DNA of 64,000 nucleotides, taken from assembly GCA_902769255.1 (NCBI GenBank), contig CACXOM010000002.1:124001-188000 (forward strand). Reading direction: 5' to 3'. Positions within the stretch are counted from its first letter, which is position 1; every line of letters begins with the position of its first letter. The DNA is from Oscillospiraceae bacterium. Its GTDB lineage: Bacteria; Bacillota; Clostridia; Oscillospirales; Acutalibacteraceae. Position numbers and translations under genes: made by a program. Under the pieces are notes generated by a model. That model saw only the letters and a list, made by a program, of their open reading frames with translations. It made no database searches and was not told the DNA's origin. Positions 1 through 64,000 of the stretch are shown in pieces.

Positions 1-2529
1 GAAAAATCAGCTCAAAAGAACGAAGAACTTGAAAAAGAATTAGAAAAGTTAGATTCTGTTTCGGGCGATTCTGGCGATTTTTCTGAAAAAATTTCTGATA
101 AAAACAAAACAGTAAACGAATTAAACGAAAAAATTTCAAAATGCAAAATTGATTTAACTGCTTCTAAAACTGCGATAGGTGAAATTGACTCTTCTTTTGA
201 AAATTACGAAGACACCGTTAAAAAGATTAAAGAATATCTTGAAGATATTGAAATTGAAATTGAAGATTGCAAGGCTGATATTGATGATTGCGACAAAACA
301 ATTTCAGAATGTAACAATGTTATAGGCGGCTACAAATTAAAAGTAGAAAAACGAGAAGAAAAAATTAAAGCGTTGACTGATGAAATATATTCAAAAACGC
401 TTGATTGCGCCGAATTTTCAAGAAGAATTAAGATTTTAGAAGAACTTGAGCGAAATCTTGACGGATTTAATTATGCCGTAAAACAAGTTTATAACGCTTC
501 TAAAAAGGGTGAAATTAAAGGTGTTCACGGACCTGTTTCTAAATTAATTGAAGTATTAGATGAATATTCAACCGCAATTGAAACTGCGCTTGGCGCTTCT
601 ATGCAAAACATTGTAGTTTCTAATGAGGAATACGCTAAAAAGGCGATTGAATTTTTGAAAAGAAATAAAGCGGGAAGAGCAACATTTTTACCGCTTACTT
701 CTATTCACCCTAATCCGCTAAAAGATAAAGCGGTAGAAAACAGTTTTGGCTTTGTCGGCTTTGCTGATGAACTTGTAACTACCAAAAAAGAGTATAAAGA
801 TATTATAAGTTGGTTGCTTGGCAGAACAGTTGTTGCGGAAGATATTGACTGCGCAGTAACAATGGCTAAAAAGTTTAATTATAAGTTTAAAATAGTTACA
901 CTTGACGGTCAGGTAGTAAATCCGGGCGGCTCGCTCACAGGTGGTTCTGTTGCTAAAAACGCAGGACTTATTAACAGAACAAAACAAATTGAAACTTTAA
1001 AAGAAAAGATTAAAACAACCGAAAAAGAGGTAAATTCTCTTAAATTACAACTTGAATCTTTGCAAAAAGAAAGTGAAGAATATAATTTTTCTAACGCCGA
1101 AAGAGAGCAAAATTTAAAAACGGCAAATGAAGATAAAATAAGATTGTTGGGTGAATTGAAACTTTTAGAAGAACAATATAACACTAATAAAGTGAATCTT
1201 GACAATTTAGTTTTATCAAAAGAGAATTCTTCTGTAAGAATAAAAGAGTTAAACGATAACATTTTAAAACTCGAAAAACTTTTAACTGATTTGGATGAAG
1301 AAAAAGAAAAAGAAGAAAAATCTATTGATTTGTTGCTTTCAAATAAAGATAAACTCTCAAATTCAAAATCGGAAATTTCTGAAAAAGTTTCTAATATTAG
1401 ATTTGAAATTATTTCATTTTCAAAAGATATTGTTAATTTGCAAGATGCAATTAACCAAATAAAAGAAACAAAAAACAACAGACAAGGCAGAATTAACGAC
1501 CTTAACTCCGAAATAATTGAACTTGAACAGAAAAATAAATCGGAGCAAGAAGAAATCGACAGGCTCACTCAAGTTTCAAAAGGTTTCTTTGAAAAGTCGG
1601 AATCAATTGAAGAAGAAATTAAAAAATTGACCGAAAAAAGAAATCAACTTGAACAAGCTAATCTTAATTCGAGAAATGTTGAGCGTGAAAAATCGCAAGA
1701 TAAAGAGCGTTTGTCTGGCGAACTTGCAAGACTTACCGAGCGAAAAGAGTCGCTTGAAAAGCACTATTCCGACATTATTTCAAAACTTTATGATGAGTAT
1801 GAACTTACAAAAACACAAGCAGAAGAAATAGGATTTCATATTGATGATGTTTCGGCGGCGACTAAACGCTTAAATGAAATTAAAGCAAAAATTCGCTCGT
1901 TAGGCGCAGTAAATGTTTCGGCGATTGAGGAATACAAGGAAGTTTCAGAGCGCTATGAATATATGCTTGCTCAAATTAACGATGTTGAAAAATCTTCTGC
2001 CGAACTCAAAAGCATTATTAGCGGACTTACCAAAAAAATGGAAGAAATGTTCACCGAAAAATTTGTTGTTATCGCAAGTAATTTTACAAGCGTTTTCAAA
2101 GAATTGTTCGGCGGCGGCAATGCGCAGTTGCAACTGACTAACCCTGACAATGTGTTGGAATCAGGTATTGATATTATCGCTCAACCGCCGGGAAAAAATA
2201 TTTCTATAATTGAGCAACTTTCAGGTGGCGAAAAAGCGCTTATAGCGGTATCAATCTATTTTGCTATTATGAAAGTAAATCCTCCGCCGTTTTGTTTGCT
2301 TGACGAGGTTGAGGCGGCGCTTGATGAGGTTAATGTTGATAAAGTGGCTTCATATTTGCGCAAAATGAGTTCAAAAACACAGTTTATTGTAATTACTCAC
2401 AGACGAGGCACGATGGAAGAGGCAGACGTGCTTTACGGTGTTACAATGCAAGAAAAAGGCGTTTCAAAACTGCTTTCAATTGATGTTTCGGAAATTGAAA
2501 AAACACTTAAAACAAAAGTGGTAAAATAA
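1..2529 (+). CDS. smc: Chromosome segregation protein SMC, 3' part (5' end outside window)
   Basis: The ATPase arm-and-hinge protein that organises and segregates the chromosome with ScpAB. The frame is open from the first base, so the N-terminal ATPase head (Walker A) and the start of the first coil lie upstream; about 842 residues are visible against roughly 1190 in the family. Visible in order: Glu/Lys-rich coiled coil, a hinge (from the HGPVSKLIEV stretch near 530 to the GGSLTGG glycine run near 930), a long second coil, and the C-terminal head with the ABC signature LSGGEKALIA, Walker B CLLDEVEAALD and the ITHRRGTME H-loop. A TTG at 373 is internal and is not the start. It precedes ftsY by 9 bp, the usual smc-ftsY arrangement of Firmicutes. 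Confidence 0.97.
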   Translation, partial: EKSAQKNEELEKELEKLDSVSGDSGDFSEKISDKNKTVNELNEKISKCKIDLTASKTAIGEIDSSFENYEDTVKKIKEYLEDIEIEIEDCKADIDDCDKTISECNNVIGGYKLKVEKREEKIKALTDEIYSKTLDCAEFSRRIKILEELERNLDGFNYAVKQVYNASKKGEIKGVHGPVSKLIEVLDEYSTAIETALGASMQNIVVSNEEYAKKAIEFLKRNKAGRATFLPLTSIHPNPLKDKAVENSFGFVGFADELVTTKKEYKDIISWLLGRTVVAEDIDCAVTMAKKFNYKFKIVTLDGQVVNPGGSLTGGSVAKNAGLINRTKQIETLKEKIKTTEKEVNSLKLQLESLQKESEEYNFSNAEREQNLKTANEDKIRLLGELKLLEEQYNTNKVNLDNLVLSKENSSVRIKELNDNILKLEKLLTDLDEEKEKEEKSIDLLLSNKDKLSNSKSEISEKVSNIRFEIISFSKDIVNLQDAINQIKETKNNRQGRINDLNSEIIELEQKNKSEQEEIDRLTQVSKGFFEKSESIEEEIKKLTEKRNQLEQANLNSRNVEREKSQDKERLSGELARLTERKESLEKHYSDIISKLYDEYELTKTQAEEIGFHIDDVSAATKRLNEIKAKIRSLGAVNVSAIEEYKEVSERYEYMLAQINDVEKSSAELKSIISGLTKKMEEMFTEKFVVIASNFTSVFKELFGGGNAQLQLTNPDNVLESGIDIIAQPPGKNISIIEQLSGGEKALIAVSIYFAIMKVNPPPFCLLDEVEAALDEVNVDKVASYLRKMSSKTQFIVITHRRGTMEEADVLYGVTMQEKGVSKLLSIDVSEIEKTLKTKVVK

Positions 2530-2538
2530 GGAGATAAA

Positions 2539-3456
2539 ATGGGACTATTCAGCAAAATCAGTAACGGTCTTAAAAAGACGAGAGATAATTTTTCGAGTGC
2601 GGTAAACTCTATTGTTTCTTCATTTACAAAAATAGATGAAGAATTGTTTGAAGAACTCGAAGAAACTTTAATTTTAGCAGATACAGGCGTTGAAACCGCT
2701 ACCGCTATTTGTGATGAATTAAGAAAAAGAGTTAAGAGTGAAAGAGTAACAGACCCAAATCAAATTACCGAAATGTTAGAACAGGTTATAGTCGATTTTA
2801 TGAGCGTTGACAACTCAATTAAAACCGACACTAAACCTTCGTTAATTTTAGTAATCGGCGTAAACGGTGTTGGTAAAACAACTTCAATCGGTAAAATGGC
2901 GCATAGATTTAAAGATGAGGGCAAGTCTGTTATACTTGGCGCAGCTGATACATTTAGAGCAGCAGCTGCTGAACAACTTACAATTTGGGCTGAGCGCGCA
3001 GGTGTACCAATAATAAAACACGGCGAAGGCGCAGACCCTTCTGCTGTAGTTTTTGACACCATTGCCGCAGCAAAAGCGAGAAATTCTGATGTAATAATTT
3101 GCGATACCGCAGGAAGACTTCATAACAAGAAAAATCTTATGGAAGAACTTTCAAAAATGTCAAGAATTATTAGCAGAGAATTGCCTGATGCTGATGTTGA
3201 AGTTTTGCTTGTTTTAGATGCAACAACAGGGCAAAACGCTGTTAATCAGGCAAAAATTTTCAAAGAGGCAGCAGGAATTACAGGTATTATTTTGACAAAA
3301 TTAGACGGTACCGCAAAAGGCGGCGTTGTTATTGCAATTAACAAAGAACTCGGTATTCCTGTTAAATTAATCGGCGTTGGCGAGCAAATTGACGATTTAC
3401 AAGATTTTTCGCCTGAACAATTTGCAAAAGCGCTTTTCGGCAAAGAGGATGAGTAA
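2539..3456 (+). CDS. ftsY: Signal recognition particle receptor FtsY
   Basis: Membrane-associated SRP receptor GTPase that docks SRP-ribosome complexes at the translocon. The 305 residues begin with an alpha-helical N domain (about 1-95) without the long acidic extension seen in E. coli. The G domain carries the P-loop GVNGVGKTT (about 107-115), the [11 protein letters not shown] box, DTAGR and [15 protein letters not shown] ribosome site precedes the ATG. It is flanked by smc and by rdgB, which starts at the very next base, so the three are probably co-transcribed. Confidence 0.97.
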
Positions 3457-4050
3457 ATGAAGTTTATTATTGCAAGTAAAAATAAAAAGAAAATTGCGGA
3501 ATTAGAGAGAATTTTAAATCCACTCGGAATTACCGCTGTTACAGAAGATGACTTAAATATAATAATTCCCGAAGTTGATGAAACCGGTTCAACATTTAGC
3601 GAAAATGCCTTTTTAAAAGCAAATTCCGCTTCTCTTGCAAGTGGTTTGCCGGCAATTGCTGATGATTCGGGACTTTGCGTTGATGCACTTGGCGGCGAGC
3701 CGGGTATTTATTCTTCTCGTTATTCAGGCGAGGGTGCGAACGATAAGAAAAACAATGATTTATTAATTGAAAAATTAAAAGATGTAAAAAAAGAAAACAG
3801 AAACGCAAAATTCTGTTGCGCTATTTGCGTTGTATTTCCAAACGGTGATAAAATTGAGTGTTTTGGCGAGTGTAAAGGTTCAATCGGCTTTGAGCCAAAA
3901 GGCGAAAACGGTTTTGGTTATGACCCTTACTTTTATGTAGGCGAGAAATCCTTTGCCGAACTTTCTTCTTGCGAAAAAGATAAAATCAGTCACCGAGGAA
4001 ATGCACTTCGAGAATTAAAAACAAAATTAAAGGAGTATTTAGATGCTTAA
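3457..4050 (+). CDS. rdgB: XTP/dITP diphosphatase (RdgB/HAM1 family)
   Basis: House-cleaning nucleotidase that hydrolyses XTP, dITP and ITP to monophosphates, keeping deaminated purines out of nucleic acids. The 197 residues start with the family's ASKNKKKIAELERIL motif. They contain DDSGLCVDALGGEPGIYSSR around residues 68-87, and the C-terminal GENGFGYDPYF and SHRGNALREL motifs. The ATG directly abuts the ftsY stop, and the 3' end overlaps yhbY by 8 bp, which points to translational coupling. Confidence 0.95.
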   Translation: MKFIIASKNKKKIAELERILNPLGITAVTEDDLNIIIPEVDETGSTFSENAFLKANSASLASGLPAIADDSGLCVDALGGEPGIYSSRYSGEGANDKKNNDLLIEKLKDVKKENRNAKFCCAICVVFPNGDKIECFGECKGSIGFEPKGENGFGYDPYFYVGEKSFAELSSCEKDKISHRGNALRELKTKLKEYLDA

Positions 4051-4351
4051 CAGTAAACAAAGAGCATATTTAAGAGGGCTTGCTAATAATTATGAAACCC
4101 TTTTTCAAGTTGGTAAGGAAGGCGTTAGTGATAATTTGGTAAAACAAGTTAGCGATGCGCTTAACAAAAGGGAGTTAATAAAAATCAATTCGCTTGAAAA
4201 TTCGCCTGCAACACCTAAAGAACTTGCAAATGAAATTGCAAACAAAGCAAATTGCGATGTTGTTCAGGTAATTGGCAGAAGAATGATTTTTTATAAGAGA
4301 AACAACAAGGAACCTAAAATAATTCTTCCGAAAGTTAAAAAACAGTTATGA
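4043..4351 (+). CDS. yhbY: CRM-domain RNA-binding protein YhbY
   Basis: Small pre-50S ribosome-associated RNA-binding protein of the CRM (YhbY) family, thought to help late large-subunit assembly. The 102 residues show the family start LNSKQRAYLRGLAN, a GKEGVSDN segment (the GxxG-like loop), and the ELIKIN and VVQVIGRRMIFYK strands. It overlaps rdgB and nadD by a few bases each. Pairing with nadD and yqeK is usual in Firmicutes and supports the call. Confidence 0.93.
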   Translation: MLNSKQRAYLRGLANNYETLFQVGKEGVSDNLVKQVSDALNKRELIKINSLENSPATPKELANEIANKANCDVVQVIGRRMIFYKRNNKEPKIILPKVKKQL

Positions 4352-4947
4352 AAATTGCAATTTACGGCGGAGCGTTTAACCCCGTTCATTTAGGACATAT
4401 TCAGATTGTCAAAAGTGTTCAGTCTAAATATGACTTTAACAAAATTCTTATTATTCCGAGTAAAATTTCACCGCATAAATCGAGCGATGAATTAGTTTCG
4501 GCTGAACACAGACTAAATATGTGCAAATTAGCGTTTAAAGATGTTGAAAACTGTGAAGTTAGCGATATTGAAATTTGTAGCGATGGCATAAGCTACACTT
4601 ACAAAACGCTCGAAAAATTAAAACAGCGGTATAATGACGTGCAAATTTACTTAATTTGCGGGTCTGATATGTTCTTAACATTGTTAAATTGGAAAGAATA
4701 TAAAAAAATATTTCAAATGTCAAAAATTTTGGCTTTTGCAAGAGACAATGAGAATATTGATAAGATTTTGGATTATAAAAAATTGATTGAAGAAAAGGGT
4801 GCTTGCGTTGAACTTTGTAAAGATGAAATTGTGCCTTATTCTTCAACGCAAATTAGGAATGCTATAAAAAATAATCAAAACATTGAAAAATTTGTTTGTA
4901 AAGAAGTTTTTAATTATATTAAAGAACATAATTTTTATAAAAAATGA
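4348..4947 (+). CDS. nadD: Nicotinate-nucleotide adenylyltransferase
   Basis: Adenylates nicotinate mononucleotide to deamido-NAD in NAD synthesis. The 199 residues hold the nucleotidyltransferase signature YGGAFNPVHLGHI near the N terminus (GxFxPxHxGH) and the C-terminal YSSTQIRNAI motif (SSTxIR). The length is typical. The start overlaps the end of yhbY by 4 bp (ATGA), and the stop lies just before the yqeK start. Confidence 0.95.
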   Translation: MKIAIYGGAFNPVHLGHIQIVKSVQSKYDFNKILIIPSKISPHKSSDELVSAEHRLNMCKLAFKDVENCEVSDIEICSDGISYTYKTLEKLKQRYNDVQIYLICGSDMFLTLLNWKEYKKIFQMSKILAFARDNENIDKILDYKKLIEEKGACVELCKDEIVPYSSTQIRNAIKNNQNIEKFVCKEVFNYIKEHNFYKK

Positions 4948-4955
4948 GGAAGTTT

Positions 4956-5528
4956 ATGAAAAACAATCTAAATGCTTATATTGAATATTTGCAAAATAAT
5001 CTTGATAAAAAAAGATTTAAACACAGCTTAAATGTTGCTGAAGAATCTGTTAAACTTGCCGAAAAATACGGTTATAATAAAGATAAAGCTTATCTTTGTG
5101 GTCTGTTGCACGACATTTGTAAAAATGAAAGCAAAGAAAATATGTTGCAAATGTTCAAGGAATTTGGTATAATATTAGATGATATTCAAAAGAGTCAATA
5201 TAAACTTTGGCACGCTATATTAGGCGCTAAATTTATAACAGAAAAATTCGGTATTGATGATGTTGAAATTGTTGAGGCAATCAGATATCATACAACTGGC
5301 AGAGCAAATATGACAAAACTCGACAAAATTCTTTATTTGGCGGATTTTATTTCTGCTGACAGAGATTTTGAAGGTGTTGAAAAGTTGCGTGAATTTGCTT
5401 ATTTTAATTTAGATGTTGCAATTCTTGAGTGTTTTAAATTTTCTATAAATGAGTTGTGTTCTATGAACAAACCTATACACATTGACACTTTAGAAGGTTA
5501 TAATTTTTTGATATTTAACAGGAAGTAG
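4956..5528 (+). CDS. yqeK: YqeK-type HD-domain hydrolase
   Basis: HD-superfamily protein. The YqeK family is known as a symmetrical diadenosine-tetraphosphate hydrolase. About 190 residues, with a metal-binding H...HD pattern: KHSLNVAEESV, then GLLHDICKNE, then LWHAILGA and IRYHTTG. An in-frame ATG at 4944 exists, but the GAGGA ribosome site sits at about 4946-4950, so ATG 4956 is the better start. It follows nadD immediately, as in many Firmicutes. Confidence 0.92.
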   Translation: MKNNLNAYIEYLQNNLDKKRFKHSLNVAEESVKLAEKYGYNKDKAYLCGLLHDICKNESKENMLQMFKEFGIILDDIQKSQYKLWHAILGAKFITEKFGIDDVEIVEAIRYHTTGRANMTKLDKILYLADFISADRDFEGVEKLREFAYFNLDVAILECFKFSINELCSMNKPIHIDTLEGYNFLIFNRK

Positions 5529-5569
5529 ATTTTTACGACTTTTAAAATAGATAATAAGGAGAGTTTATT

Positions 5570-6799
5570 ATGAACAATAGAAAATCTTCAGATGAATTAA
5601 AAAGAAAACCAAACAGAAGAAAAAATAGTTTTAATAAAAATAATTATAGAAAAACAAGTAGTAATTATGATAATGAGATATATTCTCATTCTAAAGATAA
5701 ATCTTTTGATTTATCTAAAATAGGGAATAGGGCAAAAAATCAAAAATCACGAAAAATGAGGATTTTGACAAATGTTATTTTGTCGATTGTTTTGGTAATT
5801 TCTTCTTTATCGGCAGCTGCTTTTACTGCTTTAGAGTTAGATTTGCTTAAAAAAGACGATATCGACCAAAAAGAAAGTAAAGTATACGAAGATATTAAAG
5901 TATCAATTAACGAAAATGTTTCTTATTTTTTGATTTGCGGTCTTAATGATAATTTAACCGATATTATTATGGTTGGCTGTTATGATTTGAAAAAGAATAG
6001 ATTAAACATTCTTCAAATTCCACGTGATACTTTTGTTGGTGATGTTGTTTCCGGTAAAATTAATGCTGTTTACAGAAACCCACGTCAAGGCGAATCGAGA
6101 ATTAAAGCTATGATGAGATGTGTCAACTCAAGATTTGGCTTACCTGTTGACCATTATGTTACTCTAACAATTAAAGGTACTGAAAAAATTATTGATATTA
6201 TCGGCGGTGTTGATATTAAGTTAGATAAAGATTACAATCTTATTGACGATACAACAAAGCCACAGCAAAAGAAATTCTTCAAAAAAGGAAAAGTTCATTT
6301 AGATGGTCAATGGGCAACCGCTCTTATAAGACACAGAAAATCTTTTGCACAAGGCGATTTGGGACGACTTAAAAACCAAAGAGCAATTTATGCCGCTATT
6401 TTAAAGAAACTTTTAGCTGTTTCCGGCACAGAATTGGCACAAATTGTTACAAGTTGTATGAACGAGTTATCTACTGATTTAACTTTAGGTCTTGCGCTTG
6501 GTTACGCTGATAAAGCACATTCGCTAAGCCTTAAAAAAGTTAATATTATTTCGTTGCCGGGTCAAACCGCAACTATTGGCGGACTTTCTTGTTGGGTATG
6601 CCACAAACAAGAAACGGTTGATTTGTTGAATAAGAATTTCTTGCCTTATGATAAAAAACTTACAACTAGTGATTTAAGCATTATTGATTATGCTGACAGA
6701 GGCACTTCATATAACAGAGATTATGAGTCGTTTATGAAAGGCGGTTCTTTAGATAATTTTGACAGAGACGCCGAAAATACTACTTCAAATGCAAGCTAA
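5570..6799 (+). CDS. LytR-CpsA-Psr (LCP) family cell-wall ligase
   Basis: LCP proteins transfer teichoic acids or other polymers from lipid carriers to peptidoglycan on the outer face of the membrane. The 409 residues begin with a basic, Asn/Lys-rich cytoplasmic tail (about 1-65) and one membrane segment (about 66-90, ILTNVILSIVLVISSLSAAA). The LCP domain follows with LTDIIMVG, the lipid-phosphate-binding stretch ILQIPRDTFVG, KINAVYR and IIGGVDI. The ATG follows an AAGGAGAG ribosome site. The gene sits between yqeK and rsfS, a common placement in clostridia. The exact polymer substrate cannot be told. Confidence 0.9.
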   Translation: MNNRKSSDELKRKPNRRKNSFNKNNYRKTSSNYDNEIYSHSKDKSFDLSKIGNRAKNQKSRKMRILTNVILSIVLVISSLSAAAFTALELDLLKKDDIDQKESKVYEDIKVSINENVSYFLICGLNDNLTDIIMVGCYDLKKNRLNILQIPRDTFVGDVVSGKINAVYRNPRQGESRIKAMMRCVNSRFGLPVDHYVTLTIKGTEKIIDIIGGVDIKLDKDYNLIDDTTKPQQKKFFKKGKVHLDGQWATALIRHRKSFAQGDLGRLKNQRAIYAAILKKLLAVSGTELAQIVTSCMNELSTDLTLGLALGYADKAHSLSLKKVNIISLPGQTATIGGLSCWVCHKQETVDLLNKNFLPYDKKLTTSDLSIIDYADRGTSYNRDYESFMKGGSLDNFDRDAENTTSNAS

Positions 6800-6808
6800 G
6801 GAGATAAA

Positions 6809-7162
6809 ATGGAAGCGATTAAAAAAGTTGAAACTGTTGTAAAAGCAATAGACAGTAAAAAAGGCTTTGATATTAAAGCAATAAAAATAGATGATTTAAC
6901 AATTTTAGGTGATTATTTCATAATTGCATCGGGTTCTTCATCAACTCAGGTTCGTGCACTTGCCGATGAGGTTGATGAAAAAATGTCCGAACAAGGAATT
7001 GAGCCTAATCACATAGAGGGCAAAACAAGCGGTTGGATTTTGCTTGATTACGGTGATGTTGTTGTGCATGTTTTCACCAAAGATGAAAGAGAGTTTTACT
7101 CTTTGGAAGAAAAGTGGAAAGACGGCACAGAAATTGATATAAATGATTTTATCGTTAAATAA
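6809..7162 (+). CDS. rsfS: Ribosome silencing factor RsfS
   Basis: Binds uL14 on the 50S subunit and blocks subunit joining when nutrients are short (RsfS/YbeB/iojap family). The 117 residues show DYFIIASGSSSTQVRALADEV, HIEGKTSGWILLDYGDVVVHVF and the REFYSLEEKW end, all diagnostic. A GGAG site lies 6 bp upstream. It follows the LCP gene by 9 bp and precedes leuS by 15 bp. Confidence 0.96.
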   Translation: MEAIKKVETVVKAIDSKKGFDIKAIKIDDLTILGDYFIIASGSSSTQVRALADEVDEKMSEQGIEPNHIEGKTSGWILLDYGDVVVHVFTKDEREFYSLEEKWKDGTEIDINDFIVK

Positions 7163-7177
7163 AAAGGGGTTTTTTAA

Positions 7178-9583
7178 TTGAATTACGATTTTAAATCTGT
7201 TGAACAAAAATGGCAAAAAATTTGGGAAGAAAACAAAACTTTTGAGGCGAAAGAAGATTATTCTAAACCAAAATTCTACTCATTAGTTGAGTTTCCTTAT
7301 CCTTCGGGAGCCGGTATGCATGTAGGTCACATTAAAGCATATTCCGGACTTGAAGTTGTTTCAAGAAAACGCAGACTTCAAGGCTATAATGTGCTTTTTC
7401 CACTTGGTTTTGATGCTTACGGCTTGCCGACTGAAAACTATGCTATTAAAACGGGTATTCACCCGAGAAAAGTTACAGATGACAACATAAAGAAATTTAC
7501 TTCACAACTTAAAAGAGTAGGTTTTTCTTTTGACTGGTCAAAAACAATTGACACAACCGATGAAAACTATTATAAGTGGACACAATGGATTTTCTTGAAA
7601 ATGTTTGAGAAAGGTCTTGCTTTTAGAGATAAAACTTTAATTAACTATTGTCCTTCTTGTAAAGTTGTTTTATCAAACGAAGACTCACAAGGTGGTAAAT
7701 GTGATATTTGCCACAGTCCTATAGTTCAAAAATCAAAAGATGTTTGGTATTTAAGAATTACCGATTATGCCGATAAACTTTTAGAGGGTCTTGACGAGGT
7801 TGATTATTTGCCAAATGTCAGACTTCAACAGGAAAATTGGATTGGTAAATCAACAGGTGCTTTTGTTGATTTTTCGTTAAAACAGGTTGATGAAAAATTA
7901 AAAATTTACACAACCAGACCTGATACTTTATTTGGTGTAACTTTTATGGTAATTGCGCCTGAACACCCGATAATTGAAAAATATAAAGAAAAAATTGCAA
8001 ATTACAATGAACTTGTTGATTATAAGAACGAGTGCGCTAAAAAAACAGAATTTGAGCGTACTCAACTTGTAAAAGAAAAAACAGGCGTAAAAATTGAAGG
8101 TATTTCCGCAATTAACCCTATTAATGATAAAGAAATTCCAATTTATATATCTGATTATGTTATGATGGGTTACGGTACAGGCGCTATTATGGCGGTACCT
8201 GCACATGATGAAAGAGATTATGATTTTGCTAAAAAATTCGGTATTGATATTGTCGAAGTTTTAAAAGGCGGCGATATTACAAAAGAGGCTTATACCGAAA
8301 GTGGCGAACATGTAAATTCAGGCTTTTTAAACGGCATTGTCGATAAAGACGAGGCAATTAATAAAGCAATCGAGTATCTCGCAGAAAAAGGTATTGGCGA
8401 AAAAGGTGTTCAGTATAAAATGAAAGACTGGGCGTTTAACCGCCAAAGATATTGGGGCGAGCCTATTCCTATTGTTTATTGCGAAAAATGCGGAATGGTG
8501 CCTGTTCCTTATGAAGAGTTACCTTTGAAATTGCCTAAAGTTGATGAATTTAAACCGGGTCAAGACGGTGAAAGCCCACTTGCAAAGGTTGAAGGTTTCG
8601 TAAAATGCAAATGCCCGAAATGCGGAGCTGATGCTAAAAGAGAAACTGATACAATGCCTCAATGGGCTGGTTCTTCGTGGTATTTCTTAAGATATATTGA
8701 CCCTAAAAACGATAAAGAATTTGCCGATAAAGATAAACTTAAATATTGGATGCCTGTTGATTGGTACAACGGCGGTATGGAGCATGTTACCCGTCACTTG
8801 ATTTATTCAAGATTTTGGCACAGATTTCTTTATGATTTGGGCGAAGTTCCTTGTAAAGAGCCATATGCTAAAAGAACTGCGCAAGGTTTAATTTTAGGAC
8901 CGGACGGCGATAAAATGTCAAAATCAAAAGGCAATGTAGTTGACCCGAATGATGTTGTTGACGAATACGGTGCAGATGTTCTTCGTACTTATGTTTTGTT
9001 TATGGGCGACTATGAAAAAGCAGCTCCTTGGTCAAAAGATGCTGTTAAAGGTTGTAAAAGATTTATCGATAGAACATTCGCTTTGCTTGACATTTTAAAT
9101 GATAATGAAGAGTATTCTGAAAAATTGGAATCATCTTTCCATAAAACAATTAAAAAAGTTTCAAGCGATATTGAAAATCTTAAATATAACACAGCAATTG
9201 CTTCGCTTATGACGCTGTTAAACGAAATTTATTCGGCAGGCGAAATAACAAGACAAGATTTAAAAACATTTATTCTTTTGCTTAATCCTTTTGCTCCTCA
9301 TATTACCGAGGAAATGTGGCAGGTTGCAAACTTCGGCGGTATGCTTAACCAAGCAAAATGGCCGGAGTACGATGAGGCAAAATGTATTGACTCTACAATA
9401 GAAATTGTTGTTCAGGTTAACGGCAAATTAAAAGCAAAATTAACCGTAAACGCTGACAGTTCGCAAGATGAAATCTTGCAAATTGCTAAAAGCGATGAAA
9501 AAGTTAAATCTGCAATTGACGGTAAAAACATAGTAAAAGAAATTTACGTAAAAGGTAAATTAGTAAATATTGTTGCAAAATAA
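7178..9583 (+). CDS. leuS: Leucyl-tRNA synthetase
   Basis: Class I aminoacyl-tRNA synthetase charging tRNA-Leu. The 801 residues have the bacterial layout: PYPSGAGMHVGH (HIGH box), a zinc-binding CPSC...CDIC insert, the CP1 editing domain with TTRPDTLFG and MAVPAHDERD, a second Cys cluster (CEKC...CPKC), WAGSSWYFLRY, the DKMSKSKGNVV loop, and the anticodon-binding and C-terminal domains. The start is TTG at 7178 behind an AAAGGGG ribosome site; no ATG is better placed. The gene overlaps no neighbour and leads into the GH5 gene. Confidence 0.97.
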   Translation: MNYDFKSVEQKWQKIWEENKTFEAKEDYSKPKFYSLVEFPYPSGAGMHVGHIKAYSGLEVVSRKRRLQGYNVLFPLGFDAYGLPTENYAIKTGIHPRKVTDDNIKKFTSQLKRVGFSFDWSKTIDTTDENYYKWTQWIFLKMFEKGLAFRDKTLINYCPSCKVVLSNEDSQGGKCDICHSPIVQKSKDVWYLRITDYADKLLEGLDEVDYLPNVRLQQENWIGKSTGAFVDFSLKQVDEKLKIYTTRPDTLFGVTFMVIAPEHPIIEKYKEKIANYNELVDYKNECAKKTEFERTQLVKEKTGVKIEGISAINPINDKEIPIYISDYVMMGYGTGAIMAVPAHDERDYDFAKKFGIDIVEVLKGGDITKEAYTESGEHVNSGFLNGIVDKDEAINKAIEYLAEKGIGEKGVQYKMKDWAFNRQRYWGEPIPIVYCEKCGMVPVPYEELPLKLPKVDEFKPGQDGESPLAKVEGFVKCKCPKCGADAKRETDTMPQWAGSSWYFLRYIDPKNDKEFADKDKLKYWMPVDWYNGGMEHVTRHLIYSRFWHRFLYDLGEVPCKEPYAKRTAQGLILGPDGDKMSKSKGNVVDPNDVVDEYGADVLRTYVLFMGDYEKAAPWSKDAVKGCKRFIDRTFALLDILNDNEEYSEKLESSFHKTIKKVSSDIENLKYNTAIASLMTLLNEIYSAGEITRQDLKTFILLLNPFAPHITEEMWQVANFGGMLNQAKWPEYDEAKCIDSTIEIVVQVNGKLKAKLTVNADSSQDEILQIAKSDEKVKSAIDGKNIVKEIYVKGKLVNIVAK

Positions 9584-9593
9584 AGGTGCTTTT

Positions 9594-10514
9594 ATGAAAA
9601 GAGGAATTAATATCGGGGACCATTTTGAAAACACATATGACCCCAATGAAGAATTTATAAATCCGGTTAAAGATTGGTATTATGATGCAATTGTAAACTT
9701 GGGTTTTGACCATGTAAGATTGCCTGTTCGCTGGTCAATTTGGACTGATGATGAAAACAACTTCAAAATCAAAGAAAATTTCTTTAACGAAGTTGAAAAA
9801 ACCGTAAAAAGATTTTTAGATTGCGGTTTAGAAGTAATTTTAAATGTTCATCATTTTCGTGAAGCAATGGACAAACCGCTTGAAAACAGCGAAAAACTTT
9901 ATGCAATTTGGGAGCAAGTAGGCGAGAGATTCGCTTCATATCCTGATGAGCTGATTTTCGAAGTTATGAACGAGCCTACTTGGCGTACTACTGATGATGA
10001 GTGGAACGCTGTTCAGGCGCAAGCAGTTAAAGTTATCAGAAAAACCAACCCCACAAGAAGAATTGAAGTTTGCGGAATTGATTATTCGGGTCTTGTTGCG
10101 CTCGACAGATTGGTTTTGCCTGAAACTGATAATTTGATTGCAACATTCCATTTTTATGACCCGTTTGAGTTTACTCATCAGGGTGCAGAATGGTCGCCGA
10201 CTATGAAAGATGCAAGCGGTATAAGATGGCTTGGCACAGATGATGAAAAAGAATATATTAAAGCAAGAATAATTGCTCACGCTAAACATTTTAGCAGAAC
10301 TCATAACAACATTGAAATGAATTTGGGCGAGTTCGGTGCTTATTCAAAATGTGCTGATGTTAATGATAGAGCAAAATGGACAAGATGTGTAAGAGAAGTT
10401 TGTGAAGAGCTCGGCTATTCATGGACTTATTGGGAGTTTAACAGAGGCTTTGGTATTTATACACCTGAAGGCAAGTTAAATAAAGAAATTGCCGATGCTT
10501 TGTTAAGCGATTAA
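9594..10514 (+). CDS. GH5 family glycoside hydrolase, intracellular
   Basis: A retaining beta-glycosidase of family GH5 (cellulase superfamily), likely acting on imported beta-glucan or mannan oligosaccharides. The 306 residues form one TIM-barrel domain: VRLPVRWSIW, HHF, the acid/base Glu in FEVMNEPTW, ATFHFYDPFEFTHQG, and the nucleophile Glu in NLGEFGAYSK, ending with WTYWEFNRGFGIY. There is no signal peptide or carbohydrate-binding module. ATG 9594 behind AAAGGTG is preferred over an upstream TTG at 9570 inside leuS. Exact substrate is not predictable from the sequence alone. Confidence 0.9.
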   Translation: MKRGINIGDHFENTYDPNEEFINPVKDWYYDAIVNLGFDHVRLPVRWSIWTDDENNFKIKENFFNEVEKTVKRFLDCGLEVILNVHHFREAMDKPLENSEKLYAIWEQVGERFASYPDELIFEVMNEPTWRTTDDEWNAVQAQAVKVIRKTNPTRRIEVCGIDYSGLVALDRLVLPETDNLIATFHFYDPFEFTHQGAEWSPTMKDASGIRWLGTDDEKEYIKARIIAHAKHFSRTHNNIEMNLGEFGAYSKCADVNDRAKWTRCVREVCEELGYSWTYWEFNRGFGIYTPEGKLNKEIADALLSD

Positions 10515-10521
10515 AAAAGTG

Positions 10522-10550
10522 TTGACATTACTGTGTTTTAGTGATATAAT
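10522..10550 (+). promoter_or_regulatory. Consensus vegetative promoter of rpsU
   Basis: A perfect -35 TTGACA (10522-10527) and a perfect -10 TATAAT (10545-10550) are separated by 17 bp. The promoter begins 8 bp after the GH5 stop codon, so rpsU has its own strong sigma-A start. Confidence 0.93.
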
Positions 10551-10564
10551 TATACAGTAAAATA

Positions 10565-10583
10565 CCCCTGCGATAGGCGGAGG
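10565..10583 (+). promoter_or_regulatory. Possible RNA hairpin covering the rpsU ribosome binding site
   Basis: CCCCTGC (10565-10571) can pair with GCGGAGG (10577-10583) across a GATAG loop, with one mismatch and one G-U pair. The right arm overlaps the purine-rich ribosome site GGAGGGAGGG. Sequestration of the site, and so translational control of S21, is an inference. Confidence 0.4.
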
Positions 10584-10595
10584 GAGGGAATTAAA

Positions 10596-10772
10596 GTGAG
10601 TCAAGTTCGTATTAAAGAAAACGAATCTTTGGAAAACGCACTCAGACGTTTCAAAAGAGCGACTGTAAGAGACGGCGTTATTCAAGAAGTTCGCAAAAGA
10701 GAACATTACGAAAAACCATCTGTAAGAAGAAAGAAAAAATCAGAGGCTGCTCGTAAAAGAAAATTCAAATAA
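10596..10772 (+). CDS. rpsU: 30S ribosomal protein S21 (bS21)
   Basis: Small basic protein of the 30S subunit. The 58 residues, starting with GTG, read [20 protein letters not shown]..., then [23 protein letters not shown], ending in an Arg/Lys tail, as in bS21 of Firmicutes. The ribosome site GGAGGGAGGG lies 8-16 bp upstream. It has its own promoter and terminator, so it is transcribed as a single gene, perhaps with read-through into yqeG. Confidence 0.96.
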
Positions 10773-10826
10773 TCAGTTTGGGCTTTACATATTGTCCGAA
10801 TAATATTTGTGTTAAATTTGTTTATT

Positions 10827-10860
10827 AAAAACGGACATTTTATTAATGTCCGTTTTATTT
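10827..10860 (+). terminator. Rho-independent terminator after rpsU
   Basis: A perfect 12-bp stem, AAAACGGACATT (10827-10838) with its complement (10845-10856), has a 6-nt loop and is followed by TTTTATTTTT. Confidence 0.9.
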
Positions 10861-10872
10861 TTAGGGATTTTT

Positions 10873-11370
10873 ATGAAGATTTTTAAACCGAATTTTTATT
10901 TTAAAAATATCTTTTCTGTTACCGCTGAATTTTGCAAACATAACGGTATTAAAGCGTTACTTTTAGATGCTGACAACACTCTTTGCATTTATCATACTGA
11001 TTACGCTGTTGACGGTGTATTAAGTTGGATGGAAAAAATGCAAAATGAGGGTATTAAACTTTATATTTTGTCAAATTCAAAGCCGAAAAGGCTTAAAAGA
11101 TTTGCAAATAATGTTAATTTGCCTTATTTTTATATGTCGCTTAAACCCTTACCATTTAAAATTTTAAAAGCGATTAAAAAGCTTGGATTTAAGCGAAAAG
11201 ATGTTGCTTTAGTAGGTGACCAGTATTTTACTGATATTTTGGGCGGTAAATTAGCCGGTATAAAGACTATTTGGCTCGATTATATTCAAATTGAAGAGTC
11301 AAAATCTTTTAAATTTAAAAGAAAAATTGAAAATAAATTAAAGAAAAAATTAAAAAGGAGTGATGTTTAA
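10873..11370 (+). CDS. yqeG: YqeG family HAD phosphatase
   Basis: HAD superfamily, subclass IIIA, YqeG group; these are phosphatases, with the substrate not established in bacteria. The 165 residues carry motif I LLLDADNTL (about 30-38, nucleophile Asp), motif II ILSNSKPKR and motif III VALVGDQYFTDILGG. The tail is Lys-rich. ATG 10873 behind AGGGA is chosen because an upstream ATG at 10846 lies inside the terminator stem. The stop shares one base with the next gene's start. Confidence 0.9.
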   Translation: MKIFKPNFYFKNIFSVTAEFCKHNGIKALLLDADNTLCIYHTDYAVDGVLSWMEKMQNEGIKLYILSNSKPKRLKRFANNVNLPYFYMSLKPLPFKILKAIKKLGFKRKDVALVGDQYFTDILGGKLAGIKTIWLDYIQIEESKSFKFKRKIENKLKKKLKRSDV

Positions 11371-12230
11371 TGTCTGCTATTTTCGGACCTGCTGGTAATG
11401 CAGAAAGTTTTAAAGAATTAGGTTATAAATCAAATGCCCAAGCACCCGAATATGTCTCAAAAATGGGGCTTGATTTGTATGAATACCAATGCGGTAGGGG
11501 AGTCAGAGTTTCTGAAGAAAATGCTGTACAGTACCGAAAAAATGCTGAAAAATATGGTATTATAACATCTTTACACGCTCCTTATTTTATATCTCTTTCT
11601 TCAATTGAAGAAGAAAAAAGGTTAAAATCGGTTGATTATATTTTGCAAAGTGCAAAAGTGGCTAATATGCTCGGTGCCAACAGAATTGTTGTTCATTCGG
11701 GCTCTTGTTCAAAAATATCACGACAAGAAGCGCTTGAAAAAGCAAAAGATACGCTTAAAATTGCGAGAAATGCGCTGATTGAAAACAATCTCGAGCATAT
11801 ACATATTTGTCCTGAAACTATGGGAAAAATCAATCAATTAGGCACTTTGGAAGAGGTTTTGAAACTTTGTCTTGTTGATGAAAGTTTCGTTCCTTGTGTT
11901 GATTTTGGCCATTTGAATTGCAGAACATTCGGTAAAATGAATTCATATGAAGATTTTGAAAACGCTTTAAATTTAATAGAAAACAAATTGGGTTTTGAGC
12001 GTTTAAAAAGTTTTCACTCACATTTTTCAAAAATCGAGTGGACTGAAAACGGTGGCGAGAAAAAGCATTTGACTTTTGCCGATGAAGTATATGGACCTAA
12101 TTTTGAGCCACTTGGCGAACTTATTGCTAAAAAGAATTTATCGCCTTATTTTATATGCGAATCGGCTGGAACACAGGCTGAAGACGCTAAATTTATGAAA
12201 AAAGTGTATAATTCTTTTAAAACTGAGTAA
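11370..12230 (+). CDS. Endonuclease IV-like TIM-barrel protein (AP endonuclease family 2)
   Basis: The 286 residues match the endonuclease IV / xylose-isomerase-like TIM barrel. Most metal ligands of E. coli Nfo have counterparts: LHAPY, VVHSGS, CPETMG, CVDFGHLN, FHSHFS, a later His in KKHLTF, and CESAG. The Asp of the DxH pair (Asp229 in E. coli) is replaced by Lys here, so the third zinc site may be altered. It could be a true abasic-site endonuclease or a divergent member with another role. A strong AAGGAGTGAT site precedes the ATG, and it overlaps yqeG by 1 bp. Confidence 0.75.
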   Translation: MSAIFGPAGNAESFKELGYKSNAQAPEYVSKMGLDLYEYQCGRGVRVSEENAVQYRKNAEKYGIITSLHAPYFISLSSIEEEKRLKSVDYILQSAKVANMLGANRIVVHSGSCSKISRQEALEKAKDTLKIARNALIENNLEHIHICPETMGKINQLGTLEEVLKLCLVDESFVPCVDFGHLNCRTFGKMNSYEDFENALNLIENKLGFERLKSFHSHFSKIEWTENGGEKKHLTFADEVYGPNFEPLGELIAKKNLSPYFICESAGTQAEDAKFMKKVYNSFKTE

Positions 12231-12237
12231 AAAACAC

Positions 12238-12266
12238 TTGAAAATTGCGCTAAAATAGTATAAAAT
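12238..12266 (+). promoter_or_regulatory. Promoter of efp
   Basis: TTGAAA (12238-12243) and TAAAAT (12261-12266) are spaced by 17 bp, just after the stop of the endonuclease IV-like gene. Confidence 0.75.
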
Positions 12267-12300
12267 ATATATGTTATTTAAAATTTTGGAGGTTTAATTT

Positions 12301-12858
12301 ATGATTACAGCAGGAGATTTTAGAAACGGTGTAACATTTGAAATGGAAGGCAAAGTTTATCAAATTCTTGAATTTCAACATGTAAAACCGGGTAAAGGTG
12401 CTGCATTTGTTAGAACAAAAATTAAAGATGTAATTGCAGGTTCGGTTGTTGAAAAAACTTTCAGCCCGACTGATAAATACCCAACTGCATTTATTGAGAG
12501 AAGAGAAATGCAATACTCTTATAATGATGGAGACCTTTATCATTTCATGGATACAGAAACTTGGGAAGATGTTGCTATAGCTCCTTCGGAATTATCTGAC
12601 AACTTTAAGTTTGTTAAAGAAGAAATGATGTGTAAAGTTCTTTCTTATAAAGGCAAAGTTTTCGGTGTTGAACCGCCGACATTTGTTGAACTTGAAATCA
12701 CTCATACAGAACCGGGTATAAAAGGTGATACTGCAACAAACGCTACAAAACCTGCAACTCTTGAAACAGGTGCTGAAATTAGAGTTCCTCTTTTCATTAA
12801 CGAGGGTGACAAAATCAGAATTGATACTCGTACAGGCGAGTATATGGAAAGGGCATAA
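12301..12858 (+). CDS. efp: Elongation factor P
   Basis: Translation factor that relieves stalling at polyproline stretches. The 185 residues have the three-domain EF-P layout: a KOW-like N domain ([37 protein letters not shown], with the modified loop Lys in PGKGA near residue 32), the OB domain, and the C-terminal signature [51 protein letters not shown] site precedes the ATG. No EF-P modification enzyme lies nearby. Confidence 0.97.
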
Positions 12859-12861
12859 GTA

Positions 12862-13236
12862 ATGACAGTTTCTGAAAAAGTTTCTTATTTAAAAGGTTTA
12901 GTTGAAGGTCTTGACCTTGATAAAGACGACAAAACAGTTAAAGTTATCAATGCTATTATTGATACATTAGACGAAGTTGCCGAATGTGTTTCGGAACTCG
13001 AACTTGATGTTGCTGATATCAGCGACCAAGTTGACGCAGTTGATGAAGATTTGGCAGAGGTTGAGGATTATCTTTTTGAATATGATGACGATGATGACGA
13101 AGACCTTTATGAAATTAAATGTCCCGAATGCGGTAATACAATCGTTGCCGATTTGGAAATGATTGATAATGATGAAATTAAATGCCCTGAATGTGGTGCA
13201 TCGTTACAATTAGATATTGAAGAAATTGAAGAATAA
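12862..13236 (+). CDS. CD1247-type acidic zinc-ribbon protein
   Basis: A conserved clostridial protein of unknown role. The 124 residues are very acidic. The N-terminal half (about 1-75) is a predicted helical segment rich in Asp/Glu/Leu that resembles the 'CD1247 N-terminal domain'. An Asp run (YDDDDDED) follows, then a zinc ribbon with two CPECG knuckles (about residues 89-113). It starts 3 bp after the efp stop, so it is co-transcribed with efp. A link to transcription or translation is only inference from the ribbon and the neighbour. Confidence 0.75.
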   Translation: MTVSEKVSYLKGLVEGLDLDKDDKTVKVINAIIDTLDEVAECVSELELDVADISDQVDAVDEDLAEVEDYLFEYDDDDDEDLYEIKCPECGNTIVADLEMIDNDEIKCPECGASLQLDIEEIEE

Positions 13237-13240
13237 ATTA

Positions 13241-13282
13241 AAACCGAAAGATTTTTAATAAATCTTTCGGTTTGTCCTTTTT
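13241..13282 (+). terminator. Terminator after the efp operon
   Basis: A 14-bp perfect stem, AAACCGAAAGATTT (13241-13254) with 13260-13273, has a 5-nt loop and is followed by a T-rich stretch (TTTGTCCTTTTT). Confidence 0.88.
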
Positions 13283-13341
13283 ATAGTACAACTTATTTTA
13301 TATAATTCTAATAGAAACAAAAGAGAAAGGAATTATATAAA

Positions 13342-13617
13342 ATGAATGAACTTCAATCTAAAATATTTACATTAAAACTTTTACAACTTATTTTCAAAAT
13401 CTTATTTGTTATATCTTGTGTGCTTTTCGTGTTTTTTGGTTTTGAAGCAGGCAGTAAGGGCTTGCAAAATGAACTTATATTCTCGTTTTTAACTGCTTTT
13501 AATTTTGTTACACTGCGAGTAATTGAGTATTATCTAAAAGAATACAAAATGCAAATAAAAAGTTTTAGAAAAAACAAAAGGCACGCAAAAATTATTCCTT
13601 TTGAAAAAATAGCGTAA
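13342..13617 (+). CDS. Small two-helix membrane protein, unknown function
   Basis: Not recognised. The 91 residues contain two hydrophobic segments, about 11-35 (LLQLIFKILFVISCVLFVFF) and about 45-62 (LIFSFLTAFNFVTLRVI), then a basic C-terminal tail rich in Lys/Arg. A GAAAGG ribosome site lies upstream of the ATG. It stands alone between two terminators. Confidence 0.65.
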   Translation: MNELQSKIFTLKLLQLIFKILFVISCVLFVFFGFEAGSKGLQNELIFSFLTAFNFVTLRVIEYYLKEYKMQIKSFRKNKRHAKIIPFEKIA

Positions 13618-13640
13618 AAACCGCCAAATAGGCGGTTTTT
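13616..13640. terminator. Bidirectional terminator between the small membrane gene and dnaE
   Basis: A 10-bp perfect stem, AAAAACCGCC (13616-13625) with GGCGGTTTTT (13631-13640), has an AAATA loop. T-runs on both strands suit the convergent genes. Confidence 0.9.
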
Positions 13641-16600
13641 TATTTTATTGCAACATTATTTTCACCTAAAATGTTTTTAAGGGTTGCGACCAATTCATTT
13701 GTAACCTGACAGCTTAATTTTTCCGATTTTAACAGCTTTTTAGTGTCGTTGCAGTAAATATAAACTGCTGAATTGCCCTCGTTAGCGTTTATTAAACTGC
13801 TTGCTTTAAACAGTTTTTTGTCGTTTATAGAATCAACTTTTAAATATAAATTTTTTAAAAAAGAATAATTCTCAATAAAATCAATTCTTTCGCAGATAAT
13901 TTGAGGTTGCTCTTCGTCACGAATACTTACTCTGCCAAATACAACAAGTGGTTTGTCGGGAGTAAAATAATCATAATTTTCAGAGAAAATTTTAGGAAAA
14001 ATCAGCATTTCGGCACTTGATGTTATATCTGAAATGCTTGCAAATGCCATTGTATCGCCCTTGCGAGTAGTTTTCTTTTTAATTTTATCAACAAAGCAAA
14101 GAAGTTTTACGCTTTTGTTATCGTGATATTTCACGCTATCGCTTAAAACATTTCGCAGTAAATCAAAATTGTTTGATGAAATAATATCTTTATATTGCGT
14201 GAGCGGATTTTCATTTAGGTAAAAGCCGATAACTTCTTTTTCAAATTTTAAAAGAGTGTTTTTGTCAAATTCAGGATACTTATTAAAATGCACCTGTTCT
14301 TGCGCTGAGCTTTCAAAAAGGTCAATTTGCCCCTCGATATTATCAAAGCGTTTTCTTTTTAAATTAGACAGAATATTGTCGATATTTTCAAGCATTTCAC
14401 GGCGATTGTAACCTAAATTGTCAAAACAGCCTGATTTTATAAGAGCTTCTATTGTTCGTGAATTCAAATCTCTGCCGTCGCATCTTTTGCAGAAATTATA
14501 TAAATCTAAAAAATCACCATTTGAATTTCTTTCTTCAATCAGTCTGTCAACAATATTTTTACCAACGCCTTTAATACCAAGCAATCCAAAGCGAATATTA
14601 TTGTTTTCAACCGAAAAGTTATATTTGCTTGAATTAATGTTTGGTGGCAAAATGTTAATGCCTATTCTTTTACATTCTTCAAAATACTCTTCGACTTTTG
14701 ATGAACTGTTTAAAACGCTTGTTATAAGTGCCACCATATAAAAAGCAGGGTAATGGCACTTCAAATATGCTGTTCTGTAAGAAACTATCGAATAAGCGGT
14801 AGCGTGAGCCTTGTTAAAAGCGTAAGATGAAAATGCTTCAATTTCTGTAAAAAGTTCAATTGCTATTTTTTCATCAATACCGTTTTTCTTGCAACCGTTA
14901 ATAAAATTAACTTTTTCTTGTTGTAAAACTTCGTGCTTTTTCTTTGCCATTGCACGCCTTATTATATCGGCTCTGCCAAGAGTGTAGCCTGCAAGCGTTC
15001 TAAAAATTTGCATAACCTGCTCTTGATAAACAATGCAACCGTAAGTTACATTTAAAATCGGCTCTAAAAGGGGAGTAGCGTATTTGATTTTTTTTGGATT
15101 ATGCTTGTTCTCAATATATTTTGGTATTGATTTAACAGGGCCGGGGCGATAAAGCGATAAAAGCGCAATTAAATCTTCAATACTATTAGGTTTTAGTTTT
15201 TGCATTGTTTTGCGCATACCGACTGATTCAAATTGAAATACGCCATCAGAGTGACCAAGAGAAAGCATTTCAAATACTGCTTTATCGTTTTCATCGATTC
15301 TTTCAATATCAAAATCGGGCTTAATTTCTTTTATCATTTTAACTGTATCATCAATAACAGTTAAATTTCTCAACCCTAAAAAATCCATTTTTAAAAGCCC
15401 GATTTTTTCAAGTTCGGTCATAGTATATTGAGTTACAACTGCTTCATCATTTAGCGCCAAAGGAACATACTCATCGCAAGGTTTATCGGTAATAACTACG
15501 CCTGCTGCGTGGGTCGAAGCGTGTCGAGGCATTCCCTCAACCTGTTTTGCGGTGTCTATTAATAGTTTTATTTTTTCATCGCTGTTATAAACGCTTAAAA
15601 GTTGTTCAGATTCAGTCATAGCATTATCAAGCGTTTGGTGAATATCGCTTGGAATTAGTTTTGAAACCGAATCGACTAAAGAATAGGGAAGTGCCATTGC
15701 TCGCCCTATGTCTTTTACCGCCGCTTTTGCAGCAAGTGTACCAAATGTAACTATTTGCGCAACGCGGTCATAACCATATTTTTTGGTAACATATTCAATT
15801 ACTTCAGGACGACGAATATTGCAAAAATCGATATCAAAATCGGGCATAGAAACCCTTTCAGGATTTAAAAATCTTTCAAATAAGAGGTTGAATTTTAGCG
15901 GGTCAACATCGGTTATGCCGATACAATATGCGCATAAAGAGGCGGCTCCCGAACCTCTGCCCGGACCTACGGGAATTTTTTTGCTCTTTGCATAATTAAC
16001 AAAGTCGGCTACTATTAAGTAATAGTCAACAAAGCCCATTTTATTAATTACATCTAATTCATAATTAAGTCGTTCTAAATACTTTTCATCAGCGTTTGGA
16101 AGTTTAGTTTTTAAGCCTTCAAAGCATTTTTCTTTAAAATATTCAAAATGATTATCGCAATTTTCAATTTCAAATTTAGGGAGTTTTAACTCGCCAAACA
16201 CAAATTCAAAATTGCATTTGTTTGCAACTTTTTGTGTGTTATCAAGATATTCTTGTGGGAAAAGTCTTAGCATTTCCTGCTCGTCTTTTACATAAAACTC
16301 ATCAGTTTCAAACAATAGCGCATCTGTGCTTTCAACTGTTTTGTTTTGCCCTACAAGCATTAAATATTTCTGCGTTTTTGCATCTTTTTTCTCAACATAA
16401 TGTGCATCATTAGTCGCAACTATTTCAATTTCGAGTTGTTTTGCGATTTTTTCTAAATGTAAATTTACTTTCTTTTGTTCCGGCAAATTGTGGTCTTGTA
16501 CTTCGATATAATAATCATCTTTAAAAACATTTTTATACCATTTTGCAGTTTCTATCGCTTCATCGGTATTGCCGTTTCTTATTCTTCTTGCAAGTTCACC

Positions 16601-17017
16601 TTGTAAACAAGCAGAAAGCGCAATAAGACCATCAGAATGTTCTTTTATCAATTCTCTGTCAACTCTCGGGCGATAATAAAACCCTTCAGTAAAACTTTTT
16701 GATACAATTTTGCATAAATTCTTATAGCCTGTTTCATTTTTGCAAAGCAAAATCAAGTGACTACTGGTTGAGTCAAACTCGTGCACTTTATCAAATCGAG
16801 TTCTTGCGGCAACATAAACTTCACAACCGATAATTGGTTTAATATCGTATTTTTTCGCTGTATTATAAAAATTGACCACGCCATACATTACACCGTGGTC
16901 AGTTATAGCAACCGAGTTCATACCTTTTGCTTTAATACTTTTCATTAAATTTTCAATTCTGCAAGCGCCGTCTAAAAGCGAATATTCAGTATGCAGGTGT
17001 AAATGCGTAAAAGCCAA
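13640..17017 (-). CDS. dnaE: DNA polymerase III subunit alpha, DnaE type
   Basis: Replicative or lagging-strand DNA polymerase alpha subunit (C family). About 1125 residues: PHP domain at the N terminus (FTHLHLHTEYSLLDGACR, ITDHGVMYG), then the polymerase palm and fingers (PVGPGRGSGAASLCAYCIGIT, MPDFDIDF), tandem HhH, and a C-terminal OB fold. There is no exonuclease insert, so it is DnaE rather than PolC. A GTG at 17026 is in frame but overlaps the AGAGGTG ribosome site; TTG 17017, giving MAFTHLHLHTEYS, fits the family start and spacing better. It is last in the hprK-to-dnaE run. Confidence 0.96.
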   Translation of the reverse strand: MAFTHLHLHTEYSLLDGACRIENLMKSIKAKGMNSVAITDHGVMYGVVNFYNTAKKYDIKPIIGCEVYVAARTRFDKVHEFDSTSSHLILLCKNETGYKNLCKIVSKSFTEGFYYRPRVDRELIKEHSDGLIALSACLQGELARRIRNGNTDEAIETAKWYKNVFKDDYYIEVQDHNLPEQKKVNLHLEKIAKQLEIEIVATNDAHYVEKKDAKTQKYLMLVGQNKTVESTDALLFETDEFYVKDEQEMLRLFPQEYLDNTQKVANKCNFEFVFGELKLPKFEIENCDNHFEYFKEKCFEGLKTKLPNADEKYLERLNYELDVINKMGFVDYYLIVADFVNYAKSKKIPVGPGRGSGAASLCAYCIGITDVDPLKFNLLFERFLNPERVSMPDFDIDFCNIRRPEVIEYVTKKYGYDRVAQIVTFGTLAAKAAVKDIGRAMALPYSLVDSVSKLIPSDIHQTLDNAMTESEQLLSVYNSDEKIKLLIDTAKQVEGMPRHASTHAAGVVITDKPCDEYVPLALNDEAVVTQYTMTELEKIGLLKMDFLGLRNLTVIDDTVKMIKEIKPDFDIERIDENDKAVFEMLSLGHSDGVFQFESVGMRKTMQKLKPNSIEDLIALLSLYRPGPVKSIPKYIENKHNPKKIKYATPLLEPILNVTYGCIVYQEQVMQIFRTLAGYTLGRADIIRRAMAKKKHEVLQQEKVNFINGCKKNGIDEKIAIELFTEIEAFSSYAFNKAHATAYSIVSYRTAYLKCHYPAFYMVALITSVLNSSSKVEEYFEECKRIGINILPPNINSSKYNFSVENNNIRFGLLGIKGVGKNIVDRLIEERNSNGDFLDLYNFCKRCDGRDLNSRTIEALIKSGCFDNLGYNRREMLENIDNILSNLKRKRFDNIEGQIDLFESSAQEQVHFNKYPEFDKNTLLKFEKEVIGFYLNENPLTQYKDIISSNNFDLLRNVLSDSVKYHDNKSVKLLCFVDKIKKKTTRKGDTMAFASISDITSSAEMLIFPKIFSENYDYFTPDKPLVVFGRVSIRDEEQPQIICERIDFIENYSFLKNLYLKVDSINDKKLFKASSLINANEGNSAVYIYCNDTKKLLKSEKLSCQVTNELVATLKNILGENNVAIK

Positions 17018-17030
17018 TTTTTTCACCTCT

Positions 17031-17891
17031 TTACTTTAATTTTTCAGAAAAATCGCAGATTTTTTTAAGTTTGTGATAAATTCCCGAACGGCTTAAATTA
17101 AAAAGTTTACCGAATTCTGTTAAACTCATTCCAATATTTTCTTTTCGAGCCGTAGCGATTTGTTGTAAATCTTTTGGAAGTGCGGAAAATTTACCGCATT
17201 TTTCGATTTTTTCAATCGCTTTAATATGTTTTGCCGATGAGTCGGCAGATTTTTTTAAATTAGCAGTTTCAAAATTAGTTTTTCTGTTTGCGTTGTTTTT
17301 AATATCTTTAATAATTTTTGCGTTCATCATTTTTAAAGAACTTTTAACTGCGCCGATATGCGTTAAAAAGTCTTCAATATTTTCGCTGGTTTTTAAATAA
17401 ACACAAACTTTTTTGTTTTTAATCGTCATTTTGGGGTTAAGTTCAAAATCATATAAAATGCTATATGCAAGGCAGGCAATATCTTCCGATTTTGATATGA
17501 TTTCAAGTCGATAATCTTTTAAAGGGTCGCTTATAACACCACCCGACAAAAAAGCACCGAGCAAAAATGCATTTTTACAATTATCACACCTAAAAATGCT
17601 GTAAGCAATTTCGCTGTTAAAATTATTCATTATAAATGAAATATCTTCTTCTTTAAAATAAACCTCAAAATAACGGCTTTTTTTAAGCTTTTTGGGTGTA
17701 ATATTCATACATTTTTGCGATAATCTTATATAGTTATCTGCCTGTTTTTCGGAATTAGTTGAAATGCCGATTTTGTTTTCTGAAAAATCAGTTGAAAAAA
17801 GCAAAAGTCCAAGCATTTCGCTTAATTTGCAACACTTTTTCTTTTGCCAAAGTTCCAATAATTCATTTTTAACATCTGTGTTAAAACTCAT
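17031..17891 (-). CDS. whiA: DNA-binding protein WhiA
   Basis: WhiA regulates cell division or sporulation genes in Gram-positive bacteria. The 286 residues have the degenerate LAGLIDADG-homing-endonuclease-like fold (FLLGAFLSGGVISDPLKDYRLEI) in the N-terminal two-thirds. The C-terminal helix-turn-helix ends with PKDLQQIATARKENIGMSLTEFGKLFNLSRSGIYHKLKKI. It is 9 bp downstream of rapZ and 13 bp upstream of the chosen dnaE start. The rapZ-whiA pairing is conserved in Firmicutes, but yvcK, usually between them, is missing here. Confidence 0.94.
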   Translation of the reverse strand: MSFNTDVKNELLELWQKKKCCKLSEMLGLLLFSTDFSENKIGISTNSEKQADNYIRLSQKCMNITPKKLKKSRYFEVYFKEEDISFIMNNFNSEIAYSIFRCDNCKNAFLLGAFLSGGVISDPLKDYRLEIISKSEDIACLAYSILYDFELNPKMTIKNKKVCVYLKTSENIEDFLTHIGAVKSSLKMMNAKIIKDIKNNANRKTNFETANLKKSADSSAKHIKAIEKIEKCGKFSALPKDLQQIATARKENIGMSLTEFGKLFNLSRSGIYHKLKKICDFSEKLK

Positions 17892-17900
17892 ACTTTTTAC

Positions 17901-18755
17901 CTAATGTTTGTCAATATCTCTGTGATTTACCGTTGAAATATAGCCTTTTTCAATCAAATGCTCGTGAATTGCCTGCGCAAAAGTTACGCTTCTGTGCTTT
18001 CCACCGGTGCAACCGAATGCGATAACAAGCGAACTTTTACCCTCTTTTAAATAAAGCGGAATAAGAAAATCAATTAAATCTTTAATCTTTTCAAGCAGTT
18101 CTATAGCTGTTGTTTTGCTTAAAACATAGTCTTTTACGGGCTCATCAAGTCCTGTTTTATGTCTAAGTCCATCAACATAAAACGGGTTTGGCAAACATCT
18201 CACATCGAACATTAAATCAGCCTCGTTTGCTGGGCCGTATTTAAAGCCGTAAGACATACAAATCGCTTTCATTGTTTCAACAGGATTTTCTTCAAAAATT
18301 GAAACAATTCGCTGTTTTAACTGCGAAGTTGAAAGCCTTGAAGTATCAATAATATAATCCGCTTTTTCACGAATATTATTTAACAAATTCTTTTCGCTTT
18401 CAATTGCTTTTTCAACCGAACCGCTTTCATCGATTAAGGGGTGTTTTCTTCTTGTTTCTTTAAATCTGTTTACTAAAACTTCGGTTGTAGCATCGAGAAA
18501 CAAAATTTTGTAACTAAAGTTTTTTTCGTCTAAATCGTCTAAAACAGCTGAAAAATCTTCAAAAAAGTTAATTCCGCGAGAGTCTGTAACAACAGCAACT
18601 TTGTGCAAATCGTCGTTTGTTTCGCAAAGTTCTGCAAATTTTTTAATAAGGGCAGGGGGAATGTTGTCAACGCAATAAAAGCCTATATCTTCAAAATCGG
18701 AAATGGCTCTTGATTTTCCTGCGCCTGAAACGCCTGTTACTATAATAAATTCCAT
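17901..18755 (-). CDS. rapZ: RNase adapter / nucleotide-binding protein RapZ (YvcJ)
   Basis: P-loop nucleotide-binding protein (RapZ/YvcJ). In E. coli the homologue controls GlmS expression through small RNAs. The 284 residues show Walker A VTGVSGAGKSR at the N terminus, VVTDSRG, DVRCLPNPFYV, and the C-terminal IAFGCTGGKHRSV motif. The ATG shares its first base with the last base of the murB stop. A glmS gene lies 6.6 kb away at 25330, but a functional link here is only speculation. Confidence 0.96.
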   Translation of the reverse strand: MEFIIVTGVSGAGKSRAISDFEDIGFYCVDNIPPALIKKFAELCETNDDLHKVAVVTDSRGINFFEDFSAVLDDLDEKNFSYKILFLDATTEVLVNRFKETRRKHPLIDESGSVEKAIESEKNLLNNIREKADYIIDTSRLSTSQLKQRIVSIFEENPVETMKAICMSYGFKYGPANEADLMFDVRCLPNPFYVDGLRHKTGLDEPVKDYVLSKTTAIELLEKIKDLIDFLIPLYLKEGKSSLVIAFGCTGGKHRSVTFAQAIHEHLIEKGYISTVNHRDIDKH

Positions 18756-19663
18756 TATTCAACAACCCTAACTTCTAATTCAAGTTCAATTCCTGAATTA
18801 TCTAATACTTTTTGTTTAATAATTTCTACTAATTTCAAAACATCACTACAAGAGGCGTTGCCTTTATTTATAACAAAGCCTGAATGTTTTTGGCTAACTT
18901 CGGCATCGCCTACAGCAGTACCTTTAAGCCCTGCTTCATCAATTAAAGCAGCTGCATAACCGCCTGCAGGGCGTTTAAATGTGCTTCCTGCACTCGGATA
19001 TTCGAGCGGTTGTTTATCTTTTCTTCTGCCGATTAAATCGGTCATTTTGGCTTTTATTTCAGTCTTATCACCTAAAACGCCGACAAAAACTACCGAACAA
19101 ATAGTAAATTTATTTGTTTCATAAGCACTGTGTCGGTATGAAAAATCAATCTCTTCGCCAATAAATGAGCCGAAATTGCCGTTGTTATCAATATGTTTTA
19201 CTTCAATTGCAACATCTGAAATTTCACCGCCGTAAGCGCCTGCATTCGTTATAATTGCACCGCCTACTGTGCCGGGAATGCCGTAAAGACACTCAAACCC
19301 GCTTAAAGAATTTTCAAGTGCATAGTTGCAAACAGCGCTTAAAGTAACGCCAGCATCACATTCAAAAGAAGTATCGCTCAATTTTCTAATACCGTTCATT
19401 TTTTCGGTTGTTGAGATTACAACACCGTCAAATCCGTTATCAGAAAATAAAACATTTGTGCCGTTGCCTAAAAGATAGTATTTTAGTTCAAATTCTTTAC
19501 ATTTGTCAATAATTTCTTTTAGTTGTTCTTCAGTTTTGGGAGATACAAACAGGGGAGTAGTACCGCCGATTTTAAAACTCGTATGATTTTTTAAAGATTC
19601 ATTTTCTTTAAATGAATAATTATTATTTTTAAGAAAATCTATTAAAATTTCAAATTTATTCAA
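18755..19663 (-). CDS. murB: UDP-N-acetylenolpyruvoylglucosamine reductase MurB
   Basis: FAD enzyme that reduces UDP-GlcNAc-enolpyruvate to UDP-MurNAc, the second committed step of peptidoglycan synthesis. The 302 residues carry the FAD motifs HTSFKIGG and LGNGTNVLFSDNGF, then IPGTVGGAIITNAGAYGGEI, YRHSAYE, and the catalytic Ser in PSAGSTFKRP, ending near HSGFVINKGNAS and a C-terminal Glu. The start is TTG behind GGTGAT. It sits between the sugar kinase and rapZ. Confidence 0.96.
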   Translation of the reverse strand: MNKFEILIDFLKNNNYSFKENESLKNHTSFKIGGTTPLFVSPKTEEQLKEIIDKCKEFELKYYLLGNGTNVLFSDNGFDGVVISTTEKMNGIRKLSDTSFECDAGVTLSAVCNYALENSLSGFECLYGIPGTVGGAIITNAGAYGGEISDVAIEVKHIDNNGNFGSFIGEEIDFSYRHSAYETNKFTICSVVFVGVLGDKTEIKAKMTDLIGRRKDKQPLEYPSAGSTFKRPAGGYAAALIDEAGLKGTAVGDAEVSQKHSGFVINKGNASCSDVLKLVEIIKQKVLDNSGIELELEVRVVE

Positions 19664-19679
19664 ATTATATCACCAAAAA

Positions 19680-20627
19680 TTATTTTAAGCCTAAAAATGC
19701 TGCGCCGATTATGCCTGCATCGTTGCCGAGCTGCGCAATTTTAATTGCGGTTTTTTTCTTTGCTGTTTTGCCAAATCTGTATTTATCAACATATTTTTCA
19801 ATTGGAATGCGAAGATTATCTTTTTCTTTACTGATTCCGCCACCGATACAAACAAATTCGGGTTGGAATGTATTAATAATATCAACAATACCGCAAGCGA
19901 TATATTCAATATATTGGTCGCAAACTTTTTTAGCGGTTTCGTCACCAGCACGCATTCCGTCAAATGCGGTTTTACCGTTAACTTTATCAAGTGAGCCGGC
20001 AATTTCCCACATTTTTGAATTCTTATCTTGCTCCATAGCGGCTTTAGTTTGGCGAATTAAAGCGGTAGCTGAAGCGTATGCTTCAAAACAACCTTTTCTT
20101 CCGCAAGTACAAGGTTCACCGTTCATAATGAGCGTTGTGTGACCAAGTTCTGCGCCAAATGAGTTCCAGCCAGAGAAAATTTTGCCGTCAATAATTATTC
20201 CGCCACCAACGCCTGTGCCAAGTGTTACAGCGATAAAGTTTTTAGAGCCTTTGCCGGCGCCTGCTATGTATTCACCGTAAGCGGCAGCGTTAGCATCATT
20301 TTCAACAAAACATTTTTTGCCTGAATATTTTTCAACTAATTTTGCAAGAGGCACATTTTCAAAGCCCAAATTACCTGCAAATTCAATTACGCCTTCTTCA
20401 GCGTTTACCGCACCCGGTGAGCCGATACCTACGCTGTTGATTTCATCTTTTGATACGCCTGCGTCTGCAATTGCTAAATCAATAGATTTTGCAATGTCTT
20501 TTGCTATTTCTTCAGCAGGGCGAGGGCAATTTGTAGGCACACCGCCTTTGCCTATAATTTCGTAATTTTCGTTAATTACTGCGGTTGCAATATTAGTTCC
20601 GCCTAAATCAACACCAATGTAATACAT
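19680..20627 (-). CDS. ROK family sugar kinase, probable glucokinase
   Basis: ROK-family kinase, likely phosphorylating glucose with ATP. The 315 residues begin with the ATP-binding GVDLGGTNIATAVI. They hold VENDANAAAYGEY, TLGTGVGGGIIIDGKI, the zinc motif CTCGRKGCFEAYAS with the catalytic-region GHTTL, and the phosphate loop CIGGGISKEKD. The neighbours are hprK and murB. A glucokinase next to HPr kinase fits a sugar-responsive cluster, but other hexoses such as N-acetylmannosamine cannot be ruled out. Confidence 0.85.
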   Translation of the reverse strand: MYYIGVDLGGTNIATAVINENYEIIGKGGVPTNCPRPAEEIAKDIAKSIDLAIADAGVSKDEINSVGIGSPGAVNAEEGVIEFAGNLGFENVPLAKLVEKYSGKKCFVENDANAAAYGEYIAGAGKGSKNFIAVTLGTGVGGGIIIDGKIFSGWNSFGAELGHTTLIMNGEPCTCGRKGCFEAYASATALIRQTKAAMEQDKNSKMWEIAGSLDKVNGKTAFDGMRAGDETAKKVCDQYIEYIACGIVDIINTFQPEFVCIGGGISKEKDNLRIPIEKYVDKYRFGKTAKKKTAIKIAQLGNDAGIIGAAFLGLK

Positions 20628-20644
20628 AATAATTCAATCCTTTC

Positions 20645-21616
20645 TTATTTAAAAGCGTCCCATTCATCTTGAGTGGTCTGGTCTATTTCTTCATCAGCGC
20701 TCATTCCGAGTTTGTGCAAAAGTTCTTGAGCAGCGTTATAACCCATCTTTTTCTGACGGTTATTCATTGCGGCAACCTCAATAATAATTGCCAAGTTTCT
20801 ACCCGGTTTAATAGGAATTGTAGTTGAAGTAATATTAATTCCCAAAAGTTCGGTAGTTTCGTTGTCAAGCCCCATTCTGTCGTAAATTTTGCCGGGGTCC
20901 CATTGTTCAAGGTTAATAATCATATCAATTTTTTCGGTAAGCTTAACAGCACCCATACCGAAAATTCTTCTTACATTAATAATTCCTATTCCTCGAAGTT
21001 CAACAAAATGCCTTATGTTTTCGGGAGCGGTTCCAACAAGTGTTTTTGAAGAAACACGTCTGATTTCAACTGCATCATCGGCAATTAGTCGGTGACCTCT
21101 TTTTACAAGTTCAATTGCGGTTTCACTTTTACCGACACCGCTTTCGCCCAAAATTAAAATACCTTCGCCGTAAACCTCAACCAAAACACCGTGTCTTGTA
21201 ATTCTCGGCGCTAATTGAAGGCTTAAATCCGCATTTAATTCCGCCATAAAAGCAGAAGTCATATAAGGAGTGCGGAATATCGGAATGTTAAAGAATTTTG
21301 CTTTTTGGATAAACAAATCTTCAACTTCAAGTCCTCTTGTAATTATAACGGCAATAGGGGAAAGACCGAAAAATTTTGTTAAAACTTCGTCTTTCTCTTT
21401 TTCGCCTAAAGTTTTCATAAAACTAATTTCCGAAAGACCGAAAATTTGAATTCTGTGAGAATCAAAATATTCAAAATAATTTGCAAGTTGCAATCCCGGT
21501 CGGTTAATTTCAGAGTCAGTTATAAAAATCTTACTGACATCGAGTTTATCATTAAGAGATTCGAGATTAAACTTGTCAATTATGCTTTGCAAAGAAACGC
21601 TTAAAGTTTCGCTCAT
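20645..21616 (-). CDS. hprK: HPr kinase/phosphorylase
   Basis: Bifunctional Ser46 kinase/phosphorylase of HPr that signals glycolytic flux to CcpA. The 323 residues have an N-terminal regulatory domain, the catalytic His in RITRHGV (about 142), Walker A GESGVGKS (about 157-164), and the HPrK signature ELRGIGIINVRRIFGMGAVK. It is the first gene of the run down to dnaE. The HPr or Crh gene is not in the window. Confidence 0.97.
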   Translation of the reverse strand: MSETLSVSLQSIIDKFNLESLNDKLDVSKIFITDSEINRPGLQLANYFEYFDSHRIQIFGLSEISFMKTLGEKEKDEVLTKFFGLSPIAVIITRGLEVEDLFIQKAKFFNIPIFRTPYMTSAFMAELNADLSLQLAPRITRHGVLVEVYGEGILILGESGVGKSETAIELVKRGHRLIADDAVEIRRVSSKTLVGTAPENIRHFVELRGIGIINVRRIFGMGAVKLTEKIDMIINLEQWDPGKIYDRMGLDNETTELLGINITSTTIPIKPGRNLAIIIEVAAMNNRQKKMGYNAAQELLHKLGMSADEEIDQTTQDEWDAFK

Positions 21617-21695
21617 TAAAACCCCACCTTAATATATATTTAATTATATTATACATTATAATTAAAAAATAATAAAGTGTTTTTTTAAAAATTTA

Positions 21696-21724
21696 TTGAA
21701 TTTTTGGCAAATTTAAAATATAAT
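21696..21724 (+). promoter_or_regulatory. Promoter of the flavin reductase gene
   Basis: TTGAAT (21696-21701) and TATAAT (21719-21724) are 17 bp apart, 20 bp before the start codon. Confidence 0.7.
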
Positions 21725-21744
21725 AAGTTTAGGAGATGATAATT

Positions 21745-22248
21745 ATGGCATTTAAAGAGATTAATATTAAAGATTTAAAAGAAAATTTTGTTAAATTAAT
21801 TGCTGACGAATGGACTTTGATTTGCGCAGGAAACAAAGAAAAATATAATATGATGACAGCAAGTTGGGGCGGTTTCGGCGAAATGTGGAATAAAGACGTT
21901 GCAACCGTTGTAATTCGTCCGCAACGATATACCAAAGAATTTATTGATAATGAGGATTATTTTACATTAACATTTTTTGGCGATAATAAAGATATTCATA
22001 AAATATGCGGTTCAAAATCGGGTAGAGAGGTTGACAAAACCAAAGAAACAGGTTTAACACCTTTATTTGCTGAAAAGGGTGTTTATTTTGAGCAGGCAAG
22101 AGTTGTTGTAATTTGTAAAAAAGTTTATTGCCAAAAACTTGAACCAGAATGTTTTGTTGATAAATCTTTTGTTGATAAATACTATCCTGATGAAGATTAT
22201 CACTATGTTTATGTAGGTGAAATTGAAAAAGTTTTAATAAAAGAATAG
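21745..22248 (+). CDS. Flavin reductase family protein
   Basis: FMN-binding split-barrel protein of the flavin reductase-like family, probably NAD(P)H:flavin reduction. The 167 residues include the substrate/FMN segment KYNMMTASWGGFGEMWNKDVATVVIRPQRYT and an FFGDNKDIHKICGSKSGREVDK stretch typical of the clostridial group. An AGGAG site at 21731-21735 gives good spacing to ATG 21745; an ATG at 21736 is too close. Monocistronic by context. The physiological partner is unknown. Confidence 0.82.
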   Translation: MAFKEINIKDLKENFVKLIADEWTLICAGNKEKYNMMTASWGGFGEMWNKDVATVVIRPQRYTKEFIDNEDYFTLTFFGDNKDIHKICGSKSGREVDKTKETGLTPLFAEKGVYFEQARVVVICKKVYCQKLEPECFVDKSFVDKYYPDEDYHYVYVGEIEKVLIKE

Positions 22249-22297
22249 TATTTTTATTTTTTGCATACCTTTTAATATGATTGAAAGGGTGTAGAAA

Positions 22298-23536
22298 ATG
22301 GTTAAAAAATTAATTATTTTTGCTTTTGTTTTTGCTTTTTCTTTGAATCTACTTGTTTTAGCAGATGAAAATAACAGCAAATATCAAGATGAAAATGTAA
22401 AAAATGTTGTTACTGAATATTATTCACCTGACCTTTACGATGATATTGTAAATACTTCGGCAAATGTTAGAAATAATATTGAAATTAATGCAAAATCTGC
22501 GGTTTTAATGGAAAAATCAACAGGTAAAATTATTTTTAAAAAGAATGAGAATGAAAGGGTATCACCGGCATCAATTACTAAAATTATGACAATGCTTTTG
22601 GTAATTGAAGCGATAGAAAGCAAAAAAATATCCTTTTATGATAAAGTGACCGCATCTGAACACGCCGCATCAATGGGCGGTTCTCAAATTTGGCTTAAAG
22701 TCGGGGAGAGAATGAGTGTTCACGACTTGCTAAAATCGGTTGCAGTAGGCTCTGCAAATGACGCATCTGTAGCATTAGCCGAAAAAGTCGCAGGCAGCGA
22801 AGAGGCTTTTGTTGCAAAAATGAACCAAAAAGCCAAAGAATTAGGTATGAAAAATACAAATTTTACCAATGCTTGCGGATTAGATGACGATAATTTATAC
22901 ACCAGCGCAAAAGATGTTGCAATTATGTCAAAAGCGTTGATTTCGCACGAATTAATCAAGCAATATACGACAATTTGGTTAGATACTGTGAGAAATGAAA
23001 CTGTGCAACTTGTAAATACCAATAAATTGGTAAGATTTTACAAAGGGGCGACAGGCTTAAAAACGGGGACTACCAATAGAGCAGGGTGTTGCTTAAGCGC
23101 AACCGCTAAAAGAGGCGGTATGGAACTGATTGCGGTTATAATGGGGGCCGAAAATTCAAAAGAAAGATTTTCGCAGGCCAAAAAATTACTTGACTTTGGT
23201 TTTGCAAATCTATTCATTTATAAGCCATCAAAATCAGTTAAAATTAAAAATAATTTAAGGTTAGCAAAGGGACAGAAAAACTCTGTTAAAATTAAATGTA
23301 ATAAAATAGAGAATGAATTACTTGATTTAAACAGAAAAGGTAACATTAGAGTAAATGTTAGTTATAAGAATAATTTGCAAGCGCCGATAATAAAAGGTGA
23401 AGTTTTAGGAAATGTTGCAGTAGAAGACGGCAACAAACCTTTTAGAACATATGATATTTACGCTGATGAAACTGTTGAAAAGGCAAATTTCAAATTTAAT
23501 TTGTTAAGATTGTTAAAGGGAACTATAATTTTGTAA
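22298..23536 (+). CDS. D-alanyl-D-alanine carboxypeptidase (DacF-like, PBP5 family)
   Basis: Trims the terminal D-Ala of peptidoglycan stem peptides, acting outside the membrane. The 412 residues start with a signal peptide (about 1-22, ends LVLADE). All penicillin-binding motifs are intact: SITK (about Ser92/Lys95), SAN (Ser152, Asn154) and KTG (about 255-257). A C-terminal PBP5-type beta domain follows from about 310. The class includes sporulation-specific DacF, which would suit this spore former, but the role (vegetative or sporulation) cannot be told. Confidence 0.93.
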   Translation: MVKKLIIFAFVFAFSLNLLVLADENNSKYQDENVKNVVTEYYSPDLYDDIVNTSANVRNNIEINAKSAVLMEKSTGKIIFKKNENERVSPASITKIMTMLLVIEAIESKKISFYDKVTASEHAASMGGSQIWLKVGERMSVHDLLKSVAVGSANDASVALAEKVAGSEEAFVAKMNQKAKELGMKNTNFTNACGLDDDNLYTSAKDVAIMSKALISHELIKQYTTIWLDTVRNETVQLVNTNKLVRFYKGATGLKTGTTNRAGCCLSATAKRGGMELIAVIMGAENSKERFSQAKKLLDFGFANLFIYKPSKSVKIKNNLRLAKGQKNSVKIKCNKIENELLDLNRKGNIRVNVSYKNNLQAPIIKGEVLGNVAVEDGNKPFRTYDIYADETVEKANFKFNLLRLLKGTIIL

Positions 23537-23555
23537 CTATTTAAAAAATATATCT

Positions 23556-23585
23556 AACTTCGTATAATCAATATTATACGAAGTT
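23556..23585. repeat. loxP/dif-like palindrome upstream of a tyrosine recombinase
   Basis: Two perfect 13-bp inverted arms, AACTTCGTATAAT (23556-23568) and its complement (23573-23585), flank a 4-bp centre CAAT. Read as a Xer site it has 11-bp arms ACTTCGTATAA and TTATACGAAGT around 6 bp. Read as a lox-type site it has the inner 11 bp of both phage P1 loxP arms (AACTTCGTATA) around exactly 8 bp. It lies 72 bp upstream of the recombinase start. A recombination target (dif or similar) or an autoregulatory operator are both possible. Confidence 0.75.
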
Positions 23586-23657
23586 CGGGGTAAGGAAATT
23601 TAAGGATATTAGTAAATATAGTGAAAATAATATAAAATAGAGGAATTTTAAAGAATT

Positions 23658-24638
23658 ATGACTTTTAGAGACTCACCGCCTATTATTAAAGATTATATTA
23701 ATTACATAAGAACTGTTAAAGGTAAATCTGATAAAACTGCTGACAATTATTTTAGAGATTTACATTTGTTCTTTCGTTTTATAAAATTTCATAAAGGTTT
23801 AACTGACGGCACAAAAACTATTGAAGAAATTGATATTTCTGATATTGATGCAAAACTTCTAAAATCTATTACTTTTGATGATGTAAACGAATTTATTTTT
23901 TATTTACATTCAGACCGTAACAACAACGAAAAATCACGTGCAAGAAGGATTTCTGCCCTGCGGTCGTTTTTTAGATTTTACACTATAAATAAACCAATTA
24001 TTTCCATTAATCCTGTTGAGGAACTTGAATCACCAAAAATTAGGAAAAGTTTACCAAAATATCTTACTTTAGAAGAAAGCATTAAATTGTTAAATGCTGT
24101 TGACGGTCAGTTTAAAGAGCGTAATTTTGCTATAATTACCTTGTTTTTAAACTGTGGTTTACGTTTATCGGAACTTTGTTCAATAAATATTAACGATTTA
24201 AACTTTGAAGAGCGTATTTTTAAAGTCAGAGGTAAAGGAAATAAAGAGCGAATAGTTTATTTAAATGACGCTTGCGTTAGCGCTTTACAAGACTATTTAA
24301 AGGTTAGATTCGCAATGACTTCTAAAGAAAAAGATGCTTTGTTTATAAGCCGAAACGACAAGCGAATTAATCCTCGTTCGGTTGAGTTAATGGTAAATAA
24401 CACGCTTAAAAAAGCCGGGCTTTCAGGTCAAGGTTACACCGTTCATAAACTTCGGCACACCGCTGCTACGCTTATGTATCAGCATGGAAATGTTGATATT
24501 AGAGTGTTGCAGCAGGTTTTGGGGCATGAAAATTTAGGTACAACCGAAATCTATACTCATTTATCAAGTTCACAACTGAAAAAAGCGTCGGAATCAAATC
24601 CGCTTGCTAATATTAAACAAAGCCGTACTGATGAATAA
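23658..24638 (+). CDS. Tyrosine recombinase, XerC/XerD type
   Basis: Site-specific tyrosine recombinase. The 326 residues have a SAM-like N-terminal core-binding domain (about 8-115). The catalytic set is complete: Arg169 (CGLRLSEL), Lys193 (RGKGNKER), His263-x-x-Arg266 (HKLRHTAATLM), His290 (LGHENLGTT) and nucleophile Tyr299 (IYTHLS). It is slightly longer than usual Xer (about 300), with an insert near 45-65. A TATAAA -10-like box is at 23631-23636; the ribosome site is weak. The adjacent palindrome makes this a candidate XerC, or a dedicated recombinase for that site. A second Xer gene lies at 36185-37072. Confidence 0.92.
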   Translation: MTFRDSPPIIKDYINYIRTVKGKSDKTADNYFRDLHLFFRFIKFHKGLTDGTKTIEEIDISDIDAKLLKSITFDDVNEFIFYLHSDRNNNEKSRARRISALRSFFRFYTINKPIISINPVEELESPKIRKSLPKYLTLEESIKLLNAVDGQFKERNFAIITLFLNCGLRLSELCSININDLNFEERIFKVRGKGNKERIVYLNDACVSALQDYLKVRFAMTSKEKDALFISRNDKRINPRSVELMVNNTLKKAGLSGQGYTVHKLRHTAATLMYQHGNVDIRVLQQVLGHENLGTTEIYTHLSSSQLKKASESNPLANIKQSRTDE

Positions 24639-24656
24639 TCAAATACGGCTTTTTAT
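24619..24656 (+). terminator. Terminator overlapping the recombinase 3' end
   Basis: AAAGCCGTA (24619-24627) pairs with TACGGCTTT (24644-24652) around a 16-nt loop, followed by TTTATTTAT. The stop codon lies inside the loop. It could also serve the converging spoVT. Confidence 0.7.
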
Positions 24657-25196
24657 TTATTGTTCCATCTGCTTGCCTAAAAAATCGGCTGCTACTATAC
24701 AAATTTTTTCGTCTGAATCGGTAACAGTTTTCTTGTTTTCGCTTTCTAAAACGCAAACAGCACCTAAGACATCACCACTTGAAATTATTGGAATAAAAAT
24801 CAGCGATTCTTTTTCAACACCCTCTAATGCAAACAATTCATCTTTGTTTTTGTTTGCATTATATTTTTCGCGGTTTTCTAACAATTCTTCTGCTTGAGGG
24901 GTAATTCTTCTCTCTAACACTTCCCTCTTTGAGATTCCCGAAGCGGCAATGCAATGGTCTCTGTCGAAAATTAGTGTTGTTAATCCTGTAGCTTTTGTTA
25001 TACTTTCGGAAATTTGATTGGCAAAATCTGCTAATTCACCAATTGGCGAATATTTTTTAAAAATAACTTCGCCACTGTTATCAGTATAAATTTCGAGCGG
25101 GTCTCCTTCCCTAATTCGCATTGTTCTTCTTATTTCTTTGGGTATTACTACCCTGCCCAAATCGTCTATTCTTCTTACTATTCCTGTTGCTTTCAT
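24657..25196 (-). CDS. spoVT: Stage V sporulation protein T (AbrB + GAF)
   Basis: Transcription regulator of forespore and germination genes. The 179 residues hold an N-terminal SpoVT/AbrB swapped-hairpin domain (about 1-50: ATGIVRRIDDLGRVVIPKEIRR) and a C-terminal GAF-like domain (about 55-179). An AAAGGAG site precedes the ATG. Its presence is direct evidence for a sporulation programme. It diverges from glmS and converges on the recombinase. Confidence 0.95.
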   Translation of the reverse strand: MKATGIVRRIDDLGRVVIPKEIRRTMRIREGDPLEIYTDNSGEVIFKKYSPIGELADFANQISESITKATGLTTLIFDRDHCIAASGISKREVLERRITPQAEELLENREKYNANKNKDELFALEGVEKESLIFIPIISSGDVLGAVCVLESENKKTVTDSDEKICIVAADFLGKQMEQ

Positions 25197-25268
25197 ATAT
25201 AAAAAATCTCCTTTTTGCTTTTTTCAAAATTATTATATGAAAAATCGGGGTTTATATTCAAATTTTTC

Positions 25269-25297
25269 TTGTTTTATAGTTCAAATAGTGTTATAAT
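25269..25297 (+). promoter_or_regulatory. Promoter of glmS
   Basis: TTGTTT (25269-25274) and TATAAT (25292-25297), 17-bp spacing. The leader to the start codon is only about 27 nt, so there is no room for a glmS ribozyme. Confidence 0.75.
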
Positions 25298-25329
25298 AAT
25301 TGTAAATATGTTAATGAGGTGATATGAAT

Positions 25330-27156
25330 ATGTGCGGTATTGTTGGTTTTGTAGGTAAAAAACCATGCGCCCCTGTTCTTTTAGAAGGTCTTTCAAGACT
25401 TGAATATAGAGGATATGATTCGGCAGGTATTGCTGTTATTGAAAATAATAAAATAGTTGTTAAAAAATCTAAAGGTGAATTAAAAACACTTATAAATTTA
25501 CTTGATAAAGGTACTAATTTTAAAAGTGAAATCGGTATAGGTCATACTCGTTGGGCTACTCACGGAAAACCATCAAACGAGAATGCTCACCCTCACAAAA
25601 GTATGAACGGCAAATTTGTGGTTGTTCATAACGGCATTATTGAAAATTACGCTTCTTTAAAAGAAAAATTGATTAATGACGGCTATGTTTTTTCCTCCGA
25701 AACCGATACTGAGGTTGTTGCTGCGCTTTTAGAAAAAAATTATAACGGCAATTTCTTTGAAACTGTATCTCGTGTTTTGAATATTATTGAGGGCTCTTAT
25801 GCTTTGGGCATTATTTGTTCTGATTTTCCTTATGAGTTTTATGCTGTTAGAAAAGCAAGCCCGTTGATTGTAGGTCTTTCTGATGAGGGTAATATGGTTG
25901 CTTCTGACATTCCTGCGATTTTGCCGCTCACTAATAAAATTTATTATTTAAATGATAATGAAATCATTAAAATGACCGCTGATAATGTGGAAATTTTTGA
26001 TTTAAATGGAAACGCTGTTCAAAGAGAAGTTACTGAAATAAAATGGGACGTTTCTGCTGCTGAAAAAGGCGGTTATGAGCATTTTATGATTAAAGAAATT
26101 ATGGAACAGCCTAAAGCGCTTCGTGATACAATTGAGCCGAGAATTAAAGACGGTAAAATTTATTTTGAAGATATTGATTTTTCGCAAGAATTTTTGAAAA
26201 ATATTGACTGTATTCATATTGTAGCTTGCGGTTCTGCTTATCATGTCGGAGTTGTAGGCAAATACATAATTGAAGAACTCGCTCGAAAACCTGTTTATGT
26301 TGAAATTGCAAGTGAATTTAGATATTCTAACCCGTTAGTTACTGATAAATCGCTTGTAATTGTTATTAGTCAGTCAGGTGAAACGGCCGACACTTTGGAA
26401 GCGTTGAAAATTGCAAAAAGCAAAGGCGCTAAAATTCTTTCAATTGTCAATGTTGTAGGCAGTTCTATTGCAAACATTTCAGATAATGTGCTTTACACTT
26501 GGGCAGGCCCTGAAATTTCTGTTGCAACTACAAAAGCTTATTCTACACAACTTTCTTTGATTTATTTGGTTGCTTTGTATATTTCCGAAAAAATCGGCAC
26601 GATTGATAGTGATTTTGTTTCAAAAAAGATTAAAGAAATTGAAAAAATACCTGAATATATTGAGGAAATTTTAAAGCTTGCACCAAAAATTAAGGAAATG
26701 GCTAAAAGATATGCTTATCTTGAACATGCTTATTTTATCGGCAGAAACTTTGATTACGCTATCGCATTGGAAGCCTCGCTTAAACTTAAAGAAATTAGTT
26801 ATATTCATTCAGAAGCTTACGCTGCAGGCGAACTGAAACACGGCACTATTTCTTTAATTGAAGAAGGTACTTTTGTTGTCGGTCTTGCTTGCAACAAAGA
26901 CTTGTTTAAAAAGACAATGAGCAATGTTGAAGAGGTTAAAGCAAGAGGTGCCGAAGTAATGCTTATTACAAGCGAGAATATGGACGTGGCGGAATCTATG
27001 GTTGATACCGTTATTAGAATTCCGGATTGTGATAAGTTGATTACGCCTTCTTTGGAGGTTGTTCCTATGCAACTTTTGGGTTATTATATTGCGCTCGCAA
27101 GAAACTGCAATATCGATAAACCTAAAAACCTCGCTAAATCAGTTACAGTTGAATAA
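25330..27156 (+). CDS. glmS: Glutamine--fructose-6-phosphate aminotransferase (isomerizing)
   Basis: Makes glucosamine-6-phosphate from fructose-6-phosphate and glutamine, the entry to wall amino sugars. The 608 residues have an N-terminal class II glutaminase (CGIVGFVG; the Cys must become residue 1) and two SIS domains (CGSAYHVG, SQSGETADTLEAL), ending in the family's KPKNLAKSVTVE. ATG 25330 is chosen because Met-Cys is needed for catalysis; an in-frame ATG at 25324 would bury the Cys and overlaps the GAGGTGAT site. The short leader lacks the glmS ribozyme known in many Firmicutes. Confidence 0.97.
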   Translation: MCGIVGFVGKKPCAPVLLEGLSRLEYRGYDSAGIAVIENNKIVVKKSKGELKTLINLLDKGTNFKSEIGIGHTRWATHGKPSNENAHPHKSMNGKFVVVHNGIIENYASLKEKLINDGYVFSSETDTEVVAALLEKNYNGNFFETVSRVLNIIEGSYALGIICSDFPYEFYAVRKASPLIVGLSDEGNMVASDIPAILPLTNKIYYLNDNEIIKMTADNVEIFDLNGNAVQREVTEIKWDVSAAEKGGYEHFMIKEIMEQPKALRDTIEPRIKDGKIYFEDIDFSQEFLKNIDCIHIVACGSAYHVGVVGKYIIEELARKPVYVEIASEFRYSNPLVTDKSLVIVISQSGETADTLEALKIAKSKGAKILSIVNVVGSSIANISDNVLYTWAGPEISVATTKAYSTQLSLIYLVALYISEKIGTIDSDFVSKKIKEIEKIPEYIEEILKLAPKIKEMAKRYAYLEHAYFIGRNFDYAIALEASLKLKEISYIHSEAYAAGELKHGTISLIEEGTFVVGLACNKDLFKKTMSNVEEVKARGAEVMLITSENMDVAESMVDTVIRIPDCDKLITPSLEVVPMQLLGYYIALARNCNIDKPKNLAKSVTVE

Positions 27157-27161
27157 AAAAT

Positions 27162-27193
27162 AAAGCAGATTCTAAATATAGAATCTGCTTTTT
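27162..27193 (+). terminator. Terminator after glmS
   Basis: A 13-bp perfect stem, AAAGCAGATTCTA (27162-27174) with 27179-27191, an AATA loop and a following T-run. It lies between convergent genes and may act both ways. Confidence 0.9.
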
Positions 27194-27207
27194 AAATATA
27201 TAAGATT

Positions 27208-28584
27208 TTATTTCATTACTTTGCCACAAATGCAGTCGGCAGCGTAAAGGCCCATTGCGCCGGACTGAGAAAGTCCTCTGCATATGCCGGAACCGTCACC
27301 CAAAATGAAAATATCTTTTGAAACTTCAAATTTTTCATTAATAAACTGCGGTCTTATTGAATAGTACTTGTTTTCACAACCGTAAAGCAAAGTATCATCG
27401 TTTGCAGTGCCCGGAGCGACTTTGTCAAGTGCATAAATTGTTTCAATAATGTTGCTCATGTGACGATAAGGCATTACCATACTAATATCGCCCGCAGTTG
27501 CTTTTAATGTCGGTATTACCGTGTTTTTAGCAAGACGGCTGTCGGTTGTTCTTCTGCCTCTTATTAAGTCGCCAAAACGCTGAACAACGACATTTCCAGC
27601 ACCTATCATATTCATATCTTCCGCAATATTAGTTGCGTATTTGGTAGGCTGGTCAAACGGCTCGGTAAACTTAATTGATGATAAAATTGCGAAATTACAG
27701 TTCTCGCTCTTTTTTTCGGCTTGCGCAAATGAATGGCCGTTTGCGGTGATAACACCGTCATTGTTTTCGGCAGAAACATAACCGCCTTGGTTAAAGCAGA
27801 ACATTCTGCATTTGTCTTCAAAAGTCTTGGTTTTATAAAGAATTTTCGGCTCATAAATTTTAGATGAAAATTCTTTCCAAATAATATCTTTCATTTCAAC
27901 TCTAACACCGATATCAACAGCATTAGCGTTGAGTTTCACGCCAAAATCATGGCAGAATTTTTCAACAAAATTAGCACCTGTTCTACCGGTTGCGATTATA
28001 ATTCTTCTTGCGGCATAAACATTATTATTGCAGTTAATGTGGAATAATTCGCCGTCACGCTTTATTTTTTTGCAAGTGGTTTCGCTGAAAATGTCAACAC
28101 CATTGTTTCTTATGTAGTCAATGATGTTATACATTGTTTTAAAGTTTTTGTCTGTTCCCAAATGACGAACATTCATATCAAGTAAAGTTAAATTGTTTTG
28201 AACGCATTTTAACTTTAATTCGTCATTTGAGCGGTAAAGGTCGGGGTAATCTTCGGCAAAATCTTTTAAAATGTTATCAACTTCGTTGATATATGTGTTT
28301 GCAAGATGTTCGCCAAGTTCTTCGCCCAAAGTACCACCGTAAGCGGTACCGAGGTTGAATTTACCGTCAGAGAATGCGCCTGCGCCTGCAAGACCTGATG
28401 TAATACTGCAAATACCGCAATGTAAACATGCTTGTGACTGTGATGCCGGGCATTTTCTTTTAGTTAGTTCTCTTCCCTTTTCTATTATAGCGACTTTTCT
28501 TGTTTTATCGTTGTCAATCAGTCTTTTTGCGGCCATAATTCCGCAAATACCGCCGCCGATAATGGCTTCGTCATAGATTTTCAT
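27208..28584 (-). CDS. FAD-dependent dehydrogenase (COG2509-type)
   Basis: NAD(P)/FAD-dependent oxidoreductase of an uncharacterised conserved group. The 458 residues begin with the dinucleotide motif IIGGGICGIMAAKRLI. A Cys-rich segment follows (CPASQSQACLHCGICSI, four Cys) and then GLAGAGAFSDGKFNLG, the group's hallmark. IIATGRTGANFVEK and the closing ILGDGSGICRGLSQSGAMGLYAAD bind FAD. The reaction is unknown. Upstream lie a hairpin and a 28-codon Cys-rich reading frame that may form a leader (see that entry). Confidence 0.85.
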   Translation of the reverse strand: MKIYDEAIIGGGICGIMAAKRLIDNDKTRKVAIIEKGRELTKRKCPASQSQACLHCGICSITSGLAGAGAFSDGKFNLGTAYGGTLGEELGEHLANTYINEVDNILKDFAEDYPDLYRSNDELKLKCVQNNLTLLDMNVRHLGTDKNFKTMYNIIDYIRNNGVDIFSETTCKKIKRDGELFHINCNNNVYAARRIIIATGRTGANFVEKFCHDFGVKLNANAVDIGVRVEMKDIIWKEFSSKIYEPKILYKTKTFEDKCRMFCFNQGGYVSAENNDGVITANGHSFAQAEKKSENCNFAILSSIKFTEPFDQPTKYATNIAEDMNMIGAGNVVVQRFGDLIRGRRTTDSRLAKNTVIPTLKATAGDISMVMPYRHMSNIIETIYALDKVAPGTANDDTLLYGCENKYYSIRPQFINEKFEVSKDIFILGDGSGICRGLSQSGAMGLYAADCICGKVMK

Positions 28585-28611
28585 AATTCTTTCATTCCTT
28601 AAAAAATATAT

Positions 28612-28639
28612 AAATGCCCCCTATTTTTAGGAGGCATTT
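28612..28639 (-). terminator. Hairpin between the mini-ORF and the FAD dehydrogenase (terminator or attenuator)
   Basis: AAATGCC-C-CCT (28612-28622) pairs with AGG-A-GGCATTT (28629-28639), a stem with one mismatch and a 6-nt loop. On the minus strand it is followed by ATATATTTTTT. It lies downstream of the phosphorylase gene and 28 bp before the oxidoreductase start, so it can end the first transcript or attenuate the second. Confidence 0.7.
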
Positions 28640-28713
28640 TTTATAAAATTATATAACTTAACACAATGCGCCGAGTTTTCGGTGCATAAACACATACACT
28701 TTTTACGCATCAT
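28627..28713 (-). CDS. Possible 28-residue Cys-rich leader peptide
   Basis: An open frame of 28 codons starts with two ATGs (28713, 28710) behind an AAGGTGAT ribosome site at about 6 bp. It begins MMRKKCMCLC and has a fourth Cys in SAHCVKLYNF. Its last codons and stop lie inside the hairpin at 28612-28639, as in translational attenuators. It resembles no family I know. It could be a chance frame; the good ribosome site and four Cys in 28 are the reasons to list it. Confidence 0.4.
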   Translation of the reverse strand: MMRKKCMCLCTENSAHCVKLYNFIKNAS

Positions 28714-28765
28714 ATTAAATCACCTTGATTATAATAACACATAAAAGGTTAATTTTCAAGTGATT

Positions 28766-31700
28766 TTAATAATAAATATCAATTTTTGAGTTTCTTTCTT
28801 CTCTAACTTTTTTAACAATATCACCGAAAACTTTTTCGCCTTCAAATTTCTGACCGTCAATTACATAATATTTTACTTTTTTGTCGTAAACTGATTGTTT
28901 TGAAGGGTTGTGAACAGTTACACGGTTTGTTGTTAAGAAATTGAATGAAACTTCGCCGTTTTCATCAAACATAAAGTCGGCGAGTAACGGTTTTATTGAT
29001 AAACCTAACTGACCGTCTTCATAAACGAATGGTTTTTCGCCGATGAAAAGCTGTGACCAAATTGAAATAACTTCGGTAGTAGAGCCTGAAAGTCGAGATA
29101 CAAATCCCCTGCCGTGCAAGTTTTCATCAGGATTTGCCGATGAAACTAAAAATGAGCAGTTTTCAAGCGTTGACCTACCGTAAATTTCAGGATTTAAAAA
29201 CGGTATAAACACATTTTTAAGTTCATTGTAAAATGCCTCGTAATTACCGCTTTTTAGAATACCGTACAAGAATTTATATTCCATATGCAAAAATACAGAT
29301 TCATTTTCTTGCCAACCCGGTGTAAATGCGGTTACTCTACCAAATGAATAGCCCTCACCAGAAATATCTTCGCTGGTTTTATACATTTTCAGTTTTTTAT
29401 CGTAAACATTTGAGTTTTTAACCTGATTTAACATTTTAAGAGCATCTTCTTTGTTTTCACACTCTCTAATGTATTTTGCAGGACCTTCAAGCCATTTTGA
29501 AGTGATTACAGGCGTAAATTTATTGACTTTTATGTTAGGATATGAGCCGTCGTTTTCGTTTATTATTTCAAAATCATCAGTAACATATTTAAAGTAAGTC
29601 GGGCAAAAACCGTTTCCGAGTTTTATTGCTTTTTCAACGCCTTTTTCGCATAAATCAATGAATTTTTCAAGTGGTTTTGTCAATTCTTTTAAGATTACAC
29701 AAACAGTTTTGCCTGAAATTGAGTAACGGGTCTTTTCTCTAAAGTTTTCACGAGCGGTTGAGGCTTCGTCCCAATAAGAGAATTCTGATTTGAAGTTGTC
29801 AAGCGCACTCTTGATTTCGCTTAAAAACTGTGCTAATTCTTCAGGAATATTTACTGTTAAATCAGCAAATTCATTAACGCAAGTCAATGTGAATTTTAAA
29901 AGCTTAATAAGTTCAAATGTTTCACTCATTCCGCTACCAAACATACTCGGCAAGCCGTTGCAAGCATCGCACCAGCCCGCTCTGTCTGCTTCCATTTCAA
30001 TGCCCATTTGATGCGAATCGAGCAAAGCGAATTTATTAATGCAAAGTGATAAAATTTTCTCGAAAAGATTTGTTTTATAAACTTTATCGTCAGCGGTTTT
30101 TAGCCAATTGGTATCATCAAGTTTATAACCTCTTTTGTATTTTTCTTTATCAATAACAAAAGCGTTTAACTGACGAGCCTGTTTGCCGTCAAAACAATAC
30201 TTTTTGCTTCTCGGCTGAATAAATAAATCGCTGTCAAAATATTTGTAGTTAAAGTTATCAAATAATAATTCTTTTTTCTTATCCGGGAAAACTTTAAGAT
30301 AGTTTTCGATTAAATCAAGCAAATAATCCCAATGGTCAGACCAATTACCGTGTTTATCGGTAGAAGCTTCAAAGTTTTGATTTGAAACGCTTAAAATTTC
30401 CTTTAAAAACTCGTCATCAGAAATGCTTAGTTCAACGCCGTTGTTGTAAATGCCGTTAATAAGCGAGCCTGCGGTAAATCTTGCTTTAACTAAATCTTCA
30501 ACAACATCTTTTTTGTTGTTTACATATTTATCAATAATGCTTTTTGCAAAATTTTTGTCGCTTATTTCAAATGTTGTTCCTTTTACCTGCAAAGGATTGT
30601 AGCCGTCAAACTGAATATAAGAGAAAAACATTTCAATATTAAAGTCGTTTACATTCGGGTGGAACAAAACATCGTTTCTTCTGTTTTGCAAAACATCTCT
30701 GAAATTGCCGTCGCCCTGTGAATAATATTCCGCTGCGATAGAAAAATCATTATAATCACGCTCGGGGTCGCCGTGTTTTCTTGAAAACAAATGAACAACT
30801 TTGTTTTTGTTATCACCTTCAAATACAAAAGGATAGCCGCCACGCAAGAAGTTGTCTAAATAGCATTGTTTAAAATACATATCCATAACAGGCTGACCTG
30901 ATTTTGAATAAACATCTTTTGTAAAAGTATTAGACAACTCGTCTGCCTCTTTTAACTTTTTATCAATATAATCAAAGTCTATATTCTTTGCTTTTTCGTT
31001 GATAAACTCGGCAGAGTGTGCGTAACCGCAAAGCGATGAAATTCTATGTGTTTCACCTTTTTTAAGCGTTATTTTTGCGGGTGTATAGCAACCGCAAATT
31101 TTATTTGTATAATGCTGGTTGTAAGATAAAACAAAGTCAAGACCTTTTTTTGCAAAATTATCAGGGAAAATTTGTGAGGTGTTTTCATCAAATATTGCTT
31201 TTGGGTCGTAAACAGGACAAATAAGACCGCTTTTATCAAATGTTAAATAAAAATGACCGCCCTCGTTAATTTTAACTTCAGAATCATCATCACCGCTTAT
31301 TTTATTAAGAATAAGCGGAATTTTGTTTTCAAGATTTGAAATGTTGTTAAATGAACTCATTAAAAACGCCATTCTTGAAAAAGCGGAACCGGTTACTCCG
31401 TAAGGTATTACACGAGGTATTCCGTCAAGAATTTCAAATTCTGCCGTATCGCCTAAATTTTCAAATTTAACATCTCTTACCAAAGCGCCAAAATTTTCGT
31501 TTGGCAAAATGTAATATGTAACGCAAGTTTTTAAAGAATTTTCATTATCAATTTCTTCAATTTTAAAAGAATTTTGCTTAATATAAATTGTGCGCTTAAC
31601 ATCAGCCGTCTTACCTGCTGAAAATGGCTCAAAGAAATTACCGTTTTTTCTTATAAAAGTTCTAAAACCTTTAACTGCTGTGTTTTCATAAGCCACATTT

Positions 31701-31897
31701 GCAGGTGAAAACTCCATAATAGGCTTATTTTTCTCACCTACGCCGAATGATGTTAAACATTGTCCGCGATTGACGTAGTAAGACCAAATCGGCACACCCT
31801 TTTCACCAGTTAAACCCGGCAAAAATGAGCAAAACGGCGCTTTTTTGTCGAAATTTTCGATAACAAAAGTATCGTTTTCTAATCTGTAAGTATTCAT
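28766..31897 (-). CDS. Large glycoside phosphorylase (GH94-like, cellobiose/oligoglucan phosphorylase type)
   Basis: An inverting phosphorylase of the cellobiose phosphorylase type, cleaving beta-glucan oligosaccharides with phosphate inside the cell. About 1043 residues, longer than classic cellobiose phosphorylase (about 810). An N-terminal beta-sandwich is followed by an (alpha/alpha)6 barrel. The candidate catalytic Asp is in GWCDACNGLPSMFGSGMSE (about residue 644). A C-terminal sandwich closes the protein. There is no signal peptide. ATG 31897 behind GAGGAGAAAAGG is preferred to a TTG at 31915. The substrate could be cellobiose, cellodextrin or another beta-glucan; GH161 is an alternative family. 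Confidence 0.75.
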   Translation of the reverse strand: MNTYRLENDTFVIENFDKKAPFCSFLPGLTGEKGVPIWSYYVNRGQCLTSFGVGEKNKPIMEFSPANVAYENTAVKGFRTFIRKNGNFFEPFSAGKTADVKRTIYIKQNSFKIEEIDNENSLKTCVTYYILPNENFGALVRDVKFENLGDTAEFEILDGIPRVIPYGVTGSAFSRMAFLMSSFNNISNLENKIPLILNKISGDDDSEVKINEGGHFYLTFDKSGLICPVYDPKAIFDENTSQIFPDNFAKKGLDFVLSYNQHYTNKICGCYTPAKITLKKGETHRISSLCGYAHSAEFINEKAKNIDFDYIDKKLKEADELSNTFTKDVYSKSGQPVMDMYFKQCYLDNFLRGGYPFVFEGDNKNKVVHLFSRKHGDPERDYNDFSIAAEYYSQGDGNFRDVLQNRRNDVLFHPNVNDFNIEMFFSYIQFDGYNPLQVKGTTFEISDKNFAKSIIDKYVNNKKDVVEDLVKARFTAGSLINGIYNNGVELSISDDEFLKEILSVSNQNFEASTDKHGNWSDHWDYLLDLIENYLKVFPDKKKELLFDNFNYKYFDSDLFIQPRSKKYCFDGKQARQLNAFVIDKEKYKRGYKLDDTNWLKTADDKVYKTNLFEKILSLCINKFALLDSHQMGIEMEADRAGWCDACNGLPSMFGSGMSETFELIKLLKFTLTCVNEFADLTVNIPEELAQFLSEIKSALDNFKSEFSYWDEASTARENFREKTRYSISGKTVCVILKELTKPLEKFIDLCEKGVEKAIKLGNGFCPTYFKYVTDDFEIINENDGSYPNIKVNKFTPVITSKWLEGPAKYIRECENKEDALKMLNQVKNSNVYDKKLKMYKTSEDISGEGYSFGRVTAFTPGWQENESVFLHMEYKFLYGILKSGNYEAFYNELKNVFIPFLNPEIYGRSTLENCSFLVSSANPDENLHGRGFVSRLSGSTTEVISIWSQLFIGEKPFVYEDGQLGLSIKPLLADFMFDENGEVSFNFLTTNRVTVHNPSKQSVYDKKVKYYVIDGQKFEGEKVFGDIVKKVREERNSKIDIYY

Positions 31898-31957
31898 AAA
31901 ACCTTTTCTCCTCAAACATATTATTTACATTTTAACATAAAAATTTAAAAAAGTACA

Positions 31958-31985
31958 TTGTTTTTTTAAAAAAATATGTTATAAT
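31958..31985 (+). promoter_or_regulatory. Promoter of the DUF4886 gene
   Basis: TTGTTT (31958-31963) and TATAAT (31980-31985), 16-bp spacing, with a very short leader. Confidence 0.6.
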
Positions 31986-32003
31986 ATTTTTCGGTGATTG
32001 GAA

Positions 32004-32759
32004 ATGAAAATTTTATCAATAGGAAACAGTTTTTCTCAAGATGCACAAAGATATGTTCATCAAATAGCTAAAAGCAATGGTGATGATATTTATTGTGCAA
32101 ACTTATACATAGGCGGTTGCTCGTTAGAACGACATTATAATAATGTTTTAAATGATGCAGCCGAATATGATTATCAAATTAACGGTAATGACGAAGATTG
32201 TGAAAAAATCTCTATAAAAGATGCTTTACAAAGAGATGTTTGGGACATTATTACCGTTCAGCAAGTAAGTAGTTACAGCGGAATGTATGAAACATATTAC
32301 CCTTATATCAAAGATGTAATTGCTTATGCTAAAAAGTTTTGCCCAGATGTAAAAATTTATTTACACCAAACTTGGAGTTACGAGAAAGGCAGTTCTCACG
32401 GCGATTTTAAAAACTACAATAACGATACCGATTTAATGTTTGAAAAAATTGTAGAAACAAATAAAAAAGTTTTTGAAAATGAGAAATTAGACTATCTTAT
32501 TCCCGATGGTGAAATAATAAACGAACTTCGCAAAACAAAAGAATTTGACTACAAAAACGGCGGTTTAAGTCTTTGCAGAGATACTTTTCATATGAGTTAT
32601 GACTTTGGAAGATACGCTTTAAGCCTTGCTTGGTATAAGATTTTATCCAGTAAATCGGTAAAAAATATTACTTATACCCCACCATATGATAATAAAGATG
32701 ATGATTTTTATAATAAAATCGAATTAATCAAAAACACCGTTGACAATTATATTAAATAA
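32004..32759 (+). CDS. DUF4886 protein, SGNH-hydrolase-like
   Basis: The 251 residues match the DUF4886 group, which has an SGNH-hydrolase-like fold. An N-terminal block with the nucleophile Ser is IGNSFSQDAQRYVHQIA. Then come ITVQQVSSYSG, KIYLHQTWSYE, and near the C terminus the Asp-x-x-His dyad region LCRDTFHMS. It lacks a signal peptide. The likely activity is an esterase or carbohydrate deacetylase, by fold only. It diverges from the phosphorylase gene, which suggests polysaccharide use. ATG 32004 behind GGTGAT is chosen over TTG 31998. Confidence 0.8.
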   Translation: MKILSIGNSFSQDAQRYVHQIAKSNGDDIYCANLYIGGCSLERHYNNVLNDAAEYDYQINGNDEDCEKISIKDALQRDVWDIITVQQVSSYSGMYETYYPYIKDVIAYAKKFCPDVKIYLHQTWSYEKGSSHGDFKNYNNDTDLMFEKIVETNKKVFENEKLDYLIPDGEIINELRKTKEFDYKNGGLSLCRDTFHMSYDFGRYALSLAWYKILSSKSVKNITYTPPYDNKDDDFYNKIELIKNTVDNYIK

Positions 32760-32774
32760 TGATTTTTATTTGCA

Positions 32775-32821
32775 AGCCTATATCTTTGTTAAATAATTAA
32801 CAAAGATATAGGCTGTTTTTT
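32775..32821 (+). terminator. Long-stem terminator after the DUF4886 gene
   Basis: An 18-bp perfect stem (32775-32792 with 32797-32814) with a 4-nt AATA loop is followed by GTTTTTT. The tip of the stem, TTGTTAA-ATAA-TTAACAA, recurs as a separate palindrome 54 bp downstream. Confidence 0.9.
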
Positions 32822-32838
32822 AATGTTTTTACAAATTT

Positions 32839-32858
32839 ATTGTTAAATACTTAACAAT
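32839..32858. promoter_or_regulatory. Palindromic operator candidate upstream of serC
   Basis: ATTGTTAA (32839-32846) and TTAACAAT (32851-32858) form an 8-bp inverted repeat around ATAC. It ends 4 bp before the serC -35 box. The same core TTGTTAA-ATAN-TTAACAA forms the tip of the preceding terminator stem. Confidence 0.5.
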
Positions 32859-32862
32859 CTTA

Positions 32863-32891
32863 TTGACAAATTAATATAATAATAATATAAT
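32863..32891 (+). promoter_or_regulatory. Consensus promoter of serC-serA
   Basis: Perfect -35 TTGACA (32863-32868) and perfect -10 TATAAT (32886-32891), 17-bp spacing. A second TATAAT-like box sits at 32875-32880. Confidence 0.92.
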
Positions 32892-32934
32892 AGTTCTTGC
32901 TTGATTAAAATTTTATATATTTGGAGGACTAAAA

Positions 32935-34017
32935 ATGAGCAGAGTTTACAATTTTTCAGCAGGCCCTTCTATGCTCCCTGTTGAAGTATTAAAAGAAGCA
33001 GCAGATGAAATGCTTGATTACAAAGGCACAGGCATGAGCGTAATGGAAATGAGCCACCGCTCAAAAGCATTTGAAGAGATTATTGAAAGTGCTGAACAGG
33101 ATTTAAGAGATTTAATGAATATTCCTGACAATTACAAAGTATTATTCTTACAAGGCGGTGCTTCACAGCAATTTACCGCAGTTCCTATGAACCTTGCTAA
33201 AAACGGTGTTGCAGATTACATTATTACAGGTCAATGGGCTAAAAAGGCTTATCAAGAAGCAAGCAGATACATTAAAGCTAATGCAATCGCTTCTTCTGAA
33301 GATAAAACATATTCTTATATTCCTGATTGCTCTGATTTACCAATTAGCGAAGATGCAGATTATGTTTACATTTGCCATAACAACACAATTTACGGCACTA
33401 CTTATAAAAAATTACCAAACACCAAAGGTAAAATTTTGGTTGCTGATATGTCTTCAGACATTCTTTCACAACCGGTTAATGTTGAAGATTACGGTATGAT
33501 TTATTTCGGCGTCCAGAAAAATGTTGGCCCTGCCGGCGTTGTTGTAGTAATTATTCGTGAAGATTTAATTCGTGATGATGTTATGGAAGGCACTCCTACA
33601 ATGCTTAAATACAAAACTCAGGCTGACGCTAATTCGCTTTACAATACTCCGCCAGCATACGGTATTTACATTTGCGGTAAAGTATTCAAGTACCTTAAAC
33701 AATTAGGTGGCCTTGAAAAAATGAAAGAAATCAACGAGAAAAAAGCAAAAATTCTTTATGATTTTCTTGACAACAGCGAAATGTTCAAAGGCACAGTTGT
33801 TAAAGAAGACCGTTCATTAATGAATGTTCCTTTTGTAACAGGTGATAAAGATTTAGATGCAAAATTCGTTAAAGAGGCTACTGAAGCCGGTTTTGTTAAC
33901 CTTAAAGGTCACAGAACAGTTGGCGGTATGCGTGCTTCTATTTACAACGCTATGCCGATTGAGGGCGTTGAAAAATTAGTTGAATTTATGGCTGAATTTG
34001 AAAAAAACAATAAATAA
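32935..34017 (+). CDS. serC: Phosphoserine aminotransferase
   Basis: PLP enzyme converting 3-phosphohydroxypyruvate to phosphoserine in serine synthesis (may also serve PLP synthesis). The 360 residues begin VYNFSAGPSMLPVEVL. They hold the GGASQQF loop, the NNTIYGT segment, and the PLP-Lys in FGVQKNVGPAG (about Lys195). A GGAGG site precedes the ATG. It is followed after 13 bp by serA, the preceding pathway step. Confidence 0.97.
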   Translation: MSRVYNFSAGPSMLPVEVLKEAADEMLDYKGTGMSVMEMSHRSKAFEEIIESAEQDLRDLMNIPDNYKVLFLQGGASQQFTAVPMNLAKNGVADYIITGQWAKKAYQEASRYIKANAIASSEDKTYSYIPDCSDLPISEDADYVYICHNNTIYGTTYKKLPNTKGKILVADMSSDILSQPVNVEDYGMIYFGVQKNVGPAGVVVVIIREDLIRDDVMEGTPTMLKYKTQADANSLYNTPPAYGIYICGKVFKYLKQLGGLEKMKEINEKKAKILYDFLDNSEMFKGTVVKEDRSLMNVPFVTGDKDLDAKFVKEATEAGFVNLKGHRTVGGMRASIYNAMPIEGVEKLVEFMAEFEKNNK

Positions 34018-34030
34018 GAGGTAGTTTTCA

Positions 34031-35194
34031 ATGTATAATATTAAAACACTTAACAAAATTTCAGACATCGGACTTTCACAGTTCGATGAAAAATACACTT
34101 ATGGCGATGATATTGAAAATCCTGATGCTGTGTTGGTTCGTTCTGCATCAATGCACGACATGGACTTCCCTGCTTCGCTTAAAGCAATTGCAAGAGCAGG
34201 TGCAGGCACAAACAACATTCCTTGCGACAAATGCGCTGAGCAAGGTATTGTTGTGTTTAACACACCGGGTGCAAATGCAAACGCTGTAAAAGAATTAGTT
34301 TTAGCAGGACTTCTTTTATCATCAAGAAAAATCGTTCCTGCAATTGAATGGGCTAAAACATTAAAAGGCGAAGGCGACCAAGTCGGCAAATTAGTTGAAA
34401 AGGGCAAATCTGCTTTTGCCGGTCCTGAAATTATGGGTAAAAAATTGGGCGTTATCGGTCTTGGTGCAATCGGTGTTTTGGTTGCAAATGCTGCTGAAAA
34501 ACTCGGTATGGAAGTTTACGGATATGACCCATTCTTATCGGTTAAAGGTGCTTGGAACTTGTCAAGAAACATTAAACCGGCTAAAACTCTTGATGTGATT
34601 TTTGAAAATTGCGATTATATTACAATTCATGTTCCACTTAACGATGAAACAAAACATACTGTAAATGAAGAAACAATCGCAAAAATGAAAGACGGAGTTA
34701 GAATTTTGAATTTTGCTCGAGGCGCTCTTGTTGATTCTAAAGCAATTATTAAAGCGCTTGGCGAAGGCAAAGTTGCTTCTTATGTAGTTGACTTCCCTGA
34801 TGATGATGTAATCGGTGTGGAGGGTGTTATTGCAATTCCGCACCTTGGCGCTTCTACACCTGAATCTGAAGAAAACTGTGCTTATATGGCTGCAAACGAG
34901 ATTATTGAATACCTCGAAAACGGCTCAATTATAAACTCTGTTAATATGCCGAATGTTAGCCTTGGTGATGTTGAGGGTACAAGAGTTTGCATTATTCATA
35001 AAAATGTTAAAAATATGATTGCTCAAATTTCTTCTTGCTTCTCAAACGCCGATATTAATATCGAGCATTTGACTAATAAATCAAAAGGCGATTACGCTTA
35101 TACAGTTGTAGATTTAGTTGATTCTGACGCTGATGACGCTGTTAAAGCAGTAGAAAACATTGACGCAGTAATCTCTGTAAGAGTAATTAAATAA
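34031..35194 (+). CDS. serA: D-3-phosphoglycerate dehydrogenase
   Basis: Oxidises 3-phosphoglycerate to 3-phosphohydroxypyruvate, committing carbon to serine. The 387 residues have a split substrate domain and a Rossmann domain (GVIGLGAIGVLVANAA, about 137-152). The catalytic set is Arg in NFARGALVD, a Glu region, and His in IPHLGASTPESEE. A C-terminal ACT domain (about 310-387) is likely to bind serine for feedback. Second gene of the serC operon. Confidence 0.95.
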   Translation: MYNIKTLNKISDIGLSQFDEKYTYGDDIENPDAVLVRSASMHDMDFPASLKAIARAGAGTNNIPCDKCAEQGIVVFNTPGANANAVKELVLAGLLLSSRKIVPAIEWAKTLKGEGDQVGKLVEKGKSAFAGPEIMGKKLGVIGLGAIGVLVANAAEKLGMEVYGYDPFLSVKGAWNLSRNIKPAKTLDVIFENCDYITIHVPLNDETKHTVNEETIAKMKDGVRILNFARGALVDSKAIIKALGEGKVASYVVDFPDDDVIGVEGVIAIPHLGASTPESEENCAYMAANEIIEYLENGSIINSVNMPNVSLGDVEGTRVCIIHKNVKNMIAQISSCFSNADINIEHLTNKSKGDYAYTVVDLVDSDADDAVKAVENIDAVISVRVIK

Positions 35195-35209
35195 CAAATA
35201 GAACAAATA

Positions 35210-35240
35210 AAAACGCTTGAGTTTCCTCAAGCGTTTTTTT
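35210..35240 (+). terminator. Terminator after serA
   Basis: A 12-bp perfect stem, AAAACGCTTGAG (35210-35221) with 35226-35237, a TTTC loop, then a T-run. Confidence 0.92.
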
Positions 35241-35251
35241 GTTATTTTTTA

Positions 35252-36181
35252 TTATTCTTCGTTTTCATTATCTGAAAAAACTTTTTCGTTTTCTAATGCA
35301 CTTCTTGCTACCATTTTGCCGTTGTGGTAAACAAATTCGGGTAAATCTTGTTCGTTTTCGCCGTTTTCGCCCTTTTTCCCTATTGATTTTGAACTTTCGT
35401 TTGGGTGCTCTTCATAATAAGGGTCAAGCACATATTTTTTAACCGACGGGAATGTAAAGAAAGCTACTGTATAAAAAACAAGTCCGAATGTAAGAGTCAT
35501 ATAAAGGCAAATTGCAATGCCGTAAAGAAAAGCGTTTTGACTTGCAATAACCATAAATGTAAACCAAGCAACAAATGCAAGCCAAACGGCTAAAATTATC
35601 GTTAACAAAACATTTTTTAACAAGCAAAGCATCGTGAAAATAAAAGAATTTTTAATAATTTCACGAATTGTGATTTTAAGCGTTACAATCATCATATAAA
35701 AATAATAACTTGCAAAAATAAACGCTAATCCTACAAAAATCGTAACTCCCAAGCCGACTGTTCCAAGCATGCTTGTTTTCGATAAGTTCCAATAAAAAAC
35801 GCCTGCAATATAAATTGCCCAAACAAAAATATATTGAATTAGCGCAATGACAATGCTTTGTTTAAAATTGTCTTTAAACGCTTTTTTAAAATCTTCCCAG
35901 AAAAAACCCGGCTCTTCCCTAATAAAATCACGCATAACTTTGATAATTGCGCTTGTAAGCGGTCCGAGTAAAATAAAAGGCAGACAAATTAGCACATCAA
36001 TAACATTGCTTTGAATTTTAAAAACATTTTGAAATAGGCTGCTAAGCCCCATAATACATATAAGTAAAACAGTAAGTGCAGTAAAGAAAATTGAATTTAA
36101 AATTACTACTTTAAAAAACTTTGCTTTTAATATTTCAAAATATTTTAAAACGGAGTTTTTCTCCATTGTTTGAATTGCCAT
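35252..36181 (-). CDS. YesL/DUF624-like multi-pass membrane protein
   Basis: The 309 residues have about six membrane segments between 25 and 245 (e.g. VVILNSIFFTALTVLLICIMG, LICLPFILLGPLTSAI, LIQYIFVWAIYIAGVFYW, LTIILAVWLAFVAWFTFMVI). A conserved-looking REEPGFFWEDFKKAFKDNFKQS loop follows the second segment, like YesL/DUF624 proteins often found with polysaccharide-use genes. The C-terminal 65 residues are hydrophilic and acidic. It starts 3 bp after the xerD stop, so it is in that operon. Function unknown. Confidence 0.7.
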   Translation of the reverse strand: MAIQTMEKNSVLKYFEILKAKFFKVVILNSIFFTALTVLLICIMGLSSLFQNVFKIQSNVIDVLICLPFILLGPLTSAIIKVMRDFIREEPGFFWEDFKKAFKDNFKQSIVIALIQYIFVWAIYIAGVFYWNLSKTSMLGTVGLGVTIFVGLAFIFASYYFYMMIVTLKITIREIIKNSFIFTMLCLLKNVLLTIILAVWLAFVAWFTFMVIASQNAFLYGIAICLYMTLTFGLVFYTVAFFTFPSVKKYVLDPYYEEHPNESSKSIGKKGENGENEQDLPEFVYHNGKMVARSALENEKVFSDNENEE

Positions 36182-36184
36182 TGA

Positions 36185-37072
36185 TTAAAGTCCTGCCTTC
36201 GGGTGAAATTTTGTATAAGAATTTTCGTATTTCTGCTTAATAATTTGAGAATAAATTTGTGTTGAAGAAACGCCGGCATGTCCAAGCATATCTTTAATAT
36301 CTTTAATTTTTGCGCCGTTTTCAAGCAAATGCGCAGCAAAAGAATGTCGCAAAGTATGCGGGGTGATAGTTTTTTCAATACCACCGCTTTCAGCGTAACC
36401 TTTAATAATTTTCCAAAATCCCTGTCGTGTCATTCTTGAGCCGTTCATATTAACAAAAAGTGCTTTTTCGCTCTTATTTGGAACTAATGCGCCTCGAACA
36501 TTGCCTAAATAGTTCTCTATTGATTTCATTGCGGTTTTATAAACCGGTACAATTCTTTCAGCTTTTTTAGAATGACAAATAACAATGTCAATTTGCAAAT
36601 TAATGTCATCAATATCAAGGTCAATAAGCTCTGAAACACGTAGCCCTGTTGCATAAAGTAGTTCAAGCATTGCTTTATCTCTGCAACCTCGCAAGGTTGA
36701 TACATTGGGTTGCGAAAATAAAATATCAATTTCTTTTTGAGTTAAAATTTCGGGTAATTTTGTTTGCTCTTTATGTAGTTTGATTTTAGCGGTAGGATTT
36801 GACTCAATACAACCGTTTTGTATTAAAAATTCGTAAAAACAGCGAATTGATGCTAAAACTCTAACTAAAGTGGATTGTGATTTTCCACTTCTTTTAAGCG
36901 AGTCGATAAATTTTTTGATATCTTCATCACTTGCTTTTTCAACATTAACCGAATTTACTTCTGCGTAGCGCAAAAAAGCCTTATTATCACGAACATAAGA
37001 CTCAATTGTACTTTTTGAAGATTTTTTCACCTGAGTTAAATACTCGGTAAATTCAGTTAAATAATCCCTCAT
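36185..37072 (-). CDS. xerD: Site-specific tyrosine recombinase XerD
   Basis: Tyrosine recombinase of chromosome-dimer resolution. 295 residues, the usual Xer length. Catalytic residues: Arg145 (TGLRVSELID), Lys169/170 (HSKKAERIV, where most Xer have GKGxKER), His239-x-x-Arg242 (HTLRHSFAAHLL), His265 (LGHAGVSST) and Tyr274 (QIYSQI, where THV is more usual). It follows a SpoIIM-like gene by 18 bp; spoIIM close to xerD is also seen in B. subtilis, which supports both calls. Confidence 0.93.
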   Translation of the reverse strand: MRDYLTEFTEYLTQVKKSSKSTIESYVRDNKAFLRYAEVNSVNVEKASDEDIKKFIDSLKRSGKSQSTLVRVLASIRCFYEFLIQNGCIESNPTAKIKLHKEQTKLPEILTQKEIDILFSQPNVSTLRGCRDKAMLELLYATGLRVSELIDLDIDDINLQIDIVICHSKKAERIVPVYKTAMKSIENYLGNVRGALVPNKSEKALFVNMNGSRMTRQGFWKIIKGYAESGGIEKTITPHTLRHSFAAHLLENGAKIKDIKDMLGHAGVSSTQIYSQIIKQKYENSYTKFHPKAGL

Positions 37073-37090
37073 TTTAAAAATATCCTTAAA

Positions 37091-37711
37091 TTAAAAGTTG
37101 AAAAAGCTGTAAAAATTAATTATAACAAATGCGTTAAATAAGCACATGAACATTAAAATAACAAAATATATTATATATTTTAAAAAATAATTCTTTAAGT
37201 TTGCCGAAAAAACTAATTTCTTGTTTGCGGTTTTGAATAATTTTAAAGAGTATTCAAAAGAATCTTTAAAACTTAAAACAAGTTCAAGACTAAACAAGAA
37301 TAACCCCGGCAAAAGAATTAGCAGAAAAAAGCATAAACCTTTTAAAGAATATGCGTAAAATATGTAGCCGGAAACTGCTCCTGTGCCAAAACCGAATAAA
37401 AACAAAATAAACCAGTTTAAAAAAATTCCGATAACGCACAACCCTAAAACCATATTAATCAGAATTAAAATTGAAAAGTGAAAATATGAATTTAAGAATA
37501 AGTCAATAAAATCGCAATTTTCAATGAATTTCAAATAATTTGAAAAATATGAAGCTATACCAAAACAGCTTTTGTCATCACACACACTTGCAGCGAAAGA
37601 GCCTAAAAGTAGTGACAAAGAAAAACAGATTGTAGCTATTAAAATTTTTAGGTTCGATTTTAGCAACGATTTAAAGCTTACATACTCTTTTAAACTAATT
37701 GTTTTTATCAA
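37091..37711 (-). CDS. spoIIM: Stage II sporulation protein M-like membrane protein
   Basis: SpoIIM is part of the SpoIID-M-P machine that drives engulfment of the forespore. The 206 residues have five likely membrane segments (about 22-42, 72-95, 98-120, 122-142 and 180-203), fitting the SpoIIM size and topology, with a short GTGAVSGYIF stretch. The start is TTG behind GAGGGTGAT. Synteny with xerD strengthens an otherwise topology-based call. Confidence 0.72.
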   Translation of the reverse strand: MIKTISLKEYVSFKSLLKSNLKILIATICFSLSLLLGSFAASVCDDKSCFGIASYFSNYLKFIENCDFIDLFLNSYFHFSILILINMVLGLCVIGIFLNWFILFLFGFGTGAVSGYIFYAYSLKGLCFFLLILLPGLFLFSLELVLSFKDSFEYSLKLFKTANKKLVFSANLKNYFLKYIIYFVILMFMCLFNAFVIINFYSFFNF

Positions 37712-37734
37712 AAAATCACCCTCACAAAAATATA

Positions 37735-37951
37735 ACTTTACATAACTTAATACAAATTATGCAAAGGTGAGGACAACTTATTACAAATATTTAAAAATAA
37801 TTATGTAAACATTGCTAAAATATTATATCAAATTAGCCGTTTAAATTCAATTGTTTTTTTAATTTTTTTGACATTTTATAGAATGTTACAAAATTCACCT
37901 TATATTTTTATGTTAAGTGACGAAATTTTATGTAAACCTATTATGTAAACC
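37735..37951. repeat. Cluster of TTATGTAAAC-like boxes in a 325-bp intergenic region
   Basis: The stretch 37712-38036 has no gene. It carries TTATGTAAAC(A/C) at 37801, 37928 and 37941 (the last two in 13-bp tandem), TTATGTTAAGT at 37908, TTATGCAAAGG at 37757, and an inverted ACTTTACATAA at 37735-37745. The motif resembles the right (XerD) arm of B. subtilis dif, TTATGTAAACT. It lies upstream of the spoIIM-xerD operon, so the boxes may be recombinase or regulator sites. Confidence 0.5.
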
Positions 37952-37998
37952 ACAATAATTAGTATGTGAAGATTTTTTAGGGCGTATTTTTTGTGAAA

Positions 37999-38035
37999 TT
38001 TTTAACCGAGTAAACAAATAATACTCGGTTAAAAA
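37999..38035 (-). terminator. Terminator after the cysteine-desulfurase-like gene
   Basis: A 14-bp perfect stem, TTTTTAACCGAGTA (37999-38012) with 38022-38035, has a 9-nt loop. T-rich flanks are on the minus-strand exit. Confidence 0.88.
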
Positions 38036-38036
38036 C

Positions 38037-39143
38037 TCAAAACTTTTTAATTAAATTTATAAATTCATTCGCTTCGTTCATTGTGTTAAAATATGAAACC
38101 GAAACTCTTACTGTTCCCCTGCCCTGTGTTTTAAATTTTTTATGCGCAAGAGGCGCACAATGAAGTCCTGTTCTTACATAAACTTGGTTTTCGTTTAAAT
38201 AATTGCCGACTTCGTCTGCTGTAAAACCGTCAACATTAAACGAAAGCACAGGCAAATCAGGCTTGTTATATAGAGTGATATTTCGCATTTTTGAAAGTTC
38301 GTTATAAATATAGTTAATTATATTCATCTCTTTTTGATAAATATAGTTTTTGTTCTTTTCTACAAACTCAATTCCTGCGTTTAACCCTGCAATTGCCGGT
38401 ACATTTATTGTTCCGCTTTCATATTTATCAGGTAAATATTCGGGTTGTTCTGACAGCGCTGAACTGCTCCCTGTTCCGCCTGTAACATAAGGTAAAGGTA
38501 AATTGTCTGTAATTAATATTCCAAGCCCCATTGGAGAGTATAACCCTTTGTGTGGTGCTATGCACAAATAGTCTATATTATCTGAATTCATATTAATGTC
38601 TATAACACCTGCGGTTTGAGCGGCATCTACAATAAATTTTATTCTGTTATTTTTACAAAGATTTCCTATTTCTTTTATATGAAGTTTTATTCCGAATACA
38701 TTTGAGCCGTTTGTGCAAATTATTGCTTTTGTATTTTGTTTTATAAGTGATTTTATATTATTAAGCGTTTTTTCAACATTGTAATCAAATTCAAAAATAT
38801 CAAACTCTATTCCCTGCCTTTTTATGTCAACGGCGGTTCTTAAAACGCTGTTATGCTCTAAGTCTGAAATTATAAAATGCTCTCCCCTATTTAAAAGCCC
38901 CCGCATACACATATTAATTGACATAGTGCAGTTTTGCGTAAAAACTACATTTTCATAAGATTTTGCGCCGAAAAAATTTGCAACTTTTACTCTGGTTTCG
39001 TAAACTGTTTCTGCTGCTTTTAATGAGAGATTATGACCGCTTCTGCCGGGGTTTGCTGAAAGTTCTTTTATGGCTTTATTCACCGCTTTATAAACAGATT
39101 CGGGTTTGTGAAATGTTGTAGCGGCATTATCAAAATATATCAT
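38037..39143 (-). CDS. Cysteine desulfurase-like class V aminotransferase
   Basis: PLP enzyme of the NifS/CsdB fold. The 368 residues begin YFDNAATTFHKPESV. They hold the cofactor Lys in APHKGLYSP (about Lys203), the substrate loop SGTINVPAIAG, and a Cys in TGLHCAPLAHKKF at the active-site loop. It looks like the small desulfurase group (EF2568 type) that often travels with DUF3343 and selenium-handling genes. The downstream-encoded partners of Fe-S assembly (IscU/SufU) are absent. It likely mobilises S or Se from (seleno)cysteine. Confidence 0.85.
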   Translation of the reverse strand: MIYFDNAATTFHKPESVYKAVNKAIKELSANPGRSGHNLSLKAAETVYETRVKVANFFGAKSYENVVFTQNCTMSINMCMRGLLNRGEHFIISDLEHNSVLRTAVDIKRQGIEFDIFEFDYNVEKTLNNIKSLIKQNTKAIICTNGSNVFGIKLHIKEIGNLCKNNRIKFIVDAAQTAGVIDINMNSDNIDYLCIAPHKGLYSPMGLGILITDNLPLPYVTGGTGSSSALSEQPEYLPDKYESGTINVPAIAGLNAGIEFVEKNKNYIYQKEMNIINYIYNELSKMRNITLYNKPDLPVLSFNVDGFTADEVGNYLNENQVYVRTGLHCAPLAHKKFKTQGRGTVRVSVSYFNTMNEANEFINLIKKF

Positions 39144-39153
39144 AAAAACAACC

Positions 39154-39357
39154 CTAATTCTTAAAACCGTTTTGCTCTAAAATGCTTTTTGCTTGCTTTG
39201 CAGAGCCGTTTACTATTAAAATGCTGTAACCGCAACCTTCATCTAATGAAGCGTTAATTCCTCTTTCAATTGCGACTTTATAACCGTTTTTTTTCAAAAT
39301 GTCTCTTGCTTTAAAGGCTTTGTTAATTGAGCCTATATAAATTAATTCTTTTTCCAT
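39154..39357 (-). CDS. DUF3343 protein, putative Se/S carrier
   Basis: The 67 residues match DUF3343: a TusA-like small fold with KELIYIGSINKAFKARDILKKNG and a single Cys in DEGCGYSI (about Cys42) that could carry sulfur or selenium. It sits 10 bp upstream of the desulfurase-like gene, the usual partner. A carrier role is family-level inference; no selD was found in the window. Confidence 0.82.
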   Translation of the reverse strand: MEKELIYIGSINKAFKARDILKKNGYKVAIERGINASLDEGCGYSILIVNGSAKQAKSILEQNGFKN

Positions 39358-39392
39358 ATTTCACTTCATTTCTGTTAAATTGGCTAAAATAA

Positions 39393-39423
39393 AAGCCTCA
39401 ATACATTTTATGCATTAAGGCTT
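39393..39423 (-). terminator. Terminator after ispF
   Basis: An imperfect hairpin, AAGCCT..AAT..CAT with ATG..ATT..AGGCTT (39393-39406 and 39410-39423), is followed on the minus strand by TTTTATTTTAG. Confidence 0.7.
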
Positions 39424-39437
39424 AATTTTGTATATTA

Positions 39438-39905
39438 TTATTTAATTAGTGCAATTGCTTTTGAGGCTATTCCCTCGCCTTTTCCGCTAAATCCTAAACC
39501 TTCTTCGGTTGTTGCTTTTATGCTTATTTTATCAATAGGAATATCGCATTTTTCGGAAATGTTTTTGCACATTTCACAAATATATTGTCGCATTTTTGGT
39601 TTTTCGGCAATAATAATTGAGTCAATATTTTCAATTTCATAGCCTTTTTCTCTGATTTTTTCTACAACTTCTTTTAAAAGCAACAATGAATTTGCATTTT
39701 TATATTTTTCGTCATTATCGGGAAATAATACGCCAATATCGCCTAAATTTGCAGCGCCTAAAAGCGCATCGGAAATTGCGTGCAAAAGCACATCAGCATC
39801 AGAATGGCCGAGCAAACCTTTTTCAAACGGAATTTTAACTCCGCCTATAATTAAATCTCTGTTTTCAACTAATTTGTGAACATCATAGCCTATTCCTATT
39901 CTCAT
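39438..39905 (-). CDS. ispF: 2-C-methyl-D-erythritol 2,4-cyclodiphosphate synthase
   Basis: Makes MEcPP in the non-mevalonate isoprenoid pathway. The 155 residues show the zinc ligands DVHKL (Asp8, His10) and [25 protein letters not shown] (His42). They end with [22 protein letters not shown]. The start overlaps the hemW stop as ATGA. No other MEP gene is nearby. Confidence 0.97.
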
Positions 39906-40966
39906 TTTATTTCCTCCAATAAGTCGCTTAAAATCGTGTTTTGTATTAAAAATCCTTTTTCGTTTAACGAAAAAATATTGTTTTCTAAAACTGCGTAACC
40001 TAATTTGATATATTTTTCGGCTTTTTCAAAGAATTCTTCATTGACTTCGTTTTTTACTTTATTAAGGTCTATTCCCTTTTTAAGTCTTAGTCCTAACATA
40101 ATATAATCATATGTATCGCCACCGTCAGATAAATAAATATATTCTTTATTGTCTAAAAAATAATTAATATCATTCGGGTAACAATACCTTTTGCCTTTTA
40201 TAAAAGAATGAGCAGAAGGACCAAGTCCTAAATAATCGCCTAATTCCCAATAAATCAAATTATGCCTGCTTTGATAACCTTTTTTTGCAAAATTAGATAT
40301 TTCGTAATGAAAAAACCCGTTTTCTTTTAAAAATTCGCACAAATACAGATACATCTGAGCTGTTTCATCTTCACTTGGTAAATTTAAGTTTTTGCTGTAA
40401 AAAGGCGTATTCTCTTCGATTTTTAACATATAGCAAGATAAATGTTTAACATCATTTTTTATGCAAAATTCGAGAGATTTTTGCAAAGATTTAATAGTTT
40501 GGTTTTCAATTCCTATCATTAAATCAAGAGAAATGTTTTCAAAACCCGCATTTTTTGCGCTATTTAGTGTATCTTGCACATCTTTTAACCTATGATTTCT
40601 TGTAAGCAGTTTTAATTCGCTGTCATTTGCCGACTGCATACCAATTGAAATCCTGTTAAATCCACCGCAAAAAATCTCATCAAAAAAGCCTTTTTTATAA
40701 CTTTTTGGATTAACTTCAACAGTAATTTCCGCGTTTTCTTTATATTTTATGCAAGAAAGTATCTTACATAAGTTTTTAGCGCCAATTATCGAGGGTGTTC
40801 CGCCGCCAAAATAAACAGTATCAAACACAGTTTTTAGATTATTTATTTTTTTGCATAAAAATTCGACATATTTTTCAACTGTGTTTATATTATAATTTAT
40901 TGAGTAAAAATCGCAATAACCACATTTTTTGGCGCAAAACGGTATATGAATGTAAAGACCTGTCAA
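39902..40966 (-). CDS. hemW: Radical SAM heme chaperone HemW
   Basis: Oxygen-independent coproporphyrinogen III oxidase-like protein; the HemW group acts in heme insertion rather than oxidation. The 354 residues begin with [18 protein letters not shown] (the CxxxCxxC 4Fe-4S radical SAM motif). Then come [23 protein letters not shown] and [10 protein letters not shown]. The start is TTG behind GAGGTGA. It lacks the second N-terminal Cys spacing typical of HemN (a Cys after the third). It overlaps ispF by 4 bp. Confidence 0.92.
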
Positions 40967-41031
40967 GATTTCACCTCTTTTTTAACATTATAATTTATTT
41001 TTATCAATTTGTCTACTAAAAAATATAATCC

Positions 41032-41060
41032 TTGACATATTATTAAACTTGCATTAAAAT
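41032..41060 (+). promoter_or_regulatory. Promoter of the RNase J gene
   Basis: Perfect -35 TTGACA (41032-41037) and -10 TAAAAT (41055-41060), 17-bp spacing, giving a leader of roughly 128 nt. Confidence 0.85.
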
Positions 41061-41104
41061 ATAAGTATAGATTTGAACTTAATTTATATTTATATAAAAT
41101 AAAT

Positions 41105-41170
41105 ACTGCTTTTGGGCGTTAGAAAAGCAGTCATAATTTTATAAAATCAGACTTTAAATTTTGGAGTCTG
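41105..41170 (+). promoter_or_regulatory. Two hairpins in the RNase J 5' leader
   Basis: ACTGCTTTT (41105-41113) pairs with AAAAGCAGT (41123-41131), a 9-bp stem. CAGACT (41148-41153) pairs with AGTCTG (41165-41170), 6 bp. The second ends 25 bp before the start codon. They may protect the 5' end or take part in RNase self-control; this is inference. Confidence 0.5.
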
Positions 41171-41194
41171 TATTTGTTGTTGTAAGGAGGAATT

Positions 41195-42985
41195 ATGGCT
41201 AATTATAAAAACAATAATAAAAACACAAGCCAAAAGAAAACAAATAACAAACTTTATACAAAGGTAAATACCGCCAAAAAGCAGGTAAATTTTAGACAAA
41301 ATGCTAAAAAAGTCGTTAAAGAAACAGCAAAAAGTCCTTTAAAAATAATACCTCTCGGCGGACTTGAAGAAATAGGCAAAAACTGTACTGTTTTTGAATA
41401 TGAAAATGAAATGATTGTTGTTGATTGCGGTCTTGCTTTTCCTGATGATGAAATGCTCGGAATTGACATTGTAATTCCCGATTTAACATATCTTAAAAAC
41501 AATAAAGATAAAATTAAGGGTATTTTTATTACTCACGGTCATGAGGACCATATTGGCGCAGTTCCCTATTTGTTAAAAGAAATTGATGCACCTGTTTATT
41601 CAAGAGCGTTGACTTTAGGTTTAATTGAGGGAAAACTTGAAGAACACGGTATTTCTAACGCAAAATTAGTTGAAAAGAAACCTGGCGATGTTGTTAAATG
41701 CGGTAAATTCACAGTTGAGTTTATTCATGTTAATCACTCAATTCCTGATGCTGTTGCTTTTGCAATTACTACACCTGTCGGCACAGTTCTAATGACCGGC
41801 GACTTTAAATTTGACTCAACGCCTATTAACGGCGAAATGATTGATATTGCAAGAATATCGCAACTTGGTAAAGAAGGTGTTTTAGCGTTACTTTCTGACT
41901 CTACTAACGCAGAGCGTGCCGGAATTACTTTGAGCGAAAAGACTGTAGGCGCATCGTTTGAAAACTTATTCAAATCCGCAAAAAAAGACCGCATTATTGT
42001 TGCAACTTTTTCATCTAACATTCACAGAATGCAACAAATTATTGATGAGGCGGTAAAATGCGGTAGAAAAGTTGCGGTTTCGGGCAGGTCTATGACAAAT
42101 GTTGTTGAGGTTGCTACAAGGCTCGGCTATTTAAGTATTCCGCAAGGCGTTTTGATTAATATAAAATCAATTAATTCTTATGCCCCGCACCAATTGGTGA
42201 TTATTACAACGGGTTCGCAAGGCGAGCCTATGAGCGCATTGCACAGAATGGCGCAAAATCAGCATAAAAATGTTAATATTACACCTAATGATACAATTAT
42301 TATCAGCGCAAGCCCTATTCCGGGCAATGAAAAAACCGTTTCTAATGTTGTAAACGGACTTATGAAACTTGGCGCTAATGTAATTTATGAAAAAATGTAT
42401 GATGTGCATGTTTCGGGTCACGCTTGCAAAGAGGAATTAAAAATTATGCTTGCTATGGTAAACCCAAAATTCTTTATTCCTGTTCACGGCGAACAAAAAC
42501 AACTTGCTCATCATAAAGATTTAGCAAAACAAGTAGGCATCAAAGAAAAAAATATATTATTAAGCGAAAATGGCAAAGTAATTGAACTTACCAAAAACTC
42601 CGTTACTCAAAAAGAATCGGTACATTCTGGCAGGGTTTTGGTTGACGGTTATGGTGTTGGCGATGTCGGCAGTATAGTACTTCGTGACAGAAAACACCTT
42701 GCAGAAGACGGTATAATTATTCCTGTAATGACTATTGACTCGGCAACGGGTGAAGTTGTTTCGGGTCCTGATATTGTTTCTCGCGGATTTGTTTATGTAA
42801 GAGAAAGCGAAGAGTTGATGAACGATATTAAAGAAACTGTTTATAACAGCATTGATAAACTTTATAATAATGATGTTTATGATTGGGTCGCTATTAAAAC
42901 AAAAATTCGCGATGATTTATCGAGATTTTTATATGAGCGAACAAGGCGAAGCCCTATGATTTTACCTATTATTATGGAAATATAA
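41195..42985 (+). CDS. Ribonuclease J
   Basis: Metallo-beta-lactamase RNase with 5'-3' exonuclease and endonuclease activity, central to mRNA decay in Firmicutes. The 596 residues start with a basic, Asn/Lys-rich extension of about 45 residues not needed by the core. The core has IIPLGGLEEIGKNCTVFEYE, the catalytic HGHEDHIGA, VNHSIPDAVAFAI, TGDFKFD, beta-CASP SGRSM, and HVSGHA. The extension may be a disordered RNA- or partner-binding tail. An AAGGAGG site precedes the ATG. It has its own promoter and long leader. Confidence 0.95.
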   Translation: MANYKNNNKNTSQKKTNNKLYTKVNTAKKQVNFRQNAKKVVKETAKSPLKIIPLGGLEEIGKNCTVFEYENEMIVVDCGLAFPDDEMLGIDIVIPDLTYLKNNKDKIKGIFITHGHEDHIGAVPYLLKEIDAPVYSRALTLGLIEGKLEEHGISNAKLVEKKPGDVVKCGKFTVEFIHVNHSIPDAVAFAITTPVGTVLMTGDFKFDSTPINGEMIDIARISQLGKEGVLALLSDSTNAERAGITLSEKTVGASFENLFKSAKKDRIIVATFSSNIHRMQQIIDEAVKCGRKVAVSGRSMTNVVEVATRLGYLSIPQGVLINIKSINSYAPHQLVIITTGSQGEPMSALHRMAQNQHKNVNITPNDTIIISASPIPGNEKTVSNVVNGLMKLGANVIYEKMYDVHVSGHACKEELKIMLAMVNPKFFIPVHGEQKQLAHHKDLAKQVGIKEKNILLSENGKVIELTKNSVTQKESVHSGRVLVDGYGVGDVGSIVLRDRKHLAEDGIIIPVMTIDSATGEVVSGPDIVSRGFVYVRESEELMNDIKETVYNSIDKLYNNDVYDWVAIKTKIRDDLSRFLYERTRRSPMILPIIMEI

Positions 42986-43006
42986 ATTTGAAAGGATTTT
43001 TAAAAT

Positions 43007-43354
43007 ATGAAAGCAAGATTACCTAAAGAATATCAGCCTAAATCTCAAGCGCAATTGTTAAAACAAGCGCAGGAAATGCAGGCAAATATGACTCAAATGC
43101 AGGCTGAACTCGAAGAAAAAGAATATACTGCTGAATCGGGTGGCGGAATGGTTAAAGCAACAGTTACCGGTAAATACAACATTACAAAATTAGAAATTAG
43201 TCCTGACTTAGTTGAAGACGCTAAAGATGATGTCGAAATGCTTGAAGATTTAGTTATCACCGCAGTAAATCAGGCTGTTAAAGCAGCAACTGACGAATCT
43301 GAAAGCGTTATGTCTGGACTTACGAGCGGACTTAACATTCCGGGATTGTTTTAA
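43007..43354 (+). CDS. YbaB/EbfC family nucleoid-associated protein
   Basis: Small DNA-binding protein encoded next to recR in most bacteria. The 115 residues have a Gln/Met-rich coil (LLKQAQEMQANMTQMQAELEE), then the conserved GGGMVKATVTGKYNITKLEISPDLV core, and a tail ending in GLTSGLNIPGLF. It precedes recR by 11 bp. Confidence 0.95.
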   Translation: MKARLPKEYQPKSQAQLLKQAQEMQANMTQMQAELEEKEYTAESGGGMVKATVTGKYNITKLEISPDLVEDAKDDVEMLEDLVITAVNQAVKAATDESESVMSGLTSGLNIPGLF

Positions 43355-43365
43355 GGTAAATTATT

Positions 43366-43968
43366 ATGGCTTACAATATACCTTCGGTTGACAAATTGAT
43401 TGATAAATTCACTTCCCTGCCTTCAATCGGCAGAAAATCGGCGCAAAGAATTGCTTTTCATATTCTTTCTATGCCTGAAAATGATGTTAAAGAATTTGCT
43501 CAATCTATCGTAACCGCTAAAGAAAAAGCAAAATATTGCAAATGTTGTCAAACATTAACAGATACTGATATTTGCTCTATTTGTAACGACCCTGTAAGAG
43601 ATAAATCGTTAATTTGCGTGGTCGAATCACCGCAAGATGTAATTGCATTTGAAAGAACCAAAGAATACAACGGTACTTATCATGTTTTGCACGGGCTTCT
43701 CTCACCTATTGACGGAATTACGCCTGATACATTAAAAATCAAAGAACTTCTTTATAGAGTTACTAATGAAGATGTTAAAGAAGTAATTATGGCAACTAAT
43801 CCTACAGTTGACGGCGAAGCGACAGCGATTTATATTTCAAAACTTTTAAAACCGTTTGAAATTAAAGTTACAAGGCTTGCTTATGGTATTCCTGTAGGTG
43901 CTTCGGTTGAGTATTCCGATGAAGTTACATTAATTCGTGCGTTTGACGGCAGACAGGAATTAGATTAA
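43366..43968 (+). CDS. recR: Recombination mediator RecR
   Basis: RecFOR-pathway protein that helps load RecA at gaps. 200 residues: HhH (LPSIGRKSAQRIAFHIL), a four-Cys zinc finger (CKCCQTLTDTDICSIC, about 54-69), and a Toprim domain with ICVVESPQDVIAFE and MATNPTVDGEATAIYI. It ends with VTRLAYGIPVGASVEYSDEVTLIRAFDGRQEL. Typical placement after ybaB. Confidence 0.97.
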   Translation: MAYNIPSVDKLIDKFTSLPSIGRKSAQRIAFHILSMPENDVKEFAQSIVTAKEKAKYCKCCQTLTDTDICSICNDPVRDKSLICVVESPQDVIAFERTKEYNGTYHVLHGLLSPIDGITPDTLKIKELLYRVTNEDVKEVIMATNPTVDGEATAIYISKLLKPFEIKVTRLAYGIPVGASVEYSDEVTLIRAFDGRQELD

Positions 43969-43989
43969 TAAAAAGGGAGGTTTCTGCTT

Positions 43990-44451
43990 ATGAACGAGGG
44001 CATAAAAATAATCGCTAACAACAAAAAAGCATACCACGAATATTTTGTGCTTGAAAAGTTTGAAGCAGGAATCGAACTTGTAGGCACAGAAGTAAAGTCA
44101 ATCAGAGCCGGCAGAGTTAATTTAAAAGAGAGCTGGTGTATGGTTAAAAACGGTGAGATTTTTGTAAACTATATGCATATTTCACCTTATGAGCAAGGAA
44201 ATATTTTTAACAAAGACCCTTTTAGAGTGCGCAAACTCTTAATGCACAAAAAAGAAATTGACCGTCTTTTCGGCAAAATCAAACAAGACGGTCTTACTAT
44301 TATTCCAATATCGGTTTATTTTAAAGGTTCTAAAGTTAAGGTTGAAATAGGACTATGCAAAGGTAAAAATCTTCATGATAAGCGCGAAACGCTCGCTAAA
44401 AAGCAAGCTAAAAGAGATATTGACCGTGCTTTAAAAGAACGGAATAGATAA
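43990..44451 (+). CDS. smpB: SsrA-binding protein SmpB
   Basis: Binds tmRNA for rescue of stalled ribosomes. The 153 residues show [45 protein letters not shown], and the basic C-terminal tail [34 protein letters not shown] is the ribosome site. It lies 5 bp upstream of the tmRNA gene, so the pair are probably made together. Confidence 0.97.
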
Positions 44452-44456
44452 AATAT

Positions 44457-44804
44457 GGGGGCGTAAAGGTTTCGACGGGGATTTTGAACTGAATTAAGCG
44501 AGTAGCGGAGTTGCACCGCTTTAAAAGTAACACTTATAAATTAATCAACACTAATAATGTTGCTTTAGCAGCCTAAGTGCTGCTCGTTCCCTATCAGATA
44601 ACCGCAGCTGATAACGGGGCGTCGACTTTGCGGTAAATGTGAGCGAAAAATAGTCTTGTATTTCGCCATAAATTAAAAGGACTACCTGATTTAGAAGATT
44701 GTTGTTTGTCGGCTTTATTAGGGAATTTAAATAATCAACTGCACTCGGAGAAAGATTCAGGAACGAATTTTCGGACAGGAGTTCGACTCTCCTCGCCTCC
44801 ACCA
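44457..44804 (+). ncRNA. ssrA: Transfer-messenger RNA (tmRNA, SsrA)
   Basis: The 5' end GGGGGCGTAAAGGTTTCGACGGGG (in two parts: GGGGGCG pairs with CGCCTCC at the 3' end) and the 3' end with encoded CCA mark a one-piece tmRNA of about 348 nt. TTCGACTCTCC is the T-loop. The tag frame reads AAC ACT AAT AAT GTT GCT TTA GCA GCC TAA (44547-44576), giving NTNNVALAA after the alanine from the RNA itself. The AAC resume codon is set by alignment of AAATTAATC to E. coli AAATTAGTC before its resume codon. Confidence 0.96.
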
Positions 44805-44809
44805 AAATT

Positions 44810-44838
44810 AAAAAACGCCGTTTTAAACGGCGTTTTTT
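44810..44838. terminator. Terminator shared by tmRNA and the araC-like gene
   Basis: A near-perfect palindrome with 14-bp arms, AAAAAACGCCGTTT (44810-44823) and its complement (44825-44838), has T-runs on both strands. Confidence 0.9.
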
Positions 44839-45604
44839 AATATGTGTAATTTTGTTTTGCGAATTCTGTCGGTGCTTTGCCGGTTAGTTTTTTAAACTCT
44901 CTTGAAAAATGAAAAACGCTGTTAAATCCGCATTTTTCAGCGGTTTCAGTTACAGAACAATTGCTGCTTAAAAGTTTCATAGCGCAGTTTATTCTTTTGT
45001 TAATAACAAATTTTATTGGGCTTATACCGAATTGTTTGAAAAACATTTTTCTAAAATACACTTCGCTGTAACCCATAATTTTTGCAAGTTCAGCGTTAGT
45101 AATATTTGGTTTTGAAATGTTATTTTCAATATATTCCACAACTTCATTTAATGGAGAGTTTTCTAAAAAATTATTTGAGAATAACAAATCAAGAATTCTA
45201 TAAAGCCTTGCCATACATCGATATTGCTTTAATTCATCGCCGTAAGAATCAAATATTTCTCTAAAAGCACGAGTTACAGAATCAGCAATTTCCGAGGAAA
45301 TAGGAATTTGCAATATTTCTTGAATTGAATCAGCATTATTTGCGTTAAAATTCACTATTATACAGTCGCTGTCATCTATAGATTTAACACTATAACTTGA
45401 ATCTTTCGGCATTAAAATGATGTTATTTTCATCAGAATAATAAGTTTTTTCATTTTGATAAAATTCGGATTTACCATATAATTTGAATGACAGTCCAATG
45501 CTTTGACGATTTTGCATTTCAAAATATTCGTCCTTTGCTTTTTTAACTTTTACTGCACCGCATATTTCTGTTATTATCAAATTTTGTATATTTATATTAC
45601 TCAT
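44837..45604 (-). CDS. AraC family transcriptional regulator
   Basis: About 255 residues. The N-terminal half is a cupin-like sensor domain without a known ligand (SIGLSFKLYGKSEFYQNEKTYYSDENNIILMPKDSSY). The C-terminal AraC double helix-turn-helix (from about 155) reads ITNAELAKIMGYSEVYFRKMFFKQFGISPIKFV and ends with AEKCGFNSVFHFSREFKKLTGKAPTEF. ATG 45604 behind GAGGA is preferred over an upstream start at 45658. It diverges from a GH5 gene and a direct-repeat operator lies between, so it probably controls that gene in response to a plant sugar. Confidence 0.88.
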   Translation of the reverse strand: MSNINIQNLIITEICGAVKVKKAKDEYFEMQNRQSIGLSFKLYGKSEFYQNEKTYYSDENNIILMPKDSSYSVKSIDDSDCIIVNFNANNADSIQEILQIPISSEIADSVTRAFREIFDSYGDELKQYRCMARLYRILDLLFSNNFLENSPLNEVVEYIENNISKPNITNAELAKIMGYSEVYFRKMFFKQFGISPIKFVINKRINCAMKLLSSNCSVTETAEKCGFNSVFHFSREFKKLTGKAPTEFAKQNYTY

Positions 45605-45673
45605 ATAACAAATCCTCGCAAAATAATTACTATAAATACATAGTATTATACAAATCAATATATTTCAAGAAAA

Positions 45674-45710
45674 AGTATCAAATATGTTAAAAATAGTATC
45701 ATATATGTTA
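45674..45710 (+). promoter_or_regulatory. AraC-type direct-repeat operator
   Basis: AGTATCAAATATGTTA (45674-45689) and AGTATCATATATGTTA (45695-45710) match at 15 of 16 positions with a 21-bp period, two helical turns, as expected for the two half-sites of an AraC dimer. The second abuts the -35 box at 45711, the position of a class II activator. Confidence 0.7.
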
Positions 45711-45740
45711 TTGAAATTTTATTTTAAATAAGTGTAATAG
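45711..45740 (+). promoter_or_regulatory. Promoter of the GH5 gene
   Basis: TTGAAA (45711-45716) and an extended -10 TGTAATAG (45733-45740), 18-bp spacing to TAATAG. The weak -10 fits an activator-dependent promoter. Confidence 0.6.
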
Positions 45741-45772
45741 AGTTAGAATGATATAAAGGAATGGTGAAAACT

Positions 45773-47330
45773 ATGAAAAAAGGCGCTTCTATTCGACTCG
45801 GTGAAGTAAATGGTATTAGATTTTACACAACAGTAAACGCAAGTTTGATTGATGATTTAGTATCAACTTATGGAGCAGAGATATCAAAAGGCACGCTTAA
45901 TTACACCTATTGATGTTGCAAGCGGCAATGAGTTGACTTTAAACGCTTCATATAACAAAGTCGATGTAAAATACACTGCAGATGAGTACTATTCAACAAA
46001 CACTTTTGTCGGCTCAATTGCAAATATTCTAACTAAAAACAGTTTCAATGCTAATTCAGGCAACTTGGCAAGGGAGTTTATCGGAAGAGGTTATATAAAA
46101 GTGAAAATCGGTGATTACGAAAAAGAAGTTTATGCTTCTTATGAGAATGATAATGTTTCAAATAATACTCGTTCAATGGCCTATGTCGCTTATCATTATA
46201 AAAATGATGAAAACAGCGACTACTCGCAAAAATCGCAAAGCATTAAAAGCAATGTGGATTATTGGGCGAGTTTAAAAAATACTGACGCACTTTTTAATTT
46301 GAGTTCAAAGAATTATTTGAATAAAATAAAGATTGGTATAAATACCGGTCGTTCGCTTGATTGTATGATAAACAAAAGCGGTGATACTTATACTGTAGCT
46401 GATTTAGAAGCTACAGAGCATAAATATGACTTTATTCAACCGACAGATGCTCAGTTGATTTCATCCTTTAAGTCAGCAGGATTTAACGCTGTAAGAATGC
46501 CTGTAACTTGGTCTGAAGCGATTGGTGATGGTCCTGATTATAAAATAAGTGATATTCTTATGGACAGAGTTCAAGAAGTCGTTGATATGATTTTAGAACA
46601 GGACATGTATTGCATTTTAAACTCGCATAATGAGTTTAATTGGCTTTATACAATAAATACTGATTTAACAAGCATGTACGCAAAATTTACGGCAATGTGG
46701 GAACAAATTTCAGAACGATTTAAAGATTATGACGGCAGGCTTATGTTCGAGGGTTACAATGAGGTTTTGAAATTACCTGATGATTGGAGCGCAAAACAAA
46801 ACAGCGACTATGCTGTGGTAAATACTCTTGCACAAAAATTCGTTAATACAGTCAGAGCAAGCGGTTCTAACAATGTGAATAGATTTATAATTGTTAATAC
46901 TTATGGTGCTTATCTTGGCGAGGATGACATTATAAATTTCACAGTACCAACCGACAGCGCAAATGATAAGTTTATATTAAATGTTCACTACTACTTTCCT
47001 GAAGGTGCATTTGGTACTAAAACAGTTAATATGCCAACGGCATACTCTGATATTGATGCAAAATTCAATATAGTTAAAAATTTGTGGTTAGATAATGGTT
47101 ACGCTGTTATGATGAATGAGTTTGGTATTGCAACAAACAATACGCTTGAAAATAGAGTTTCTTGCATTAATCGCATAACTCAAAAAGCGACTGAACTTGA
47201 TATACCAATGTTCTGGTGGGATAACGGTCTTGGCGGATTAGGATTATTTGACCGCTCTCAGTCCCCTTATGAGCAAGTCTACCCAACAATTATTTCAACT
47301 ATAATGAACAATGTTGAAAGCAGAGGGTAA
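45773..47330 (+). pseudogene. GH5 glycoside hydrolase with a +1 frameshift and a truncated N terminus
   Basis: Starting at ATG 45773 the frame reads GASIRLGEVNGIRFYTTVN...YGAEISKGTL, a domain common in clostridial surface proteins, then stops at 45911. The next frame continues it exactly (ITPIDVASGNELTL...) and runs to 47330. One extra base near 45897-45901 (CTTAATTACA for CTTATTACA) explains it; without it the gene codes 518 residues. The GH5 barrel follows with Glu in FEGYNEVLKL and Glu in VMMNEFGIA. The expected signal peptide is missing. It is a decayed gene, an assembly error or, less likely, programmed frameshifting. Confidence 0.8.
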
Positions 47331-47342
47331 TTTCAAAAAACT

Positions 47343-47371
47343 AAAAGCGGAGTTAAAAACTCCGCTTTTTT
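47343..47371 (+). terminator. Terminator after the GH5 gene
   Basis: A 12-bp perfect stem, AAAAGCGGAGTT (47343-47354) with 47358-47369, an AAA loop and a T-run. Confidence 0.9.
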
Positions 47372-47383
47372 ATATTAAAATAA

Positions 47384-47416
47384 AAACTCTTGAAACCAAA
47401 AATGATTTCAAGAGTT
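47384..47416 (-). terminator. Terminator downstream of tRNA-Gln
   Basis: A 12-bp stem, AAACTCTTGAAA (47384-47395) with TTTCAAGAGTTT (47406-47417), has a 10-nt loop and a T-run on the minus strand directly after the tRNA. Confidence 0.85.
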
Positions 47417-47491
47417 TGGCAGGGGTAGCAGGATTTGAACCTACGAATGCTGGAATCAAAATCCAGTGCCTTACCGCTTGGCGATACCCCT
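47417..47491 (-). tRNA. tRNA-Gln (UUG)
   Basis: 75 nt including encoded CCA. Acceptor AGGGGTA pairs with TACCCCT, discriminator G. The anticodon arm is CTGGA-TTTTGAT-TCCAG, so the anticodon is TTG (Gln). The T-loop is GTTCAAATC. A terminator follows. Confidence 0.97.
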
Positions 47492-47567
47492 AAATTTGAA
47501 CACCTAAAAGATTATAACAGAAAGTTTATAATTTTTCAAGTGTTAATTTAATTTTTTTTAAATTTTT

Positions 47568-48701
47568 TTAAATTCTTTTATCAATTACACCTTTTTGCGA
47601 CTGATAAAACTGTTCAAAACAGCCCTCGTCAAGCGCATTTCTGATTTTTTCCATCAAAGAATTATAAAAATAAAGATTATGCATTACGCAAAGGCGCATA
47701 CCGAGCATTTCATTTGCTCTTATCAAATGACGAATATATGCTTTTGAGTGCTTTTTGCAAACAGGACAATCACATTCATCATCAATCGGGCTTTCGTCTA
47801 AAATATATTTTGCATTATTTATATTAATTATACCTTTGCTTGTAAATAATTGTCCGTGGCGTGCGTTTCTCGAAGGCATAACACAATCAAAAAGGTCAAC
47901 TCCCCTTCTTACCGCCTCTAAAATATTCATAGGTGTTCCGACACCCATTAAATAACGAATTTTATCTTTCGGCGCAAAAGGCTCAACCGCCTCAATTACT
48001 GAATACATAACTTCTGCAGGCTCGCCTACTGCAAGACCGCCTATTGCATAGCCGTCAAGTTCCATTTCAGCAATAGTTTTCATATGTTCCGCTCTTAAAT
48101 CTTCAAAAGTACAACCTTGATTTATACCGAAAAGCAGTTGATTTTTATTAATTGTATCATCAAGAGAGTTAAGCCTTTTCATCTCTTTTTGGCAGCGTTC
48201 AAGCCAGCGTGTTGTTCTTGCACAAGACTCTTTTGCATAAGAAAACGGAGCAGGATTTTCAACACACTCATCAAAAGCCATTGCTATTGTTGAGGCGAGA
48301 TTTGATTGAATTTGCATACTCTGCTCAGGTCCCATAAAAATTTTTCTGCCGTCAATATGCGAGTGAAATTCAACGCCCTCTTCTTTTATGTTGCGCAGTT
48401 TTGCAAGCGAAAACACCTGAAAACCGCCTGAATCTGTTAAAATAGGTCCTGAAAAACCTGTGAATTTATGTAATCCACCGAGTTTTTTTACATTTTCATC
48501 ACCTGGGCGCAAGTGTAAATGATATGTGTTGCAAAGTTGCACTTGACACTTTAAATCTGCAAGGTCAAAGGCAGAAACGGCGCCTTTTATTGCGCCACAA
48601 GTTGCAACATTCATAAAAGCAGGTGTTTGCACCGTTCCGTGAACTGTTTCAAACTCTCCCCTGCGTGCGTGGTTTTCGGTTTTTAAAAGTTTATAAGCCA
48701 T
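47568..48701 (-). CDS. tgt: Queuine tRNA-ribosyltransferase
   Basis: Exchanges guanine 34 for preQ1 (or queuine) in tRNAs with GUN anticodons. The 377 residues show MNVATCGAIKG, ILTDSGGFQVFSL with the catalytic Asp, MGVGTPMNILEAVRRGVDLFDCVMPSRNARHG, and the zinc site CDCPVC...MHNLYF. It lies 9 bp downstream of queA; the two carry out consecutive steps. Confidence 0.97.
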   Translation of the reverse strand: MAYKLLKTENHARRGEFETVHGTVQTPAFMNVATCGAIKGAVSAFDLADLKCQVQLCNTYHLHLRPGDENVKKLGGLHKFTGFSGPILTDSGGFQVFSLAKLRNIKEEGVEFHSHIDGRKIFMGPEQSMQIQSNLASTIAMAFDECVENPAPFSYAKESCARTTRWLERCQKEMKRLNSLDDTINKNQLLFGINQGCTFEDLRAEHMKTIAEMELDGYAIGGLAVGEPAEVMYSVIEAVEPFAPKDKIRYLMGVGTPMNILEAVRRGVDLFDCVMPSRNARHGQLFTSKGIININNAKYILDESPIDDECDCPVCKKHSKAYIRHLIRANEMLGMRLCVMHNLYFYNSLMEKIRNALDEGCFEQFYQSQKGVIDKRI

Positions 48702-48710
48702 ATTTTCTCC

Positions 48711-49736
48711 TTAACAAATAAACATTGCATCGCCAAATGAGAAAAAGCGATATTTTTCTTCAACGGCAATTTTGTAAGCATTTAAAACATTTTCTCTGCC
48801 TGCAAGCGCAGAAATAAGCATAATAAGCGTACTTTCAGGCAAATGAAAATTGGTAATCAAAGCGTCAAGACACTTAAATTCATATCCCGGATAAATAAAA
48901 ATCGAAGTATCGTCTTCATCAGCAACAATTTTACCGCATTTGCTTGCTACTGACTCAACAGTTCTGCAAGATGTTGTGCCAACACAAATAACTCTTCCAC
49001 CGCTTTGCTTGGTTTCGTTAATAATTTCAGCAGTTTCTTGCGGTAAAACATAATGTTCCGAGTGCATTAAGTGGTTTTCAATATTTTCTTCTTTAACAGG
49101 TCTAAATGTGCCTAAACCTACATGCAAAGTAACATAAGCGATTTTTACGCCTTTTTGCTTGATTTTTTCAAGTAATTCTTCGGTAAAATGAAGACCTGCT
49201 GTAGGAGCGGCTGCCGAACCCTCATATTTTGCATATACCGTTTGATATCGCTTGCAATCTTTTAACTTCTCATGAATATAATGTGGTAGAGGCATTTCAC
49301 CGACTTTATCAAGAACTTCATAAAAATTGCCTTTATATGAAAGTTTTATAATTCTGTTGCCGTCATCTTTAACATTTATTACTTCGGCTTTTAAAATGCC
49401 GTCTGCAAAAGTAAATTTACAGCCGACTTTGGCTTTTTTGCCGGGTCCTGCCAAACATTCCCACTCATCATTTCCTAAATTTTTAAGTAATAAAAACTCA
49501 ACAACAGCGCCTGTATCTTCCCTTGTGCCGTAAATTCTCGCAGGAATTACTTTTGTGTTGTTTAAAACTAAACAATCGCCTTTGTTTAAGTAATCAATAA
49601 TATTATAAAAGTGTTTATTATCAGTTTTTCCTGTTTGCTTATCTAAAATCATTAATCGTGAATTTTCACGCTTATCTGCAGGATGCTGAGCAATTAATTC
49701 CTCAGGTAAATTATAATAAAAATCCTGCTTTCTCAT
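48711..49736 (-). CDS. queA: S-adenosylmethionine:tRNA ribosyltransferase-isomerase
   Basis: Adds the epoxycyclopentane ring from SAM to preQ1-tRNA. The 341 residues begin with [25 protein letters not shown]. They contain [58 protein letters not shown] and a closing FGDAMFI. The start overlaps the -35 region of the divergent asd promoter. Genes for preQ1 synthesis are not in the window. Confidence 0.97.
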
Positions 49737-49737
49737 A

Positions 49738-49766
49738 TTGACAATCCTTTCAAATTATAGTATAAT
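49738..49766 (+). promoter_or_regulatory. Consensus promoter of asd-dapA-dapB
   Basis: Perfect -35 TTGACA (49738-49743) and perfect -10 TATAAT (49761-49766), 17-bp spacing, giving a leader of about 100 nt. A weak TCCT/AGGA hairpin with T-run (about 49820-49845) lies in the leader. The leader is too short for a lysine riboswitch. Confidence 0.9.
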
Positions 49767-49874
49767 AATACGGTGAAATTAATATTGGGTATTATGTGCT
49801 AAAATCTATTATATTGCAAAATTCCTGATATTACAAGGATTTTTTATAAATTATTTTTAGAAAGGCTGAAATTC

Positions 49875-50963
49875 ATGAAAAAATATAAGGTTGGTATTAT
49901 CGGCGCTACAGGTATGGTAGGTCAAAGATACGCTTTGTTGCTTGAAAATCACCCATGGTTTGAAATTGTAGCAGTTGCCGCTTCCCCTCGTTCAAAAGGC
50001 AAAACTTATTTTGAAGCGGTAAACGGCAGATGGGCTATGCAAAAACCTATTCCCGAAATAATGAAAGATATGGTTCTTTTTGATGCTACTGCAGATATGG
50101 AAGAAATCGCTTCTTTAGTTGATTTTGTTTTCTGCGCAGTTGATATGAAAAAAGATGAAATAAGAGAATTAGAGTTCAAATATGCTAAACTCGAATGTCC
50201 GGTTGTTTCTAACAACTCGGCTAACAGAGGTACTGAAGATGTGCCTATGCTCATACCTGAACTTAACTATGAGCATGCTGAAATTATTAAATCACAAAGA
50301 AAACGACTTGGTACAAAACGTGGTTTTGTAGCAGTTAAATCTAACTGTTCAATTCAAAACTATGTTCCTGCTCTCTTCCCTGTTAGCAAAAAATATCATG
50401 TTAAAGATGTTTTAGTATGTACATATCAGGCAATTTCAGGTGCAGGCAAGACTTTTGAACGCTGGCCTGAAATGGTTGATAATGTTATACCTTATATCGG
50501 CGGTGAAGAGGAAAAATCAGAACAAGAGCCACTTAAAATTTGGGGTAAAATTGAAGATGGCAAAATTGTTAACGCTTCAAGACCTAATTTTACCGCTCAA
50601 TGTATCAGAGTACCAGTATCAGACGGTCATTTAAGTGCAGTTTTTGTTAGATTTGAAGACGGTGAAAAACCTGAAAAAGAAGAAATGATTGATATTTGGA
50701 ACAATTTCTCATCAGTTCCTCAAAAATTGAAACTTCCTTCTGCTCCTGAAAAGTTTTTACACTATTACACCGAAGATGATATGCCACAGGTTAAATTAAC
50801 CCGTGATACTGACAAAGGTATGGCTGTTCATATCGGCAGATTAAGAGAAGATACTCAATATGATTATAAATTTGTTTGCCTTTCTCACAACACACTTCGT
50901 GGCGCTGCCGGCGGAGCTGTGTTAATGGCAGAATTCCTTGCTGCTAAAGGTTATTTTGATTAA
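49875..50963 (+). CDS. asd: Aspartate-semialdehyde dehydrogenase (archaeal/fungal-type)
   Basis: Reduces aspartyl phosphate to the semialdehyde for lysine, threonine and methionine. The 362 residues begin KVGIIGATGMVGQRYALLLENHPWF (NADP motif). The active-site Cys is in KSNCSIQNYVPAL and the motif SGAGKTFERWP follows. The pattern is that of the longer archaeal/yeast branch rather than the E. coli type. It leads dapA and dapB with gaps of 27 and 21 bp. Confidence 0.95.
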   Translation: MKKYKVGIIGATGMVGQRYALLLENHPWFEIVAVAASPRSKGKTYFEAVNGRWAMQKPIPEIMKDMVLFDATADMEEIASLVDFVFCAVDMKKDEIRELEFKYAKLECPVVSNNSANRGTEDVPMLIPELNYEHAEIIKSQRKRLGTKRGFVAVKSNCSIQNYVPALFPVSKKYHVKDVLVCTYQAISGAGKTFERWPEMVDNVIPYIGGEEEKSEQEPLKIWGKIEDGKIVNASRPNFTAQCIRVPVSDGHLSAVFVRFEDGEKPEKEEMIDIWNNFSSVPQKLKLPSAPEKFLHYYTEDDMPQVKLTRDTDKGMAVHIGRLREDTQYDYKFVCLSHNTLRGAAGGAVLMAEFLAAKGYFD

Positions 50964-50990
50964 TATTTTAATAACGAGGTTACAAAACTT

Positions 50991-51881
50991 ATGAAGAATA
51001 CTATTTTTACAGGTGCAGGCGTTGCGCTTGTAACTCCGATGAATCAAGACGGAACGGTTAATTACGAAAAATTAAAAGAAATTATTGATTTTCAAATTAA
51101 TAACGGCACAGACGCTATTATTGCCTGCGGAACAACCGCTGAAAGCGCAACAATGTCGCACGAAGAACATAAGCAAGTAATGAAATTTACAATTGATTAT
51201 GTTAATAAAAGAGTTCCGGTTATTGCAGGTACAGGCTCAAACGAAACATATTTTGCGGCTGACCTTTCTGCTTATGCCGAAGAATGTGGTGCAGATGCTC
51301 TTTTGATTGTAACACCTTATTACAACAAAACTTCGCAAGAGGGTTTAATTGCGCATTATAACTATATTGCTGACAGAGTTAATATTCCGATAATTCTTTA
51401 CAATGTACCTTCTCGTACAGGGCTTAACATTACTCCTGAAACCTATAAAGAATTAGCTAAACATAAGAATATTGTCGCTACAAAAGAGGCTTCGGGCAAT
51501 ATTTCGCAGGTTGCAAGAATTAAAGAACTTTGCGGTGATAATCTTGATATTTATTCGGGTAACGATGACCAAATTGTTCCTATTCTCTCACTCGGCGGTA
51601 AAGGTGTAATTTCTGTACTTTCCAATGTTGCACCGAAAGTTGCACATGATATTTGCGAAGAGTATTTTGACGGTAATGTTGAAAAAAGTGCAAAATTGCA
51701 AATTGAATATTTAGACCTTATCAATAATTTGTTTATTGAGGTTAACCCAACCCCTGTTAAAGAGGCTTTAAATATTATGGGCTTTGATGTAGGCGAATGT
51801 AGATTACCGCTTGTTAAACCTACGCCTGAACATTGCGAAGTTATTAAAAACTCGCTTAAAAAACACGGTTTGGCAAAATAA
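50991..51881 (+). CDS. dapA: 4-hydroxy-tetrahydrodipicolinate synthase
   Basis: Condenses aspartate semialdehyde with pyruvate, the first step to diaminopimelate and lysine. The 296 residues include GTTAESATMSHEEH, VIAGTGSNET, VTPYYNKTSQEGLI (Tyr), ILYNVPSRTG and the Schiff-base Lys in IVATKEASGNI (about Lys162). Typical length and frame. Confidence 0.97.
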   Translation: MKNTIFTGAGVALVTPMNQDGTVNYEKLKEIIDFQINNGTDAIIACGTTAESATMSHEEHKQVMKFTIDYVNKRVPVIAGTGSNETYFAADLSAYAEECGADALLIVTPYYNKTSQEGLIAHYNYIADRVNIPIILYNVPSRTGLNITPETYKELAKHKNIVATKEASGNISQVARIKELCGDNLDIYSGNDDQIVPILSLGGKGVISVLSNVAPKVAHDICEEYFDGNVEKSAKLQIEYLDLINNLFIEVNPTPVKEALNIMGFDVGECRLPLVKPTPEHCEVIKNSLKKHGLAK

Positions 51882-51902
51882 TAATTAAAGGAATGTATAA
51901 TA

Positions 51903-52661
51903 ATGGTTAAATTGCTGCTTGTTGGCGCTTGCGGACATATGGGAAAGGTTATTTACAATATTGTAGAAAACCGTGATGACTGTGAAGTGGTTTGCGGTGT
52001 TGATAAATTTGGCGAAAAATATGATAACTTTCCTATTTATAAAGATTTTTCTAAAATAGAAGAAAACCCTGATGTAATTATTGATTTTTCGCACCCTTCT
52101 GCATTAAGCGAGTTGTTAAATTACGCAAAATGCAAAAAAATTCCAGCTGTAATTGCTACAACAGGTCTTTGCGAAGAACATATTGAAATGATAAATACCG
52201 CATCAAAAGAAATTCCTGTATTTTTCACTTACAATATGTCGCTTGGCGTTAATTTGCTTGCTGAACTTGCAAAAAAAGCGACAAATGTGCTTGCAAATGA
52301 TTTTGATATTGAAATTGTTGAGGCTCACCACAATCAGAAAATTGATGCTCCTTCCGGAACTGCATTAATGCTTGCTGATGCTATTAACGAAGAACTTGAT
52401 AATTCTTATAATTATGAGTTTGACCGCCACTCAAAGAGCGAGAAAAGACCTAAAAAAGAAATTGGTCTTCACGCTGTAAGAGGCGGAACAATCGTTGGTG
52501 AACATGAAATCATTTTTGCAGGTAGAGATGAAATTATTAAACTTTCGCACTCTGCCCGTTCTAAAGAGATTTTTGCAGTTGGTGCAGTAAATGCGGCGAT
52601 TTTCCTTAAAAATCAAGAAAAAGGAATTTTCAATATGTCTGATTTATTATCAGCAAAATAA
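51903..52661 (+). CDS. dapB: 4-hydroxy-tetrahydrodipicolinate reductase
   Basis: NAD(P)H reductase for the second diaminopimelate step. The 252 residues begin LLLVGACGHMGKVI (Rossmann) and hold VIDFSHPSAL, AVIATTGL, YNMSLGVNLLAEL, and the catalytic EAHHNQKIDAPSGTALML. They end with GRDEIIKLSHSARSKEIFAVGAV. Last gene of the asd operon. Confidence 0.97.
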   Translation: MVKLLLVGACGHMGKVIYNIVENRDDCEVVCGVDKFGEKYDNFPIYKDFSKIEENPDVIIDFSHPSALSELLNYAKCKKIPAVIATTGLCEEHIEMINTASKEIPVFFTYNMSLGVNLLAELAKKATNVLANDFDIEIVEAHHNQKIDAPSGTALMLADAINEELDNSYNYEFDRHSKSEKRPKKEIGLHAVRGGTIVGEHEIIFAGRDEIIKLSHSARSKEIFAVGAVNAAIFLKNQEKGIFNMSDLLSAK

Positions 52662-52674
52662 AATATGTAATATA

Positions 52675-52706
52675 AAAACACCTGACTTCTTAATCAGGTG
52701 TTTTTT
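52675..52706. terminator. Terminator between dapB and ilvD
   Basis: An 11-bp stem, AAAACACCTGA (52675-52685) with 52694-52704, has an 8-nt loop and a T-run on the plus strand. It is also suited to the convergent ilvD. Confidence 0.88.
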
Positions 52707-52715
52707 AGTTGTATA

Positions 52716-54380
52716 TTATTTCATTATTGCGCCTTTATCAGCACCGCTTACCAAGCGTGAATATCTGTAAAGCCAACCTGTTTTAATATTTGGTTCAGGT
52801 GCAACATATTTTTCACGGCGTTTGGCTAATTCATCATCAGAAACATTTACATTAATTGAAGCGTTTGGAATATCAATTTCAATAATATCGCCCTCTTCAA
52901 TAAGACCAATGTTACCGCCATCAGCGGCTTCTGGTGAAACATGACCGATTGATGCGCCTCTTGATGCGCCTGAAAATCTACCGTCAGTTATTAAAGCAAC
53001 AGTTTTGTCAAGTTTCATACCTGCGAGTGCCGAAGTCGGATTAAGCATTTCACGCATACCAGGACCGCCTTTTGGACCCTCGTAACGAATTACTACAACA
53101 TCGCCGTCATGAATTTCAGATGCATAAATCGCTTTAATAGCCTCATCTTCGCTGTTAAATACTCTTGCAGGTCCTGAATGTTTAAGCATTTCAGGTGCAA
53201 CAGCACTTCTTTTAACAACACAACCGTTTTGAGCGATATTGCCCCACAAAATTTGAATACCGCCTGTTTGGCTGTAAGGATTATCAATTGTGCGAATTGA
53301 ATTTGTATCTTTAATATATGCGCCTTCAATATTTTCTGCAATAGTTTTGCCTGTTGCGGTGAGTGCCGATAAATCAAGCAAATTCTTTTTAGCGAGTTCT
53401 GCTTGAACAGCCGGAATACCGCCTGCATTGTTAAGGTCTTGCATATGTGTAGGACCTGCCGGTGCTAAATGGCACAAGTTAGGTACTTTCTCACTTGTTT
53501 CGTTAAATAATTTCAAATCAAGCGGAACGCCTGCTTCATTTGCAATTGCGAGCAAATGCAAAACGCTGTTTGATGAGCAACCCAGCGCCATATCGCAAGC
53601 AAGTGCGTTTTTAATTGATTTTTCATTAATAATTTGACGAGCAGTAATGCCTTTTTCAACCAAATTCATAATCGCCATACCTGCATGTTTAGCAAGAGCA
53701 GTTCTTGCAGAATGAACAGCAGGAATAGTGCCGTTGCCCGGCAAAGCAATTCCGAGCGATTCACAAAGACAGTTCATACTGTTTGCAGTATACATACCTG
53801 CGCATGAACCGCAACCCGGACAAACGCCTTTTTCGCACTCATCAAGTTTGCGCTCATCAATCATACCGGCTTTATAAGCGCCTACTGCTTCAAACATTTT
53901 TGAAAGACTAACTTCCTGTCCGTCATAAGAACCTGCAAGCATAGGACCGCCTGAACATACAACAGCCGGAATATCAAGACGAACTGCGCCCATTACCATA
54001 CCAGGAACAATTTTATCACAGTTAGGAATTAAAACAACACCGTCTAACTGATGAGCCATAACCATTGTTTCAACGCTGTCAGCAATAAGTTCACGAGATG
54101 CGAGCGAATATTTCATACCAATATGGCCCATTGCGATACCGTCGCAAACGCCAATCGCAGGAATTAATACAGGAGTACCGCCTGCCATTCTTACGCCTGC
54201 TTTTACAGCATCAGCTATTTTGTCAAGATGAAAATGACCCGGTACAATTTCGCTATGTGCTGAAATTACGCCGATAAGCGGTCTTTCCAACTCTTCTTTG
54301 GTGTAACCCATTGCGTAAAACAAAGAACGGTTTGGCGCACGCTCTGCGCCTTTTGTTACATTGTCGCTTCTTAAATTCAT
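52716..54380 (-). CDS. ilvD: Dihydroxy-acid dehydratase
   Basis: Fe-S dehydratase of valine/isoleucine synthesis. The 554 residues include [14 protein letters not shown], the cluster Cys in [14 protein letters not shown] and in [17 protein letters not shown], the [17 protein letters not shown] run, and a C-terminal [24 protein letters not shown]. It is the last gene of the operon and is separated from ilvC by a hairpin (54406-54432). Confidence 0.97.
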
Positions 54381-54405
54381 AAAGGTTTATCCTTTCTTTA
54401 AAACA

Positions 54406-54432
54406 AAGGCTGACTAAGTACAAGTCAGCCTT
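54406..54432 (-). promoter_or_regulatory. Intra-operon hairpin between ilvC and ilvD
   Basis: AAGGCTGACT (54406-54415) pairs with AGTCAGCCTT (54423-54432), a 10-bp perfect stem with a 7-nt loop. On the minus strand it is followed by TGTTTTAAAG, a weak U-run. It may cut transcription before ilvD or stabilise the upstream mRNA. Confidence 0.65.
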
Positions 54433-54443
54433 ATAGTTTTTAA

Positions 54444-55469
<1,026 letters not shown>

Positions 55470-55967
55470 TTACTTAATTAATTCTACATCGCCGCGTTGC
55501 ATTGCGGTAACGCCTGTTCTGCATACTTCCAATATATTGTATTTTGAAAGTATATCCAAAAATCCGTCAATTTTGTCAGGTTCGCCAGTAAGTTCAAAAA
55601 CCATACTTTCAGATGACAAATCGATGATTTTTGCTTTATAAATAGTCGCTATTTCTCTTAAAGCGGGTCTGTTAGACTCATCTGCCTGAACTTTTATTAA
55701 TAAAAGTTCGCGAAGTAACGACGATTTTTCCTCAAGTTCAAAAAAGCCTTTAAACTCGTGAATTTTTTCGGTTTGACGCATAATTTGATTAAATTCAGCC
55801 TCATTACCTCTTGTAGTAATTGTAATTCTCGATAAATTCTCATTGTTTGTAGCTGAAACGGTCAAACTGTCAATATTAAAGCCTCTTTGACAGAATAATG
55901 AGGAAATTCGAGCAAGTACGCCCTCGTGGTTTTCAACTAAAACACTTATATATCTTTTACTGTCCAC
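55470..55967 (-). CDS. ilvN: Acetolactate synthase small subunit
   Basis: Regulatory subunit giving valine feedback to IlvB. The 165 residues start (GTG behind AAGGAGGA) with the ACT domain RYISVLVENHEGVLARISSLFCQRGFNIDSLTVSAT, and have the C-terminal domain ending in VCRTGVTAMQRGD. It follows ilvB by 12 bp. Confidence 0.96.
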   Translation of the reverse strand: MDSKRYISVLVENHEGVLARISSLFCQRGFNIDSLTVSATNNENLSRITITTRGNEAEFNQIMRQTEKIHEFKGFFELEEKSSLLRELLLIKVQADESNRPALREIATIYKAKIIDLSSESMVFELTGEPDKIDGFLDILSKYNILEVCRTGVTAMQRGDVELIK

Positions 55968-55979
55968 AAAAATTCCTCC

Positions 55980-57629
55980 TTATTCGCTTATTGTATCGTT
56001 AACGGTTTTACCCGCAGGAATCATCGGCAAAACTCGCTCTTCCCTATCAATTCTGCAATCAATCCAAACAGGACCGTTACATTCTTTTGCTTTTTCGAGC
56101 GCTTCTTGTAACTGCTCATTAGTTTCACAAACAAAACCTGTTCCGCCGAAACCTTCAATAACCTTTTTGTAGTCGGTTACTCTTTCAGGCTCCGAAGAAG
56201 AAAATCTTCTGCCGTAGAAAACAGCCTGCCATTGCCTTACCATACCTAAAACTGCGTTGTTAACGATAATGCTGACAATAGGAATGTTGTAACTAACCGC
56301 TGTGCAAGCCTCGTTCATATTCATATGGAACGAGCCGTCGCTTGTGATATGGTAAACTCGTTTAGCTTTTGCGCCGATAGCAGCACCAATAGCAGCGCCG
56401 TAACCATAGCCCATTGTACCAAGACCACCACTTGTTAAGAAGTGGTTTGCTTTTGTATGATTAAGATATTGTGCCGCCCACATTTGATGTTGACCAACAT
56501 CTGTAGCAAAATAATCATGCTCATCAGCGGAATTGTTAATTGCATCAAAAATTGATTTAGGCGTGAGTTTGTTGCCTTTTGGTTCTGGGAATTTAATTTT
56601 CCACGAATTGATTTTTTCAATCCAATCTTTATGCTCATTTTGTTTAATAAGCGGAAGCAAAAGTTCAAGCGCAACTTTTACATCACCTATAAAACTGTAA
56701 TCAACTTTTACATTTTTATTGACTTCGCTCTTGTCAATATCAATATGAATAATCTTTGCTCTTGAAGCGAATGCTTTTGTGTTAAGCGCAACCCTGTCAG
56801 AAAATCTTGTTCCTACAGCGATTAAAACATCTGCTTTATCAACCGCTTTATTTGCGTGAACATTACCATGCATACCTAAAATGCCAAGATTTAATGGCTC
56901 GTCATAACGCAAAACGCCAGACGCCATAATAGTATGTGTAGCAGGAATATCAGCCTTTTTAATAAGTTCAAAAACTTCGCTTTCTGCTTTTGAAATTTTT
57001 GCGCCGCCACCAATGAATAATACAGGTTTTTTAGCACCGTTAATAACATTAGCAATTTCGGTTAAATTATATTCTTTACCGCTGTGCTCTTGTTGAATAT
57101 GTTTTGGCTTTTTATATTCAGCTACCGCTGCGGTAACATCTTTAGGAATATCTACCAAAACAGGACCGGGTCTGCCTGATGAAGCGATTTTAAAAGCACT
57201 TCTTAAAGTATCAGCCAAATCTTCAACATTTCTAACTACAAAATTATGTTTTGTAATAGGCATTGTAATGCCTGCAATATAAACTTCTTGGAAACTGTCA
57301 CGACCAATAAATGAATTACCTACATTACCTGTAATGCAAACCATAGGAACGCTGTCCATATAAGCAGTTGCAATACCTGTAACTAAGTTTGTAGCACCAG
57401 GGCCTGATGTTGCAATAACAACGCCTGTTTTGCCTGTTGCTCTGGCATATCCGTCAGCAGCGTGAGCCGCACCCTGCTCGTGAGCAGTCATATAATGTTT
57501 AATCTTGTCTGAATTTTTATACAAAGCATCATAAATATTTAAAACAGCGCCACCGGGATAACCGAAAACGGTATCAACGCCCTGCTCTAAAAATACTTGT
57601 ACTAAAATTTCCGAACCGTTTAACTTCAT
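55980..57629 (-). CDS. ilvB: Acetolactate synthase large subunit
   Basis: TPP- and FAD-dependent enzyme joining pyruvate with pyruvate or 2-oxobutyrate. 549 residues: FGYPGGAVLNIYDAL, the catalytic Glu in HEQGAAHAADGYARATGKTGV, GPGATNLVTGIATAYMDS, VDIPKDVT, and the TPP motif TSDGSFHMNMNEACTAVSYNIPIVSIIVNN. It sits between ridA and ilvN. Confidence 0.97.
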   Translation of the reverse strand: MKLNGSEILVQVFLEQGVDTVFGYPGGAVLNIYDALYKNSDKIKHYMTAHEQGAAHAADGYARATGKTGVVIATSGPGATNLVTGIATAYMDSVPMVCITGNVGNSFIGRDSFQEVYIAGITMPITKHNFVVRNVEDLADTLRSAFKIASSGRPGPVLVDIPKDVTAAVAEYKKPKHIQQEHSGKEYNLTEIANVINGAKKPVLFIGGGAKISKAESEVFELIKKADIPATHTIMASGVLRYDEPLNLGILGMHGNVHANKAVDKADVLIAVGTRFSDRVALNTKAFASRAKIIHIDIDKSEVNKNVKVDYSFIGDVKVALELLLPLIKQNEHKDWIEKINSWKIKFPEPKGNKLTPKSIFDAINNSADEHDYFATDVGQHQMWAAQYLNHTKANHFLTSGGLGTMGYGYGAAIGAAIGAKAKRVYHITSDGSFHMNMNEACTAVSYNIPIVSIIVNNAVLGMVRQWQAVFYGRRFSSSEPERVTDYKKVIEGFGGTGFVCETNEQLQEALEKAKECNGPVWIDCRIDREERVLPMIPAGKTVNDTISE

Positions 57630-57646
57630 AAAATCAATACCTTTCC

Positions 57647-58021
57647 TTATTTTTCTGCGATTACATCTACTTCTACAAGAACATTTTTAGGAAGGGTTTT
57701 GACGGCTACACAAGAGCGAGCCGGTTTATTTTTAAAATATTGACCGTAAACTTCGTTAAATGCAGCAAAATCGCTCATATCGGCCAAAAAACAGACAGTT
57801 TTTACAGCGTTATCAAGCGAAGAACCTGCTTGAGTTAATACTGCCGAAAGGTTTTTACAAACCTGATGAGTTTGTTCTTCAATAGTTTTTGCCTCAACCT
57901 CACCGCTTGCCGGATTGATTGCGATTTGACCGGAGGTAAAAACTAAATTCCCTGTTACAACCGCCTGCGAATAAGGGCCGATTGCATCAGGAGCATTTTT
58001 TGTATAAATATTCTCTGCCAT
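57647..58021 (-). CDS. ridA: 2-iminobutanoate/2-iminopropanoate deaminase RidA
   Basis: Clears reactive enamine/imine intermediates released by PLP dehydratases. The 124 residues have YTKNAPDAIGPYSQAV, LVFTSGQIAINPASGE, the conserved Arg in KPARSCVAVKTLP, and VEVDVIAEK at the end. It lies directly after ilvA, whose product it hydrolyses to 2-oxobutyrate, a clear functional coupling. Confidence 0.95.
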   Translation of the reverse strand: MAENIYTKNAPDAIGPYSQAVVTGNLVFTSGQIAINPASGEVEAKTIEEQTHQVCKNLSAVLTQAGSSLDNAVKTVCFLADMSDFAAFNEVYGQYFKNKPARSCVAVKTLPKNVLVEVDVIAEK

Positions 58022-58035
58022 TTTAATTCTCCTTA

Positions 58036-59229
58036 TTATACCAAATGAAAACCTGCATTTTTCAATGCGTTTTCAACTTGTTTTATATGTTCAAAGTTTT
58101 TAGTTTCCATCTCAATTGTTAAAACACAGTCGTTAACATTTGAGCCTTTGCCTGCGTGCTCGTAGTTTACAGAAACCACATTTGCACCGCAAGAAGCGAT
58201 AATTTCCGAAACATCACGAAGTTGTCCCGGTTTATCCATAAGTTCAATAGATAACTTACAAAGTCTTCCTGTTTTTAAAAGACCTCTGCTGATGACTCGT
58301 GAAAGAATTGTTACATCAATATTACCGCCTGAAACAATACAAACTGTATTTTTGTTTTTAACAGGTACTTTATCAAACATAACTGCCGCAACTGAAACTG
58401 CGCCTGCACCTTCGGCAGTAAGTTTTTGTTGCTCAATAAGTTTTAAAATTGCTGCCGAAATTTCATCTTCGGTAACGGTTACAATTTCATCAACATATTT
58501 TTTACAATATTCAAAGGTGTTAGCACCGGGTTCTTTAACCGCAATACCGTCAGCAATTGTAGAAACTTTTGGTAGTGTTAAAATTTTATCTTCATCTAAA
58601 GATTTCACCATTGAAGGAGCGCCTTCGGCTTGAACACCGTAAACTTTAACATCAGGACGAAGAGTTTTGATTGCATAAGCAACGCCCGAAATTAGTCCGC
58701 CACCGCCTACTGGTACTACAACCGCTTCAACATCAGGATTTTCTTGTAAAATTTCAAGACCGATTGTGCCTTGACCTGCAATAACCGCCTCATCGTCAAA
58801 CGGGTGAATAAAAGCCATACCTTTTTCATCACGAAGTTCTAACGCTTTATGATAAGCGTCATCATAAACGCCTTTAACCATTTCAATTTCAGCACCAAAT
58901 TTACGGGTAGCCTCAACCTTTGAAATAGGTGCGCCCTCAGGCAAGCAAATTATAGATTTAATTCCGTTTTTAGTTGCTGCCAATGCAACGCCTTGAGCGT
59001 GGTTGCCGGCAGAACAAGCGATAACGCCTTTTTTCTTCTCTTCATCGCTTAGTTGCGAAATTTTAAAAGCGGAACCTCTTACCTTAAAAGAACCTGTTAC
59101 TTGCAAGTTTTCAGGTTTTATGTAGACGTCAACATCTTCTTTAATATTAGGAGCGTGAATAAGTTCAGTATTCCTAATTACATCTTTTAAAGCAAAAGCC
59201 GCCTGATAGACTGTTTCAAGTGTTATCAT
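58036..59229 (-). CDS. ilvA: Threonine ammonia-lyase (with ACT domain)
   Basis: PLP enzyme converting threonine to 2-oxobutyrate for isoleucine. The 397 residues hold the PLP Lys in GSFKVRGSAFKI (about Lys49), SAGNHAQGVALAA, VPVGGGGLISG, and a single ACT-type C-terminal domain (about 325-397). The layout is the short TdcB-like/ACT form rather than the E. coli IlvA with two ACT-like repeats. The biosynthetic role is inferred from its place in the operon. Confidence 0.93.
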   Translation of the reverse strand: MITLETVYQAAFALKDVIRNTELIHAPNIKEDVDVYIKPENLQVTGSFKVRGSAFKISQLSDEEKKKGVIACSAGNHAQGVALAATKNGIKSIICLPEGAPISKVEATRKFGAEIEMVKGVYDDAYHKALELRDEKGMAFIHPFDDEAVIAGQGTIGLEILQENPDVEAVVVPVGGGGLISGVAYAIKTLRPDVKVYGVQAEGAPSMVKSLDEDKILTLPKVSTIADGIAVKEPGANTFEYCKKYVDEIVTVTEDEISAAILKLIEQQKLTAEGAGAVSVAAVMFDKVPVKNKNTVCIVSGGNIDVTILSRVISRGLLKTGRLCKLSIELMDKPGQLRDVSEIIASCGANVVSVNYEHAGKGSNVNDCVLTIEMETKNFEHIKQVENALKNAGFHLV

Positions 59230-59247
59230 TATTTCACCTTCTAAATA

Positions 59248-60321
59248 TTATAACTTCTTTATATTATCGCATATTTTGTCGCCAATTTCAATACAAGAAA
59301 CGATTTTTTCTTGTAAATTTTCACTTTTTATATCAATTGTACGATAATTTTCGTTCAAAACAGCATCAACTGCCTGCTCAATAGCGTCAGCTTCTTTTGC
59401 CATATCAAAAGAATAACGAAGCATCATAGCGACTGAAAGTATTGTACCAAGTGGATTTGCAATGCCTTTTCCGGCAATATCCGGTGCAGAACCGTGAATT
59501 GGCTCATACATTCCGAGAGTTGTTTGTGAAAGGCTTGCTGAAGGCATCATGCCAATTGACCCTGTGAGCATACTTGCTTCATCAGACAAAATATCGCCAA
59601 ACATATTTTCAGTTACAATTACATCAAATTGACCTGGATTTCTTATAAGTTGCATTGCACAGTTATCAACAAGCACATCAGAATATTCAACTTCGGGGTA
59701 TTCTTTTGAAAGTTTGTGCATAACTTTGCGCCAAAGTTTTGAGGAATCAAGCACATTTGCTTTATCAACAGAAGCGAGTTTTTTATTCCTTTTCATAGCG
59801 GTTTCAAAACCGACTCTGCCGATTCGCTCAATTTCTTCTTCGCTGTAAATCATTAAATCTGAAGCGGTATCGCCAACGGTTTTGTGTTCACCAAAGTAAA
59901 TTCCGCCTGTAAGTTCTCTTACAATCATCAAATCAATGCCGTTTTGAGTGCATTCTTCTTTTAAAGGACATGCGCTTGAGAGCTGTTTAAACATTTTTGT
60001 AGGGCGAAGATTAGCAAAAAGACCGAGTTCTGCTCTAACTTTTAAAAGTCCTTTTTCTGGACGAACTGCAGGGTCGCAAGTGTCCCATTTTGGACCGCCG
60101 ACCGCGCCTAACAAAACGCTGTCGCTTTGTTTACATCTTTCAATCGCTTCGTCAGTAATCGGAACGCCGTATTTATCAATCGAACAACCGCCCATATCAA
60201 GATAGTCATATTCAAAGTTGTGGCCGAATTTTTCAGCAACAACGTCAAGAACTTTTATTGCTTCATCAACAATTTCAGGACCTATTCCGTCACCTTTTAA
60301 AACCGCAATTTTTTTATTCAT
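59248..60321 (-). CDS. leuB: 3-isopropylmalate dehydrogenase
   Basis: Oxidative decarboxylation of 3-isopropylmalate. The 357 residues begin [22 protein letters not shown]. They hold [21 protein letters not shown], and [32 protein letters not shown], ending with the cofactor loop [19 protein letters not shown] (NAD type). Follows leuD by 14 bp. Confidence 0.97.
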
Positions 60322-60335
60322 ATGCTTTTCTCCTG

Positions 60336-60818
60336 TTATTTCTTTATTGAATTTAATAAACCGTTTTTAGCGATAATTTCTTTAATAAACGGTGGAAATG
60401 GTTGTGCTTTAAACTCTTTACCGCTGGTTACATTGGTAATAACGCCGTTATCAAAATCAATTTTAACTTCATCGCCGTTTTCAATGCCTTCGGACGCTTC
60501 AGGACATTCTAAAATAGCAAGACCTATATTAATTGAGTTTCTGTAAAAAATTCTTGCAAAACTTTTTGCAATAACGCAGGCAATACCCGACTCTTTAATA
60601 GCGATTGGAGCGTGTTCACGAGAAGAGCCACAACCAAAATTTGCGCCACCTATCATAATATCGCCATTGTTTACTTTGTTTACAAATTCTTTATCTATAT
60701 CTTCCATGCAATGAGCAGCCAATTCTTTGTGGTCTGCTGTGTTTAAATATCTTGCTGGAATAATTACATCAGTATCAACATTGTTTCCGTATTTATGAGC
60801 AAAACCGTGTGCATTCAT
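60336..60818 (-). CDS. leuD: 3-isopropylmalate dehydratase small subunit
   Basis: Swivel-domain subunit partner of LeuC. The 160 residues show [42 protein letters not shown] (substrate loop) and [19 protein letters not shown]. The length and motif set are those of the short, two-subunit clostridial/archaeal type. Confidence 0.96.
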
Positions 60819-60831
60819 AAAATTTTCCTCC

Positions 60832-62091
60832 TTATAACGCTTTCGGGTCGGTAATATAACCGTTTATCGCAGTTGCAGCAGCAACTTCGGGGCTTGCAAG
60901 ATAAATTTTTGATGTCACATGACCCATTCTGCCGACAAAGTTTCGGTTTGTAGTGGCAAGTGCAACTTCATCTTCAGCTAAAATTCCCATATAACCGCCT
61001 AAACACGGTCCGCAAGTCGGAGTTGAAACCGCACAGCCTGCGTCGATAAATATATCAATAAAACCCTCTTTAATAGCTTGTTTGTAAATTGTTTGAGTAG
61101 CAGGAATAACAATACATCTAATACCTTTTGCAATGTGTTTGCCTCTTAAAATTTCAGCTGCTGCTTTAAGGTCAGAATATCTGCCGTTTGTGCAAGAGCC
61201 GATAACAACTTGGTCAACTTTAATATCTGTTAATTCAGTTGCATCTTTAGTGTTTTCTGGTAAATGTGGACATGCTACAGTTGAATTAATTTTAGATAAA
61301 TCAATTTCAATTACTTCGTCATATTCTGCATCTTCATCAGCTTTAAACACTTTATAATCGTGTTGTTTTCTCTCATTTACATAAGCGAGTGTAATATCAT
61401 CAACCTCAAAAATGCCGTTTTTTGCACCTGCTTCAATAGCCATATTAGCCATACAAAGTCTGTCATCGATAGAAAGGCTTTTAAGTCCTTCGCCTGTAAA
61501 TTCCATCGATTTATAAAGAGCGCCGTCAACGCCGATTTTGCCGATAATGTAAAGAATAACATCTTTACCCGAAACCATCGGTTGCAATTGACCTTTAAGC
61601 ACAAATTTAATTGCAGAAGGCACTTTAAACCATGCTTCGCCTGTTGCCATGCCTGCAGCCATGTCAGTACTGCCGACACCTGTTGAAAATGCACCCAAAG
61701 CACCATAAGTACAAGTATGCGAGTCAGCGCCGATAACAATATCACCCGGTACTACAAGACCTTTTTCGGGCAATAATGCGTGTTCAATACCCATATCGCC
61801 GACATCAAAATAATTTTCAATATCATATTTGCCTGCAAACATTCTGCATTGTTTTGTTTGCTCGGCGGCTTTAATATCTTTATTTGGAACAAAATGGTCC
61901 ATTACCATTGCAATTTTTTTGTTGTCAAAAACGCCGTCAAATCCGACCTTGTTAAATTCGTTAATTGCAACAGGTGTTGTAATGTCGTTACCGAGAACGA
62001 GATTTAACTTTGTTCTAATTAACTGACCTGCTTCAACTTTTTCAAGATTTGCGCCGTGCGCTAAAATCTTTTGAGTCATTGTCATTCCCAT
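60832..62091 (-). CDS. leuC: 3-isopropylmalate dehydratase large subunit
   Basis: 4Fe-4S aconitase-family enzyme isomerising 2- to 3-isopropylmalate. The 419 residues include [61 protein letters not shown] (cluster Cys), and [20 protein letters not shown] (CxxC). The length is of the short type matching leuD. A GGAG site precedes the ATG. Confidence 0.97.
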
Positions 62092-62103
62092 TATTTTTTC
62101 TCC

Positions 62104-63771
62104 TTATTTAACGCTGTTTGAACGGTTTACTGCCGCAAACAATGCTTTAATCGATGAAGTAATAATATCATTATGAATACCTACGCCCCATTCGGTGTTG
62201 CCTTCGGAATCAGTAATTCCGACATAAGTAACCGCTTTAGAGGTTGAACCTTTTTCAAGAGCATGTTCAGCATAGGTAAGGTTTTCAATGTTAGTTTTAA
62301 TTTCTTTGTTAAGCGCTTTGCTTACCGCGTCTAATCGACCGTTACCCTCGCCTGCAAGAATTTTTTCTTCACCGTTGATAACAGCAGTCAAAACTGCTTT
62401 GAATTTTTCATCTTCAAGACGGGCAAAGTGGGCGTCAACATATTCGATAGGCGAATTAACATTAACAAAGTTTTCTTTAAAAGCGTCGTAAATTTCGTTA
62501 GGCATTAATTCTCTATGTTGCTCATCAGAAATACCTTTAATAAAATAACTTACCTTTTCGCATAAAACTTTCGGTAAAATATAGCCGTAATTCTGTTCAA
62601 GAACATAACCGATACCGCCTTTACCTGATTGCGAATTAATTCTAATAACATCTGTTTCATATTTTCTGCCTACATCAGTTGGGTCAATTGGCAAATATGG
62701 AACAGACCATTGTTCTTCGTTATTATCTTCTTTAAAGTGCATACCTTTTGCAATAGCATCTTGATGAGAGCCGGAAAAAGCAGCAAATACAAGAGAACCT
62801 GCATATGGAGTTCTCTCGTAAACTTTCATTCTCGTTACTCTTTCATAAACCTCGCAAATTTTAGGCATATTTGAGAAATCAAGCTTCGGGTCAACGCCGT
62901 GAGTATACATATTCATAGCAAGTGTGATAATATCTACATTACCTGTTCTCTCGCCGTTGCCGAAAAGCGTACCCTCTACCCTGTCGGCACCTGCTAAAAT
63001 ACCAAGTTCAGTATCGGCAACGCCACAACCTCTATCGTTATGAGGGTGAAGCGAAATTTCAACAAACTCACGATATTTAATATTTTTAGACATATATTCA
63101 ATTTGATTTGCATAAATATGCGGTAATGATAATTCAACCGTAACAGGAAGATTTAAAATTACAACATTATTTTCATTCGGTTTTAAAACATCAAGAACGG
63201 CGTTTGAAATTTCAAGTGCAAATTCAGGCTCAGTTCCTGTAAATGACTCAGGAGAATACTCAAATCTGAAATTACTGCCGTATTCTTTTTGCAATTTAAC
63301 AATCAACTCGGCGCCTTTTACAGCAATGTCGATAATTTCCTGTTTATCTTTTTTAAACACCTGCTGGCGTTGTGCAAAAGAAGTTGAATTATAAAAGTGA
63401 ACAATTGCGTTTTTGCAACCTTCAAGACTTTCAAAAGTTTTTTTAATAATATGTTCTCTCGCTTGTGTTAAAACCTGCACAGTAACGTCATCAGGAATTC
63501 TGTTTTCCTCAATAAGACGGCGTAAAAAGTTATATTCGGTATCAGAAGCAGCAGGAAAACCCACTTCAATTTCTTTAAAACCAAGTTTAACAAGCAAGTC
63601 AAAAAACTCAAGTTTTTCTTCAATGCTCATAGGAATTATTAAAGACTGGTTGCCGTCACGAAGGTCAACCGAGCACCATTTAGGAGCCTTTTCAATATAT
63701 TCTTTTTTTACCCAATCATACTCCGCTTTAGGAGGATTGAAATATTGGCGTTTGTATTTTTTTGCGTTCAT
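62104..63771 (-). CDS. leuA: 2-isopropylmalate synthase (long, LeuA type 2)
   Basis: Condenses 2-oxoisovalerate with acetyl-CoA, the first step to leucine. About 555 residues, like the actinobacterial-type LeuA: CSVDLRDGNQSLIIPMS (metal Asp), VGFPAASDTEYNFLR, and SLHPHNDRGCGVADTELGILAGADRVEGTLFGNGERTGNVDI. A C-terminal regulatory domain (from about 425) probably binds leucine. ATG 63771 is chosen; a TTG at 63801 is in frame but poorly placed. First gene after the T-box leader. Confidence 0.95.
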   Translation of the reverse strand: MNAKKYKRQYFNPPKAEYDWVKKEYIEKAPKWCSVDLRDGNQSLIIPMSIEEKLEFFDLLVKLGFKEIEVGFPAASDTEYNFLRRLIEENRIPDDVTVQVLTQAREHIIKKTFESLEGCKNAIVHFYNSTSFAQRQQVFKKDKQEIIDIAVKGAELIVKLQKEYGSNFRFEYSPESFTGTEPEFALEISNAVLDVLKPNENNVVILNLPVTVELSLPHIYANQIEYMSKNIKYREFVEISLHPHNDRGCGVADTELGILAGADRVEGTLFGNGERTGNVDIITLAMNMYTHGVDPKLDFSNMPKICEVYERVTRMKVYERTPYAGSLVFAAFSGSHQDAIAKGMHFKEDNNEEQWSVPYLPIDPTDVGRKYETDVIRINSQSGKGGIGYVLEQNYGYILPKVLCEKVSYFIKGISDEQHRELMPNEIYDAFKENFVNVNSPIEYVDAHFARLEDEKFKAVLTAVINGEEKILAGEGNGRLDAVSKALNKEIKTNIENLTYAEHALEKGSTSKAVTYVGITDSEGNTEWGVGIHNDIITSSIKALFAAVNRSNSVK

Positions 63772-63840
63772 AATTAATATAATCCTTTCGTAAATTGGCA
63801 ATTATACTTCAAAATATGAATTTTAGCAGATATAACAAAA

Positions 63841-64000
63841 AGCCTTCGTCTTTTATACAAAAAGACGAAGACTGAAACTTTAATCTCCGCGGTACCACTT
63901 TTCTTGGTTTAAAACCCACTTTATTCAGCACAATTAATGCCTACTTCCTATAACGGTGAAGTTCCGTCTTTCATACTCAAGATAAAAATCTCTTTCTGTC
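63841..64000 (-). promoter_or_regulatory. T-box riboswitch leader of the leu-ilv operon (partial)
   Basis: On the minus strand the T-box core AAGTGGTACCGCGGAG (63900 to 63885) is preceded by GTGGGTTTTAAACCAAG, as in classic T-boxes. An 11-bp terminator stem (63844-63854 with 63860-63870) and a T-run follow. Uncharged tRNA would favour the antiterminator. The 5' part with the specifier codon is past the window end, so leucine is predicted from the genes, not seen. Confidence 0.9.

Follow-up and report, generated by a model that had tools for sequence, protein, structure and literature searches.

We conclude that a 30-bp palindrome in this genome is in all probability the chromosomal dif site of the bacterium, and that the Xer-type tyrosine recombinase encoded immediately downstream, here called P0001, is the enzyme that acts on it, very likely on both arms. 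This reading is built from sequence, and draws on the single copy of the palindrome, its linkage to the recombinase gene, its place at the GC-skew switch in several genomes, the symmetry of its arms, the asymmetry of its centre, the intact catalytic residues of the protein and the covariation of one of its residues with one base pair of the site. Consider a dimeric chromosome. Its two copies of dif would meet at the terminus, each arm would be bound by one protomer of P0001, with four protomers in the synapse, and strand exchange within the asymmetric centre would then yield chromosome monomers. From one species to the next the arms would drift jointly with residue 240 of the Xer protein, and they would remain mirror images while drifting because the same protein binds both. 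Binding, recombination, dimer resolution and control by FtsK are all predictions for this palindrome.

The palindrome and its neighbouring recombinase in the window

The original prediction, made from the letters of the window (the whole 64,000-nucleotide stretch of DNA that was analysed), described two perfect 13-bp arms around CAAT, both arms identical, 72 bp upstream of a complete tyrosine recombinase. All of this is borne out by direct reading: positions 23556-23585 are AACTTCGTATAAT-CAAT-ATTATACGAAGTT, the full 30-bp site AACTTCGTATAATCAATATTATACGAAGTT is a perfect inverted repeat around CAAT, 72 bp lie between its end and the ATG of the P0001 gene at 23658, and the open reading frame is intact. 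With up to three mismatches allowed, the assembly (1.79 Mb in 35 contigs) contains one copy. The features are collected in the table below.

Table. Features of the palindrome and its surroundings, in window coordinates.
Feature	Position	Strand	Basis
Dif-type recombination site (probable), 30 bp, perfect 13-bp inverted arms	23556..23585	.	window sequence, copy count, equivalent palindromes in relatives
Left arm, AACTTCGTATAAT; position 6 (23561, C) is the putative specificity base pair	23556..23568	+	sequence, covariation
Asymmetric centre, CAAT; with flanking bases the putative crossover region	23569..23572	+	sequence
Right arm, ATTATACGAAGTT, reverse complement of the left arm	23573..23585	+	sequence
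D-Ala-D-Ala carboxypeptidase-like gene; 19 bp between its end and the palindrome	22298..23536	+	ORF, family match
Xer recombinase P0001, 326 aa; R169, K193, H263, R266, H290 and Y299 intact	23658..24638	+	ORF, family models, alignment
Codon of Arg240; covaries with arm position 6; aligned with Cre Arg259	24375..24377	+	covariation, hhalign
Stage V sporulation protein T-like regulator	24657..25196	-	210.5 bits, below cut-off 235.9
P0002, ortholog of XerD, 295 aa; 135 of 200 family genomes lack a strong match	36185..37072	-	profile matches, alignment, tree

The proposed likeness to loxP, at 12 and 11 positions of the two arms, also stands. The right half of lox in the phage P1 record reads ACAT-TATACGAAGTTAT, and the right arm in the window equals the P1 right repeat at 11 of 13 positions with the same spacing from the centre, being identical to P1 lox from base 5 to base 15 counting outward; with a left lox arm that we take to mirror the right one, 12 of 13 positions match. 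The suggested agreement with the 11-6-11 dif layout of Firmicutes is upheld in part, in that the layout fits, but a B. subtilis-type dif pattern matched none of 40 genomes, the window's own among them.

Weak promoter-like hexamers overlap the palindrome (7 in a 500-bp stretch, against 3.5 expected by shuffling), and a single terminator-like match lies on its minus strand, with 13 pairs of which three are G-C, where the shuffle mean is 0.0. That match is the one point in favour of a transcription terminator or RNA hairpin between the two genes, a reading to which we assign a negligible probability, since the coding strand has no T-run, the palindrome is single-copy and located at the terminus, and its AT-rich core is conserved in relatives as sequence, beyond what pairing would demand (two of the core positions being fixed by the search).

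P0001 scores slightly above the cut-off of the NCBIfam XerA-type model (228.6, cut-off 220) and far below those of the XerC model (TIGR02224; 237.3 against 335.15), the XerS model (NF003462; 159.7 against 267) and the XerD model. In a quick tree with no references besides E. coli XerC and XerD, one starred branch with support 99 unites 17 proteins of the P0001 type drawn from several clostridial families, and we regard the P0001 type as a distinct Xer clade that should carry its own name until tested. The gene is widespread, with one strong match each in 126 of the 147 genomes of the order and in 110 of its 118 good ones, and all 110 aligned relatives keep the six catalytic residues, whose roles follow known Xer motifs (for two of the six the count is 109, one row being truncated). 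A special closeness of P0001 to Cre was considered and dropped, as structural matching ranks Cre below XerA, XerH and lambda integrase.

Two further observations concern other tyrosine recombinases. On another contig of the same genome (C12; L037:7300-14489), the gene of a 321-aa XerA-like tyrosine recombinase is surrounded by several incomplete ORFs for specificity subunits, in what by eye is a type I restriction-modification locus; it looks like a phase-variable, shuffling hsdS system. And the first 300 residues of PDB chain 9i5v_14, which is labelled ribosome-associated inhibitor RaiA, are an Xer-type tyrosine recombinase sequence, which may point to a mislabelled or a fused chain.

Sites in relatives and the replication terminus

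Conservation in relatives gives a divided answer: equivalent palindromes are present and often perfect, but the exact arm sequence drifts. The window's own arms, with up to three mismatches, occur in 5 of 200 family genomes, and as a family-wide signature they had to be rejected; what looked like poor conservation arises because the arm sequence drifts, so that the site has to be searched for as a palindrome. The family is probably Acutalibacteraceae, judging by an exact match of coordinates between genome G127 and G203, which is the genome of the named Acutalibacter locus L087. Two sister species carry the palindrome unchanged, whereas a third (G003) differs in arm type. The sequence upstream of the orthologous gene holds palindromes of 12-6-12 build with species-variable arms, the commonest arm type in the host's family being AATTATACAAAAT, with AATTATACGAAAT in Thermoanaerobacter wiegelii, AATTGAACAAAAT in Oscillibacter and AACTTCGCTAAAT in Clostridium hydrogeniformans.

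Within 600 bp upstream of the gene, a site was detected in 67 of 110 orthologous loci and none in the other 43. All 12 pairs are symmetric in 44 of these sites, 11 in 10, 10 in 9 and 9 in 4, although the search, which required 9 or more pairs and an A at each of arm positions 11-12, in part favours symmetry by its design and could pass over asymmetric sites. The central four bases are palindromic in none of the 67. Identical arms and a directional centre are what a recombination site would need if it were bound by one kind of protomer. The palindromes are also more frequent than chance would give: with 11 or 12 of 12 pairs around a 6-bp gap, they occur within 350 bp upstream in 53 of 104 loci, against 18 of 1,040 dinucleotide shuffles (6 of the 110 loci were dropped for too short an upstream sequence). 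The 350 bp downstream of the gene also hold such palindromes in 18 of 101, but these are unrelated sequences, many of them terminator-like by eye.

At up to three mismatches, the family-type pattern is found in 119 of 200 family genomes and its backwards control in 3. The site is mostly single in relatives, as it is in the host, with exactly one match in 113 of the 119 and two or three in the remaining 6. It also stays beside the recombinase. Among the 67 genomes listed with both, it lies at most 1 kb upstream of the gene in 54, farther away on the same contig in 2 and on another contig in 11, the last perhaps partly through contig breaks. In 63 of the 67 detected sites the distance to the start is 22-267 bp, a spacing which, together with the overlapping promoter-like hexamers, would also suit a pure operator through which the recombinase regulates its own gene. 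We consider this very unlikely, since the site can lie downstream of the gene (804 bp in L139, a Peptoniphilus, and 1234 bp in L088), 734 to 2356 bp upstream of it (L138, L086 and L108) or, with the same reservation about contig breaks, on another contig, and since an operator alone would need neither the skew switch nor an asymmetric centre. The palindrome may nonetheless serve as an operator besides being dif.

Where skew is clear, the site lies at the GC-skew switch or close to it. In three single-contig genomes, G056, G154 and T. wiegelii, with 20-40 kb read around the site, it is separated from the local cumulative-skew maximum by 93, 103 and 898 bp, respectively. The T. wiegelii record begins with a DnaA-like motif; skew there turns from +0.229 over the 20 kb that precede the site to -0.167 over the 20 kb that follow it, the maximum being taken over 40 kb, and the other eight 20-kb samples are positive before the site and negative after it, with an exception at 2.4 Mb. 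Twenty 20-kb stretches of G056 make up one broad positive and one broad negative half; in G154 the signs are mixed elsewhere in the genome. Two genomes are weak or unclear in this respect: G105 has weak skew and a maximum about 2.6 kb from the site, and G010 has its maximum 12 kb away from the gene, with no family-type site in 8 of its 10 fetched stretches and one counted by the genome-wide pattern search. On the host's own contig (318,415 bp) the cumulative skew peaks at 137,581 and the site lies at 147,556, 10 kb from the maximum and at the edge of a roughly flat plateau from about 137 to 220 kb; owing to this plateau the test in the host is consistent with a terminus and not sharp. Within the window, GC skew flips sign repeatedly between 13000 and 52000, over some 40 kb that follow the window's cumulative maximum, and this stretch may be rearranged, unlike the sharp switch of T. 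wiegelii.

The original prediction had offered a chromosomal dif and a single-recombinase, lox-type system as separate readings, and single copy, skew switch and linkage to the recombinase support the two together. A lox- or phage-type attachment site of a mobile element, with no housekeeping role, has an even slimmer chance than an operator. The likeness to lox would fit it, as would three phage-like contigs with a family-type palindrome, in one of them demonstrably between the small and large terminase genes; against this, the site is identical in two sister species, the recombinase is carried by nearly all good genomes of the order, the location is that of the skew switch, and there is no phage gene among the family-matched genes of the window (2 of 10 matched none). 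The window's own arms had no match in viral contigs.

The three phage contigs are IMG/VR records with perfect palindromes of the family type at L297:6671-6700, L298:8207-8236 and L299:1199-1228. The position between the terminase genes is that in L298, and by ORF size also that in L297; in L299 an ORF of small-subunit size adjoins the palindrome. Two of the three records encode a tyrosine integrase. Such phages could exploit the host Xer protein or resolve their own dimers. A further contig classed as viral, L296, has a P0001-type gene and a convergent xerD beside its palindrome, and is probably bacterial DNA or a prophage flank.

Residue 240, arm position 6 and the second Xer protein

Protein columns were screened against arm positions for covariation over 62 gene-site pairs, with Cre not consulted, and, truncated-row artefacts aside, the best pair is residue 240 and arm position 6; the top raw signal, at arm position 13, was rejected because it came from one truncated row (L105). 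Over 63 loci, Arg240 goes with C at position 6 of both arms in 23 of 23, Lys240 with T or G in every one of 21 left arms and in all but one (L151) of the 21 right arms, Ser240 with A in 10 of 10, and Ala, Asp, Glu, Thr and Pro, pooled, with A in 6 of 6; Gln240 is mixed, its three loci having C, T or A. Reduced to Arg240 against C, the two are concordant in 62 of 63. Among 47 loci without an accepted upstream site, five have one elsewhere in the locus (with 10 of 12 pairs in one case), and all five obey the same rule. A site pattern picked out 30 loci, and the gene is present in 27, which include 4 or more repeats from the first set, the L224 site coming from the family-pattern search: Lys240 accompanies T or G in 20 of 20, and six Gln and one Glu accompany various bases, with C in L215 (one arm) and L222 (Glu, both arms).

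By parsimony the residue changed 9-12 times and the base 10-14 times, depending on how states are grouped, and the best tree yields 9 independent pairs but only 2 on well-supported branches, so that joint change of residue and base is suggestive, with too few pairs for significance. In an hhalign comparison R240 falls on Cre R259, weakly (probability 30.6%, E 0.00053, 20% identity over 158 columns), the residue that PMC7438526 describes as hydrogen-bonding the G of the corresponding base pair in loxP. This alignment of R240 with the Cre reader of that base pair is a likely reason for the lox-likeness of the palindrome. Taken together, these data are suggestive of an enzyme in which one DNA-reading residue usually matches its own site, and at the place where Cre reads loxP.

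The host genome holds two Xer genes, the P0001 type and, about 12 kb away in the window, xerD. In the quick tree the second protein, P0002, groups with 13 relatives (support 97), a set that in turn joins E. coli XerD (83, not starred). Of the catalytic residues, Arg-I, both His, Arg-II and Tyr are present in P0002. With these residues kept, and with 59 other family genomes also having both proteins, a two-recombinase reaction could operate here. Across 200 family genomes there are strong matches to the P0001 type in 160 and to XerD in 65: both in 60, the P0001 type only in 100, XerD only in 5 and neither in 35. Restricted to the 158 good genomes, 89 have the P0001 type only and 48 have both, so XerD lacks a strong match in 89 of the 137 good genomes with the P0001 type. 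The palindrome pattern is present in 48 of the 60 genomes with both proteins and in 69 of the 100 with the P0001 type alone.

XerD itself shows signs of decay in several lineages. In an alignment of 39 homologues (29 of the best matches in the family, plus 10 taken from other named genomes), Lys replaces the first catalytic Arg in 11, and Tyr or Asn replaces the His of HxxR in 6 and the following His in 2, with the Tyr retained in all 38 that are readable there. An apparent loss of the catalytic Lys was rejected, the hairpin being one residue shorter and the Lys one place on in most rows. In T. wiegelii, xerD (L245, 1279862-1280715) has an internal stop and spans two frames, which could be a natural loss or a sequencing error; the dif-linked xer is intact.

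These observations bear on the reading that we find hardest to set aside, though unlikely: that the palindrome is the dif of an ordinary two-recombinase system, with P0001 as XerC, P0002 as XerD, and symmetric arms that either protein can bind. The gene for XerD is near in the window, and in a number of relatives (for example G056, G174, G113 and G129) it lies close to the Xer gene and converges with it, its Tyr is universally kept where readable, and some sites in genomes with XerD, such as that of G053, are asymmetric. On the other side stand the 100 of 160 family genomes that have the P0001 type without a strong XerD match, most of them with the palindrome pattern; the degraded catalytic residues of XerD in several lineages and its interruption in T. 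wiegelii, where the site is intact at the switch; and arms that vary by species yet are usually mirror images, with no two half-site types, allowing for the symmetry built into the search. XerD seems dispensable in most of the family. Where it survives in Clostridia it may be kept for another job, and our best guess, by analogy, is the unloading of SMC, which B. subtilis XerD is described as performing at the terminus (PMC12322038, PMC13342612).

Known Xer systems

The wider picture, which we hold to be somewhat better than an even bet, is that much of Clostridia has a single-recombinase system of its own, in which this Xer clade and a perfectly palindromic dif have replaced XerC/XerD, XerD is decaying or has been repurposed, perhaps for SMC unloading, and the many gene-site pairs form a natural Cre-like set whose target can be partly read from residue 240. 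Should this be true, the XerCD picture would fail for a large part of Bacillota, and the question would arise of what XerD does once recombination is lost. There would also be a large natural panel of recombinase-target pairs, governed by a specificity rule that involves a single residue, can be tested and agrees with a key contact of Cre with loxP; such a panel would help in understanding how site-specific recombinases work and in engineering them.

In the XerCD/dif system of E. coli and B. subtilis, which shares with the present one a role in chromosome dimer resolution, predicted for the latter, and a 28-30 bp site at the terminus, two proteins act on two different arms, whereas here the arms are identical and one enzyme is conserved. 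An XerCD-based method predicted dif in 97 Firmicutes organisms (97.00%), as Kono 2011 states (PMC3025954), and those predictions may already include some of the present sites. Single-recombinase Xer systems are named, in the sources consulted, for streptococci and lactococci, for epsilon-proteobacteria, for archaea and, from 2022 on, for Legionellales; a literature search over titles and abstract openings found none described in Clostridia. The module proposed here would be a Clostridia-wide counterpart of XerS/difSL, XerH/difH and XerL, with binding and recombination predicted.

XerS/difSL resembles it in having one recombinase whose gene directly adjoins the site (as described in PMC5357621) and a site at the terminus (as described in PMC2731167). 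It differs in that difSL is 31 bp long with imperfect, unequal arms and an 11-bp centre, and in that XerS has 356 aa, where P0001 has 326 and falls under the XerS model cut-off. The arms of difH are likewise imperfect, at 11 and 10 bp in the account of PMC5357621, and XerH is a protein of 354-362 aa from another phylum, the epsilon-proteobacteria; the window palindrome is more symmetric than either difSL or difH. XerA/dif is archaeal, and most of its sites are placed by a review 122-144 degrees from oriC and not opposite it. Cre/loxP shares the fold, at the 20% identity given above for the aligned columns, but lox is phage-borne, whereas here a chromosomal pair is conserved across an order. 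XerL/dif of Legionellales also pairs one recombinase with a perfectly dyad-symmetric site, the uninterrupted arms of which are called unlike other dif sites in PMC9765430. According to the same paper, however, gene and site are more than 400 kb apart in L. pneumophila, which makes XerL an unlinked exception, and the arms are without homology to known Xer motifs.
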